Below, piece after piece: positions 1-64,000 of a stretch of 64,000 bases of DNA; position 1 is the first letter of the stretch, and each line of letters starts with the position of its first letter. The notes beneath the pieces were generated by a model. It made no database searches, was not told the origin of the DNA, and worked only from the letters and a program-made list of their open reading frames with translations. Both the position numbers and the translations under genes were made by a program. Origin of the DNA: Siphonodentalium dalli (Eukaryota > Mollusca > Scaphopoda > Gadilida > Siphonodentaliidae); NCBI GenBank assembly GCA_032622095.1, contig CP136065.1:248557474-248621473 (forward strand), written 5' to 3'.

Positions 1-1582
1 GGTGTATTTCAAAGCCTTCTTTGACAAACCGGCCCATTTCCATCAGCAGATCTAGATTCTCAATTGTCATTAGCCAATAAAATTTGGAATCATCACCAAG
101 TTTTAGAAAGTTTTTGCAATATTTGGTAATTTTACTGAAAAGAAATTGCCTCGGTTTATCATAAAGAGGGCATTCTATAATAAAATGATGCTCATTCTCT
201 ATTTTGCCTAGGTTGCACCGAATGCATGTCCTCAAAGGTCTCGTTGGTTTTTTACTTTTAATAATATGCCGTGCTGTTTCTATCTTGAGATTATGAGAAC
301 TTATTCTCAGTTGGCAGATGGCTTTCCTCATATCATAATTAGGAAGTGATAGATATGATTCCCTTTTGAATGTCTTTTTAAATGAGAAAAACGTATCCAG
401 TTTGCCTTCCTTACTCGTGATATATGAATTTCTTATTGACTTCCATTCATTCAAAAAAATATGTCGCAGCTTGTTACGGACAATTTTTTTAACCACTGTC
501 AGAGAGTTAACTGCAACTATATTTTCTGAGAGTCCAAGTTTGTCAAGTATAGATATAATGGTTGAATACCAGGTTCTGGTGTTATTTTTGTGATCAATCT
601 TAGTACACTTAAAAGCTTCAGATAGTAGATTTGATGGACAATGGTTCAACCTGTGTAAGTAACTAATTAATGTCTCAATTATTGTAAAATACATTGGAAA
701 CCGTCCCAGTTCAGAAATCACTCCAATATTAGAGCATTTCTTGTTAACACCAAGAAGATATTTACAAAACCGGAGATGTGATTTGTCAGCTATATTATCC
801 CTGTATAAGTTGGTAAAAGGATTAAATCCTTTCACTGAGTTATCAGGTGGGTCTCCCAATTCTGAAATGTATGTTCCCCAAATCTCGGCACCATATAGCA
901 AAATCGGCTTTATTGTGTGATCGTATATATGAAGCATTGTATTAATATTTGGAGTAGTACCCGATATAATTTTACTCAGCTTAAAAGAGGCTTTTAGTGA
1001 TTTGTTGTAGAGGTCTGTTTTACCCCGTATGAAGCGTCCACTGGCTTGGAAAATTAGACCCAAATATTTGTAACTTTGAACACATTCTATTTCTTGGTTG
1101 GAGTAATAGAAAGTGTCTTGCATGCGTTGTCCACTTTTGTTGAATATAAGTACTTTAGTTTTTCAAGTGTTGACAGTTAAACACCAATCATTGCAATATT
1201 TTTCGAGAAGGAGTAAACGCTTTTGTAGTCCTAATGCTGATGTGGAGAATAGGATCAAGTCGTCTGCATACAGTAGGCAGTCAACCTCTTTTTCAGCCAA
1301 TTTAGCTTTATCTGTACAAGAGGAGAATTGACCCGGGAGATCATTTACATAGAGATTAAAGAATGTTGGGCTCAATGTATCACCTTGTTTCACTCCGAGG
1401 TCGGAGCCAAAATATGGACCTATCCTGTTACTGATTTTAACTGAGATGTCATTAGCTGAGTACATACTCTTCATTATGTCATAAAACTTGCCACCAATTT
1501 TATGATTAATCAATTTTGTGAGGATGCCTGGGTGACTAACAGTATCAAAAGCTTTCCTCAGATCAACAAAACAGCAGTAAAG
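1..1582 (-). pseudogene. non-LTR retrotransposon (LINE) ORF2 fragment: reverse transcriptase and C-terminal region
   Basis: Translated on the minus strand, this reads as one LINE ORF2 from the middle of the reverse transcriptase to a C-terminal cysteine/histidine motif. Motifs in order: FVDLRKAFD (about 1541-1575), GVKQGDTLSP (about 1365-1394), the catalytic YADD (1259-1270), LLYGAEIWG (near 890), and a CIRC...EHHFIIEC knuckle (about 170-225). The frame is open from about 1580 to the window edge except for one TGA at 1163-1165, just after the LTVNT motif. The known role of the family is target-primed reverse transcription of its own RNA. The upstream end stops at 1583, where a hairpin MITE begins; the downstream end runs off the window. 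Exact clade (CR1/L2/jockey-like) is not resolved. Non-autonomous as seen because of the stop and the missing endonuclease. Confidence 0.9.
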
Positions 1583-1914
1583 TCTATTATATCAAATCCA
1601 GTCGTAAGTCGGGATTTTTTTTACCCTGTGCCAATGCATTCTCTTATATATGCGAGTCGACCATAGGTCGCCTCGCATATATAAGAGAATGCATTGGCCT
1701 AACAATTTTTTATCATTTTTTTTAATAAATGTTTGTTACATTTTTTAGGACATAAAATAAAAAACATCCATTACCCTGCAGGGAGCCCCACACATATATA
1801 GAAGCATATAGAAGAGTGTCGTCTGCTCATGTTTGTCTGGGGCTCTGTGTGGGTAAAATTATAAAATTGTTAAAGAATACAAGAAAAAATTATTAAAATT
1901 GTAAAAAATTGTTA
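1583..1914. mobile_element. hairpin MITE family A, truncated copy
   Basis: It begins with ATATCAAATCCAGTCGTAAG (1589), the same outer end as the full copy at 27535-27995. It contains one hairpin module (1630-1698) and the internal part with GAGCCCCACAC and ATGAGCAG-type motifs in opposite orientation to the 27.5-kb copy. The second outer arm is missing: the match ends at GTTAGG (about 1914). It lies directly against the LINE fragment, so it either inserted into it or marks its breakpoint. No coding capacity. Confidence 0.8.
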
Positions 1915-2960
1915 GGTCGCCGCGAAGGGGATTTGAGCATCTATTGCGCGAGGCTCTGCTGAGTCCAATAGTGCCAAATCTCCCGAGCGGACATAAACAG
2001 TTTAAGCGACAACATTAGCTATATATTTTATTTATCCATCGCAGATACCTCATTCTGCTTATGCCTCATCTTCTGGGAAGTATATATGGTCTCAAGTTAA
2101 CATTGTTTTTAGTTTTCCCGTCTGCGAAGTTTTTATATCTCATAATGTTCAGAAGATAAATTGCATAATCGAGGTGACTAATGGGTGAACATCACCGCCT
2201 TCAACTGGGGAACTTAATCTGATCATAGGTCTCCCATAGCAGTTGAGTCCTTAGCAGAATGAGGTTCCCAGAGGATGTTGCGCCGAGTTTTGTAGTTAAT
2301 TCAACGAATTGTGTAGTAATTTGTGGTCGCGAGTTGTGTAGTAGAAAATGAACGAGTTGTGCAGTAGAAAAAAAAGACCAGTTTAGACTTTATGCAATAT
2401 TATATAGTAATTGCATGTATGTGAAGTTAGTTATGCGTTCGACATTCGCCTGATATTCGCGTGAAGTTGGTTAGGCGTTCGACATTCGACTACGAAAATT
2501 TCATTAAAATCTTGTTTCGGGTTTTGGCGGGAGAGGCGTTCCATAGGCTCAATTTGTGCTCCCCAACTCGAATTTGGTCACAGTCTCCTCGGTTTCCCCA
2601 ATTTCCAGAAATCGATTTTGAGTTATTTGCGCAAAAGGTGTCATTTTTACCCACTTCGTGCTAACTCACTCGAATTTGGTCCCAATTTTCTCTGTTTCCC
2701 CATTGTATAGACCATCGCTGGACGTCGTCCCGAAAACGCATTTTCTGCTTATGACGGCGGTACATTCTGACCTTTATGGAGGGATCGAAACTAAATTGCG
2801 TATCTACGTGGATTTTCTATCGGGGAGAGACATAGGCTGGGCCCGAATGCGACCGACGTCGAATTTTGACGTCATTGACGTAATATCGTCCCTAAAACGC
2901 ATGTTCTCAGTATGACGGCAGTATACTCTGCATGGCGTTTATGGACCGACCCATCCCCCT
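1915..2960. other. no gene seen; degenerate short duplications
   Basis: No credible coding sequence. Near 1933-1976 is an imperfect hairpin (GATTTGAGC/GCCAAATC). CCTCATTCTGC (about 2050) and GCAGAATGAGG (about 2254) form an inverted pair with the same words as the 51961-52044 hairpin. GTTCGACATTCG is duplicated around 2437 and 2478. About 2725-2790 and 2886-2945 are diverged copies of one stretch (CGTCCC-AAACGCAT...TATGACGGC). Confidence 0.5.
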
Positions 2961-3012
2961 CTCTCTCTCTCTCTCTCTCTCTCTCCTCCTCTCTCTCTCT
3001 CTCTCTCTCTCT
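2961..3012. repeat. (CT)n microsatellite
   Basis: A nearly pure CT dinucleotide tract with one CC interruption in the middle. Reading frames across it (Ser-Leu or Arg-Glu runs) are artefacts. Confidence 0.95.
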
Positions 3013-3353
3013 AACGCCGTGTCGGTATTTGTTTTGGCCTCAGTTAGAGCCCTTTGTTCATCAATTATCTCTGATTTGTTTCCGTCTGACTTGATAACTC
3101 CGACAAATATGAAACCCATGTCTCATTTCCAGTATAGAACGTGTCAATTAGTTGTGCCCTTTCAATTACACTAAGTTTGAGAACCCTGTGTTGATACCAT
3201 GCTCATTTATGTAGCATGTCATCATATTGGAAATTTATATTTAGCCCATGATGTTAATGTCAGAAATATTCATTTCCATCAATAATAACCTGTTATCAGT
3301 TTTAAATATATATCAGATAGATCTGGATATAAAGCATGATCTATATGTGTATA
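3013..3353. other. no feature recognised
   Basis: AT-rich sequence between the CT tract and a TTAA-flanked MITE. I see no coding signal or clear repeat. Confidence 0.4.
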
Positions 3354-3357
3354 TTAA

Positions 3358-3750
3358 CCCTTTACCCAACAGAACGGCCCTGTGCCAATGCATTCTCTTA
3401 TATATGCGAGTCGACCATAGGTCGCCTCGCATATATAAGAGAATGCATTGGCTTAACACATTAAAAATTATAAAATTGTTAAAGAATGTAAGAAAAAATG
3501 GTAAAAAGTGTTAAAAAAAAGATTTTTTTTAGGCCAATGCATTCTCTTATATATGCGAGGCGACCTATGGTCGACTGGCATATATAAGAGAATGCATTGG
3601 CACAGGGCATAACTGTAACTATCACAATGTGGTCAAGGAGTCGGTTCCAATGATATCCATATTTGTATGGTTTTATTGAGACAGACCGAAGATATTTTAG
3701 GCTGTTGAAGCTTTATTTGGCCGGTTTTGGCCGGTTTGTTGTGTAAAGGG
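3358..3750. mobile_element. piggyBac-like MITE, family B copy 1
   Basis: Flanked by TTAA on both sides (3354-3357, 3751-3754). It starts CCCTTTACCCAACAGAACGG and ends in the near complement, CCGGTTTGTTGTGTAAAGGG. TTAA duplication with CCC...GGG ends is typical of piggyBac-type elements, so the class is inferred from termini only. Inside are two long hairpins (3384-3452 and 3533-3601) that also occur in family A. 393 bp and no transposase, so it would be mobilised in trans. A second copy is at 9518-9930. Confidence 0.85.
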
Positions 3751-3754
3751 TTAA

Positions 3755-4784
3755 GAGGTATGTCTGCATGTTTGACTGTGAAAAATCGGAACAACGGACA
3801 TACATATCTCATAGAACATAACTAAATAAATATATTTATTTAATAAGTCATCCACAATGTGTTCTTGAATTTAAAATCGACAGGTGACAAAGAAAATCAG
3901 TCTACTCTTTATGTTCAGACTAGTTTGGACCTAATAGCTATGTAATAACCCATGGACGTAATATGGCTACAATGATAAGATTAATACTTATTATATTTTC
4001 AGTAACTTTTTCTGCCAAAATAATAATCGTATCCCCACTCCCGGAAGTGCCACAATGTTATCCTACTCTCAGAGGTTTATCCTACTCCCAGCGATGACGG
4101 ATGTCCCCACAAGTGCACGGATGTCCCCACAAGTGCATTCGCACCAAGAAAATGAAAACATTGTTGAAATCCACTTCAGTATCTTCAAGCAGTTCCACTT
4201 CAAATTCCACTGATATTCGAGTGCATATTCCAAATGAATGGAAGCAGTGATATCTCATAGAACTAGGAAGGCTTATCCACACAATGACATTCCAAACAGT
4301 TACTAATTTAATCAATAAAGTTTGTTGTTTGTTTGAAAAATTCCTCCGAAAAATCCCCTTTGAAGTTGGTGGCAATAGGAGAAATCAGTCAATGAAATGA
4401 CGTCACGTTCCTTATACGGGGTAAAATTATAGTAAAAAAATCATGAATGAGTGACGTAATCGATTTACCTTATTTGGGTTGTTATCTTATCATTGCGCGT
4501 AATTTAACGGAAACATTTAGGTCAATATTCAGAATCGGAACATCTTCTCAATGCATTTTATTAGAGTTGTGTCGTGAAAAATAATCCTGCGCATCTCACT
4601 CGAGGAGAAACTTCGTTCGTCGCTGATGACAGTTAACTATTGTCTATATAGTTCATACATATCCACGTGTAAATTATTAGAGTTGCCTCAAAATTGCTCC
4701 ACTCACATAGGCGTATGAATTGTTTCATCTGATCACTTTATTGTTATACCAAATTTGTGGTTGCTCCATTACATCTTGCGTACG
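3755..4784. other. no gene seen
   Basis: Mostly single-copy-looking AT-rich sequence. CGGATGTCCCCACAAGTGCA is repeated twice at about 4097-4137. A 97-codon minus-strand frame (4082-4375) resembles nothing I know and has no supporting signals. A 20-bp GA/CA-poor context precedes the LINE remnant that starts near 4785. Confidence 0.4.
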
Positions 4785-5170
4785 ATCATATTAGTACCAA
4801 TACATTTCTGATGTTGGCTAACCTTCGAGTCGACGATCTTTGCAATCGTTGTCAAAACGTACAGGAAACAATTTCTCACATTTTCTGGGCTTGTCCCCAC
4901 GTCCAAACCTTTATGAAAGAATTATGACAATAATTAACCAATTACCCATTGATCTAACAACAAAGAATATCATTATCGGTATAGATCATGAATACAGAAA
5001 TTCTAAAAGTAATCTTTTCCTACTAGTGCTGAAACAATATATATAGAACAAAATTCACGCCCACACAACTATCACTTTGTTCCTTTTTTATCTTAAATTT
5101 AGGTATGAAAGCGAGAGATTCAACGCAAAATGTAACATGAATTAACCAGTGGCTGACACTTCGAAATGCC
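4785..5170 (+). pseudogene. LINE ORF2 C-terminal remnant
   Basis: Plus-strand translation gives a zinc-knuckle-like end of a LINE ORF2: NTFLMLANLR, then CNRC (4841-4852), QETISHIFWACPHVQTF, and, after a frameshift near 4919, an ILLLVLKQYI-type hydrophobic segment. The spacing C-x2-C...H-x4-C is the usual C-terminal motif of these proteins. A TAG at 5041-5043 and further frame changes follow, but FYLKFRYESERF still reads like the family. It is a decayed fragment distinct from the LINE at 1-1582, with the opposite orientation and a different sequence. Clade not resolved. Confidence 0.75.
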
Positions 5171-5597
5171 TTAAAAATAAAATAATAGTATATTGAAAAC
5201 CAGATATTTTCAGGCACAAAGTACACCCTGAGCATAACAGTGACTGGACGACACAGAAAATTAATAAATTACCCGGTACCCGAGCGGCAGAGATGTATAC
5301 AATATTTCTACAATTTCAATACACCGATCATTTTTAATTTCCAATCATATTCACCGAGAACGTACTCCAGGTAACGTTTTTATGCATCGCCAGCACAAAA
5401 AGCCCCCCCCCCTCCGTTTTTAATTAACTTTTACGAGTAGTAAAGCTGAAACTTTTTCTAATTATCGACTTTATCTGATACGTTGTCAAATACGTTGTAT
5501 AAAATTTTCCGAACTGAATTATCTGGGTCCATTTGATAGCCACTAGTATATAGACTGCGAGAAAAATATATCTCCATGTGTAAGTTAATGCTTCGAA
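5171..5597. other. no gene seen
   Basis: AT-rich, with a short poly-C run (about 5402-5412). May include the 3' UTR of the preceding LINE remnant. No poly-A or tail repeat is clear. Confidence 0.35.
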
Positions 5598-6098
5598 TTA
5601 AAGGGATACTGTACTCAAATGTATGTGTTGGTTTCTATAGTCTCTGAGTCGTAGAATAAGTTAACCAGATTTCCATTATTGCAAAATCTGTTGAGTACGA
5701 AGTAATTTTACGGATGGCAGATTGGAAAAATACCAATTGTCGTTGTCGAGTATTTTTTTTTTACAGTTTTCAAGAAAATGTATCAAATAAATGTTATATT
5801 ATATGCAAACTAGTCCCATATACTCATTTAAGTCATTGAAAAGTCACTAGTCAATGAGTGGCTTGAGTTTACGCCACGCGTTGCCTAATACACTATCCGT
5901 GAATTATTTTGATTATGTCTTGTGCACGGAAATTAAATTTATATCAAATTTGTAACTTTGATTTTAAAATAACCTATTAACCTGAACGTTTACAGAATAC
6001 ATCTTCGACTCAAATTACTTAGTTTTCTACATATTACCGATATTATATCGTTGTTATCACCGGGAATTTATTGAAAATGGTGTACAGTACCCCTTTAA
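5598..6098. mobile_element. MITE family C, full copy
   Basis: Ends are inverted: TTAAAGGGATACTGTAC at 5598 and GTACAGTACCCCTTTAA ending at 6098. About 501 bp, no coding sequence. The first ~340 bp recur inverted at 30035-30372. The target duplication is unclear because TTAA/TTTAA is part of the ends. Confidence 0.75.
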
Positions 6099-6167
6099 AT
6101 GAAAAGGTGTTATCCGGTATCAACTTTGATTTCTGCAGCAAAAAGAACATTTTAAGGAGGCAGCCAT

Positions 6168-6280
6168 TATCAATCAATCAATCAATTTGGGGTCAGCACG
6201 TGACGTAATTTCGACCAACCAATGTCCTGCATTCATGTTCCACAACGCGAATGCATGTGTGAGTGTAAATATAATGCTGC
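6168..6280. repeat. dispersed repeat, copy 1
   Basis: TTTGGGGTCAGC..., then TTTCGACCAACCAA, GTCCTGCAT, ATGTTCCACAACGCGAATG and GTAAATATAAT. The same words occur in the same order at 15975-16080. Function and class unknown. Confidence 0.75.
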
Positions 6281-6866
6281 ATTCACCAGGTCGGCATCGT
6301 GCCTGATTACGAACTTATCAATTTAACGCACCCGAACAAGTCCATAATATGTCTTTAATAAGATTCTCAGTGTAAGTGTTGGGTCATCGTCTAATTTTAC
6401 ATTTATGAGTTCTATTGTCCTCATTTACAATTACCGAATAACATAAATACATATCAAATACATATCATATATGGGGAATACACAGAAGAAAGTATTTATC
6501 AATATAAATATGAATATCATCCAGGGGTGTACCCGTACATGTGTATGTGGACTTTCATATAAATATGTGTGTGATAATGCTATCTTATAACTATTGGGGT
6601 ATATGATGTATGTGGGGCGATTCCCTGTACATATGTTGTATGAGGGTGTGCATTTTTCATTGAGCCTCAGGAGTGGATCATTAGTGTTTGGGCTTTTTTT
6701 TTATAGATATATTGATAGATTTACTATGATCTTTCTGTTATTTGTATCGAAGAGGTCATGCATATTATTTGTGTTCGGTCGGTTGCGATAGTAGGCTTTC
6801 AAATATTTCGTTCTGATTACGATGTAGGCATGGTGAACACAGTGCGGTTTCAAATAAGATAAGCCT
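6281..6866. other. no gene seen
   Basis: AT-rich, with TATA/TG-rich stretches. A 65-codon frame at 6594-6791 is hydrophobic low-complexity with no recognisable motif. Confidence 0.35.
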
Positions 6867-6869
6867 TTC

Positions 6870-7336
6870 AAGGGCCCACTTAATTTTTGAACCCCCAGAT
6901 CACATATAAAAAATATATGCCATATTATATACCATTTGAAAGAGGAAGCTCCAAAACATTGTATTATCCGGTGTAATAAACTGTGAACATGTTGTTTTTG
7001 TGCTTAAGTTTCATCTGGTTTTGTTGTGAAAAGTGTATTATTTTCAATGGAGGAGGATTACCTCTATATTTTAAAGATAGAGTTATTCCCCTTCCATTGA
7101 AAATACTTTTTCAGTTTGAATTATGTTGCATACAGGGGGCCAAAAGGGGAGTAAACATTTTATGATTTCAGCTGTGTTCTATTTCTCTATGGTCATCTTC
7201 TGAGACACTGACGTTTCAAATGGTGATGAATTATAGTATTTTAATCATATTTTATGGCATAGATTGTTTTTAAAACCGTATATCAAGGCACTATAAAAAA
7301 AAATAATCGGTGACTTGAAAATTAAGTGGGCCTTTA
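6870..7336 (-). mobile_element. MITE family D, copy 1
   Basis: Inverted ends: AGGGCCCACTTAATTTTTGA at the left and TTAAGTGGGCCTTTAA at the right. An internal hairpin lies around TATAGAGTTATTCCCCTTCC (about 7075-7100). Other copies: 36467-36799, 40891-40981, 40982-41443 and 55215-55732. It runs in the opposite orientation to the 55-kb copy. Its right end lies 15 bp from the decamer array. Confidence 0.8.
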
Positions 7337-7350
7337 ACAGTAAAGTCCAT

Positions 7351-8380
7351 ATTGGGAAAGCATGGGAAAGCATGGGAAAGCATGGGAAAGCACGGGAAAG
7401 CACGGGAAAGCATGGGAAAGCACGGGAAAGCACGGGAAAGCATGGGAAAGCATGGGAAAGCATGGGGAATTATGGGAAAGCATGGGAAAGCATGGGAAAG
7501 CATTGGAAAGCATGGGAAAGCATGGGAAAGCATGGGAAAGCATGGGAAAGCATGGGAAAGCACGGGAAAGCACGGGAAAGCATGGGAAAGCATGGGAAAG
7601 CATGGGAAAGCATGGGAAAGCATGGGAAAGCACGGGAAAGCATGGGAAAGCATGAGAAAGCACGGGAAAGCACGGGAAAGCACGGGAAAGCATGGGAAAG
7701 CATGGGAAAGCATGGGAAAGCATTGGAAAGCATGGGAAAGCATGGGAAAGCATGGGAAAGCATTGGAAAGCATGGGAAAGCATGGGAAAGCATTGGAAAG
7801 CATGGGAAAGCATTGGAAAGCATGGGAAAGCATGGGAAAGCATGGGAAAGCATGGGAAAGCATTGGAAAGCATGGGAAAACATGGGAAAGCATGGGAAAG
7901 CATGGGAAAGCATGGGAAAGCATGGGAAAGCATTGGAAAGCATGGGAAAGCATTGGAAAGCATGGGAAAGCATGGGAAAGCATGGGAAAGCATGGGAAAG
8001 CATTGGGAATTATGGGAAAGCATTGGAAAGCATGGGGAATTATGGGAAAGCATGGGAAAGCATGGGGAATTATGGGAAAGCATGGGAAAGCATTGGAAAG
8101 CATGGGAAAGCATTGGAAAGCATGGGAAAGCATGGGAAAGCATGGGAAAGCATTGGAAAGCATTGGGAAGCATTGGAAAGCATTGGGAATTATGGGAAAG
8201 CATTGGAAAGCATGGGGAATTATGGGAAAGCATGGGAATGCATTGGAAAGCATTGGGAATTATGGGAAAGCATTGGAAAGCATGGGGAATTATGGGAAAG
8301 CATGGGAAATTATGGGAAAGCCTGGGAAAGCATGGGAAATTATGGGAAAGCATGAGAAATTATGGGAAAGCATGGGAAAG
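7351..8380. repeat. 10-bp minisatellite (CATGGGAAAG)n, 103 units
   Basis: Every unit is exactly ten bases and the phase never slips across the array. Main variants are CACGGGAAAG (only 7391-7690), CATTGGAAAG (7501-8280) and the 20-mer CATGGGGAAT-TATGGGAAAG (one at 7461, then mostly beyond 8000). The decamer has no stop in any frame on either strand, so 270-350-codon open frames (KHGKAWESMG on plus, FPMLSHAFPC on minus) appear in several frames. I regard these as by-products of the repeat. A host protein function is unlikely but cannot be excluded from sequence alone. Confidence 0.97.
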
Positions 8381-9380
8381 GGAACATTTTACTTCTTCTT
8401 TCAGCTGTGAAATATGTTCCTACAAACAATTACCAATTATGAGCAAATCTAAAATGCTTAGCACAAGTTCTAACCTCTTCACATTTATCGTGCTCTTTAT
8501 GTACGGGGAAATCTAAACTTAAAGTTAAGGGGTCATCTACTGAGACAATCTGCCCAACGATTATGACAACCTGGTATGTGTACAGCTTTTATTTGAAACT
8601 GATGAATTGTTGCTAAAATCAAGATTTCCCTTAACCGTGACTGAATGAAAGAATTCCTGGTGGATCCTTTATTTATTTCAGAAACACATGCGAAGTAATG
8701 ATAATTGATTTTGATCCTATTACCAGTTACTTATTACTATACTATTAATTCTCATTTCCATTGAAAGTCATGTTTTCTCTATAACTAAACAGCAGTCTCA
8801 ATTATGTTCTCTTTTTAAAAAACTGAACGCTTAATAAAATACGCTAACGAAACGTGGTTATTGAATGTTCAGTAGTTATATGCACATTTAAGAGTTCTGT
8901 TATCGGTATATAAAACGCAGCGACGTGGTAAACAAGATGCATACTCTGGGCCGCCCGTACCCTGAAAATATGTGCTAATTCCAATGAAAATTGTCATATA
9001 TCTTGATCTTTAAAATTTGCAATGATATAATATTTCCATAACTAATTTTCTGCCGATATAAGTGACGAAAGCACTGTCCCGAGTGTGCAGCATGCTTTCT
9101 CTTTTGCCATATCGCTATGTGGAAGGGGTTTGTTGGTGAGTGTGTATCTTTAAAGTTTAATATTCTACGGTCTGTTGACATAATTCTGTATTTATTGTCA
9201 AGTGTTTGTGTGTTTGTTTTTATGTTTTTGTTTTATTTATATAAATTTGTATTTATTTTTTTTATTTTTCAGCCAGAATATAACGAATGCACACGTGGCT
9301 ATGTGAATGAATACACATGAGAGAACTTGTGTGTGTTTAATGTTGACATTGTGTGTCTGTGTGTGATTGTTTGGATGTGT
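8381..9380. other. no gene seen
   Basis: AT-rich. The stretch 9190-9270 is T-rich and ends in TTTTTCAG, which resembles a splice acceptor on the plus strand, but no coding exon follows. Confidence 0.35.
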
Positions 9381-9510
9381 GATTGTGTTTCATGGTGGCG
9401 GGAATTACTATTTACTTTCCTTTCTATATTATTATGTTATAATTTGATTGTAACATGCATTGTGTAAACCATACTCTCCTTGCTGGAGGAAATAAAGATA
9501 TATATACAAA
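9381..9510 (+). other. possible retroelement 3' tail
   Basis: Ends with GCTGGAGGAAATAAAGATAT before the TTAA of the next MITE. The GGAAATAAAG word with a following AT-rich stretch is a common LINE 3' end. No ORF2 remains upstream, so this is tentative. Confidence 0.3.
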
Positions 9511-9517
9511 CAGTTAA

Positions 9518-9930
9518 CCCTTTACCCAACAGAACGACCCTGTGCCAATGCATTCTCTTATATATGCGGTCGCCTCGCATATATAAGAGAATGCATTGGC
9601 TTAACATATTAAAAATGATAAAATTGTCAAAGAATGTAGAAAAATATTATAAAATTGTTAAAGAATGTAAGAAAAAATGGTAAAAAGTGTTAAAAAAAAG
9701 AGTTATTTTTAGGCCAATGCGTTCTCTTATATATGCGAGGCGACCTATGGTCGACTCGCATATATAAGAGAATGCATTGGCACAGGGCATAACTGTAACC
9801 ATCACAATGTGGTCAATGAACCGGTTCCAATTATATCCATATCTGTATGGTGTTATTGAGACAGACCGAAGATATTTTAGATTGTTGAAGCTTTATTTGG
9901 GCGTTTTTGGCCGGTTTGTTGGGTAAAGGG
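9518..9930. mobile_element. piggyBac-like MITE, family B copy 2
   Basis: TTAA at 9514-9517 and 9931-9934. Ends CCCTTTACCCAACAGAACGA and GGTTTGTTGGGTAAAGGG. Hairpin modules lie at 9544-9600 (its loop is shortened) and 9713-9781. Between them an A-rich segment is expanded relative to the 3358 copy by a duplicated AAATTGT-AAAGAATGTA. No coding sequence. Confidence 0.85.
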
Positions 9931-9945
9931 TTAAACACATAAAGG

Positions 9946-10908
9946 TACCCTCACACCATAGCGTATGCTGAATCCTATGAGTTGCGTGTAACAAATATTT
10001 GTATACGCACCAAACGCAAGCGAAATCAACAATTTTGTCAATTTGTAACCTATTCGACCTATGGGTTGCGTGTGAGTTGCGTGTGGGTTGCATGTGGGTT
10101 GCGTGTGGGCAGCGTGCGAGTTGCGTGTGAGTTGCGTGCAGAACTTACGAGTTGCGTTTGAGTTGCGTTCAAAACTTACAAGTTGCGTTTGACCTGCGTG
10201 CTAGTTGCGTGGTATTTGCGAATATCTGTCACGTGATAAAAACCTATAAAAATTGCCGATTCATTATTTTCTTCAGTACTGATTTGGTCATCGAAGAGTC
10301 AACATGTGGAAAGCTACCAAGAAATCAGATAAAAGTGACCCCAAAAGTTTATTTATACCATTTCTCAACACGCATGTAGTACGCAACTAACACGCAACTC
10401 ACACGCAACTAATAGGTTGGATACGCAGGGCATAGGTTGGGGATACGCTGGGAATAAGCACAATAGGTTTGGGGTACGCTACACACGCAACATGATCGCA
10501 ACAGGCACGCAATACGATCGCAAAATGATCGCAACAGGTACGCAACACATTCGCAACATGTACGGTACCAAAACCTGGCCAGATACCTCAAATTTGGACC
10601 TGCGATCACCTGCGTTCATAACTTATGAGTTGCGTACCTGTTGCGATCGTGTTGCGTGCGTAGCGTACCTGTTGCGTCCCTGTTGCGTATAAATTGATCG
10701 CAGGCATTCGCAGAGAATTATTGAACATGTTCAAAATTTCCGAACTTACTCTGCGTGTGTCTGCGTGTGTATGCGATCACCTGCGTGCTTGTTGCGTACT
10801 TCAAGCCTATAAAACTTATTAGTTGCGTGTGAGTTGCGTTTGGAACTTATGACCACTATTTTTTATTCGCAACCATACGCAACTGGTGATCGCTATGGTG
10901 TGAGGGTA
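9946..10908. mobile_element. TIR transposon rich in TTGCGT subterminal repeats
   Basis: Ends are inverted: TACCCTCACACCATAGCG (9946) and CGCTATGGTGTGAGGGTA (ends 10908). Between the ends are dozens of TTGCGT/ACGCAA words, as GTTGCGTGTGA-type direct copies at 10065-10210 and in both orientations from 10380 to 10880. Dense short motifs near the ends are typical of transposase-binding subterminal repeats (inference). No transposase and no clear target duplication. 963 bp. Confidence 0.75.
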
Positions 10909-11289
10909 ACTTAAGACTGGGAATATAAAGCAGTGAATATATACAGCCTGTTCTCGTAATATATACTAGCCTGTTATAACACCAATGAATATATACTAGC
11001 CTGTTATAACACCAATGAATATATACCATCCTGCTCTCGTGAAAATTATCAAGTTATGGACTTATAATAGGATTTGTTTTAGGTTTATAATGGACCTTAT
11101 TTTGAGTCCATAACTGAAATGAGAGTCATTTTAGTGCCGTTATGGACACTTATTGACTTATTATAGGTTCATTGTGGACTGAAAATAACACCATACGGGA
11201 TTATTTTATAAATGCCCGAAATACGCTCTATATGGGCCTAACAGCTGGTTATTAAACCTACACCTATATCACCTAATGCGCATACGATT
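10909..11289. other. no gene; short tandem duplication
   Basis: About 10924-11035 carries three or four diverged copies of GAATATATAC-AGCCTGTT (about 35 bp each). The rest is unremarkable. Confidence 0.6.
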
Positions 11290-11291
11290 GT

Positions 11292-11867
11292 GCACTTATA
11301 AACGGACAATCCTTACCTAAAATGGTCATTAATAAATGGACAATCCACGCGTGGCACGAGAGCTTGGGATTGTCCACTAAATCACGACATATATCGATAA
11401 TCCCGCATGTTAGCTTCATATTAAATCTGAAGGGTAATAACTCTATAAAGAATGTAACTTTACTAAATAATGGAGATTTGTATGAGAAATTTGCAACACC
11501 ACATCAGATCAACTCTTGTGATATATAAGTCAAATTCTTCCCTTGGGTGGGTGGGCTTGGTGGAGGTTTGGGGTACGCCCTTTAAAAAACACTTCTTCGA
11601 ATATTTCCGTTATTTCGTCAAAAACTCTTCTTCAAATATTTCCGTTATTTCGTTAAAAACACTTCTTCTCATACAAATCACCGTTATTTAGTAAATTAAC
11701 ATTCTTTATAGAGTTATTACCCTTCATATTAAATATGAAGCTAACATGCAGGATTAGCTATAAATGTCTTCATTTAGTGGACAATCCCAAGCTCGCGTGC
11801 CACGCGTGGTTGGATTGTCCATTTATTAATGACCATTTTAGGTAAGGATTGTCCGTTTATAAGTGGA
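11292..11867. mobile_element. long foldback element
   Basis: Two arms of roughly 200 bp face each other: TGCACTTATAAACGGACAAT at the left, and the right arm ends with ATTGTCCGTTTATAAGTG. Both arms contain the same words in opposite order: the TTGTCC-containing ends, the GTTAGCTTCATATTAAAT segment, the TAATAACTCTATAAAGAATG segment and a CTCATACAAAT word. The spacer (about 11500-11660) holds a tandem AATATTTCCGTTATTTCGT pair. An arm fragment recurs at 44851-44915. No coding sequence. Confidence 0.85.
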
Positions 11868-12844
11868 CAATCCTTGAAGAATTGCCTGCCTATATAGGAC
11901 AATTGTTCAATATTAAATAAGTCCGTATTGTGCTTAATTTCACGAAAACAGGCTGAAAAATAAAAAAATAAGTCCAATATGAACCATTGTGAATATGAGA
12001 AACCAATATTTGTAAGTTGGTGTCTATACCAGGTAATACGAGTCCAGGGTGAGTGGGAACAAAACCTAGCACACCAGAATAACAGAAATCAAGTCAGAGT
12101 ATAATGCACTGGCAGGTTGACCAGAGCCTTCTGAAAGTCAAATAAGGAGAAAAGAAAAACGGCTTAAAACATATTTTGTCATAAGAAATTTTCACACAAT
12201 ATACTGTCTGGCCCAAAAGTACGGGCAATGTAGAAATGTTTGGTTTGATTCATCATGTATATATGCCTCCTTTACAATATCACAATATGATATGTCCCAT
12301 ATGCAGTGTTATAATGTCCGGTATTTATATTATTATGTCATATAAATGGTGCAGTATTACATTCATGTGCACGGATTTAGACACAATCACATATATGTGA
12401 CACGGAAAAATGGTTATACAACTTATTTCATATAAAAACGTATTATATATCCATCCCTTAACTAACACCATTTCCGATTGGGCAAAATCCGCCACGTGAT
12501 AGTCCTGGAAAAAGTCATATTGGACTCCCGAAAGTCATATTGGACTCCCGACTGTACAATATCACTTTTTTATTGGGACTCCGTGACGTTACGAATTAAC
12601 TCTATTGCGAAATGAATTGGTGAAATTGTGTTGCACGCGCAACACTAATGGATTTTAGCAGACGTTTCACTTCCGCAGTGGGTTTTTTTTTCTCACTTCC
12701 GTGTTTACTTTTCCAAATCATGCCTTCTGATGATCAAAATACAGGCTTTTATAGAGAATTAAGTGCCGACAAATACCAAAAATAACCACAAAAGATTTAT
12801 TCCCAAAATTTGGATAAACATACAGATGGATAATAAAAATGTCA
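11868..12844. other. no gene; diverged local repeats
   Basis: AAGTCCGTATTGTGCTTA... CACGAAAACAGGCTGAAAAA at 11919-11970 recurs at 13020-13070. AAAGTCATATTGGACTCCCG is tandemly repeated at about 12510-12550 and the same word forms the hairpin at 12886. Variants of GTCCAATATGAACC recur to 14990. It looks like the remains of one larger repeat family. Confidence 0.55.
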
Positions 12845-13007
12845 TTATATAATGTGTACAGTATGAGTTTTTTCTTTTACTCGCCCAGGTTGTGGTGAAA
12901 AGTCATATTGGACTCGACACTGGCGTGTTTCGTCCAATATGACTTTTCACCACAACCTGGACTCGTACAAGAAAAACACATACTGTACACAACATTGTAT
13001 AATAACT
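12845..13007. repeat. foldback with near-perfect core hairpin
   Basis: The core left arm CCAGGTTGTGGTGAAAAGTC (12885) pairs with GACTTTTCACCACAACCTGG (ends 12960) around a short loop. Weaker pairing extends outward through ATAATGTGTACAGTATG and CATACTGTACACAACATT. A foldback MITE is the likely explanation. Confidence 0.8.
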
Positions 13008-13981
13008 TTATAATATATGTAAGTCCGTATTGTGCTTATTTTCACGAAAACAGGCTGAAAAATAAAAAATAAGTCAAATATATATGAACCATCGTGAATA
13101 TTTACATCCAATATGAACCTACCTTACTCGTATTTAAATTCGCGCCGTACTATTTCTTCGCTCAGTTTTGAATTCACGCACTTTAAATTCACGCACCTAG
13201 CTGCGCGAATTCAAAACCGATACAAATATTTTCGCAAAAATTCTTTAAAATGATGACAGTTTCAGTTCGTAATCGTTCCTGAATGTACATGTGTGCCTGA
13301 ACCACCATCACAACGGATTTACATTGTGCAAAGCACAGCTGCATCATCAATTTGTTGTGAAGATGTGTGTTTACATGCATATGCTCCAAATAATAATTCT
13401 GAAATTGATATATTATAGACAACATTGAAAAGAACTCGAAAGAAGTGAAACCACTAAACTCAGGAGTCGTACTATTTTTCGCTCAGTTTTAAATTCGCGC
13501 ATCGATGGTTGCGCGACAATTAATACTGGGTAAATTTAAATATGAGTAAGTTCTTGCATGAGGATAGTTTGCAGAATAAACTAACTCACCAACTCGTGCA
13601 AAATATGTTCATATTGGACCTAAATGTTCATATTGGGTTATTTGATTCTCAAATTAACCCATGGTGAGCTTTTACTCGATATTCCGTCGAATGGCGCGGG
13701 CCACAGTGAACACACATTGCAAAAGTGTGCATCTTGTCGTGTGAATGAAAAAAGGTAGATTATATAATGCCAATATGGTCTTACTTCGTATGAACTATAG
13801 TCCCATATTGGACTGTTTTAAAACCCGCATTTTAGGTACATATAGAGCGTATATTCAGGTTAAATAATGTCAACAAGAGCTTATTTCGTTCATTAAAATA
13901 AGCCCTTTATGTGCTTAATTTACGAGAACGGGATGCTTTCACTGGTTTCACTGTGGCCCCCGATATAACGGGCATAAGTCC
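13008..13981. other. no gene; fragments of the same local repeat family
   Basis: Contains the second copy of the 11919 repeat, two AAATTCGCGC-type stretches (13135 and 13490) and AATATGAAC words. A 78-codon minus-strand frame (13189-13425) has no recognisable motif. Confidence 0.4.
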
Positions 13982-13989
13982 ACTATGGG

Positions 13990-14590
13990 TAGGGCACTGC
14001 GAATTGATTCGATTCGATTCGGAATCTTTCATCTGATTCGATTTGATTCGAAATCAGCTGTCCTGATTCGAATTGTATCAAATCATTGGCACCAGTTGCA
14101 TTCTCATTACTTCGAAGACCACATTGCGTTTTCTCGAAGCTATTTTATGAAACCAACGCATAAATAATATTGCGGTCGACTGAGCTATACTATAGACCAC
14201 CAAAGCATTATAAGAATTATGCAACTGACTTAGCAAAATTTCATAGAAATGTCAAACTTGTGAACGCGATTGCGTTCTGGCTTCAATATTGCTTCTGATA
14301 CTGTTTCATTATTGTATAACAGATACGGCCGCACAGAATGCACACTTACGTGTAATTGGTTAGACATACATTTGATTAATTTATAGATGATATTCACATT
14401 GTATACTGACAATCATTTATCGTCGTTACGAAGTGAGCAAATTGATATTGGTACGGCCTTTATCTTCATCTTCTCTATTATTATGACTGATGGAATAATT
14501 CGATTCGAGATTCTATGCGATTCGGAATCATTTGGTTGATTCGATTAGAGATTCGATTCGAAATGAAAATTCCCGATTCGCAGGGCCCTA
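13990..14590. mobile_element. hAT-like non-autonomous element
   Basis: Starts TAGGGCACTGCGAATTGATT and ends with CGATTCGCAGGGCCCTA, which are inverted. Both subterminal regions are dense in GATTCGATTCGA words. Left flank ACTATGGG (13982-13989). The matching right flank is intact after the next insertion is removed (14591-14597, continued at 14915-14923), giving an 8-bp duplication, the hAT hallmark. No transposase inside (601 bp). hAT assignment is inference from target duplication size and end structure. Confidence 0.8.
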
Positions 14591-14597
14591 ACTATGG

Positions 14598-14911
14598 CTG
14601 AAGGGGTCACTCTCACCAAAAAAGTGCTGAAGGGTACACAGGATTTTAAAATGTGCTAAAGGGTACACAGGTTTTGAAATCTCGTTTTAAATGACGTTTA
14701 GTATTCGTATCTGCCATGATAGAGAATGATTGTTTGCATTCCAATGAACATTAAAATGAACAGAAAACAAACTGCTAATGGGCATCATACTTTCAGAAAT
14801 ACAGTTTTAGAAACGGTGTTAGTGCCGATCAGAAACCCTGTGTACCCTTCAGCACATTTTCCAAACCCTGTGTACCCTTCGGCACTTTTTTGGTGAGAGT
14901 GACCTCTTCAG
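14598..14911. mobile_element. Mutator-like MITE inserted beside the hAT element
   Basis: Inverted ends of about 45 bp: CTGAAGGGGTCACTCTCACC at 14598 and GGTGAGAGTGACCTCTTCAG ending at 14911. Direct flanks CCTAACTATGG at 14587-14597 and 14912-14922 give an 11-bp duplication that includes the last four bases of the hAT element. Duplications of 9-11 bp are usual for Mutator-like elements. AGGGTACACAGG is repeated inside each arm. 314 bp, no coding. Confidence 0.8.
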
Positions 14912-14922
14912 CCTAACTATGG

Positions 14923-15756
14923 GCTTATTTCAGAATAAAATACGTCCAATATGAACCGATGTGAACATTTAGGTTCAATATGAACCTAATTCCACAATGA
15001 TATGTTGCATATCCACGAACTTCCTCGTGCAGATATAGTCAAAATCGTCCTCATGAAGCGATATTATCAGCACCACAATCATCAGCAGCATCAGCAGCAT
15101 CATCGGCGCAATCGTCGTCAACCTCCCCGTCTTCGTCGTCATCCTCCTCGTCTTCCCTGTCGTCATTAACGTTTTAGTCATCATCGCCGTCCTCTGAAAT
15201 ATCAACACACAGTTAAGTGCTCTAGTTAATTAATCGAGTAGTTGTGTGGTGTGGTTTTGTGTATTTCAAATGTAGTATTTGAATATTTTTCACGATAATT
15301 GCCATCTCAGTGCCCCCTTGATGTGAACGTCTGTGCATTCTAGACCAAATGCTCTAATGCGATTTTTGGAAGAAACAGCATTTTAGAAGCCCACTGACAA
15401 ATAGTAAATATAAGACATACAAGGTCTGGATCCATCTGGGAATTGATATTCCAACCAACACTGAGATGGCACTAAGCTGACTGACTTGTTCGGCAGTCTC
15501 AACAGAGGCATCAACAGGGATGCTGGCTTTACAGAAAATTATATTATATTAAGATTTGGTGCCAATTTAACATTATCTGGTCGCATCACGACGTCCTTAC
15601 GTTGTAACACGATAACGCTTGTAATAAACAACATTACTGTCTATAACGTTAATTTTCAATGTGTAATAACTTGCAGAAGGCCACAGCTTGTTAGAATACT
15701 GTTTTTGAAAGGTCTTAAATGTGTTAACACACTCCATCTCCATTTCTACTTTAAAA
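14923..15756. other. no gene; imperfect trinucleotide tract
   Basis: 15061-15175 is a degenerate (CAN/TCN)n tract (CATCAGCAGCATCAGCAG, CGTCTTCGTCGTCATCC). A plus-strand stretch near 15486-15535 reads SLNRGINRDAGF, which faintly recalls the C-terminus of Penelope-like or other retroelements, but nothing else supports it. Confidence 0.4.
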
Positions 15757-15868
15757 ATGGATGTTGATTTGCTTGCGTTCCATAGAGTATGGATGCAAGT
15801 TGTTCTGACATTTTTTATCGCGTTCCATACAAAATGTATCCATGAACGCAAGCAAGTCAACATCCATT
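15757..15868. repeat. short foldback
   Basis: AATGGATGTTGATTTGCTTG at the left pairs with CAAGCAAGTCAACATCCATT at the right, with GCGTTCCAT words in the loop. Likely a small MITE or remnant. Confidence 0.7.
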
Positions 15869-15974
15869 ACTTATATTTACACTCAACCGAGTCAAGTGGC
15901 AGATTAGAAGAGCATTAAGCGCCCATTCCAACGTTTTTCTCGTGACGATCCAATGTGCGTCTACAAAAAAAAAG

Positions 15975-16080
15975 GGATTTAAGTTGGGGTCAGCGTGCGA
16001 CGTCATGTGACGCAATTTCGACCAACCAACGTCCTGCATCAATTCATGTTCCACAACGCGAATGAATGTAAATATAATCA
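15975..16080. repeat. dispersed repeat, copy 2
   Basis: Same ordered words as 6168-6280 (GGGGTCAGCG, TTTCGACCAACCAA, ATGTTCCACAACGCGAATG) with small insertions. Confidence 0.75.
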
Positions 16081-16235
16081 CATATGACTATAAGAAGAAT
16101 ATATACAATGGACCATATTGAAGTTATACAAGAAGTATGCACAGACCAACAGCGACCTGTTCTTTCTGAGTGCAAGATGAATTTCATTACGAAAGGACTT
16201 ATTGTAATATTGTAAAGAATCCCCTGCCGAACACC

Positions 16236-18255
16236 GGTATGCGGCTGATACGGACCCTGGCTCTTACGGACCCTGACTCATACGGACCCTGGCTCATACG
16301 GACCACCGACTGATACGGACCCTGGCTTTTACGGACCCCGGCTCATACGGACCTCAATTAAAATATGCAATTTTGATTATGTATTACTTTTTTAAGCTCA
16401 TGCTTGAATTTTTACTTTCCAGTTCTAAAGTATATTTATTAATTCAAATTTAACATACACTTATGAATAGCGAGTTTGCTATTTCAAACCGGTACGTATA
16501 CGAGTACGTATACGAGTAGCTACCCGTACCGGTACACGTTTTGTAATCGCAAACTGTTTCACGGGTAGATAACTTTATTGATGTGATTTGCGGATGATAT
16601 CTTGTAGTAAGCAGGTTGATACATCGTTGATTGATATTTCGTAGAATTCATGTACTTATGTGTGAAAGTGAGAGATTACCGGTCAATGGGACACATCTAC
16701 CCGTTCCAAATCCCTATCGCTGTATGTGCTGCATTGAAAGTACGCAAGTGACGGTGACGAAGATCACCAATTTACCGATTAGGATGGAGTCATCAATCGC
16801 GTCAAGGTAGAGGTATGTTGTCATTCCATATTTATTCAGTATGTGGTCCAAGTAGCTATTCCGAAGGTTTACCATGTGGTCTGATACACAATAACGTATC
16901 GCATGCATGAAGGAGCTCATTGTCATAGTTTTTAAAACAAGCATGACACACGGTTTTTTTTACATACTGTGCTGGAAGCATTATTATTCAGAAGACACTA
17001 TGATGTGACGTAAAGTAACGCTCTGTTGTCAAATTGAATGTTGTGTCGATCAATGTGTGCTTCCCGACTGCAATTCAACTGGTAGTACCTAAATGTTCAA
17101 TTCAAAAGAAAAGAAACGAAGACACTATAGGGGGATTTTGTATAACGCTCTTATGTGTAATTCAATATTAAACAGTGTTACTTTACACCTGATAAACGTG
17201 ACGTTGCAAGCTGATCCATCTAATAGAAGAAGAAAAAACCAGACGCTGTCAGTATCGATACAAAATCTGGCTAAGTGTTCCTGACATATTTGGTCATTGA
17301 AGCCGTCTTTGGTTTTCCTATCTATCCGAAGAAAATAAGTGACTGCATGAAATATTCAGGAATGATTGTGTTATCTTTGTCACAAAGAACGCCCAAATGG
17401 TAACAAATTTTAAAATCTATATGTTATTGAGTTGTTGGTACATGACTCTCCTTCGATTTGAAGCAAAGCATTGTCCCTATATCTCTTATCTACCAGAATC
17501 GTTTCACGTGAATCTCGTCCCATCAAGAACCCGTGAAAAGTTAGCGACACTTGGGAAGCTTGACTGTCTGTTAAAGCAAGCCCTACAAACGCTCTTCAGT
17601 TGAATTACAGCATCCAAAAATGGGTTGTAGAAGAGGGCCGACGGCCCTTTCAAATCTTCCCGCGTATCATCCCAAACTCCAAACTTGCCTGACTGGAATA
17701 ATTCATTTTTAATTCCACAATGTCTAACTGTACTTCATGTGGACATATCAGTCGGCATTTTAGGAGGTTATTGGCTGCATTGAACCTGAATGTTCCAGTA
17801 TTATTTATATCTGATTATAAATTGACATTTTTGTAATTTCATTTATAATTCCTGTGGTGATCCGAATCAGGTTTCTGAAGGGAAGATGCGTCGGCGATAT
17901 ATAGGCGACCGGGAAGTTGATGTTCTTGTGGACAGACTACTCGTCAATGAGGTTTACTACCAGCAGGTTGTTGAACGAAGTCCCCACGCTGTACGCCCCA
18001 GTATAAATGATAAATCGCCTGGTGGAACGTTGTTACACTTTTGTTGTGCCTCAATATTCACATTTTTGTTATTTTAGTATGTATGTTGCCAGTATTTTAA
18101 TTTATTTAAATAAATAAAAATATAAATAAAATTGAGGTCCGTATCAGCCAGGGTCCGTATAAGCCGGGGGTCCGTAAGAGTCAGGGTCCGTATCAGTCGG
18201 TTGTCCGTATGAGCCAGAGTCCGTAAGAGCCAGGGTCCGTATCAGCCGGCATTCA
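16236..18255. mobile_element. 2-kb TIR element with TIRs built from 16-bp subrepeats
   Basis: Both ends carry about 125 bp of seven or eight tandem copies of TACGGACCCTGGCTCA variants in opposite orientation (16247-16360 and 18135-18250). CGAACACC flanks the element directly at 16228-16235 and 18256-18263, giving an 8-bp target duplication. Internal frames (16714-16944 minus, 17093-17284 plus, 17397-17603 plus) are short and match no transposase motif that I can recognise, so it is probably non-autonomous or decayed. The 8-bp duplication fits hAT, but the TIR structure is unusual. Confidence 0.8.
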
Positions 18256-18263
18256 CGAACACC

Positions 18264-18548
18264 TACCGCACTGTTTGATAGCATACGCCGTTAGATGGAT
18301 TAAGTCAGCTTTTCGTGTTATTATTTCTACGCGCAACTTGGTGATTGGTGTGGTCAACAAGGATAATAAACTATGTATTCTTTAGTTATACTACCACAAT
18401 GTAAAGCAGGCACGTACATATAGGGACGGCGCATACTATTCATACCATTTAAATCACCAGAAAAATTAAATGATACATTAAATGGCATCACAGAAATAAC
18501 TGAAAGTCAATAACAGCAATGAAAACCTGTGAGTATACTGATGACAAC
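18264..18548. other. no feature recognised
   Basis: AT-rich spacer between the TIR element and the 62-bp satellite. Nothing coding seen. Confidence 0.4.
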
Positions 18549-21500
18549 GGTATTCCATATTATAAAGGATATAGGTGATGGCCTGTGATTTATAATAATT
18601 AATATATTCCGGTATTCCTTATTATAAAGGATATAGGTGATGGCCTGTGATTTATAATAATTAATATATTTCGGTATTCCTTATTATAAAGGATATAGGT
18701 GATGGCCTGTGATTTATAATAATTAATATATTCCGGTATTCCTTATTATAAAGGATATAGGTGATGGCCTGTGATTTATAATAATTAATATATTCCGGTT
18801 TTCCTTATTATAAAGGATATAGGTGATGGCCTGTGATTTATAATAATTAATATATTCCGGTATTCCTTATTATAAAGGATATAGGTGATGGCCTGTGATT
18901 TATAATAATTAATATATTCCGGTATTCCTTATTATAAAGGATATAGGTGATGGCCTGTGATTTATAATAATTAATATATTTCGGTATTCCTTATTATAAA
19001 GGATATAGGTAATGGCCTGTGATTTATAATAATTAATATATTCCGATATTCCTTATTATAAAGGATATAGGTGATGGCCTGTGAGTTATAATAATTAATA
19101 TATTCCGGTATTCCTTATTATAAAGGATATAGGTGATGGCCTATGATTTATAATAATTAATATATTCCGGTATTCCTTATTATAAAGGATATAGGTGATG
19201 GCCTGTGATTTATAATAATTAATATATTTCGGTATTCCTTATTATAAAGGATATAGGTGATGGCCTGTGATTTATAATAATTAATATATTTCGGTATTCC
19301 TTATTATAAAGGATATAGGTGATGGCCTGTGATTTATAATAATTAATATATTTCGGTATTCCTTATTATAAAGGATATAGGTGATGGCCTGTGATTTATA
19401 ATAATTAATATATTCCGATATTCCTTATTATAAAGGATATAGGTGATGGCCTGTGAGTTATAATAATTAATATATTCCGGTATTCCTTATTATAAAGGAT
19501 ATAGGTGATGGCCTATGATTTATAATAATTAATATATTCCGGTATTCCTTATTATAAAGGATATAGGTGATGGCCTGTGATTTATAATAATTAATATATT
19601 CCGGTATTCCTTATTATAAAGGATATAGGTGATGGCCTGTGAGTTATAATAATTAATATATTCCGGTATTCCTTATTATAAAGGATATAGGTGATGGCCT
19701 ATGATTTATAATAATTAATATATTCCGGTATTCCTTATTATAAAGGATATAGGTGATGGCCTGTGATTTATAATAATTAATATATTCCGGTATTCCTTAT
19801 TATAAAGGATATAGGTGATGGCCTGTGATTTATAATATTTAATATATTCCGGTATTCCTTATTATAAAGGATATAGGTGATGGCCTATGATTTATAATAA
19901 TTAATATATTTCGGTATTCCTTATTATAAAGGATATAGGTGATGGCCTGTGATTTATAATAATTAATATATACCGGTATTCCTTATTATAAAGGATATAG
20001 GTGATGGCCTGTGATTTATAATAATTAATATATTCCGGTATTCCTTATTATAAAGGATATAGGTGATGGCCTGTGATTTATAATAATTAATATATACCGG
20101 TATTCCTTATTATAAAGGATATAGGTGATGGCCTGTGATTTATAATAATTAATATATTCCGGTATTCCTTATTATAAAGGATATAGGTGATGGCCTGTGA
20201 TCTATAATAATTAATATATACCGGTATTCCTTATTATAAAGGATATAGGTGATGGCCTGTGATTTATAATAATTAATATATTTCGGTATTCCTTATTATA
20301 AAGGATATAGGTGATGGCCTGTGATTTATAATAATTAATATATTCCGGTATTCCTTATTATAAAGGATATAGGTGATGGCCTGTGATTTATAATAATTAA
20401 TATATTCCGGTATTCCTTATTATAAAGGATATAGGTGATGGCCTATGATTTATAATAATTAATATATTCCGGTATTCCTTATTATAAAGGATATAGGTGA
20501 TGGCCTATGATTTATAATAATTAATATATTCCGGTATTCCTTATTATAAAGGATATAGGTGATGGCCTGTGATTTATAATAATTAATATATACCGGTATT
20601 CCTTATTATAAAGGATATAGGTGATGGCCTGTGATTTATAATAATTAATATATTCCGGTATTCCTTATTATAAAGGATATAGGTGATGGCCTATGATTTA
20701 TAATAATTAATATATTCCGGTATTCCTTATTATAAAGGATATAGGTGATGGCCTGTGATTTATAATAATTAATATATACCGGTATTCCTTATTATAGAGG
20801 ATATAGGTGATGGCCTGTGATTTATAATAATTAATATATTCCGGTATTCCTTATTATAAAGGATATAGGTGATGGCCTATGATTTATAATAATTAATATA
20901 TTCCGGTATTCCTTATTATAAAGGATATAGGTGATGGCCTATGATTTATAATAATTAATATATACCGGTATTCCTTATTATAAAGGATATAGGTGATGGC
21001 CTATGATTTATAATAATTAATATATTCCGGTATTCCTTATTATAAAGGATATAGGTGATGGCCTATGATTTATAATAATTAATATATACCGGTATTCCTT
21101 ATTATAAAGGATATAGGTGATGGCCTATGATTTATAATAATTAATATATTCCGGTATTCCTTATTATAAAGGATATAGGTGATGGCCTATGATTTATAAT
21201 AATTAATATATTCCGGTATTCCTTATTATAAAGGATATAGGTGATGGCCTATGATTTATAATAATTAATATATTCCGGTATTCCTTATTATAAAGGATAT
21301 AGGTGATGGCCTATGATTTATAATAATTAATATATTCCGGTATTCCTTATTATAAAGGATATAGGTGATGGCCTATGATTTATAATAATTAATATATTCC
21401 GGTATTCCTTATTATAAAGGATATAGGTGATGGCCTATGATTTATAATAATTAATATATTCCGGTATTCCTTATTATAAAGGATATAGGTGATGGCCTAT

Positions 21501-24500
21501 GATTTATTATAATTAATATATACCGGTATTCCTTATTATAAAGGATATAGGTGATGGCCAATGATTTATAATAATTAATATATTCCGGTATTCCTTATTA
21601 TAAAGGATATAGGTGATGGCCTGTGATTTATAATAATTAATATATACCGGTATTCCTTATTATAACGGATATAGGTGATGGCCTGTGATTTATAATAATT
21701 AATATATTCCGGTATTCCTTATTATAAAGGATATAGGTGATGGCCTATGATTTATAATAATTAATATATACCGGTATTCCTTATTATAAAGGATATAGGT
21801 GATGGCCTGTGATTTATAATAATTAATATATACCGGTATTCCTTATTATAAAGGATATAGGTGATGGCCTATGATTTATAATAATTAATATATTCCGGTA
21901 TTCCTTATTATAAAGGATATAGGTGATGGCCTATAATTTATAATAATTAATATATTCCGGTATTCCTTATTATAAAGGATATAGGTGATGGCCTATGATT
22001 TATAATAATTAATATATTCCGGTATTCCTTATTATAAAGGATATAGGTGATGGCCTGTGATTTATAATAATTAATATATTCCGGTATTCCTTATTATAAA
22101 GGATATAGGTGATGGCCTATGATTTATAATAATTAATATATTCCGGTATTCCTTATTATAAAGGATATAGGTGATGGCCTATGATTTATAATAATTAATA
22201 TATTCCGGTATTCCTTATTATAAAGGATATAGGTGATGGCCTGTGATTTATAATAATTAATATATACCGGTATTCCTTATTATAAAGGATATAGGTGATG
22301 GCCTGTGATTTATAATAATTAATATATTTCGGTATTCCTTATTATAAAGGATATAGGTGATGGCCTATGATTTATAATAATTAATATATTCCGGTATTCC
22401 TTATTATAAAGGATATAGGTGATGGCCTATGATTTATAATAATTAATATATTCCGGTATTCCTTATTATAAAGGATATAGGTGATGGCCTGTGAGTTATA
22501 ATAATTAATATATTCCGGTATTCCTTATTATAAAGGATATAGGTGATGGCCTATGTTTTATAATAATTAATATATTCCGGTATTCCTTATTATAAAGGAT
22601 ATAGGTGATGGCCTATGATTTATAATAATTAATATATTCCGATATTCCTTATTATAACGGATATAGGTGATGGCCTGTGATTTATAATAATTAATATATT
22701 CCGGTATTCCTTATTATAATGGATATAGGTGATGGCCTATGGTTTATAATAATTAATATATTCCGGTATTCCTTATTATAAAGGATATAGGTGATGGCCT
22801 ATGATTTATAATAATTAATATATTCCGGTATTCCTTATTATAAAGCATATAGGTGATGGCCTATGGTTTATAATAATTAATATATTTCGGTATTCCTTAT
22901 TATAAAGGATATAGGTGATGGCCTGTGATTTATAATAATTAATATATTCCGGTATTCCTTATTATAAAGGATATAGGTGATGGCCTATGATTTATAATAA
23001 TTAATATATTCCGGTATTCCTTATTATAAAGGATATAGGTGATGGCCTATGATTTATAATAATTAACATATTCCGGTATTCCTTATTATAAAGGATATTG
23101 GTGATGGCCTATGATTTATAATAATTAATAAATTCCGGTATTCCTTATTATAAAGGATATAGGTGATGGCCTATGATTTATAATAATTAACATATTTCGG
23201 TATTCCTTATTATAAAGGATAAAGGTGATGGCCTATGATTTATAATAATTAATATATTCCGGTATTCCTTATTATAAAGGATATAGGTGATGGCCTATGA
23301 TTTATAATAATTAACATATTCCGGTATTCCTTATTATAAAGGATATAGGTGATGGCCTATGATTTATAATAATTAATATATTCCGGTATTCCTTATTATA
23401 AAGGATATAGGTGATGGCCTATGATTTATAATAATTAATATATTCCGGTATTCCTTATTATAAAGGATATAGGTGATGGCCTATGATTTATAATAATTAA
23501 TATATACCGGTATTCCTTATTATAAAGGATATAGGTGATGGCGTGTGATTTATAATAATTAATATATAACGGTATTCCTTATTATAAAGGATATAGGTGA
23601 TGGCGTGTGATTTATAATAATTAATATATACCGGTATTCCTTATTATAAAGGATATAGGTGATGGCGTGTGATTTATAATAATTAATATATTCCGGTATT
23701 CCTTATTATAAAGGATATAGGTGATGGCCTATGATTTATAATAATTAATATATACCGGTATTCCTTATTATAAAGGATATAGGTGATGGCGTGTGATTTA
23801 TAATAATTAATATATACCGGTATTCCTTATTATAAAGGATATAGCTGATGTCGTGTGATTTATAATAATTAATATATAACGGTATTCCTTATTATAAGGG
23901 ATATAGGTGATGGCCTGTGATTTATAATAATTAATATATTCCGGTATTCCTTATTATAAAGGATATAGGTGATGGCCTATGATTTATAATAATTAATATA
24001 TTCCGGTATTCCTTATTATAAAGGATATAGGTGATGGCCTATGATTTATAATAATTAATATATACCGGTATTCCTTATTATAAAGGATATAGGTGATGGC
24101 CTATGATTTATAATAATTAATATATACCGGTATTACATATTATAAAGGATATAGGTGATGGCCTGTGATTTATAATAAATAATATATTCCGGTATTCCTT
24201 ATTATAAAGGATATAGGTGATGGCCTATGATTTATAATAATTAATATATTCCGGTATTCCTTATTATAAAGGATATAGGTGATGGCCTATGGTTTATAAT
24301 AATTAATATATACCGGTATTCCTTATTATAAAGGATATAGGTGATGGCCTATGATTTATAATAATTAATATATACCGGTATTCCTTATTATAAAGGATAT
24401 AGGTGATGGCCTATGATTTATAATAATTAATATATACCGGTATTCCTTATTATAAAGGATATAGGTGATGGCCTATGATTTATAATAATTAATATATTCC

Positions 24501-27098
24501 GGTATTCCTTATTATAAAGGATATAGGTGATGGCCTATGATTTATAATAATTAATATATACCGGTATTCCTTATTATAAGGGATATAGGTGATGGCCTGT
24601 GATTAATAATAATTAATATATTCCGGTATTCCTTATTATAAGGGATATAGGTGATGGTCTGTGATTTATAATAATTAATATATTCCGGTATTCCTTATTA
24701 TAAAGGATATAGGTGATGGCCTGTGATTTATAATAATTAATATATACCGGTATTCCTTATTATAAGGGATATAGGTGATGGCCTGTGATTTATAATAATT
24801 AATATATTCCGGTATTCCTTATTATAAAGGATATAGGTGATGGCCTGTGATTTATAATAATTAATATATTCCGGTATTCCTTATTATAAAGGATATAGGT
24901 GATGGCCTGTGATTTATAATAATTAATATATTCCGGTATTCCTTATTATAAAGGATATAGGTGATGGCCTATGATTTATAATAATTAATATATACCGGTA
25001 TTCCTTATTATAAGGGATATAGGTGATGGCCTGTGATTTATAATAATTAATATATTCCGGTATTCCTTATTATAAGGGATATAGGTGATGGTCTGTGATT
25101 TATAATAATTAATATATTCCGGTATTCCTTATTATAAAGGATATAGGTGATGGCCTATGATTTATAATAATTAATATATTCCGGTATTCCTTATTATAAA
25201 GGATATAGGTGATGGCCTGTGATTTATAATAATTAATATATACCGGTATTCCTTATTATAAGGGATATAGGTGATGGCCTGTGATTTATAATAATTAATA
25301 TATTCCGGTATTCCTTATTATAAAGGATATAGGTGATGGCCTATGATTTATAATAATTAATATATTCCGGTATTCCTTAATATAGAGGATATAGGTGATG
25401 GCCTATGATTTATAATAATTAATATATTCCGGTATTCCTTATTATAAAGGATATAGGTGATGGCCTATGATTTATAATAATTAATATATTCCGGTATTCC
25501 TTAATATAGAGGATATAGGTGATGGCCTATGATTTATAATAATTAATATATTCCGGTATTCCTTATTATAAAGGATATAGGTGATGGCCTATGATTTATA
25601 ATAATTAATATATTCCGGTATTCCTTATGATAAAGGATATAGGTGATGGCCTGTGATTTATAATAATTAATATATTCCGGTATTCCTTATTATAAAGGAT
25701 ATAGGTGATGGCCTGTGATTTATAATAATTAATATATTCCGGTATTCCTTATTATAAAGGATATAGGTGATGGCCTATGATTTATAATAATTAATATATT
25801 CCGGTATTCCTTATTATAAAGGATATAGGTGATGGCCTGTGATTTATAATAATTAATATATTCCGGTATTCCTTATTATAAGGGATATAGGTGATGGCCT
25901 GTGATTTATAATAATTAATATATTCCGGTATTCCTTATTATAAACGATATAGGTGATGGCCTATGATTTATAATAATTAATATATTCCGGTATTCCTTAT
26001 TATAAAGGATATAGGTGATGGCCTATGATTTATAATAATTAATATATTCCGGTATTCCTTATTGTAAAGGATATAGGTGATGGCCTGTGATTTATAATAA
26101 TTAATATATTCCGGTATTCCTTATTATAAGGGGTAGGGGTGGTAGTCTCTGATTTATAATAATTAATATATTCCGGTATTCCTTATTATAAAGGATATAG
26201 GTGATGGCCTGTGATTTATAATAATTAATATATTCCGGTATTCCTTATTATAAAGGATATAGGTGATGGCCTATGATTTATAATAATTAATATATTCCAG
26301 TATGCCTTATTATAAAGGATATAGGTGATGGCCTGTGATTTATAATAATTAATATATTCCGGTATTCCTTATTATAAAGGATATAGGTGATGGCCTGTGA
26401 TTTATAATAATTAATATATTCCGGTATTCCTTATTATAAAGGATATAGGTGATGGCCTGTGATTTATAATAATTAATATATTCCGGTATTCCTTATTATA
26501 AAGGATATAGGTGATGGCCTATGATTTATAATAATTAATATATTCCGGTATTCCTTATTATAAAGGATATAGGTGATGGCCTATGATTTGTAATAATTAA
26601 TATATTCCGGTATTCCTTATTATAAAGGATATAGGTGATGGCGTATGATTTATAATAATTAATATATTCCGGTATTCCTTATTATAAAGGATATAGGTGA
26701 TGGCCTATGATTTATAATAATTAATATATTCCGGTATTCCTTATTATAAAGGATATAGGTGATGGCCTGTGATTTATAATAATTAATATATTCCGGTATT
26801 CCTTATTATAAAGGATATAGGTGATGGCCTGTGATTTATAATAATTAATATATTCCGGTATTCCTTATTATAAGGGATATAGGTGATGGCCTGTGATTTA
26901 TAATAATTAATATATTCCGGTATTCCTTATTATAAAGGATATAGGTGATGGCCTGTGATTTATAATAATTAATATATTCCGGTATTCCTTATTATAAAGG
27001 ATATAGGTGATGGCCTGTGATTTATAATAATTAATATATTCCGGTATTCCTTATTATAAAGGATATAGGTGATGGCCTGTGATTTATAATAATTAATA
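18549..27098. repeat. 62-bp AT-rich satellite, about 138 units
   Basis: The unit runs GGTATTCCTTATTATAAAGG, then ATATAGGTGATGGCCTGTGA, then TTTATAATAATTAATATATT and CC. The same word (GGATATAGGT) at 18629 and 27061 is exactly 136 x 62 bp apart, so the array has no net indel over 8.4 kb. Each unit holds the inverted pair TTATTATAA / TTATAATAA, so it can form a hairpin. Common variants are GCCTGTG/GCCTATG, TATTCC/TATACC/TATTTC and a GCGTGTG cluster (23541-23860). Open frames are short because the unit contains stops. No coding role. Could be a centromeric, heterochromatic or simply expanded intronic satellite. Confidence 0.98.
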
Positions 27099-27534
27099 CC
27101 TGTATTTACATGCATGGCAATTGGTTGCACGATATATAACATTTATTTGTAGCGCCCATTATAGTATATTATATAACTATATGTGCTATACATCCTCATA
27201 TACATGTGCACATATATTCGCGCTGCAATCGCGCATATATATACATAATTTATACTGTATTTTAGTATATATATGTATAACATACCGGTATATATAGGCC
27301 TCTATATCTACGCGTGACCATGTTGTGACGGTAACCGGGAATCCACCTTTAAATAAATCGACCGATGTATTAATTTCGACGCGACGAAGATGCGTCCTCT
27401 GAAACAAAATTGACCACAGTCGCATCACCGACGGATTTAATACAATTAGATTCGAGTCGACAAAAATCCGTCGTTTGAAACGGGCCTAAGTGTTGATAAC
27501 TGTGAGAAATGTTACAAAGAGTGCCTGCGCTCTA
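27099..27534. other. no gene; possible decayed transposon end
   Basis: 27240-27300 is AT/TA-rich. 27440-27490 reads GTCGACAAAAATCCGTCGTT then GAAACGGGCCTAA, which looks like the right end of a PIF/Harbinger-type element, but no matching left end was found. Confidence 0.4.
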
Positions 27535-27995
27535 ATATGTGACCCACCATATCAAATCCAGTCGTAAGTTGGGATTTTTTTACCCTGTGCCAATGCATTC
27601 TCTTATATATGCGAGTCGACCATATGTCGCCTCGCATATATAAGAGAATGCATTGGCCTAACAATTTTAATAATTTTTTCTTGTATTCTTTAACAATTTT
27701 ATAATTTCACCCATACAGAGCCCCAGACAAACATGAGCAGACGACACTCTTCTATATGCTTCTATATGTGTGTGGGGCTCCATGCAGGGTAATGGATGTT
27801 TTTTTATTTTATGTCCTAAAAATTGTCAGAAACATTTATTTAAAAAAATGATAAAAAATTGTTAGGCCAATGCGTTCTCATTCTCTTATATATGCGAGGC
27901 GACCTATGGTCGACTCGCATATATAAGAGAATGCATTGGCACAGGGTAAAAAAAATCCCGACTTACGACTGGATTTGATATGGCGGGTCACATAT
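27535..27995. mobile_element. hairpin MITE family A, full copy
   Basis: Long inverted ends: ATATGTGACCCACCATATCA at the left, and TGATATGGCGGGTCACATAT ending at 27995. Each arm continues through a long hairpin module (27589-27657 and 27866-27940), so four hairpin arms lie inside one large palindrome. The centre (about 27700-27800) carries AGAGCCCCAGACAAACATGA and GTGTGTGGGGCTCC. 461 bp, no coding. Target duplication not clear because the ends run into AT-rich flanks. Confidence 0.85.
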
Positions 27996-28080
27996 GGCAC
28001 GTGAAAAGAAAAACTGAGAACAATTCGAATTCAAACAATGCTGACATTACTTGCTCGTCTAATCGTCAATCCAATATTGT

Positions 28081-28190
28081 TAAAGGCACGGAGATGACCA
28101 TCGCAGTGATTAAAGGCACGGATGACCATCGCAGTGATTAAAGGCACGGATGACCCTCGCAGTGATTAAAGGCACGGATGACCCTCGCAG
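28081..28190. repeat. 28-bp tandem repeat, 4 copies
   Basis: Units read TAAAGGCACGGATGACCATC-GCAGTGAT. The first has an extra GA, and the last merges with the left end of the next foldback. Confidence 0.95.
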
Positions 28191-28530
28191 TTGGTTTGCT
28201 GTTAAAATAGTCACTTCCATTAAAACTGCCATAAACAGAAAGAATATTAAAATATAGACATATTTCATTCGTATACCGATCATAAATATCGCGCAAATAT
28301 ATATAGTATGTTATTGTCAAGTGCGCGCACGCTGTGTTATGTAAACAAAAGCCAGGTTCTATCACATTTTTGGCTTTTGTTTACATAACGAAGCATACGA
28401 ACTGGAAAATAACATACTGTTTACGGGATATTTATGGTATAAGAACAAAACCTGTCTATATTTTAATATTCTTTCCGTTTAGGGCGGTTTTATAACGGAT
28501 GGGACTATTTTAACAGCAATACCCACCGCG
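28186..28530. mobile_element. foldback MITE
   Basis: The left arm CGCAGTTGGTTTGCTGTTAA pairs with TTAACAGCAATACCCACCGCG-type sequence at the right end, and pairing continues through AATATTAAAATATAGACA / TGTCTATATTTTAATATT to a central GGCTTTTGTTTACATAAC hairpin. Arms of about 165 bp. No coding. Confidence 0.85.
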
Positions 28531-28650
28531 AAGGCCAACAGTGCATTTAGTTTATTAGATTGCGAATTGAAAGCTGCTGAACACTCGGTACCATATAGAG
28601 AACATTTCGCCTTGCTCTACTGCTAAATTGGACAAAGTTGCGCCGACTTA

Positions 28651-29052
28651 GGGTACGTTCATACGCTGGTAATTTTGCACGCTATGTTTTTGCGGGCATT
28701 CCGTCATAGAAAACCACGTGGTGCCAGAATATGAACGGAAACATGCACATAACATGCAACTTAACTAAAGCTAACGACATGAGAAGTAAAATTTATGTAG
28801 TTCCACTTGTAACGGTGCCTTCAAACACTTGTATGATTTGTTGTTGCGAGATAATTGCATGCTATTTACAGGCAAATTCCGGTAGCATCGCTACCAGGTG
28901 GAACTACAGAGATTTTACTTCCCACGTAGTTCGCTGTGGTACAGATGCATATCATATTCTTGTTTCCGTTCATATTCTGGCACCATATCGTTTTCTATGA
29001 CAAAATGCCTGCAAACCATACCGTGAAAACTTGCCAGTGTAAGAACGTACCC
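28651..29052. mobile_element. TTA-flanked MITE I (PIF/Harbinger-like)
   Basis: GGGTACGTTCATACGCTGGT at the left and CAGTGTAAGAACGTACCC at the right are inverted. Inside, GTGCCAGAATATGAACGGAA / TTCCGTTCATATTCTGGCAC and AGTAAAATTTATGTAGTTCC / GGAACTACAGAGATTTTACT extend the inverted structure. Flanked by TTA (28648-28650, 29053-29055). TTA/TAA duplication with GGG ends suggests PIF/Harbinger (inference). No coding. Confidence 0.75.
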
Positions 29053-29055
29053 TTA

Positions 29056-29085
29056 AGGTCAATCCACACCGGACGCGAGCGCGCG

Positions 29086-29120
<35 letters not shown>

Positions 29121-29847
29121 CGGCCGTTTCTGTCGTCCGTAGCAATTCTAAGCGCGCGATTTTTATATTCACACCGCAAGCGACTGAATCGCTGACCACG
29201 AGGCGATGACAGCAGTGATTTTATGCTTCGTCGATTTCTTGCTTGGTGGAAAACCAGCGTGATAATTGGGTCGCTGTCAAATAGAATATGTATACGGCCG
29301 TATTCATCCTATCTGAAGACGAAACATTCATTCGTCGTCGCGATAACAAAGATGGTGGAGGAGAATAGAAAATGCCTGGCAAGAGATCGACGTATAATAA
29401 CAGGATCGTCTGGTTAATTTTTGGTCCCAATCCATTCCAAGCTTGTGAAGTAACTTTGTCCACAATTTGCATCCCCCACCCCGATAAAAAAAACCTCACA
29501 AACTGGAATTATAGAATTAAATTCAATTAAACGCAATTGCTATGATAATTTAGGAAGCCCGTGTACCATTCCACTTGACATACTATATTTGACAATTAAG
29601 TGAGTTTGAAAAACTCTTACATGTATATGTTTAGCAAATTCTGATTAAAATGTCCGTATACATTGTATTTGTGACCTGCCTGCATGTAAATGATGCACTC
29701 AATCGATTATCTACCCAAACCCATCGCGCGCGATGAAGCGATCCAGTCGCGTTCGGTGTGAATATAAAAATCGCGCGCTTTGAACCGCTACGGACGACAG
29801 AAAACGGCCGTAAAAATCGCGCGCTCGCGCCCGGTGTGGATTGACCC
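29056..29847. mobile_element. TTA-flanked MITE J, abutting element I
   Basis: Inverted ends of about 120 bp: AGGTCAATCCACACCGGACG at the left and CCCGGTGTGGATTGACCC at the right. Both arms contain GCGCGCGATT, ACGGCCGTTTTCTGTCGTCC-type and TTTTATATTCACACCG words. The left arm is interrupted by an (AT)n tract at 29088-29119. Flanked by TTA (29053-29055 and 29848-29850), and the left TTA is also the right TTA of element I. Two short internal frames (29223-29417 plus, 29221-29499 minus) match no known transposase. Confidence 0.8.
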
Positions 29848-30034
29848 TTAGAAGAATATTTTCGGCGATTACGTTTGAAGGAATTCTTCCACGACAAAGA
29901 AGTGCCTGATGATCCGACATCTCATATGTCCTCTAAGAGTTGTGTACCTTTTTATGTAAAGCGCATTGAAACTAATTGATGTCCATTGCGTTTTTTTAAA
30001 TGTATATATAATAATATAACAATAATAATAATAA
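29848..30034. other. possible SINE-like tail
   Basis: TATGTAAAGCGCATTGAAAC followed by ATTGCG and then a TATAATAATA-type run (30001-30038) resembles the tail of SINE/LINE retroposons (AAGCGC... then ATT/ATA repeats). No A/B box or head was identified. Confidence 0.3.
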
Positions 30035-30372
30035 TACAAGACGTAATCAAAATAATTCACGGATATTGGATTTGGCAGCGCGTGGCACACATGATTGTGT
30101 TAAAAATTATGTTGATACGGGGCGTAAACTCAAACCACTCACTGACTAGTGACTATATAATGACTTAAACAATTATTTGATACATTTGCTTGAAAACTGT
30201 CCAAAAATTACTCGATAACGATAATTGGTAATTTCGTATTCCGGCTAATCTGCCATCCGTAACATTACTTCGTACTCAACAGACTTTCAAATATTGGAAA
30301 TCTGGTTACCTTATTCTACGACTCAGAGATTATAGAAACCAACAACAACATTTGTGTACAGTATCCCTTTAA
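30035..30372. mobile_element. MITE family C, truncated copy
   Basis: Inverted relative to 5598-6098. Matching runs include GTAATCAAAATAATTCACGG (30041), TAACATTACTTCGTACTCAA, GATTATAGAAACCAACA and the terminal ACAGTATCCCTTTAA (ends 30372). A 35-40 bp insertion sits near 30090. Its outer end lies six bases from the first unit of the splice-donor array. Confidence 0.8.
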
Positions 30373-30378
30373 GTCGCT

Positions 30379-33300
30379 CACGCGTGAGTTCTACATACCT
30401 GTCTGACATCTTGTCCCGATGTATTCGGTCCCGGCACGCGTGAGTTCTACATACCTGTCTGACATCTTGTCCCGATGTATTCGGTCCCGGCACGCGTGAG
30501 TTCTACATACCTGTCTGACATCTTGTCCCGATGTATTCGGTCCCGGCACGCGTGAGTTCTACATACCTGTCTGACATCTTGTCCCGATGTATTCGGTCCC
30601 GGCACGCGTGAGTTCTACATACCTGTCTGACATCTTGGCCCGATGTATTCGGTCCCGGCACGCGTGAGTTCTACATACCTGTCTGACATCTTGTCCCGAT
30701 ATATTCGGTCCCGGCACGCGTGAGTTCTACATACCTGTCTGACATCTTGTCCCGATGTATTCGGTCCCGGCACGCGTGAGTTCTATACATACCTGTCTGA
30801 CATCTTGTCCCGATGTATTCGGTCCCGGCACGCGTGAGTTCTATACATACCTGTCTGACATCTTGTCCCGATGTATTCGGTCCCGGCACGCGTGAGTTCT
30901 ACATACCTGTCTGACATCTTGTCCCGATGTATTCGGTCCCGGCACGCGTGAGTTCTACATACCTGTCTGACATCTTGTCCCGATATATTCGGTCCCGGCA
31001 CGCGTGAGTTCTATACATACCTGTCTGACATCTTGTCCCGATATATTCGGTCCCGGCACGCGTGAGTTCTACATACCTGTCTGACATCTTGTCCCGATGT
31101 ATTCGGTCCCGGCACGCGTGAGTTCTACATACCTGTCTGACATCTTGTCCCGATGTATTCGGTCCCGGCACGCGTGAGTTCTATACATACCTGTCTGACA
31201 TCTTGTCCCGATGTATTCGGTCCCGGCACGCGTGAGTTCTATACATACCTGTCTGACATCTTGTCCCGATGTATTCGGTCCCGGCACGCGTGAGTTCTAT
31301 ACATACCTGTCTGACATCTTGTCCCGATGTATTCGGTCCCGGCACGCGTGAGTTCTACATACCTGTCTGACATCTTGTCCCGATGTATTCGGTCCCGGCA
31401 CGCGTGAGTTCTATACATACCTGTCTGACATCTTGTCCTGATATATTCGGTCCCGGCACGCGTGAGTTCTATACATACCTGTCTGACATCTTGTCCCGAT
31501 GTATTCGGTCCCGGCACGCGTGAGTTCTACATACCTGTCTGACATCTTGTCCCGATGTATTCGGTCCCGGCACGCGTGAGTTCTACATACCTGTCTGACA
31601 TCTTGTCCCGATATATTCGGTCCCGGCACGCGTGAGTTCTATACATACCTGTCTGACATCTTGTCCCGATATATTCGGTCCCGGCACGCGTGAGTTCTAT
31701 ACATACCTGTCTGACATCTTGTCCCGATATATTCGGTCCCGGCACGCGTGAGTTCTATACATACCTGTCTGACATCTTGTCCCGATGTATTCGGTCCCGG
31801 CACGCGTGAGTTCTACATACCTGTCTGACATCTTGTCCCGATATATTCGGTCCCGGCACGCGTGAGTTCTATACATACCTGTCTGACATCTTGTCCCGAT
31901 ATATTCGGTCCCGGCATGCGTGAGTTCTATACATACCTGTCTGACATCTTGTCCCGATGTATTCGGTCCCGGCACGCGTGAGTTCTACATACCTGTCTGA
32001 CATCTTGTCCCGATGTATTCGGTCCCGGCACGCGTGAGTTCTACATACCTGTCTGACATCTTGTCCCGATGTATTCGGTCCCGGCACGCGTGAGTTCTAC
32101 ATACCTGTCTGACATCTTGTCCCGATGTATTCGGTCCCGGCACGCGTGAGTTCTATACATACCTGTCTGACATCTTGTCCCGATGTATTCGGTCCCGGCA
32201 CGCGTGAGTTCTATACATACCTGTCTGACATCTTGTCCCGATGTATTCGGTCCCGGCACGCGTGAGTTCTACATACCTGTCTGACATCTTGTCCCGATGT
32301 ATTCGGTCCCGGCACGCGTGAGTTCTATACATACCTGTCTGACATCTTGTCCCGATGTATTCGGTCCCGGCACGCGTGAGTTCTATACATACCTGTCTGA
32401 CATCTTGTCCTGATGTATTCGGTCCCGGCACGCGTGAGTTCTATACATACCTGTCTGACATCTTGTCCCGATGTATTCGGTCCCGGCACGCGTGAGTTCT
32501 ATACATACCTGTCTGACATCTTGTCCCGATGTATTCGGTCCCGGCACGCGTGAGTTCTACATACCTGTCTGACATCTTGTCCCGATGTATTCGGTCCCGG
32601 CGCGCGTGAGTTCTACATACCTGTCTGACATCTTGTCCCGATATATTCGGTCCCGGCACGCGTGAGTTCTACATACCTGTCTGACATCTTGTCCCGATGT
32701 ATTCGGTCCCGGCACGCGTGAGTTCTACATACCTGTCTGACATCTTGTCCCGATGTATTCGGTCCCGGCATGCGTGAGTTCTACATACCTGTCTGACATC
32801 TTGTCCCGATGTATTCGGTCCCGGCACGCGTGAGTTCTATACATACCTGTCTGACATCTTGTCCCGATGTATTCGGTCCCGGCACGCGTGAGTTCTATAC
32901 ATACCTGTCTGACATCTTGTCCCGATGTATTCGGTCCCGGCACGCGTGAGTTCTATACATACCTGTCTGACATCTTGTCCCGATGTATTCGGTCCCGGCA
33001 CGCGTGAGTTCTATACATACCTGTCTGACATCTTGTCCCGATGTATTCGGTCCCGGCACGCGTGAGTTCTATACATACCTGTCTGACATCTTGTCCCGAT
33101 GTATTCGGTCCCGGCACGCGTGAGTTCTACATACCTGTCTGACATCTTGTCCCGATGTATTCGGTCCCGGCGCGCGTGAGTTCTACATACCTGTCTGACA
33201 TCTTGTCCCGATATATTCGGTCCCGGCACGCGTGAGTTCTACATACCTGTCTGACATCTTGTCCCGATGTATTCGGTCCCGGCACGCGTGAGTTCTACAT

Positions 33301-35904
33301 ACCTGTCTGACATCTTGTCCCGATGTATTCGGTCCCGGCATGCGTGAGTTCTACATACCTGTCTGACATCTTGTCCCGATGTATTCGGTCCCGGCACGCG
33401 TGAGTTCTACATACCTGTCTGACATCTTGTCCCGATATATTCGGTCCCGGCACGCGTGAGTTCTACATACCTGTCTGACATCTTGTCCCGATGTATTCGG
33501 TCCCGGCACGCGTGAGTTCTACATACCTGTCTGACATCTTGTCCCGATGTATTCGGTCCCGGCACGCGTGAGTTCTACATACCTGTCTGACATCTTGTCC
33601 CGATGTATTCGGTCCCGGCACGCGTGAGTTCTACATACCTGTCTGACATCTTGTCCCGATGTATTCGGTCCCGGCACGCGTGAGTTCTACATACCTGTCT
33701 GACATCTTGTCCCGATGTATTCGGTCCCGGCACGCGTGAGTTCTATACATACCTGTCTGACATCTTGTCCCGATATATTCGGTCCCGGCACGCGTGAGTT
33801 CTATACATACCTGTCTGACATCTTGTCCCGATGTATTCGGTCCCGGCACGCGTGAGTTCTACATACCTGTCTGACATCTTGTCCCGATATATTCGGTCCC
33901 GGCACGCGTGAGTTCTACATACCTGTCTGACATCTTGTCCCGATATATTCGGTCCCGGCACGCGTGAGTTCTACATACCTGTCTGACATCTTGTCCCGAT
34001 GTATTCGGTCCCGGCACGCGTGAGTTCTATACATACCTGTCTGACATCTTGTCCCGATGTATTCGGTCCCGGCACGCGTGAGTTCTATACATACCTGTCT
34101 GACATCTTGTCCCGATGTATTCGGTCCCGGCGCGCGTGAGTTCTACATACCTGTCTGACATCTTGTCCCGATGTATTCGGTCCCGGCACGCGTGAGTTCT
34201 ACATACCTGTCTGACATCTTGTCCCGATGTATTCGGTCCCGGCACGCGTGAGTTCTACATACCTGTCTGACATCTTGTCCCGATATATTCGGTCCCGGCA
34301 CGCGTGAGTTCTACATACCTGTCTGACATCTTGTCCCGATGTATTCGGTCCCGGCACGCGTGAGTTCTACATACCTGTCTGACATCTTGTCCCGATGTAT
34401 TCGGTCCCGGCACGCGTGAGTTCTACATACCTGTCTGACATCTTGTCCCGATGTATTCGGTCCCGGCACGCGTGAGTTCTACATACCTGTCTGACATCTT
34501 GTCCCGATGTATTCGGTCCCGGCACGCGTGAGTTCTATACATACCTGTCTGACATCTTGTCCCGATGTATTCGGTCCCGGCACGCGTGAGTTCTACATAC
34601 CTGTCTGACATCTTGTCCCGATGTATTCGGTCCCGGCACGCGTGAGTTCTACATACCTGTCTGACATCTTGTCCCGATATATTCGGTCCCGGCACGCGTG
34701 AGTCCTATACATACCTGTCTGACATCTTGTCCCGATGTATTCGGTCCCGGCACGCGTGAGTTCTACATACCTGTCTGACATCTTGTCCCGATGTATTCGG
34801 TCCCGGCACGCGTGAGTCCTATACATACCTGTCTGACATCTTGTCCCGATGTATTCGGTCCCGGCACGCGTGAGTTCTACATACCTGTCTGACATCTTGT
34901 CCCGATGTATTCGGTCCCGGCACGCGTGAGTCCTATACATACCTGTCTGACATCTTGTCTCGATGTATTCGGTCCCGGCACGCGTGAGTTCTACATACCT
35001 GTCTGACATCTTGTCCCGATGTATTCGGTCCCGGCACGCGTGAGTTCTACATATACCTGTCTGACATCTTGTCCCGATATATTCGGTCCCGGCACGCGTG
35101 AGTTCTATACATACCTGTCTGACATCTTGTCCCGATATATTCGGTCCCGGCACGCGTGAGTTCTACATACCTGTCTGACATCTTGTCCCGATATATTCGG
35201 TCCCGGCAAGCGTGAGTTCTACATACCTGTCTGACATCTTGTCCCGATGTATTCGGTCCCGGCACGCGTGAGTTCTACATACCTGTCTGACATCTTGTCC
35301 CGATGTATTCGGTCCCGGCACGCGTGAGTTCTACATACCTATCTGACATCTTGTCCCGATATATTCGGTCCCGGCACGCGTGAGTTCTATACATACCTGT
35401 CTGACATCTTGTCCCGATGTATTCGGTCCCGGCACGCGTGAGTTCTACATACCTGTCTGACATCTTGTCCCGATATGTTCGGTCCCGGCACGCGTGAGTT
35501 CTATACATACCTGTCTGACATCTTGTCCCGATGTATTCGGTCCCGGCACGCGTGAGTTCTACATACCTGTCTGACATCTTGTCCCGATGTATTCGGTCCC
35601 GGCACGCGTGAGTTCTACATACCTGTCTGACATCTTGTCCCGATGTATTCGGTCCCGGCACGCGTGAGTTCTACATACCTGTCTGACATCTTGTCCCGAT
35701 GTATTCGGTCCCGGCGCGCGTGAGTTCTACATACCTGTCTGACATCTTGTCCCGATGTATTCGGTCCCGGCACGCGTGAGTTCTATACATACCTGTCTGA
35801 CATCTTGTCCCGATATATTCGGTCCCGGCACGCGTGAGTTCTATATACCTGTCTGACATCTTGTCCCGATATATTCGGTCCCGGCACGCGTGAGTTCTAC
35901 ATAC
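30379..35904 (-). repeat. splice-donor minisatellite: exon end plus intron start, about 97 units
   Basis: Tandem units of 56 or 58 bp. On the minus strand each reads CCGGGACCGAATACATCGGG, ACAAGATGTCAGACAG, then GTATGTAGAACTCACGCGTG. The first 36 bases equal the last 36 bases of the EGF exon at 35905-36021 and the rest is the start of its intron. Each unit therefore carries a complete CAG|GTATGT donor. The 58-bp form has an extra TA (GTATGTATAGAAC). I saw no unit without the donor GT; two have GTATAT (near 35050 and 35845). Reading past the first donor meets TAG at 35897-35899. Open frames of 72-186 codons across it (THACRDRIHRDKMSDRY and similar) are repeat by-products. Confidence 0.95.
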
Positions 35905-36021
35905 CTGTCTGACATCTTGTCCCGATGTATTCGGTCCCGGCGCAGTTACACGAGAAGCTGTCGACGTTGTTGGTGCAAATTCCTCCATGCAGACATGGAT
36001 TGGATGAACATTCGTTGATAT
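35905..36021 (-). CDS. calcium-binding EGF-like domain exon
   Basis: A 117-bp exon between a TTCATTTCTAG acceptor (ending 36022) and a CAG|GTATGT donor (35904/35905), phase 1 at both ends as is usual for EGF exons. It encodes DINECSSNPCLHGGICTNN followed by VDSFSCNCAGTEYIGTRCQT. Six cysteines have EGF spacing (pairs 1-3, 2-4 and 5-6 expected). DINEC is the calcium-binding start, and C-x-N-x4-F-x-C-x-C matches the Asp/Asn hydroxylation consensus. Such domains occur in extracellular matrix proteins and receptors (fibrillin-, fibropellin- or Notch-type); the protein cannot be named from one domain. The neighbouring exon of the same class is at 54417-54530 upstream. Its donor is the founder of the adjacent array. 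The next exon downstream was not found in the window. Confidence 0.9.
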
Positions 36022-36466
36022 CTAGAAATGAATAAATTACCTATTAAAACATAATGTGTACCTATCTCAGTGAATCAAGCTGATATATGAGCACCAAGCC
36101 ACTGTACTTTAAGTTTACAATCGTCATGTATTGCCTTATTTAGGAGCCATAATTATATATACCATAATCCAAAGAAAAATGTCTTCCACTCAGCCGAAAT
36201 CCAACTCGGACTATCTAGTCTTCGTAGTTCATAAGCTGTATCGGATGACATGTGTCACTTTAATTCGTCGTGTAAAAAAAAAACATTGGACTGCAGCCGA
36301 TACTCAATTCTCCCGATCAAGAGAATAAAAATCAACTTTTAATGGTTCACCATGGACTTACTCGAGTTTCTTAATTTCTTGACTCCCATCAACAATTTGA
36401 TTGTTCGATGGAGTTATGTAACACTTTGGATATGGATGCTTCTAGAATAATAACATTATACATGGC
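36022..36466 (-). other. intron sequence, nothing further seen
   Basis: Presumed intron upstream of the EGF exon. AT-rich, with no coding block. A polypyrimidine/branch region near the acceptor is short (TAATTTATTCATTTCTAG). Confidence 0.5.
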
Positions 36467-36799
36467 TTAAAGGTCCACTTCATTTTCGAGTCACCGATTA
36501 TTTTTTATAGTGCCTTAATACGTCTGTGTCTCAGAAGATGCCTGTAGAGAAATAGAAAACTGCTGAAATCATAAGATTCCCCCGTTATGGCGCCCAGAAT
36601 GCAACAAAATTCAAACTAACAATGTAATTTCAATGGAAGGGGAATAACTCTATATTTAAGATATAGAGTTATTTCCCCCTCCATTGAAAATAATACACTT
36701 TGCACTACAAAACAGATGAAACTAAAGCACAAAAATACGTCGGTAACTCAACAAAAACAACATGTTCACAATTTATTACACTGAATAAGTTGATAATAA
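36467..36799 (+). mobile_element. MITE family D, half copy
   Basis: Begins TTAAAGGTCCACTTCATTTT and contains the family's ATAACTCTATATTTAAGATA / TATAGAGTTATT hairpin (about 36645-36675). It stops after AAGTTGATAAT, where the next foldback starts. Same orientation as 55215-55732. Confidence 0.8.
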
Positions 36800-36804
36800 C
36801 GAAA

Positions 36805-37350
36805 CCAAAGCCGGCGCTTTGTATAGATCATGACATGAATCTCTACTCTGGCTGACGTAGGTAGAGATCATATTCTACCAGTACAAAACCTGGGAACTTT
36901 TTGAAGTTTTGACAGGGAACCCTATAAAGTCGAAAAAATAACTCGGGGAATATATTTCTTTGTTATTATCCGTTCCTTGATAATGTAATTCACTGTAGAA
37001 GGTCCCAACTCGAAATTTCACGATTTAAGTGACTTTGTGAGCGATATTGCTTTGCGTCACTTGCAATTATGTAATTTCTCCTGGGTAAATATTTCAGTGT
37101 TTATTGCGATATCGGCTCACAAAAGTCACATAAAAACATACAATTTCTAGTTGGGACCTTCACCTGCAGCGAAGTACATTATTAAGGAACGGATAATAAC
37201 AAAGAGATATTTTCCCCGTGTTATTTTTTCGACTTTATATAAGGTTCCCTGTCAAAACTTCAAAAAGTTCCCAGGTTTTGTACTGGTGGAATATGATCTC
37301 TACCTACGTCAGCCAGAGTAGATATTTATGCCATGATCTAGGCGCTTTGG
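36805..37350. mobile_element. large foldback element
   Basis: Arms of about 220 bp. The left contains TAGATCATGACATGAATCTC, CTGACGTAGGTAGAGATCAT, AAAACCTGGGAACTTTTTGA and ATAACAAAG-type words, and the right has them reversed (ATGATCTCTACCTACGTCAG, CAAAAAGTTCCCAGGTTTTG). The central loop (about 37050-37110) is AT-rich. No coding. Confidence 0.85.
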
Positions 37351-38223
37351 GTCGTATATAGACTATATCTGATTCTGTGTTGTCACCAATTATTATCTAA
37401 TACGACAATGGTGTTTTGAATTTTAGCGACCACTTTTGTCGCACATTATGTCGGTGGGCTTAAAGCATTAATGTCGTAATCGGAAATAAATGTGTGTGTC
37501 TTTCAATTGCCAGCGTCCCAAAATGAGGGGATTTACTATCGGAATTATGAACAGTTCATTCGTAATTAAGAAAGCAATCTAGTCCTTAATGTGTCTGTTG
37601 TTATAGACCAGTAGATACTATTATTTTGTAAATTGTCTCACACCAGTCCGATGAATGGTCGGTTTTAGTGGGTCCTCCTCTCTCTGTGATGGCCAGTCAA
37701 AGGCTAATTTTCAATTTAAAAACCCCAAATCGAAGACTGTGAGGAATCAGTTGGGAAATTTCAAGACAAAATGGGCGCAAATGGAATTTCGCGAACTTGT
37801 GAGTTTAACCCGGTTCAAATGGGGGTGCAGTCGGAAATTGCATGGTGGACATTCCCTTCCCTTATATAGAGTACCTATATACTCATATAGCCACGACCCG
37901 GATGTTCACATAAATCACCACCGGTACCCACGCAGCTGTGACGTGCATAGTACACTATGTGAAAAACAAGGTTGAAAGATTAGAACGCCACGTCATGTGA
38001 TGTTGGTCCAAATTATAGGTGTTTGTTTTCTAGTTTCATCCAGATAAGATATATCGTACGATATTGTTAGCTATCATAATATGCACTTTGTTCTGCACAA
38101 CTGCTTTATAGTATTAACCTGCAGTATATTGTGAGCATACATTATCACAAACGCTACAGGTAAGGATGTTTCTTATTATGCTTAGGGTGTGCTGGTACAT
38201 GAGCCGGATAAGGAGTCGTTTCG
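37351..38223. other. no gene supported
   Basis: A 106-codon plus-strand frame (37655-37975) lies in moderately GC-rich sequence but has no recognisable domain, splice context or repeat match. Rest is plain AT-rich. Confidence 0.4.
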
Positions 38224-38494
38224 CGAAAATAATCGAGTGTTCATACATGTATAATGTCCAGGAAAATAATCGAGTGTTCATACATGTATAATGTCCAGGA
38301 AAATAATCGAGTGTTCATACATGTACATGTATAATGTCCAGGAAAATAATCGAGTGTTCATACATGTATAATGTTCCGGAAAATAATCGAGTGTTCATCA
38401 TGTATAATGTCCAGGAAAATAATCGAGTGTTCATACATGTACATGTATGTTGTCCCGGAAAATAATCGAGTGTTCATACATGTATAATGTCCAG
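38224..38494. repeat. 37-bp tandem repeat, 7 copies
   Basis: Units read GAAAATAATCGAGTGTTCAT-ACATGTATAATGTCCAG. Two copies carry an extra ACATGT and one lacks a dinucleotide. Confidence 0.95.
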
Positions 38495-38702
38495 AGAAAT
38501 AACTGAAGCGACCCGTTGTTGCAGCATTCCGGATTTCATGTTCTAGATAAAATTATTCAATAACAGCATCTGGTTGTCGAATGGAATACTACTCGATATG
38601 CAATGACGTTATGTGTTTATCGGGGGGTGGGTGGGTCGGTCGTAGATGGTTGCCTTTCAACAATCAAGTCGGGCTATATTATTGATAGTTGGTACATATA
38701 TA

Positions 38703-38754
38703 GTTTCTCGGAGATAACTTTCCGATGAATGGCAACACGCCATATTTCCGACTA
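38703..38754. repeat. fragment of the 51.6-kb foldback family
   Basis: CTTTCCGATGAATGGCAACA and CCATATTTCCGACTA match the right arm of the element at 51523-51752. Confidence 0.7.
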
Positions 38755-40855
38755 TATATATATATCTATTATATATTTTGGGAAATCTGTGTGTGTGCGT
38801 GTGTCTGTCTTGTTCGCGATGGACTCGAGAACGGCCGAGCCGATTTCGATGAAACTTGGTATTTGGGGATACTTTCGACCGGGGTGTGGCATGGGCCTAT
38901 TAATTTACCCGTGCGACGTGACCTTGACCTTGAAATCGGGTCATTTCAAGGTCGAACGCCCGAGTATCACGGGATTTCGATGAAAATTAGTGTCTAGGGA
39001 TACAGCCCGGACCAATTCAAGGTCACATCGGGTAAAACCGGATGGATTTCGACGGGTACTTTTGTCGGGTACTTTTGTCCGGCAGTGTTTTGGACGGGTT
39101 GACCTTCAAAATGGCCAATTCAAGGTCAAATATTTGCCCGTGCGACGTGACCTTGACCTTGAAATCGGGTCATTTAAAGGTCAAACGCCCGAGTATCACG
39201 GGATTTCGATGAAAATTAGTGGGAAGTGTCGAAAGCCTATTCGTTTGCCCGTGCGACGTGACCTTGACCTTGAAATCGGGTAAATTCAAGGTCAAATCGC
39301 GAATTTTGATGGGATTTCGACGAAATGGTTACTTTTGTCCACTGAGTGTTTTCGATGGGTCAAAACGTGACCCCGACCTGACCTTGACCTTCAAAATGAT
39401 CAATTCGAGGTCAAATCGGGTAAAACCGGATGGATTTCGACGGGTACTTTTGTCAGGTACTTTTGTCCGGGCAGTGTTTTGGACGGGTCAAATCGTGACC
39501 CCACCTCACCTTGACCTTCAAAATGGACAATTCAAGGTCAAATCGCGCAATTCGCCGAAAAGCAGAGGGTAAACAGCCCGGACGAACTCGGGTCCACCTG
39601 CTAGTATATATATATATATATAGCAGGTGACCCGACTTCGTCCGGACTTTGACCTTGAATTGACCATTTTGAAGGTCAAGGTCAGGTCGGAGTCACGATT
39701 TAACCCGTCCAAAACACTCCCCTGACAAAATCACCCGTATGTATCAAATTTCGTCGAAATCCGTCCAGCAGTTTTCCCGGCCATAGCTAACAGACAAACA
39801 ATCAGACAGAAGTCCCAAAATATATATTAGATCATTTGTGGGTACCCGTTTCAAGGTGAAGGTCACCTCGGGCGGAAAAACTGACCCGATGAAAATCTCC
39901 CCCATTACCAGGAACCCCTAAGGACGAACACAGAATCACACAACACGCTCATGTCTGTACACAGACACAACACGCTCATGTCTGGGCACATACACGCTCT
40001 TTATCAACGACACTGCGGATACGAACGCTCTTTAACTATCACGCGATTAACCCATGAACTACCCATTGCGGTGGCGGGGGATTTGAGAATGAGTGCCCTG
40101 ACATTCTCAGAAGCGGTGCGATGACATTCCATCTGCGATTTTACCCTTAGATAGGAAGTTTGGGTTCAATCCGTCCGGCAGTTTTCCCGGCCATAGGTAA
40201 CAGACAAACAGACAGAAGTCCCAAAATATATATTAGACTAGAAGGTGACCCGACTTCGTCCGGGCTTTGACCTTGAATTGTCCATTTTGAAGGTCAAGGT
40301 CAAGTGGGGTCACGATTTGACCAGTCCAAAAACACTGCCCGGACAAAGGTACCCGACAAACGTGCCCGTCGAAATCCATCCGGTTTTACCCGATTTGACC
40401 TTGAATTGATCATTTTGAACGTCAAGGTCTTGTCGGGGTCACGATTGGACCCGTCCAAAACAATCAGTGGACAAAAGTAACCCCACGTATTAAATTTCGT
40501 CGAAATCCCATCAAAATTGGCGATTTGACCTTGAAGTTACCCGATTTCAAGGTCAAGGTCACGTCGCACGGGCAAATGAATATGCGTAAGAGACTCGCCA
40601 TAAGAAAGTACCCCCACATACCAATTTTCATCGAAATCCCGTGATATTCGGGCGTTTGACCTTGAAATTACCCGATTTCAAGGTCAAGGTCACGTCGCAC
40701 GGACAAATTAATAGGCCTATGCCAGTTCTCGGCCGAAAATACCCCCACATACCAAGTTTCATCGAAATCGGTTCGGCCGTTTTCGAGTACATCGCGAACA
40801 CACAGACAGACAGACACACAGACAGATCCTCCAAAATATATAATAGATATATCCT
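38755..40855. mobile_element. inverted dimer of a GGTCAAGGTCAC-rich repeat
   Basis: Outer ends are inverted: CTATTATATATTTTGGGAAA...TTCGCGATG at the left, and CATCGCGAACACACAGACAG...ATATAATAGATATATCC at the right. Each half repeats blocks of about 90-150 bp built on GACGTGACCTTGACCTTGAA, then ATCGGG, CACGGGATTTCGATGAAAAT and CGGGTACTTTTGTC words. The halves meet head to head at a (TA)n palindrome (39598-39628, CTGCTAGTATATA). The right half carries an additional segment (39830-40245) with a CACAACACGCTCATGTCTG duplication. Open frames across it are incidental. Class unknown. Confidence 0.7.
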
Positions 40856-40890
40856 AGCTTATGCGTGTGGTTTAGCTGTTGTTCGTCATA

Positions 40891-40981
40891 TTACAATGTT
40901 TTGGAGCTTCCTCTTTCAACTGGTATATAATATGCATATATTTTACATATGTGATCTGGGTGTTCGAAATTAAGTGGGCAT
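40891..40981 (+). mobile_element. MITE family D, end fragment
   Basis: Carries CAATGTTTTGGAGCTTCCTC, TATATAATATGCATATATTT and GAAATTAAGTGGGCATTTA, the terminal part of family D in the orientation opposite to the adjoining copy. Confidence 0.75.
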
Positions 40982-41443
40982 TTAGAGGCCCTCTCAATTT
41001 TCGAACCCCCAGCTATTTTTATATAAAATATATGCCGTATTATATACCTTTTGGAAGAGAAAGCTCCAAAACATTGTATTATCAATTTATTCGATACAAT
41101 AAACTGTGAACATGTTGTTGTTATTGTTGAGATACCGACGTGTGCTCTGTGCTCAAGTTTCATTATTTCCAATGTATATGGAATAACTCTATCTTAAGAT
41201 ATAGAGTTATTCCCCTTCCATTGAAAATACATTTTTAGTTTAAATTCTGTTGCATTTTGGGAGCCATAACGGGGGACATCTTTCTATGATTTCAGCTGTT
41301 CTCTATTTCTCTATGTGAATATTCTTGGACACAGACGTCTCAAATGGTAATGAATTATAGTATTTTAATCATATTTTATGGCATAGATTGTTATTAAAAC
41401 CGTATATAAATGCACTATAACAAATAATCGGTGACTCGAAAAT
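40982..41443 (-). mobile_element. MITE family D, copy
   Basis: Runs from TTAGAGGCCCTCTCAATTTT through the TATAGAGTTATTCCCCTTCC hairpin (about 41190-41225) to GGTGACTCGAAAATT. Head to head with the fragment at 40891, sharing the GGCCTCT-like junction. Confidence 0.8.
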
Positions 41444-42031
41444 TCACGATAATTACATGCTGTGGTCACGTGATATGGTAGACGGACACACAATATGTCA
41501 GTGTTTACGTTCTGTTATATGTTAGATTTTAAGGACACATGTCACGTAGGTGAGTGCATGGTTTCACACTTATAATGTTAGTATTTAGTTGATAAATACA
41601 TGTGCGTTGGTCCTAATTGTTAGTGTTATATAAGCCATAGACCAGCAAGTCCATTGGTAGCATCAGTCAGTAACCTCAATAATACATTGGAGAGTACGAG
41701 TCCAAACAGCACCCATGTTCCACGAGATATCTATTATGTGTCATTCGCCAATAAAGTCATAGACCGGAAAGTACATTGACTCCAAGGGTAATGGCCGCTG
41801 AGTAAAGCCTTATTAAGGCGGCTTTATTAGACGATACACATGGGAAAGATGGTAGATCGGGAATCCACTCATATATACTTGCAGCATAGAAACATAATTC
41901 AGTTGCAATCCATGTTTTCTCAGATATAACATACGATACAAATTCTTGATTTTAATAATTACCCCCACAACTCCAAGTGCCTTGCCTTCGGTGTCACGAC
42001 AGATGGAAGCCTCATTTGCCATAATTATGCA
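41444..42031. other. no gene seen
   Basis: AT-rich. CATAGACC-AG-AAGT-CATTG occurs twice (41636, 41758), a weak local duplication. No coding support. Confidence 0.4.
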
Positions 42032-42178
42032 CATGCAGTTCGCACGTGTGGGGTTTGTCGCCATGGGTACCGGCACTCTACATGCAGTTCGCACGTGTGG
42101 GGTTTGTCGCCATGGGTACCGGCACTCTACATGCAGTTCGCACGTGTGGGGTTTGTCGACATGGGTACCGGCACTCTA
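42032..42178. repeat. 49-bp tandem repeat, 3 copies
   Basis: Three near-identical copies of CATGCAGTTCGCACGTGTGG-GGTTTGTCGCCATGGGTACC-GGCACTCTA. One difference in the third (GTCGACATGG). Confidence 0.97.
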
Positions 42179-42261
42179 CATGCATGTCTACAATTGACCC
42201 CATATATATTTGATAATGTGAAACACTGTGCGGCTATACTTGTTTCAGTATATGTGTTTTC

Positions 42262-42400
42262 AACTGCTGACATTTACCTGTATTCTAACTGCTGACATTT
42301 ACCTGTACTCTGCTGACATTTACCTGTACTCTAACTGCTGACATTTACCTGTACTCTGCTGACATTTACCTGTACTCTGCTGACATTTACCTGTACTCTG
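42262..42400. repeat. 19-23 bp tandem repeat, 6-7 copies
   Basis: Copies of TGCTGACATTTACCTGTACTC, with or without an AAC insertion between units. Confidence 0.95.
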
Positions 42401-42785
42401 GAACCAATACTAATGAGCAGGAGTTCTTGACACATATCTTTAATTGGTCTCGTTTTACACTGTTATTATTATTATGTTTATTATTTTACAGTGTTAATAT
42501 TATTATAAAAATAGTATCATATATTTACCGAATGTGCATAGTTTAATTGGTCCGTGATATATATTAAGAGTAGCTATGAAGTCCCTAACTCGATGTAACT
42601 TAGAGGGCGTAAGCCCTATATACAACGTTCACATTGATATGTTACACGCTATTCACAGTCCTTGGCCACAACAAACAAATATTTGCCCTATTGGTATGTG
42701 TACCATGACTAATACTTATTTATAGTGGCCAAGAACTGTGAGCTGTTCTATGTTATCTGATTGTGGGATTGCGAAAATACTTGTT
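42401..42785. other. no feature recognised
   Basis: AT-rich, including a TTATTATTATT run near 42465. No coding seen. Confidence 0.4.
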
Positions 42786-43355
42786 ATACCCCCCGCAACG
42801 AAGTTAGGGGGGGTATACTGGAGTCAGCTTGTCCGTCCGTCCGTGGACACAAATTTGTTCAGAGTTTTTCTCAGCTGTTTTTTGATCAATTTCCATGAAA
42901 CTTGGCACAGGCATCAACCACCATGGGAACCTGTGCACCTGCGATTATGACATCTGTCGGACTTTTTTTGTTGGAGTTATTCCCCCTTTTTTTACTTAGA
43001 AAATTTTTGCAACATGTATAATTTTGTCCGAGCTTTTATTTCTACATTTTTAGGTCAATATTTAGTACCATGAGAACCTGTGCACCTGCGATTATGATGT
43101 CTGTCCGACTTTTTTTGTGGAGTTTTTCCCCTTTTTCGACTTAGAACATTTTTGCAAAACGCATAATTTTGTCCGAGCTTTTATTCCTACATTTTTCGGT
43201 CAATAGGTTTAAGATTACCGTTAGGTTTGTGCACCTGCAATGGGAACTGTTATTTTATTATTTTAACAAAATGTTTACTGACATGTGAAACATCTTAGTA
43301 TTTTAAAAACATGGGGGGGGGGTATCCTTAGTCCCATTGGGACAGTCACACCTCT
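42786..43355. repeat. interspersed repeat with CCCCCCGCAACGAAGTTAGG end
   Basis: Starts TATACCCCCCGCAACGAAGT and TAGGGGGGGTATACTGGAGT, followed by CTTGTCCGTCCGTCCGTGG and a GAAACTTGGCACAGG word. A block of about 150 bp (ACCTGTGCACCTGCGATTAT ... CCGAGCTTTTATT) is duplicated at about 42928 and 43077. Ends near GGGGGGGTATCC and TTGGGACAGTCACACC (43312-43355). I associate this style of repeat with molluscs, from memory and unverified. Confidence 0.6.
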
Positions 43356-44537
43356 AGTTGTTGTTGTTGTTGTGTTCTGTTATCAACTCTGCGTTGATAC
43401 ACGGTACCTTGTGCTTGAAGTAATAGTTTCCACATTTGTGACAATTTCAGCAAGTGCTCAATTTAATAAAATAAGTTACAGCATAGCACTATTTGAATAT
43501 CATGACACCGACCGCGCCAAAATCACCTGATACAGACCGATGTTACTCTGTCGTAATACAAAACTATTAGTTAAAAGGCCTCAGTGGTATAGGCTATATC
43601 CCATAATTTATAAACCGGTTCACACCCCTCGGCCAATCAAATTGCTCCAATTCATGAACAATATTTCTTGTATGAATCTGTATTTCAACGGGGCCAAAAT
43701 ACAGACTTGAGCTGAATATCACACATAAAATGACATTAATTGGACAGTAAGCTGAAAGGAGATCGGAGCGATAGGTGTGAAATTCTAACAATGAGCCATG
43801 ATAATGATCGCACCAGTCACTCGGGAAGTTAAGACAGGGATCATTCCATTATTAGCGGACATACCTGTATAGGGGTGGTCTGCATGGGTGGGGGCCCAAC
43901 ACTTTCGGTTGAATATGTTATGGTTTGTCGGGAGGGGCGGGTGATTGGAAGTAAACTGAACGAGATCCAAACCTGTTTCGAATGTATAATCCACAATAAT
44001 CACTTAATGATCTTTTGAATGGTACATTGCGAAAATTTCACAAACTGTTCACATATACATGCATGTGCGCGGAAAATACAGGCACTATTCATAGGTTTGC
44101 TTACATCTTTTGTTATGAATTCCGGTGATATTTCATCACACAAACTTTATGCAATGGGGAATAGTTTCACTTCCGAGTCCGAACACAACCGGCACATTGT
44201 CTCCTGTGTTCTGTACGATAATTCCATTATGGCAACAAAGTGAAAATTAACCCAAACAGCTGAAACAGTTTATTGTCACAAGGAATAATTTTGTTCATCA
44301 AGAAACACGTTATCAGTATAAAGCGTTCTCAAATTCGGACACACAATGGTTTATTAATGCTGATATATAATGCAGACGCATGCAAGTGAGCCGATTGTCA
44401 ACGGACATTTGACTGATTAATCAACATGGGTAGCGAACACCACAATCCATTCAATTGACTTTTGTTTAGGTAATTATCGAATATAATGTGACTCAATTGT
44501 GTTTGCCTTGGGGTGTGAACCGTTTTATAAATATGTC

Positions 44538-44630
44538 ATAACCCCCTTGGGTGTCTGTACAAGGAATACAGACCGCAGCTGCTTCGCAGCTTTGGTCTGT
44601 ATTCCTTGTACAGACACCCAAGGGGGTTAT
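44538..44630. repeat. near-perfect palindrome
   Basis: ATAACCCCCTTGGGTGTCTG and TACAAGGAATACAGACC are exactly mirrored by GGTCTGTATTCCTTGTA and CAGACACCCAAGGGGGTTAT. A GCAGCTGC/GCAGC loop lies between. It could be a separate small insertion or a hairpin-RNA source. Confidence 0.9.
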
Positions 44631-44850
44631 AACCTATACATGTCAAATATAGCGAATTATCGAAATATGAAATACAACGAAAAGGCGAAATAGGAAAATA
44701 CAGCGAAATAGCGGAAGAAAAAATGCATCGAAACGACGAAATAGCGTGAATTAGAGAAATATGATATTATTTTTATTAACTAAATAACGGAAATATAGAA
44801 GAATTTGACTTATATTTCATCAGAGTTTATCTATTGCGGTGTTGTAATTT

Positions 44851-44915
44851 CTCATACAAATCGCCGTTATTTCGGTACATTCTTTATAGAGTTATTACCC
44901 TTCAGATTAAATATT
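44851..44915. repeat. fragment of the 11.3-kb foldback arm
   Basis: CTCATACAAATCGCCGTTAT and CATTCTTTATAGAGTTATTA match the right arm of 11292-11867 in the same order. Confidence 0.8.
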
Positions 44916-45050
44916 CCCGTGGTCGCGATTGGCCTGTGGCATGCCTCAACGGCTGGCGTAGCATGCCACATACCCTATACCACTGAGGCCTTTTAACTAA
45001 TAGTTTTGTATTACTACAGAGTAAAATTGGTCTGTATCAGGTGCCAAAAT

Positions 45051-45446
45051 AGTATTCTTCGATGAGAAATACATGTACAAGTCCGATGGCCGCCTCTGGC
45101 TATATGAGTGTATATGCAAGTGTGCATATATATTAGTATATAACTCAATTTCATTACAGACTAGCAGGGTTACCCGGCGTTGCCCAGGTTAAAGTGATGT
45201 GAAACCCCTGTGGATATTTGGTGGGAATAGAGAATACCCTTGCTCTCAAAGTGTTACACGTATTCTCATAAATTGTATATCCAAATGGCATCACAAAACA
45301 TGATTCTTATAAGTAGTGGCTCACCTTGTCAGGTCGGAACAATTATAATTTTGTTTATCGCGTCCCACCAATAAAGAAGTATTTATTTATTTACAACTGC
45401 GTATATACTTCAGACGTTATAGCATGAAACATGAACATCATAAACA
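45051..45446. other. no gene; possible repeat end
   Basis: 45163-45205 reads CTAGCAGGGTTACCCGGCGT then TGCCCAGGTT, a terminus common among interspersed repeats of invertebrates and similar to the CTGCTAG/AGCAGGTGACCC junction of the 38.7-kb dimer. Nothing else recognised. Confidence 0.4.
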
Positions 45447-45749
45447 TACCACATCAGGAGTAGACTAACAAGGAATGTTCTTTAATGTTCCAGGCCGTCC
45501 CCAACTTTCTGAATTTGATCACTTGAATTAGTATGTATGTGGCATAACAGGCCGCATAAGAATTTTAGAGTATTTACCGACCTATTTGAACAATGGAACC
45601 GGGCCGCAATGTAATAAAAAAGAGCATAATCTGGACCTTCAACCCACAATTCCCTTGACATATCTTACAATATCTACGTTTTTGAATGTTTTATAACCAT
45701 AATGGCATTATCCATTCGTTCAGATTAGCCACAAGTCATGAAAATGGCA
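45447..45749 (+). repeat. 303-bp direct repeat, left copy
   Basis: From TACCACATCAGGAGTAGACT to GTCATGAAAATGGCA. Identical to 50022-50324 except one base (AGGAGTAG here, AGGAATAG there). It ends exactly where the 4.2-kb transposon begins. Confidence 0.97.
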
Positions 45750-48700
45750 GTAGGGCAGCTAAGTGTAAAATTATGGTAAAATCGTTCAGTTGGTGATACA
45801 AGCGTGAAACTTGGTATGCATGATCAATATATATTACTAAAACAAATTGCTCGACAAACCAATCAATATGGCCACCGGATTCAAGATGGCCGCCATTTTT
45901 CAAAATGGCCGCCACATTGAACTTCTACCCAGTATATAAGATACACTAACCACTTTTCGGTTCTTTCTTTGTTACGATATATAAGTAAATCATCCCTTTA
46001 AAGGTTGAGTTATCATAAGTATGCAAAAATATTATTATTTTTCGGAATTTATTGATTATTTTCATATTTTTACAGGTTTGTTTCTTAAAAATTCTTCAAA
46101 AAATATCTAGATGACTACTTTTTCAGCAACTGCAACTATTGGATAGGTCTATATGTGGTATAACATAGATACTTAGTTTAAGGCGATTTCTTTGGTACTT
46201 CTCTTCTGGAGTTATTGAATGTTGTTAAATTATATGTGTAAATAGGCTGTTAACATACATGTGCAAGTTGGTATATATGCTTGGTGTTGATATTATTGAC
46301 AACACAATTGCTAATATTAATAGCGTAATCAATTGTATGCATTTCATATTTGAAGTCATTAAATACTGTTGACATGTCATTCCATATTTTGTACAAATCG
46401 GTCTACCATAATGTATTGATTATTTTCTTAAGCAGATGACAAATTTCTCTGAAGGAGAAGCACAAACATGGTCACGATGTGCTTATGTTAGTTAGTTCTG
46501 TACTGTCCCAAGCTTGTAAACACAATTAAGCGCTACAAATTGCTGGAGCAGCAGAAATCATTCGTAAACATATGCTTGAACATCATACCAAATTTGACAA
46601 CAATTTTGAACAAGGATGTATACAATGCTCTGTACCACAAAGTATTCTGCAATTTGTATGTATGATCGAGCATGGTGCTGACATCAAGTCACAGCTTACA
46701 CATGGTGCAACAAAGTCTGATTTAGCAATCGCGCAGTTATTACAGATCAACTGTTTCTCATCTAGATATAAGGACAGAGCCTTTTATCATCCCCACTGTC
46801 AAGATTGTGAAACACCAATCCCTATATACACTGGCATCACTTTGTACGAAAAAAACAAGGAAACGAAGCCTGATTTTACATGTTCTATGAAAACTGACTG
46901 AGTATATCTTATGATCGTGTCATGGACAACTCAAACCAGCTTGGAGAGGTTGTTGTTAAACAGTATCAAACAGATGGAGGTGTGTGTCCACCTCTATTGA
47001 GAAAAGGCTTGTTCACCATATCTGCTTTGGACAATATTGACCACAACCATACATCAACTACCAGCACACCATCTTTACACGGGACAAGGTCATCAGTTTG
47101 ATATAGCAATAACCTCAATGTTACCTCTGTTGCGTGATCAGGCTCACTTTTTAACCACGAGAAAACATTGCATGCGCAAAATTAATGAATCGGTTCAACT
47201 TCTAAACTCAGAGCAGACACCGGTCATTACTGCAGACCAGCCTCTGTATGCATTGGCTAAGCAGATACAGTGGCAGTGGCCATACTTATATGGTGAGGAC
47301 AAATATGTTGTTATGCTTGGAGGGTTACATCTGGAATTGGATGCTCTAAAAATGGTTGATTCAGTGCTTCTGGCTAGCGACTGGATGAGTGCTCTCGTAG
47401 AAGCAGGTATAGCAAGCCCAGGCACAGCAGATTCATTCATCGAAGCTTCACGTATTACAAAAACCCGACAGGCACATCAGATAATAGCATGTAGTCTGTT
47501 CAAACTCATGAAATTTGCACACTCAGAATACTGCAGTCGGGATTTATCCGATGTTGATAGTAGGCACTCAAATTCCAAAGACTGGTGTAAAAGTAAATGT
47601 CCACAGTTCCAGTTCTGGAGTTTGGTGCTAGACATTGAATTGACAATTTTACTGCTACCTATTCACCTCAGAGACATGATGATAATAGAGAAGAAACATC
47701 CCAGAATAGCAAATGAATTTCACAGAGGGAACTTCGTTGTACACAAGACTGAAAGAAACTTCTCAAGTATGGCAATAGATCAGACCCATGAACAGCACAA
47801 CGCAGTCATGAAAGGGGTGGAGGAGTAATTGGGATAACTGAGGATGAAGCACACTCAATAGATGGACGGTCGCTAGTCCAGAATTATGTTGCCTTATTTC
47901 TGATTATGATAATATTGCTTGTACAAAGGATATCACATAAGAAACCAAGCATCACGAGGAGACAATTGCATATCAAAAAACATTTTTCAATAATGTGAAT
48001 AACCTCACAGACGTGACACAAGAAATGGGAAATCCGTTTTCTGATGACTCCACAGACCTCTTGGCATTGGACACCAGATACATTGTAGACCCAGTTAATG
48101 CTGAACTGATTCAGGTTGTCTATAAGAAAGGCAATGAATAGTCTGCGTCTTTCATAAAAGGAATGGGAAAGAGGCCAAGATAAGTTTTGTAACTTGTGCC
48201 TCAATCCCTTGCATTTAATTATGGATGCAAATAAATATGTTTACATCAATGGGAAACCAAAATAAATGTACTTTATATGATCTAATCAAAAGAAATTATA
48301 TTTAAATTTTTCGGTCTTCTCCAGCTGAAATCAAATCAAAGAAACAAGTACGAAAGATGATTGTCAACTCTTATTCTCTCGGTTGTTTAATTATTGTCAG
48401 ACAAGATAATGTGACCTTTATGACCATTTTGCACATGATAATAGATGGTTCTGACATAATAAATGTTCTTAAACCTAATAGTGTCATAAATATAAGAGAA
48501 CTGACATCGTGTTTGACGTGTACAAGACAGGTAGTCGCAAACAGGAAACTAGGTCAAAGCGCGGAAAAGGAATCAGGATCTAGCAAAATTCTAGCAGACT
48601 GGCATAGCTGTCTTCGCGATTACAACAACAAAACATAGCTACTAGTATTTCACTTCCTTGCTGACAAGATCATAACTGTTAATACGGATAATGGCATTGT

Positions 48701-49988
48701 TGTTACCAAAGGTGAACATGTACAAAGTAACCGTGAACTTGATTTGGATATTCTTGCACCATGTACACATGAAGAGGCCGATACACGGATATTTGTGGAT
48801 GCAAAACACGCAGTTATCAACCAACACAACAGCATCATAATCCAAGCCACCGAAACGGATATAGTGATTATAGCTGTAACTGTATACTCAAGTTTGAAAG
48901 CATTCGGTCATAGAAAGACATTCAGAGGGATTCCAATACATGAGATTGTTTCATCAAGGTACAACAAAATGTTATGGAATTATCTTTTTCCATGCAATTA
49001 GTAGATGCGATGTGGTATCTGCAATTCGCGGGAAAGGAAAACAGTCTGCATGGCAGGCATGGAATGTATTTCCAGAAGCTTTATCAATTTTCTCCAGTCT
49101 TGGCAATTCTCGAGTGTCCATCACAGAAAATGACATTGCAGTAATCGAGAGATTCGTTATAATAATGTACGACTGTTCAAATACACCCAATGACATTAAT
49201 GAAGCAAGACTAGACTGTTTTTGCACGGAAACAGACCGTACAATGCTATTCCACCTACAAGGTCTGCGCTGTTGCAGCATGTCAAGCGAGCCGGATACGA
49301 GGCATGGCATATATGGGGACAATCATTGGCACGTAAACCAGCTTATCCGAGTCCTGCAGATTGGGTATGGGCAGAAAATGGCAGTCACTGGGAACAATTT
49401 TGGACGGAGCTTCCACCAATTGCCAAATGTTGCAGTCAGTTGACCAAATGCTGCTGCAAGAAGGCGTATAGTGGGTGATGTACATGCTACCATATTGGGC
49501 TTCCATGCACCACTTTATGCAGTTGTTGCTGCCAAGTTTAAAAGACTCTAAGAACTGATAGTAATGAATGTGTGTAGCTATCCCAGTACCAACATAATAA
49601 ATAGTGTGAGGTTAAATTGTTTGAAATTGAATTTTTTTTTCACAATTTGAAAGTTAATTGATATAAAAATGCTAATTTTTTTAAACGAAACAGCTAATTT
49701 GTTACAATATATTGTTTTAACATACTCAGGTTGTGTTTTAATTTCAATTCAAGCTTTAGAAATGACATACGATCTCTTGTTTGAGTGATACATCGATAAA
49801 ATCCGTTAACTTTTCAAAATTCGAAAACTGACGTAGCTGAAAAAGGCGGCCATCTTAAAAATGGCGGCCATCTTGGATTTTCGCGTGGTTTGTCGAACAA
49901 TATTGTTTAGTGGCCCATACTGATCATTCGTGCCAAATTTCATGCTTGTATCACCAAGTGAACGATTTTACGCTTAGCCGCCCTACTG
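45748..49988 (+). mobile_element. 4.2-kb TIR DNA transposon
   Basis: The left end CAGTAGGGCAGCTAAGTGTA is inverted and diverged at the right (TACGCTTAGCCGCCCTACTG). Inverted similarity continues for about 150 bp through TTGGTGATACAAGC, GAAACTTGGTATGCATGATC and AAGATGGCCGCCAT words. Inside is a decayed plus-strand coding region (46500-49480). No simple target duplication; instead a 303-bp direct repeat lies on both sides. Superfamily not recognised with confidence. Confidence 0.8.
46500..49480 (+). pseudogene. broken coding region of the 4.2-kb transposon
   Basis: Coherent blocks in changing frames: 46500-46901 (QCSVPQSILQFVCMIEHG), 46920-47828 (FTISALDNIDHNHTS, QTPVITADQPLYALAKQ, QWQWPYLYGEDKYVVMLGG, PGTADSFIEAS, LLPIHLRDMM, DQTHEQHNAVMKG), 47960-48145 (EMGNPFSDDSTDLLAL), 48357-48638, and 48744-49443 (CTHEEADTRIF, ATETDIVIIAV, ISRCDVVSAIRGKGKQSAW). 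I know similar proteins only as uncharacterised, repeat-like invertebrate genes. The conserved EADTR, TDIV and CD residues hint at a nuclease-like fold, but this is speculation. Frameshifts near 46901 and 47826 and stops between blocks show it is no longer functional. Enclosed by TIRs, so it is most likely the element's own gene. Confidence 0.75.
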
Positions 49989-50021
49989 TTCACATTGCAG
50001 GAAACAATATCTCTTTAATTC

Positions 50022-50324
50022 TACCACATCAGGAATAGACTAACAAGGAATGTTCTTTAATGTTCCAGGCCGTCCCCAACTTTCTGAATTTGATCACTTG
50101 AATTAGTATGTATGTGGCATAACAGGCCGCATAAGAATTTTAGAGTATTTACCGACCTATTTGAACAATGGAACCGGGCCGCAATGTAATAAAAAAGAGC
50201 ATAATCTGGACCTTCAACCCACAATTCCCTTGACATATCTTACAATATCTACGTTTTTGAATGTTTTATAACCATAATGGCATTATCCATTCGTTCAGAT
50301 TAGCCACAAGTCATGAAAATGGCA
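50022..50324 (+). repeat. 303-bp direct repeat, right copy
   Basis: Same sequence as 45447-45749 with a single difference. It starts 33 bp after the right end of the transposon and continues into AT-rich sequence (ATTTAGAAAAAAATAATAG). Confidence 0.97.
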
Positions 50325-50983
50325 ATTTAGAAAAAAATAATAGTACAGTTTCAAAACTGCATCACTTTGCTCTAACAACGTCATATCAATTCACCAGAAC
50401 CCTCCAGCATAAGAGGACAATTTAACCATTAGTGCTTCCTCTATCCGAGGACGGGGGTCATTATTTTTCCGGTCATTATCTAGATAATACACATTTGAGC
50501 TAATTATGACTAGCAAAATAATTACCATTCGTCGAGATAATATTCAAACGACAACAAATGGTAGGCGTGCATGTGGTTTTTAATTTTGAGTAACGTTTTG
50601 AGTTATAACATGCCCCTAAGGTTTTATCCAGTTAGTTTTTAAATTTGCTATAGCATGCTTAAGCATAACCAAAAAAAATTAAAAAAAAACAAACAAAAAT
50701 CTAAATTGTTTTTTGTTTTTATTTTTTTAGGGCCGATTTTACATGCAGTAAATTAGGGCCGATGAGATCTGCCCCTGGCACTGAAAGGGTTAAACGAATT
50801 AATTGATTATTGATGAGCCAGCGAAAGTTCAAGAGTACATAGGTCTCCTTTTACGGACGTCATTGTGACTCATGTTCCAGTTACTTTCTGTTGTTAGGCA
50901 AATGGACGAGTAATATCAAAACATAAACAATGGCATTAATTCCACTACTATTATTCCATGACGCTTATATCAACCAACATTAA
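50325..50983. other. no gene; orphan TTAA terminus
   Basis: GGCACTGAAAGGGTTAA at 50778-50794 matches the right end of the MITE at 51242-51434, but no left end was found. A-rich run at 50670-50700. Confidence 0.45.
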
Positions 50984-51080
50984 AGGGGTCTGTACACTAA
51001 ATTCGACCCTTTTTGGGAACATCTCCTATTATACTCAACAGAATATATGCAACAAATGAATGAATTTGAAGCCTTGATAA

Positions 51081-51230
51081 GTGCAAAATACACTCGTGTG
51101 CTCTATGAATGATACAAAAAACATGGTAATTATAAAGAAAATGTATTTATGACTCCAGTCATTTGTTCATTTTCATTATAATTACCATGTTGTTTGCAGT
51201 GTTCATAGAGCACATGAGTGTATTTTGCAC
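51081..51230. repeat. foldback interrupted to its right by a MITE
   Basis: GTGCAAAATACACTCGTGTG, CTCTATGAATG and ACATGGTAATTATAA are mirrored by TTATAATTACCATGT, TCATAGAGCAC and TGTATTTTGCAC. The words AACGATGTAAATACATGGTA at 51762 and 52108 appear related. Confidence 0.8.
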
Positions 51231-51241
51231 TAATCCATTAA

Positions 51242-51434
51242 CCCTTTCTGTGCCAAGTCCGATTTTTGTATCAACCCTTATTTCCTTGATCATTTTTCAA
51301 AGTTATTGATTATAATAATGTGATACATTTATGGAAAGAGCTCTTAGAGCTTAGAGCTTATTATAATCAATAAATTTGAAAAATGATCAAGGAAATATGG
51401 TTTGATACAAAAATCGGACTTGGCATTGAAAGGG
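51242..51434. mobile_element. 193-bp TTAA-flanked foldback MITE
   Basis: TTAA at 51238-51241 and 51435-51438. Starts CCCTTTCTGTGCCAAGTCCG and ends CGGACTTGGCATTGAAAGGG. The arms (TCCTTGATCATTTTTCAAAG / TTTGAAAAATGATCAAGGA) pair almost to the centre. piggyBac-type by TTAA and CCC/GGG ends (inference). Confidence 0.85.
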
Positions 51435-51522
51435 TTAATTGCGTCATTTATGGGTCTTCCTCTTGAATGGTTTTCGGCATTTCAACAAGTCTGGGAATTA
51501 CAGTAATGTTCTAAGTAATCGA

Positions 51523-51752
51523 CTTCTTAACCACAGCAGAATTACATGTATGGGTAACTTTTCAGGATTTAGTCGGAAATATGGCTTGTTGCCATTCATC
51601 GGAAATATGGGTAACTTTTCAGGATTTAGTCGGAAATATGGCTTGTTGCCATTCATCGGAAATCTCTCCCCGAGAGCTTTCCGATGAATGGCAACAAGCC
51701 ATATTTCCGACTAAATCCTGAAAAGTTACCCATAATTCTGCTGTGGTTAAGA
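51523..51752. repeat. foldback with one arm duplicated
   Basis: The left arm CTTAACCACAGCAGAATTA through ATGGGTAACTTTTCAGGATT and GCTTGTTGCCATTCATCGGA is mirrored on the right, ending TAATTCTGCTGTGGTTAAG. A 57-bp block of the left arm is tandemly duplicated (51550-51606, 51607-51663). A related fragment is at 38703-38754. Confidence 0.85.
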
Positions 51753-51765
51753 ACTCTATGAACGA

Positions 51766-52525
51766 TGTAAATACATGGTAATTATAATGAAACATTAACA
51801 CTGAGTGTCAGGTAGTCAGGGAACCCCCACTAAAACAAACCCCACAGGTAGTCAGGGAACCCCCACTAAAAAAACCACAGGTAGTCAGGGAACCGCCACT
51901 ATAAAGATTCTGCTTGGTTCAAAGAACATATGTTCCAAGTTTCATGCTTTAGTCCGGCCAGCATCACCAAATTCGCCCTCTGGGCACCTCATTCTGCTTA
52001 CACCTCAGCAGAATGAGGTTCCCAGAGGGTGAATTTGGTGATGCTAGCCCGCTATGCGGGGTAGCATCACTAAATTCACCCTCTGGGGACCTCATTCTGC
52101 AAATGACACTATGAACGATGTAAATACATGGTAATTATCATGAAACATTAACACTGAGTGTCAGGTAGTCAGGGAACCCCCACTAAAAACCCCCACAGGT
52201 AGTCAGGGAACCTCCACTAAAAAAAACCCACAGGTAGTCGGGGAACCCCCACTAAAAAAAAAACCCCACAGGTAGTCAGGGAACCTCCACTAAAAAAACC
52301 CCACAGGTAGTCAGGGAACCTCCACTAAAAAAAACCCACAGGTAGTCAGGGAACCTCCACTAAAAAAAACCCACAGGTAGTCAGGGAACCCCCACTAAAA
52401 AAACCCACAGGTAGTCAGGGAACCCCAACTAAAAAAACCCACAGGTAGTCAGGGAACCCCCGCTAAAACATTCTGCTTGGTTCAAAGAACATATGTTCCA
52501 AGTTTCATGCTTTAGTCCGGCCAGT
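51766..52525. repeat. segmental duplication with CAGGTAGTCAGGGAACC minisatellite
   Basis: Two copies (about 51766-51961 and 52109-52525) share the order TGTAAATACATGGTAATTAT, AACATTAACACTGAGTGT, then (CAGGTAGTCAGGGAACCCCC-ACTAAAAAAACC)n, then TTCTGCTTGGTTCAAAGAAC and TTTCATGCTTTAGTCCGGCC. The minisatellite has 3 units in the first copy (51809-51903) and 9 of about 34 bp in the second (52162-52468). Between them lies 51961-52100, a hairpin built from CCCTCTGGG, CACCTCATTCTGCT and GCATCACCAAATTC words present three times. Confidence 0.9.
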
Positions 52526-54416
52526 CACGATATGTTTGATAACCCACTGGACAACTATAGTATGGGCTATGTATTGCAGCTATCACACCGAGTGTTGTGA
52601 TGCTTCGCTGATGTATTTTGGGACAAAACCAGCATTTTGATAGATGTTTTCAACATTTTTGAGCTGTTTGTAAGGTTAAAATGATATAATTCCACCAAAC
52701 TCAATCAGTGATACGTTTTCAATTGATAAGTATCCTTCCTTTATTGGAGAATATATTACCATAGGATAGTTCCAAACTCTGTAGGCTCTACCATTTGCAA
52801 AAACATGGATTACAAAAACATGGATTACAAAATCTCCACAAAAAATCTGAAGACACAATGAACCGATCTAAGATTCTTAATCGGCTGATGCTGGAGATAT
52901 CATATTCCAAGTTCCATCTGATTCGGAGACAAAAACAAATTTCGTGCCACGGACCGCCCTCTCCCCAGACCTGCAATACTGAACCGAACCTGTCCAATTT
53001 TGGCACACTACTTACACTCTTTATTCCGGACATATCGACGTATGCCACGACCTCTCATGTTGGACCGTTTCGGAGTTGTGATCGCAAGCAGTTTGTCCGT
53101 AATAACTTTGAAGTCACGTAACTCGGGCATTTTCCAATGGATTTTCGAAATTATTTAAGTTTCTTAATCTGCTGCTGCTGTAGATGTTACATTGGCACAT
53201 TTGTGCACTGTCTTGCGCTCTTTCTTCCGGTCACATCGGAGTGTGATACGACCTTCAATGTTTGATAATTTCAGAGGAGTTGCGGTCGCAATTTGATCAG
53301 CCCAAAACGCGAATTTCAAGGACCCACAACTCTAGTGCTTCTAATCCGATTTCAAAAATCTTGTATGTTGTATGATTAACTTCGTTCACGGAATCCATAC
53401 ACCCGAATAGAACAACTTTTCGTAAAGGATTTTTTTTTTAATTTCGCCCCCACCCAATGTTGAAATATAAGACTGACGCTGTCAATATTTCGTTCTGGGA
53501 CTGAATCGACAATGACCAACACGACTGTGAACAGCACATTCAGTTATCTCTAAAGATAAGGGAGAACAGCTGAGTACAATCAATTTGAGGTGTGCCTATT
53601 TATGGGAGGTAACTCCGCATGGAAAACGCGGACACAAATTTGATGCCCGTGGCCAGTAGGGCATATCGAGTTGCGCATACGGTCCAATTTTTGTTGCTCT
53701 GATCCTTATAATTTCCGAGAGAATAACATTACTTTTTTTCTCAGAAAAATGGAGATAATTACGCGGGGAAAACGCGGACAATATTCCTCATATGCTGGCT
53801 ATTAGTTAGAACTCATTAGCCCCAATATACGTACAAACTTTGAAACATTAGGCCGAAATCGGGATACCTTCATTTTCAGTAGCCCTTAGATGCCTACATT
53901 TCCTAGAGATTTCGCGTTCTTATTGCCATTAGTTTCTGAGTATTTCCAATTAAACAGAAAACGGCTGCATTAGAAAAACATTTTACTTCCTTGGTTACAC
54001 CATGGAAGCATAATAAAAAGCAAACAGCTTTGAAAGACAGAACGACAAATGAGTCCCGAGCTCCACGAACGAACGAACGAATGAATCAGTTGTATAGAAT
54101 TGTCCACATATAAATTGTTAAGTGTTTGTATTTGCGATATAAACGTTTCGCCACATAATCGCATGGTTATTTTATAATGTTACCAAACCCTACCATACAC
54201 GAGAAAGATGTAACAATGTTCATTCTACATGCATGTTGTCGTATGTCTAGTATTTTTGGTCGACACGTACATATATCATCGCCAAAATGTGTGCATGTCG
54301 GTTTTGTGGCATTTAAACGCATTTCCATGTTGACGATGTATCGATTTCTTTTAGGGGAGGACTCAATCACCAAAAATGTCCTCGGATTCGTATAGGTATT
54401 AAGGTATAGCACCAAC
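52526..54416. other. presumed intron, no exon recognised
   Basis: Presumed intron of the EGF gene. ACAAAAACATGGATT is duplicated at about 52797-52827. GAACGAACGAACGAATGAAT lies near 54066. No cysteine-rich block with splice sites was found. Confidence 0.45.
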
Positions 54417-54530
54417 CTGTTTGACAGTCAGGTCCCGTATAACCAGCCACGCATGCGCAGGTGTACTCATTTCCCGCCCGGGAACATGTACCTCCATTTT
54501 CGCACGGTTGGATCATACACTGATCAATAC
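54417..54530 (-). CDS. EGF-like domain exon
   Basis: A 114-bp exon, acceptor TATATTTTTCAG (ending 54531) and donor ACAG|GTTGGT (54417/54416), phase 1 at both ends. It encodes [16 protein letters not shown] followed by [20 protein letters not shown] and QT, with six cysteines in EGF spacing and the canonical GYTGPDC end. The first Asp of the calcium-binding consensus depends on the previous exon, and the hydroxylation consensus is absent (Arg at that place), so calcium binding is doubtful. Same strand and phase as the exon at 35905-36021, so joining them keeps the frame. They probably belong to one multi-EGF protein that is secreted or on the cell surface. No further exon was recognised between the two or upstream to the window end. 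Protein identity unknown. Confidence 0.88.
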
Positions 54531-54804
54531 CTGAAAAATATATTACCACTTAAATTGTAGAGTGAAAAGTCGAAAGACTTGGTTTACAGAGATATTTAGT
54601 TATGCTGATGAGAATCGGTATGTTTGGTTATATGTGTCAGATTTATACAAGATGGCACGCAAAATGGCAACCAAGATGACACTGGAAAATGGGGAAAACA
54701 ACATGGAGCATAATTCTGCTAACTTAAAGTTACGTATACATCATATATTATTCGGTGCAAGATATATGAACCATCAGTCTCTGAACAGATGCCACCCGAT
54801 GGTA
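54531..54804. other. presumed intron, nothing recognised
   Basis: AT-rich. An 81-codon plus-strand frame (54562-54807) has no supporting motif. Confidence 0.4.
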
Positions 54805-54905
54805 TGATTGGATTGGATTGGATTGTTTATTTGCACAAATTTAAATACATAATACAAAAACATAATCATATATCCTGAGCATTACAGGAGCGGCATGGCC
54901 AACAC
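54805..54905 (-). mobile_element. LINE 3' end with (AATCC)n tail
   Basis: On the minus strand: ...GTATTTAAATTTGTGCAAAT then AAACAATCCAATCCAATCC. A short pentamer tail after an AATAAA-like region is typical of CR1/L2-type LINE 3' ends. Strongly 5'-truncated; start uncertain (GCGGCAGGAAGACAG near 54923). Confidence 0.6.
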
Positions 54906-55214
54906 AGACTGTCTTCCTGCCGCCCCTTACACAATAGAGAATAAGTAGGTGGCGATCATATTGTTGTGCGACAATCGAGATGAAGATTAGCTATGGTTGA
55001 GAGAATTTGTTACACGTTATGATTGTACTTCAAATGGTAACCATATTTAAACTAAGGCGGGGTGATTGTATTGACTAAACAACGCAAATATTAAGAAATA
55101 AAACGGATTAAGAGCATTTTAAAGAGCGTTTTTATTTAAAAGATATAAAAATCGAATTTAAAGAGAGCTTTTTAAAGAGCATTTCTCTAGAGCCTTTTTA
55201 CCAAAGAGGTTATT
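54906..55214. other. no gene; cryptic TTTAAAGAGC repeats
   Basis: Around 55100-55195 the word TTTAAAGAGC recurs irregularly. Otherwise plain. Confidence 0.45.
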
Positions 55215-55732
55215 TTAAAGGCCCACTTAATTTTCGAGTCGCCGATTATTATTTTTTATAGTGCCTTGATATACGGTTTTAATAACAATCTATGCCATAA
55301 AATATGATTAAAATACTATAATTCATCACTATTTGAAACATCTGTGTCTCAGAAGATGCCCACAGAGAAATAGAAAACTGCTGAAGACTTCCCCCCTCTG
55401 GCATCCAGAATGCAACAGAATTAAAACTTTTTCAATGAAAGAGGAAGAACTATATCTTTAATATATAGAGTTATTCCCCCTGCATTGAAAATAATACTGA
55501 TATTTACTTCAACCTTGATGACAAAACGCATTCGCAACTCAACAAAAACAACATGTCCACAGTTTATTACACCGGATAAGTTGATAATACAATGTTTTTG
55601 AGCTTCCTCTTTCAAATAGTATATAATATCGCATATATTTTATATAAAATGATCTGGGGGTTCATGGTATATAATATGGCATATATTTTATATAATGTAA
55701 TCTGGGGGTTCGAATATTAAGTGGGCCTTTAA
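55215..55732 (+). mobile_element. MITE family D, full copy
   Basis: Inverted ends: TTAAAGGCCCACTTAATTTT and ATTAAGTGGGCCTTTAA. The hairpin AACTATATCTTTAATATATA / GAGTTATTCC lies at about 55447-55480. A 50-bp block (GTATATAATAT-GCATATATTT ... TCTGGGGGTTC) is duplicated near the right end. Confidence 0.85.
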
Positions 55733-57600
55733 GACCACCAATATGTGACTTTGGTGACTTTTTACTATTTCAGTAAAATCCGTAATTAAGTCGACTGTAC
55801 ACTCTATATACGACGACGACACAAAATTGACAAATTGTTCAGAATTCTAATGTCATCAGACAACGTGTGCTGGTTACAGTTGCGATCAAAATTTATCACT
55901 GAAAGCAATTGGGGAGTGTTGAGGTTTGATCACGATGTCGTGGTGACATCACGTATTGTAAGCATATGTCACTTTACCACGCAGAATGTTCTGACGTGTA
56001 ACCTTGCATAATTAGGAGTGATTTATGCGACCAGATTCAGTAATAAACAAACTTATGGGTCAAATGGCTCAGTAATAGTGTCCAATATAAAGTCTAACAG
56101 TGAATGCAAACCGAGACCGAAGTGTTATGATGTGGTTACCAATTGATTTAGGATAAATGATAATTGATAATAACAGGTGATAAATGTTTAACCATTTCTG
56201 TACTGCATACTCATTGGTGAGTGGTTATTACTTTGGACATGTTCAGATATGTTTCAATTTTGTAAAAATACATTGACAGGTTCAAGTCTGAGTTTATTGT
56301 TAGGGACCACATTCTGCTTAGGCTTCATCTGCTATGGAAGACATAGACAATTGATATTGGGTTCCAATAAGATCAATTAGAAAATGTTGTAAAATCGTAA
56401 TAAAAAGTATGCAATTTTTCGACCAAAAACTTGTTTGGGGAGGGGTAGCTAAAATTCAGTATCTCGCAAACCGTTCAAAATTTCTATTAACTGTTTGCTA
56501 CGTATGCTTAGCACATGACTACTACACCATAAATATTTCGACATTATCGCAATATCCGTTGGAATGATAATGTTTGAAAAAACAATTTCTGTGAATAAAA
56601 AAAACGATTTTTTCAGCAAAAAATAATTGTTTCGGTTCCAAATGGCAGGAAAATCCAAATTAACCAAAACAATTTCCCTACCAAGTAGAGATATGCTATG
56701 ATGTAGTAATGTTAACACCGACAATGTTGGCAAATAAGTTAGGGCTTAGCCACAGGGCTCGCCTGGCCAAAATGTCTGGAAAAAGTCACTGGTGGGGCAT
56801 CATTCATCATCGATTTGACAATAGTCACCACCTATTCCGTTATTTTTCCCTATCATTTTCGTCAACGGTATATATTTCTCCTTCAAAACAATTTGGTTTC
56901 AACTTCTTCTACCGTGGGTAGTGGTGCCCGACCACTTATGGCGTTTGGCCGCTGCACTATCTCGCATATGACCATGTATACAACACACAGACTACTGGCA
57001 TCTGGTCGACAGCAGTTTCATGTCATTTCACATCACGCGACAAAGAGATACCGTTTAATTGATTGCAGATGTGTTCAGCCTTCCAGACCCAGTTACAACA
57101 ACAACAACAACAACATGTTTTATTGATAACAGGTAATTCTGCATGCATTAACATCGATTTTGTACTACAAACATATTTGGTATAAGCAACACGTGACATA
57201 CTATATAATGTATACGGCTCAGTAGTTATCTGGACATCACAAGAATAAAGAATTTGAACGGCTTCCGAGATCTTGGATTTTAGCTGCTGCTCTCCCGAAC
57301 ACGTTTTGGTCGGAAAAATACATTTTATGATAACGACAGCACACTGTTTTTTTTTATTTTAATGGCAATTATGATTCATGTGATGAAAACCGGTTCCGTA
57401 GACACCACGAGAGTGGCTAAAATGTCAGCCTTCCAAACCCCCAGTTACAACAACACCACATTTTATTTGTAACATGCATGTAATTTTATATTAATATACA
57501 GCGACTTTGTAGAACTGAAGTCTTTGTTATACACGACACATAATATATAAATAAAATGGATATTGTGTTGTTAGCTCAAACCCGTTCTATGTTTTGGTAC
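55733..57600. other. no gene; diverged duplication
   Basis: 57066-57190 and 57422-57545 are diverged copies (CAGCCTTCCA-ACCC-CAGTTACAACAACA ... CATGCATTAA / CATGCATGTAA). The first includes a (CAA)n run (57091-57113). A 94-codon minus-strand frame (56449-56733) is hydrophobic at first and matches nothing I know. Confidence 0.45.
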
Positions 57601-60141
57601 CCACAACACTATAAGAAGTATTGAACACACCACGAACTGAAAGGATAACATCAATATTAACCGATGGTGGGGACAAAGGATAGTTATGTAAGGAAATATA
57701 CAATGTTTATGGATCGGTTGGTTCCCGAGATAGTGTGGCACTTTTCAAAACACTCAACCCGATTTTAAAACCTGAACACAATACGAACTGAATTTATGTG
57801 CTCTCTATATTAACTGAGAGTGTGAACAAAAGGTAGTTCAATCAGGGAATACATAATTTATACGGGTGGCTTCTTTCCCATAATACGTGTCGCTCTGCAC
57901 AAGGCCGCTGATAAACAAGAAAGACGAATTTGCCGTTTTGAGGACCCCTACCCAATTGAAGCGGTAAAGTTGAAAACATCACGGACTGAAAGGATTGTTC
58001 TCCATATTGAATTGGATTGTGGCCAAAGCTAGGGTAGTATAGTATCAGACATACAAAATGTTTATGGATGGCTGGTTCCCGAAAGCCTTTGACACTTTAC
58101 AAAAAGTGGATGGCAAATGACATGCTGCAAAGGCGAATATGTTTTGTAGGACCCCTTAACCCATTTAAACTCTTGAACACAACATGCACTGAAGTTTTTT
58201 AATAATAACAGACAATGTGAACGAAATGTAGTGCTATCAGGGAATATACAAATTATATGTATAGTTTGGTTCCCGAATTCCCAGGGTACTTTATAAAAAG
58301 ACGACTGACAAATAACAAAGCTGAATTGTCTTAGATTTGAGGCCTCTACACCATTCAAAGCCTTAAACCCACCTCGAACTGAAAGGATATGCTCCAAATA
58401 TTAACAGAGGGTGTAGACAAATGATGGTTATATCAGGAAATAGACATTGTTAATGGATGGGTTGGTTCCCGAATGTCTGGGACACTTTACAAAAATCCGC
58501 CAGCAAACGAGAAAGGCGAATTCTCACTGGTTTGGGGACCGCTTAACTTATTTGAACTCTTGAACACACCATGGACTGAAGTTATATTCTCTCAAAAGTA
58601 GATGAGTGTGTGAATGAAAGGTAATGCTATCAAACATGCAATTATGAAATGCTATGAGTGGTTCGCCCCCACCCCCGAAACCTGGGGCATTTCACACAAA
58701 GCGGCTGGTCAATATGAACTGCGAATGTTCTATGTTTTGAGGATCCCACTTGAAGTCTTAAACACGCCATGAACTGAAAAGATGTGCTCTCATTTTAACT
58801 GAAGGTGTGGACAAATAGCAGTGTTATGAGGAAATACACATCTGTTATGAGCAAGATGGTTCCCGAAAGCCTATGTCACTTTACGACAAGCGGTGGGCAA
58901 ACGATAGAGGTTAATTCTCAATGTAATCCTCACCATCCCTATCTGAAGTCTTGAACATACCAATAGCTGAATGGATATGCCATCAATAGCATTGTGTACG
59001 AATTGTTGTTCTATCAAAATAGATGCAATGTTTAATAATATGTTGGTTCACGAAAGCAGATGACAAACGATAAAGGCGAATTGTGACTGTTTTGAGGGAC
59101 CGCCTAGCACATGCCTAGTATCACGAACCATCACGAACTGAATTGATGTGCTCCCAATGTCAAACGACGGTGTGGACAAATGGCTATTCAAAAGGCAATA
59201 CACAATTGTTATAGATGTGTTAGTACCCGACAGCCAGGGGCACTTTACAAAAAGCGGCTGACAAATACAAAATGCGATTTTTCAATGTTTTAGGACCGAA
59301 TATCCAATTTGAAGACTAGAACACAACACGAGCTGAAAATATATTCTCAATATTAACTGAGTCTGTGGACAATGGGTAGTTGTATAAGAAAGTCTACAAT
59401 TTATATAGATGGATTGGGTCAAGAAAACATGAGCACTTGACGACAAGTGGCTGGCAATAAGAAAGGCAAAATATCTGTTTTGAGGAACCTCTACCCTATT
59501 CGAAGTCTTGAAGACACCACATGGTGAAATGATATATACTGAGGATGTGACCAACGGTTAGTTTTTATCTGGATATACACACCATGTATGTGTTGGTTCC
59601 CGAAAGTCTGCACCATGTGCAGACTTCACAACAAGCGGCTGTCAAATAATAAAGGCTAATTTTTATGTACCCCTATACCATATTTGAAGTCTTGAACACA
59701 TCACATTCTGAAGGGATTGTGCTCTCAATATAAACATAGGTTGTGGCCGAATTGCTAATCTACCAGGCGCTATACGGTATATAAGGCTGTGATTGTTATT
59801 TTCCGACAGCCTGGGACACTTTTCAAAAAGAGGCTGGCAAATAAATGAAATGCAATTTTAACTGTTTTTGTGACCACCTACGCTATTTTGTGTCATGAAA
59901 ACACCATGAACTGAAGGGATATGCTCTCTGTTTAACTGAAGGTGTGGACAGAGGGCAGTTCTATCAGGAAGTTAACAATTTATATGGATGGGTTGGTTCC
60001 TGAATCCTGGGAGTCTGTGGCACTGTCTTTACAATAATCGGCTGGAAAATACGAAAGGCGAATTGTCACTGTTTTTGGGACCCCATACCCTATTTGAAAT
60101 TTTGAACATACCACGAGCTGAAACTATATGCTATACATTTA

Positions 60142-60287
60142 GGAGATAAACGTACCCTGTTCAGTTGTACATTCTGGGATTCGAGCATGAAAACAGTTTG
60201 TGAAGAAGCCGGCTTGTCGGCGAGTTCACAAACTGTTTTCGTGCTCGAATCCCAGAATGTACAACGGAACAGGGTACGTTTATCTCC
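60142..60287. repeat. near-perfect hairpin inserted in the satellite
   Basis: GGAGATAAACGTACCCTGTT ... GAATCC-type left arm (GGGATTCGAGCATGAAAACA, GTTTGTGAA) pairs with TTCACAAACTGTTTTCGTGC, TCGAATCCCAGAATGTACAA and AACAGGGTACGTTTATCTCC. Arms of about 62 bp, few mismatches. Loop GAAGCCGGCTTGTCGGCG. Confidence 0.9.
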
Positions 60288-60705
60288 ATTGTAATTCAAT
60301 CTAGCAAGGAATTTGCAAAAAAACTGTATAAAAAGTATCATGTAGTCATTTTCATGACACGAATATAAACTTTAATTTTGCCGTTGTCACCGTGCACAAT
60401 TCGTTGGGTTTGTTCATTGCGTTACTCGGACCACTGGTCCGTAACATTTTCCTGTGGGGCGGGTTGGCTCGTTTCGCTACATTCAGATTTGATGCACGCT
60501 GAAGGGGCCGATGAACGGTTTCTATAGACAACAACGCGCGGTTGTGCTCTTTTCGCTACTCCGTTCTGCGATGATGAAATTTTACCGTGCTACATTCAGA
60601 TTTGATGCACACTGAAGCGGCCGATGTCGGTGAATCGAAAACTAAAGTTAACCGCTCTCGGCCAATCAGAATGTTTGTTTTTAGTGAAAAATACTCAATT
60701 GAAAT
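60288..60705. other. insert with internal direct repeat
   Basis: CTACATTCAGATTTGATGCA followed by C-CTGAAG-GGCCGATG occurs at 60479 and 60591. Together with the hairpin it forms a block foreign to the satellite. No coding support. Confidence 0.6.
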
Positions 60706-60920
60706 ACAAATTAACATGAGTGTGGAGAAAGGGTATTCGATAAGGATATACGTACAATTACTACGGATGATCTCGTTCCCGAAAGCCAGCGGCACCTTAC
60801 AAAGTGTGTACGGCAAATCATAAAAAAACAGTTTTCGATTGTTTGGAAACCACGCCATGATGCTCCTACCCTATTTTAAGTCTTGAACACTCAACGAACT
60901 GAATATATGACAACATTCTT

Positions 60921-62450
60921 TCAACTACATGTGTCACACTATTTTGCTTTTGATAAAGATATACTGCGGGGGGGGGGTCGCACAAAAGTTTTATCATACA
61001 GGGCCGGGTTGGGTGGGTCCGAAGAGGCCCGAAAAAATGAGTTTGTGCAAATTTTTTTCTATTCACATTTTTGCCCTTGTTTTAAGTTGTTTTCAAATAT
61101 ATTCATTAATATGCGGAGACAAATTTGTTTTATTGAATGTAAACTGGGAGAATATTACTGAAATTAGCCAAACAATAACGCTATTGATAGTAACGCTGGG
61201 GGAGCACTTCGGTTGATGGCGAAGCAATTGCAAATCATTGTTGATTGTCACTTTCATATGTCCATTTCATAATTCTATCCTTAAAATACCGCCCGAACGC
61301 ATGTCGATTTCGAATTCGGCGGATACGTCACCATTGACCGAATTCATATGAACCTGCATGGATATGTCTTCTGCTGTGTTCGTTATTATAATGTTTCTTC
61401 TTATTCAAGAAATAGTAGGATTATATGGTATCGATGGATTATCAGATACACGTATGTACTATCATCTAGTCTTAAAGTTATAGCAATTTCATGTTTAACA
61501 TGTTTTGTTTCGTTAAATGCAGTCGTTTTGCACAATAGTCTCTGTATAGACAACAGACACATGTTCTAGGGACGTGCACCCCCCCCCCCCCACCCCCCCA
61601 TTGAACCAAACATTAATCTCACAGGTTCGCAGAATTCAATTTGCTCCCCTTGTAAATATCCAATCTGACAAACACTAAGATTGGAAAATGACCAACTTTT
61701 ACTGGTTGAAAAAAAACAAACAATGAGAACAATGCCAACCTATATATGGTGGCAAATTAATGTCCAACTAATGTTGTGTCATGCATGAAATTTCCGACTG
61801 CTGGAATGTACCAAAGTTTAGCTTAGATATATTTATTTCAAATATATGTCAAATTTAGATAACACGTGATATATAACACATACATTTGTTTATACATACA
61901 AAGGAATTGGGGGACAAGTACTGACTCACTTAAGGGTACCCCCTCTCCCATATGTTATTACACTGAAAAAATTAATAATTAGCAACATGACTACCAAAAC
62001 AAGTTGAACATATATACAGATCACTGGACACCCCCTCTCCCGAGTTAGTCATAAGTTTGTATATGTATTTATTTAAAATCGGGTTTGTTTGTTGCGTGTG
62101 TTGGCTTGTACGTATCATTATTTGAAACAGTTAGTCAAAATAATCCTGATTTTCCTCACATATGAATGACTGCACAGCTTAGCAAATTGTACCAAAGTTC
62201 GGGGTGGGGGTCGAGACACCCAATCAACCCCTGTCGTCACGTCCCTGTTCAACTGAAAAGTTTCGTGTGTTCTTCACAACATCTTCGGAATTTGATTCAG
62301 GAGGCCTAGAGCTGTCACGTTTAGATATGCTTGCCATGATCAATAAACACACTTTAACTTGAAAAAAAAGATGCGATTAAGTCGGATTGGCATCAAATTA
62401 TGTGGCGTGTATATACACATAGAAGAAAAGCATGACTCTCACAACAAACA
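60921..62450. other. no gene seen; homopolymer runs
   Basis: G run at 60967-60975 and a C-rich tract at 61576-61599. The 61340-61570 frame is not supported by any motif. Sequence otherwise AT-rich. Confidence 0.4.
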
Positions 62451-64000
62451 TGAACTTTATAAATATAAGATACAAATGATACTTGTGCCAAATACATGAG
62501 CCATGTTTGACGCTGGGAGAACATTAAACATAGTGTCGGAGACCACGTGGATTTCAAAATCTGACCTAGAATCGGGAATTAGCCCCGCCCCCGTAATCGG
62601 CTTCGGATTCTCAATCCGGATTTTAGCGAAATTACGACTCAGGTTGTACAGCGAATGGGAAAGCCCTTCGCCTACCACACTGTCCTTAGAAGCCTTATAA
62701 CTGTTCTAATTTTCTGTCTGGGAAAGTTTACAAGCACCGTATTACCATTATCATTACAAATATAGCATAATTTACACTAAAAAATACTATTACCTAAAAT
62801 TGTACATTTCACAACGCTATCGTCTTCGAATATATATTCGAAGAGTTTCGCTTTTATTAAAAAATGCACTGGTAAAAAGCACATTTCGGTAACATACCGA
62901 TTTCTCGGTTTCTAAAAATCCATTCGCCTACTACAACTGTCCCCAGAAGCCGAGAACTTGGAATGTTCGCGAACTGTGTTACTTTTCTGTCAGGGAAAGT
63001 TTTATTTGTACCATATTACCAGTATCAATACACACATAGCATAATTTACACTAAAGAATTACTTTTACATAAGATTGTATTGTATATTTCACAACGCTAC
63101 AGTCTTATGATCATCTTTGGCAATGTCTTCGCGAACTGGGTTACTTTTTTGTTGGGGAAAGTTTTATAAGTACCATTATCATTACAAATATAACATAATT
63201 CACGCTAAATAGATAGAACCGCATGAGTCTGGATTTTGACGAAATTATCGCACGAGATTTGTTGGCGGAGCGATACATCGAGTGCGGGACGTAGTCCCGC
63301 ACGAGAGGTATCGCGTTCCGCCAACAAATCGAGTGCGATAATTCGTCAAAATCCAGATACTCATGCGGTTCTATTTTTAAATCTACATTTTTATTACATC
63401 TCCGTATCATAGTAAGTTGACTCACAATCGTACATCTCCGGTACAGAAAATGTGAATTTAATTGAGTTTTAACAGCATTTTAGGGTTAACGCAACAATCA
63501 GACAGGGAGCCCGTCTATCAGCGAGTGACCTTGACCCATCTTTAATGATGCGTTTGAAATTAAATTCTGTGCCTCGACAAACATATTCTTGAAATGAAAC
63601 TATTTGAATGAATCATCTCATCGATTGATCGCTTATTGTTTCTTTATTGTCGTGATTGAAAAAGTAAAAAATAGTAACGGCGAGAACCAGTCTAACAACA
63701 CGGAATGAAATAGACGGATTGCACTAGTGCGATTCTGAGAATTATCACACGCCTGGAAACTCGTGCGATCATGCGAATTACGTTGATAGATATGTAATTA
63801 AAAACAATACTCTTACATAAGATTGTACATTTCACAACTCTACTGTCTTCGCATATATATTCGAAGACTTTCGCTTTTGTTAAAAAAAATTCACTGGCGA
63901 AGTAACATATTTCGATCCGAGTTCTCAGCTTCTAAATCCAGTGTGTACAGCGAATGGGGAACGCCCTTCGCCTACCACACTGTCCTTAGAAGCCGAGAGC
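62451..64000. repeat. diverged large-unit direct repeats
   Basis: GTACAGCGAATGGG then AA-GCCCTTCGCCTACCACAC and TGTCCTTAGAAGCC occur at 62647-62697 and 63947-63995, with a diverged version at 62922-62960. TTGTACATTTCACAAC, TCTTCGAATATATATTCGAA and TTCGCTTTTRTTAAAAAA occur at 62799-62865 and 63826-63890. A third partial copy lies at 63074-63130 (GCAATGTCTTCGCGAACTGG-type). The repeat continues past the window. Confidence 0.7.
63213..63374. repeat. long near-perfect hairpin
   Basis: ATAGAACCGCATGAGTCTGG, TTTTGACGAAATTATCGCAC and GATTTGTTGGCGGA are mirrored by TCCGCCAACAAATC, GTGCGATAATTCGTCAAAAT and ACTCATGCGGTTCTAT. An inner GTGCGGGAC-GTA-GTCCCGCAC stem caps it. Foldback insertion within the larger repeat. 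Confidence 0.92.

Follow-up and report, generated by a model that had tools for sequence, protein, structure and literature searches.

The window, a stretch of 64,000 nucleotides from the scaphopod Siphonodentalium dalli, contains a long tandem array of near-identical copies of the junction between an EGF-type exon and its splice donor, and a second, different junction array was found within the same EGF gene family, which is new here. We interpret the array in the window as a mirage, that is, a minisatellite that would have been born at the exon/donor junction, expanded in place and stayed near-neutral; judged from the sequence, the probability of this reading is roughly 0.72. It is a very large new mirage, apparently outside the cephalochordates.

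Structure of the array and its exon

When the minus strand was split into units, the array (Table 1) was found to consist of 56-bp units (61 of the 98) and 58-bp units (37 of the 98), and Tandem Repeats Finder reported 98.0 copies of period 56 with 97% matches at 30379-35941. Each unit comprises the final 36 nt of the EGF exon and the opening 20-22 nt of its intron, the longer units having two additional bases, TA, within the intronic part. The exon/intron junction itself is thus the repeat, as the first-pass annotation had stated. Unit 1 begins within the exon, at 35940, and the 98 units include the exon's own copy, which leaves 97 extra units and agrees with the approximately 97-fold amplification claimed earlier. 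This copy number is that of one assembly (2.23 Gb, nine contigs), of which the window is a part and not independent evidence. The junction sequence CAGGTATGT (CAG/GTATGT) is intact in 95 of the 98 units. Eighteen sequence types were distinguished, which follow an irregular order with the two unit lengths mingled, and the commonest type accounts for 40 units.

Table 1. Features of the array locus in the window
Feature	Position	Strand	Description
Tandem array of splice junction	30379..35940	-	98 head-to-tail units, 5562 bp
EGF-type exon	35905..36021	-	117 nt, both ends in phase 1, frame open; final 36 nt also form the exonic part of the first unit
Intron start in unit 1	35885..35904	-	Frame-keeping donor GTATGT; read-through GGT ATG TAG gives a stop
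Upstream EGF exon	54417..54530	-	Phase 1; in-frame join to exon at 36021
Dispersed-repeat copy	30034..30374		Adjoins far edge of array; 39 other places among 40 scored

At its far edge, the array comes within 3 to 6 bases of the dispersed repeat, whose matches stop at 30372-30375; for this repeat, 40 of 1507 first-look candidates were scored. The CpG observed/expected ratio was unrevealing, with values of 1.3 for the array, 1.4 and 1.08 for its flanks, and 0.94 for the window minus the array. The possibility that the 62-bp array at 18548-27098 is another junction array was rejected, because its unit is scattered over all nine contigs.

The exon adjoining the array, DINECSSNPCLHGGICTNNVDSFSCNCAGTEYIGTRCQT, is flanked by TTCATTTCTAG and GTATGT. 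It matched the Pfam EGF family PF00008 with an E-value of 9.4e-08 (32.6 bits, cut-off 21.5) and belongs to an EGF gene family with paralogous exons, which bore out its earlier designation as an EGF exon. Close relatives of the upstream exon were found near three EGF clusters on contig C5 and one on C3. The extra donors lie, as had been proposed, downstream of the frame-keeping donor, and a stop codon is located two codons past donor 1. If a later donor were used, GGT ATG TAG would be added and nonsense-mediated decay would be expected. We infer that transcripts take the first donor, because it ends the short exon and alone keeps the reading frame, and that the remaining 97 would be removed with the intron.

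Paralogous exons and the arrays on contig C8

It was found that the junction is single copy in most paralogous exons. At 37 of 39 other exon-length places, which are distributed over three contigs and were all read (95-108 bp downstream at 32, 1,500 bp at 7), no second donor unit lay directly downstream. At two of the loci (L003 and L008), donor-like matches were observed 595-1221 bp further on, where the exon end was repeated too, as is expected of the next exon. Because the junction is mostly single copy in the paralogous exons, expansion of the array in place is the most likely course. Eleven distinct paralogous intron starts, drawn from 16 of the 39 loci, were aligned to the intronic part of the unit; four of them matched it better than 97% of shuffles. 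The other seven did not surpass shuffles at the 3% level, which counts against the proposed reading. The two intron-start alignments that were displayed continue beyond the array edge.

The remaining two of the 39 places correspond to arrays on contig C8. There, a different junction array with a 35-bp unit is present at three exons of the same EGF family, with 27 units at L061, 7 at its near-copy L062 and 3 at L074. The CAGGT motif is kept in 25 of the 27 units and in 6 of the 7 units. Near-identical loci in one assembly thus differ in copy number, 27 versus 7. Related exons with 1, 3, 7, 27 and 98 junction units constitute a natural copy-number series, which is useful for the question of how the spliceosome chooses the right donor among near-identical copies.

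Mirages and competing explanations

Mirages are a known oddity that has been little studied. According to the accessible parts of two reports (PMC3087553, PMC3902484), they are tandem copies of exon/intron boundaries in amphioxus, found in Adh3, the globins BflGb6 and BflGb9, troponin C and PGBD5, with either a donor or an acceptor boundary duplicated and AG/GT kept in many units. Copy number varies between haplotypes (6 and 3 units in two haplotypes of BflGb6), and unit lengths are 10-72 bp in Adh3, 60 and 108 bp in PGBD5, and 150-160 bp in the globins (PMC3087553, PMC3902484). The cases in these parts of the reports come, to date, from cephalochordates, and regular splicing was reportedly undisturbed (PMC3087553, PMC3902484).

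The array in the window is likewise a boundary-spanning minisatellite. Its units of 56 and 58 bp and the 35-bp unit on C8 fall within the 10-160 bp of the cases reported in the accessible text, and the splice signal is kept in many but not all units (95 of 98 here; 25 of 27 and 6 of 7 on C8). It differs from the amphioxus cases described there in its size, with 98 units over 5.6 kb compared with 6 and 3 units in the BflGb6 haplotypes, and in that at least two different junction arrays occur in one gene family; the genome, 2.23 Gb in nine contigs, is also unlike that of amphioxus. The earlier claim that there was no described case, which concerned size, could not be upheld as it stood, as mirages have been described in amphioxus, with 3 and 6 units in BflGb6 (PMC3087553, PMC3902484, as far as accessible). 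With the present array, mirages would be extended to what is apparently a further animal lineage, and their size would far exceed that of the cases in those parts. In the proposed course of events, a 56-bp stretch straddling the EGF exon end and the splice donor would have been duplicated in tandem, and slippage or unequal exchange could have expanded it in place to 98 units. The array would be close to neutral and is probably harmless.

The notothenioid antifreeze glycoprotein gene arose from trypsinogen by tandem amplification of a short intron/exon-junction stretch, and its repeats became coding. The present array resembles it in the tandem amplification at an intron/exon junction, but reading into the array leads to an immediate stop. 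Intron gain via tandem AG/GT duplication has been proposed as an outcome of mirages (PMC3087553, accessible part); a donor-bearing sequence is duplicated here too, but no new intron was seen, and the units are without an evident pyrimidine tract by eye. Recursive (ratchet) splice sites were also considered. AG/GT is present, but the preceding CGAATACATCGGGACAAGATGTCAGACAG was by eye without a pyrimidine tract, and recursive splicing was therefore set aside.

The locus might instead be a decaying remnant of gene duplication, a pair of EGF exons spliced into no product, with a satellite beside a dead exon, which we regard as unlikely. This explanation shares the origin of the array with the mirage explanation and differs only in whether the exon is used. 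Inspection of the surroundings gave it some ground: one EGF exon of the adjoining type is present at the array locus compared with five to seven per C5 cluster, its residues are GTEYIGTRC compared with GTG[FY][ST]GTRC in the C5 paralogues, and the 264 kb around the window yielded no identified coding exon beyond two convincing EGF exons (E below 1e-5). When the open frames of the paralogous locus L071-L073 (30 kb) were compared with these 264 kb in a search for the remaining gene, the two EGF exons were in common, and the other matches, judged by eye among queries with at most six matches, were repeat-like. Nevertheless, both exons are open, keep the six cysteines, have matching phases and join in frame, and the dN/dS of the adjoining exon against its paralogues had a median of 0.31 (39 pairs), a value below 1 although much of it could predate the death of the exon.

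It is quite improbable that the array is functional, in which case the 97 extra donors would serve as U1 snRNP binding sites along the intron and regulate the gene, either through competition with the true donor, giving lower output and isoforms that contain a stop, or through protection of the repeat-filled intron from early polyadenylation. Every unit does consist of an exon tail and a donor, mostly intact, but a young, homogenised array would have intact donors anyway. For the repeated donor, U1 pairing was computed as -9.9 kcal/mol. Most C5 paralogues have GTCTGT donors with weaker pairing (-8.5 to -8.8), but the C7/C8 paralogue donors GTAGGT (-13.0) and GTAAGT (-11.4) and the consensus (-14.0) pair more strongly, so that the strength of the repeated donor is not special. 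There was no clear sign of selection on the donors, with 2 substitutions at 9 donor positions compared with 16 at 46 other positions, a count that omits one common polymorphism (24 changes) and the TA insertions. The lack of an array at 37 of the 39 related exons and the unequal copy numbers on C8 also argue against function, as does the report that amphioxus mirages leave splicing undisturbed (PMC3087553, PMC3902484, accessible parts). A role as a splicing clock, in U1 titration or in intron protection is conceivable but found no positive support; the first-pass annotation had also suggested slowed splicing.

An assembly artefact, in which the number of units was overstated or a few units gave rise to the whole array, is very improbable: the units are ∼97% alike, 40 of the 98 are identical, and the longest repeated block of unit types was within shuffle reach (7 units; shuffles mean 4.3, maximum 8; weak evidence only), but the 18 types, their irregular order and the mingled lengths speak against it, and other large arrays were assembled nearby.

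Donor motifs in tandem repeats genome-wide

Pattern searches suggested that arrays across the genome may preferentially contain donors, a bias that purely random birth would not give. It is conceivable, albeit rather doubtful, that minisatellites arise preferentially at splice donors, with the array-forming process recurrently capturing exon/intron boundaries genome-wide and many genes carrying decoy-donor arrays that splicing must tolerate or exploit. If donor-bearing arrays are truly enriched, this would link splice junctions to the origin of tandem repeats and point to a source of new introns. Four motifs were compared as tandem triplets, with match counts that are weighted toward large arrays and reversed patterns taken as totals only: CAGGTRAGT gave 2157 matches versus 870 for the reversed pattern (only 2.5-fold), CAGGCRAGT 36 versus 455, CAGTGRAGT 789 versus 452, and CTGGARAGT 22 versus 55. 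On contig C1, which was listed whole for all four motifs, clusters were defined by the motif alone, irrespective of exons; 13 clusters were obtained for the strong donor motif with 5-kb merging (10 and 9 when merged at 50 kb and 200 kb, respectively), compared with 0, 1 and 1, counted by eye, for the three altered motifs.

Structure and precedent of the array

The repeat unit was found to consist of 36 nt of the end of an EGF-type exon and 20 nt of its intron start, arranged head to tail as far as 30379. Tandem Repeats Finder gave 98.0 copies with 97% matches. When the strand was split into units, 98 were obtained with the exon's own unit counted in (56 bp in 61, 58 bp in 37), so that the about 97 copies of the first-pass annotation were correct to within one unit. 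There were 18 sequence types, the commonest comprising 40 units, the exon's own among them, and CAGGTATGT was intact in 95 of the 98. An 8-bp palindrome, CACGCGTG, was observed in the intronic part of 90 units.

The array is real and unusually large, and it is of a kind already described. Tandem repeats across exon/intron boundaries are known in amphioxus as mirages (PMC3087553). According to the available text of that paper, the mirage in Adh3 (units of 10-72 bp) is credited to Canestro 2002, globin-gene mirages have units of 150-160 bp, and BflGb6 has a mirage of 6 units in one haplotype and 3 in another; mirages concern both boundaries, are unstable in length and somatically, apparently leave regular splicing undisturbed, and were suggested as a source of new introns. 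PGBD5 and troponin C were added as mirage genes in PMC3902484; in both sources, as available, the term is applied to amphioxus only. As far as these sources describe mirages, the window array falls within their structural definition, but differs in size, genome and recurrence within one family. The earlier claim that no such case was described stood for size, compared with the cases in these two papers, but not for kind.

Features in the window and related sites elsewhere in the assembly
Feature	Position	Strand	Remark
EGF-type exon, 117 nt	36021-35905	minus	3' end ...CGGGACAAGATGTCAGACAG, then GTATGTAGAACTCACGCGTG
Second EGF exon	54530-54417	minus	upstream
Junction array	30379-35940	minus	
62-bp array	18548-27098		137.9 copies, 27% GC
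10-bp array, ~1 kb	7353-8380		unit TGGGAAAGCA
35-bp junction array	C8:183883767		
35-bp junction array	C8:183686746		near-copy of preceding
Third C8 exon	C8:183873039		3 diverged units
Candidate two-unit sites	C8:183873684, C8:183665776		search matches only
Run of matches to 35-bp unit	C8:183868772-183870059		search matches only
Nine places with two donor-like motifs	C8:155353098-155353894, 155732881-155733102		46-bp spacing
32-bp array, ~5 kb	L071:8582-10000 with L072:1-3577		C5 locus

Gene family and probable origin in place

By sequence, the exon matched Pfam EGF, carried an acceptor and a donor, and was in phase 1 at both ends. It could be joined in frame to the second EGF exon, and no further convincing EGF exon (E below 1e-5) was found in the 264 kb read. 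The donor of the upstream exon was unusual (CAG/GTTGGT at 54411-54416), as it was in the paralogous locus L070. In a whole-genome search (2.23 Gb, 9 contigs), another 39 places of exon length were listed, on C5, C7 and C8 and with 82-89% identity, drawn from 40 scored of 77 first-look candidates. Of the best four relatives of the upstream exon, C3 has one (92%) and C5 the other three (86%), which lie ~7, 7 and 32 kb upstream of EGF clusters at 228.4, 236.8 and 229.5 Mb, respectively. With these paralogous exons and the upstream-exon relatives near the C5 clusters, the window gene looks like a member of a multi-EGF gene family. The median dN/dS was 0.31 between the window exon and the 39 paralogues and 0.21 between paralogues (600 non-independent pairs, each with 4 or more synonymous changes); these values would fit past constraint and are no proof of exon use today. 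The start of the 32-bp array at C5 lay ~2.5 kb upstream of a paralogous EGF exon, C5:228409938, in a region rich in minisatellites.

All 39 paralogous places were read (95-108 bp downstream at 32, 1,500 bp at 7), and a second donor unit directly downstream was absent at 37. At loci L003 and L008, donor-like matches lay 595-1221 bp further on, and the exon end was repeated there as well, as expected of a next exon. Two examples of paralogous C5 intron starts, GTCTGTAAAACATGCGTGACGAC and GTCTGTAGAAAACATACGTGACGAC, aligned with the intronic part of the unit and continued a few bases beyond the far edge of the array (AGCGA), beyond which lies a dispersed repeat whose matches stop at 30372-30375. 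The alignments were modest: among 11 distinct starts, taken from 16 loci, 4 were better than 97% of shuffles and 7 were not. From these comparisons, we conclude that the ancestral state was probably one junction per exon, the window array having expanded in place. The birth of an antifreeze glycoprotein from a trypsinogen junction is a parallel case.

Expected effect on splicing

Reading past donor 1 gives GGT ATG TAG, a stop for any later donor; therefore, the EGF protein can come from donor 1 only. The acceptor at 36022 would be expected to favour the short exon through exon definition. Where U1 occupies several donors, the site closest to the following acceptor can win, and such an outcome would be harmful here. 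U1 pairing was computed at -9.9 kcal/mol for the repeated donor, better than for GTCTGT in C5 paralogues (-8.5 to -8.8) and weaker than for GTAGGT and GTAAGT in C7/C8 paralogues (-13.0, -11.4) and for the consensus (-14.0). With one common polymorphism (24 changes) and the TA insertions set aside, the 9 donor positions had 2 substitutions versus 16 in 46 others, which gives no clear indication of selection on the extra donors. The array was taken as a near-neutral minisatellite.

Junction arrays and other repeats elsewhere

The remaining two of the 39 places, both on C8, carried a junction array unlike that of the window, in which each unit comprised 12 nt of exon and 23 nt of intron. One had 27 units and the other 7, with CAGGT intact in 25 and 6, respectively. 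Diverged units were also found at a third C8 exon outside the 39, and search matches suggest two-unit sites. The window array and those on C8 are unlike in unit length and intronic sequence, a difference pointing to two or more origins; the C8 series may have a single origin and have spread through exon duplication. A longer run of matches to the 35-bp unit had no exon listed beside it, and is possibly a junction array surviving the loss of its exon.

Three consecutive CAGGTRAGT motifs 20-50 bp apart gave 2157 matches (reversed, 870), compared with 36 (reversed, 455) for the one-base change CAGGCRAGT, and 789 (reversed, 452) and 22 (reversed, 55) for permuted motifs. On C1, covered whole for all four motifs and the only contig compared for clusters, the donor motif formed 13 clusters (9 with merging within 200 kb) versus 0, 1 and 1 for controls, the latter counted by eye. 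The lone motif was no commoner than controls (2 versus 11, 2 and 5 in 280 kb examined). Judged by motif alone, with four motifs compared, this suggests that donor-bearing arrays are favoured genome-wide; by matches, the reversed donor pattern was rarer only 2.5-fold. A family-specific two-donor pattern gave 97 matches, 57 in the window array, 31 at C8 183.6-183.9 Mb and 9 at C8 155.35/155.73 Mb; these nine are possibly further junction arrays, or may be due to chance given 12 matches of the reversed control.

Relatives of the 62-bp unit in the window were listed on all nine contigs (81-93% outside the window), indicating that this array is a dispersed satellite.
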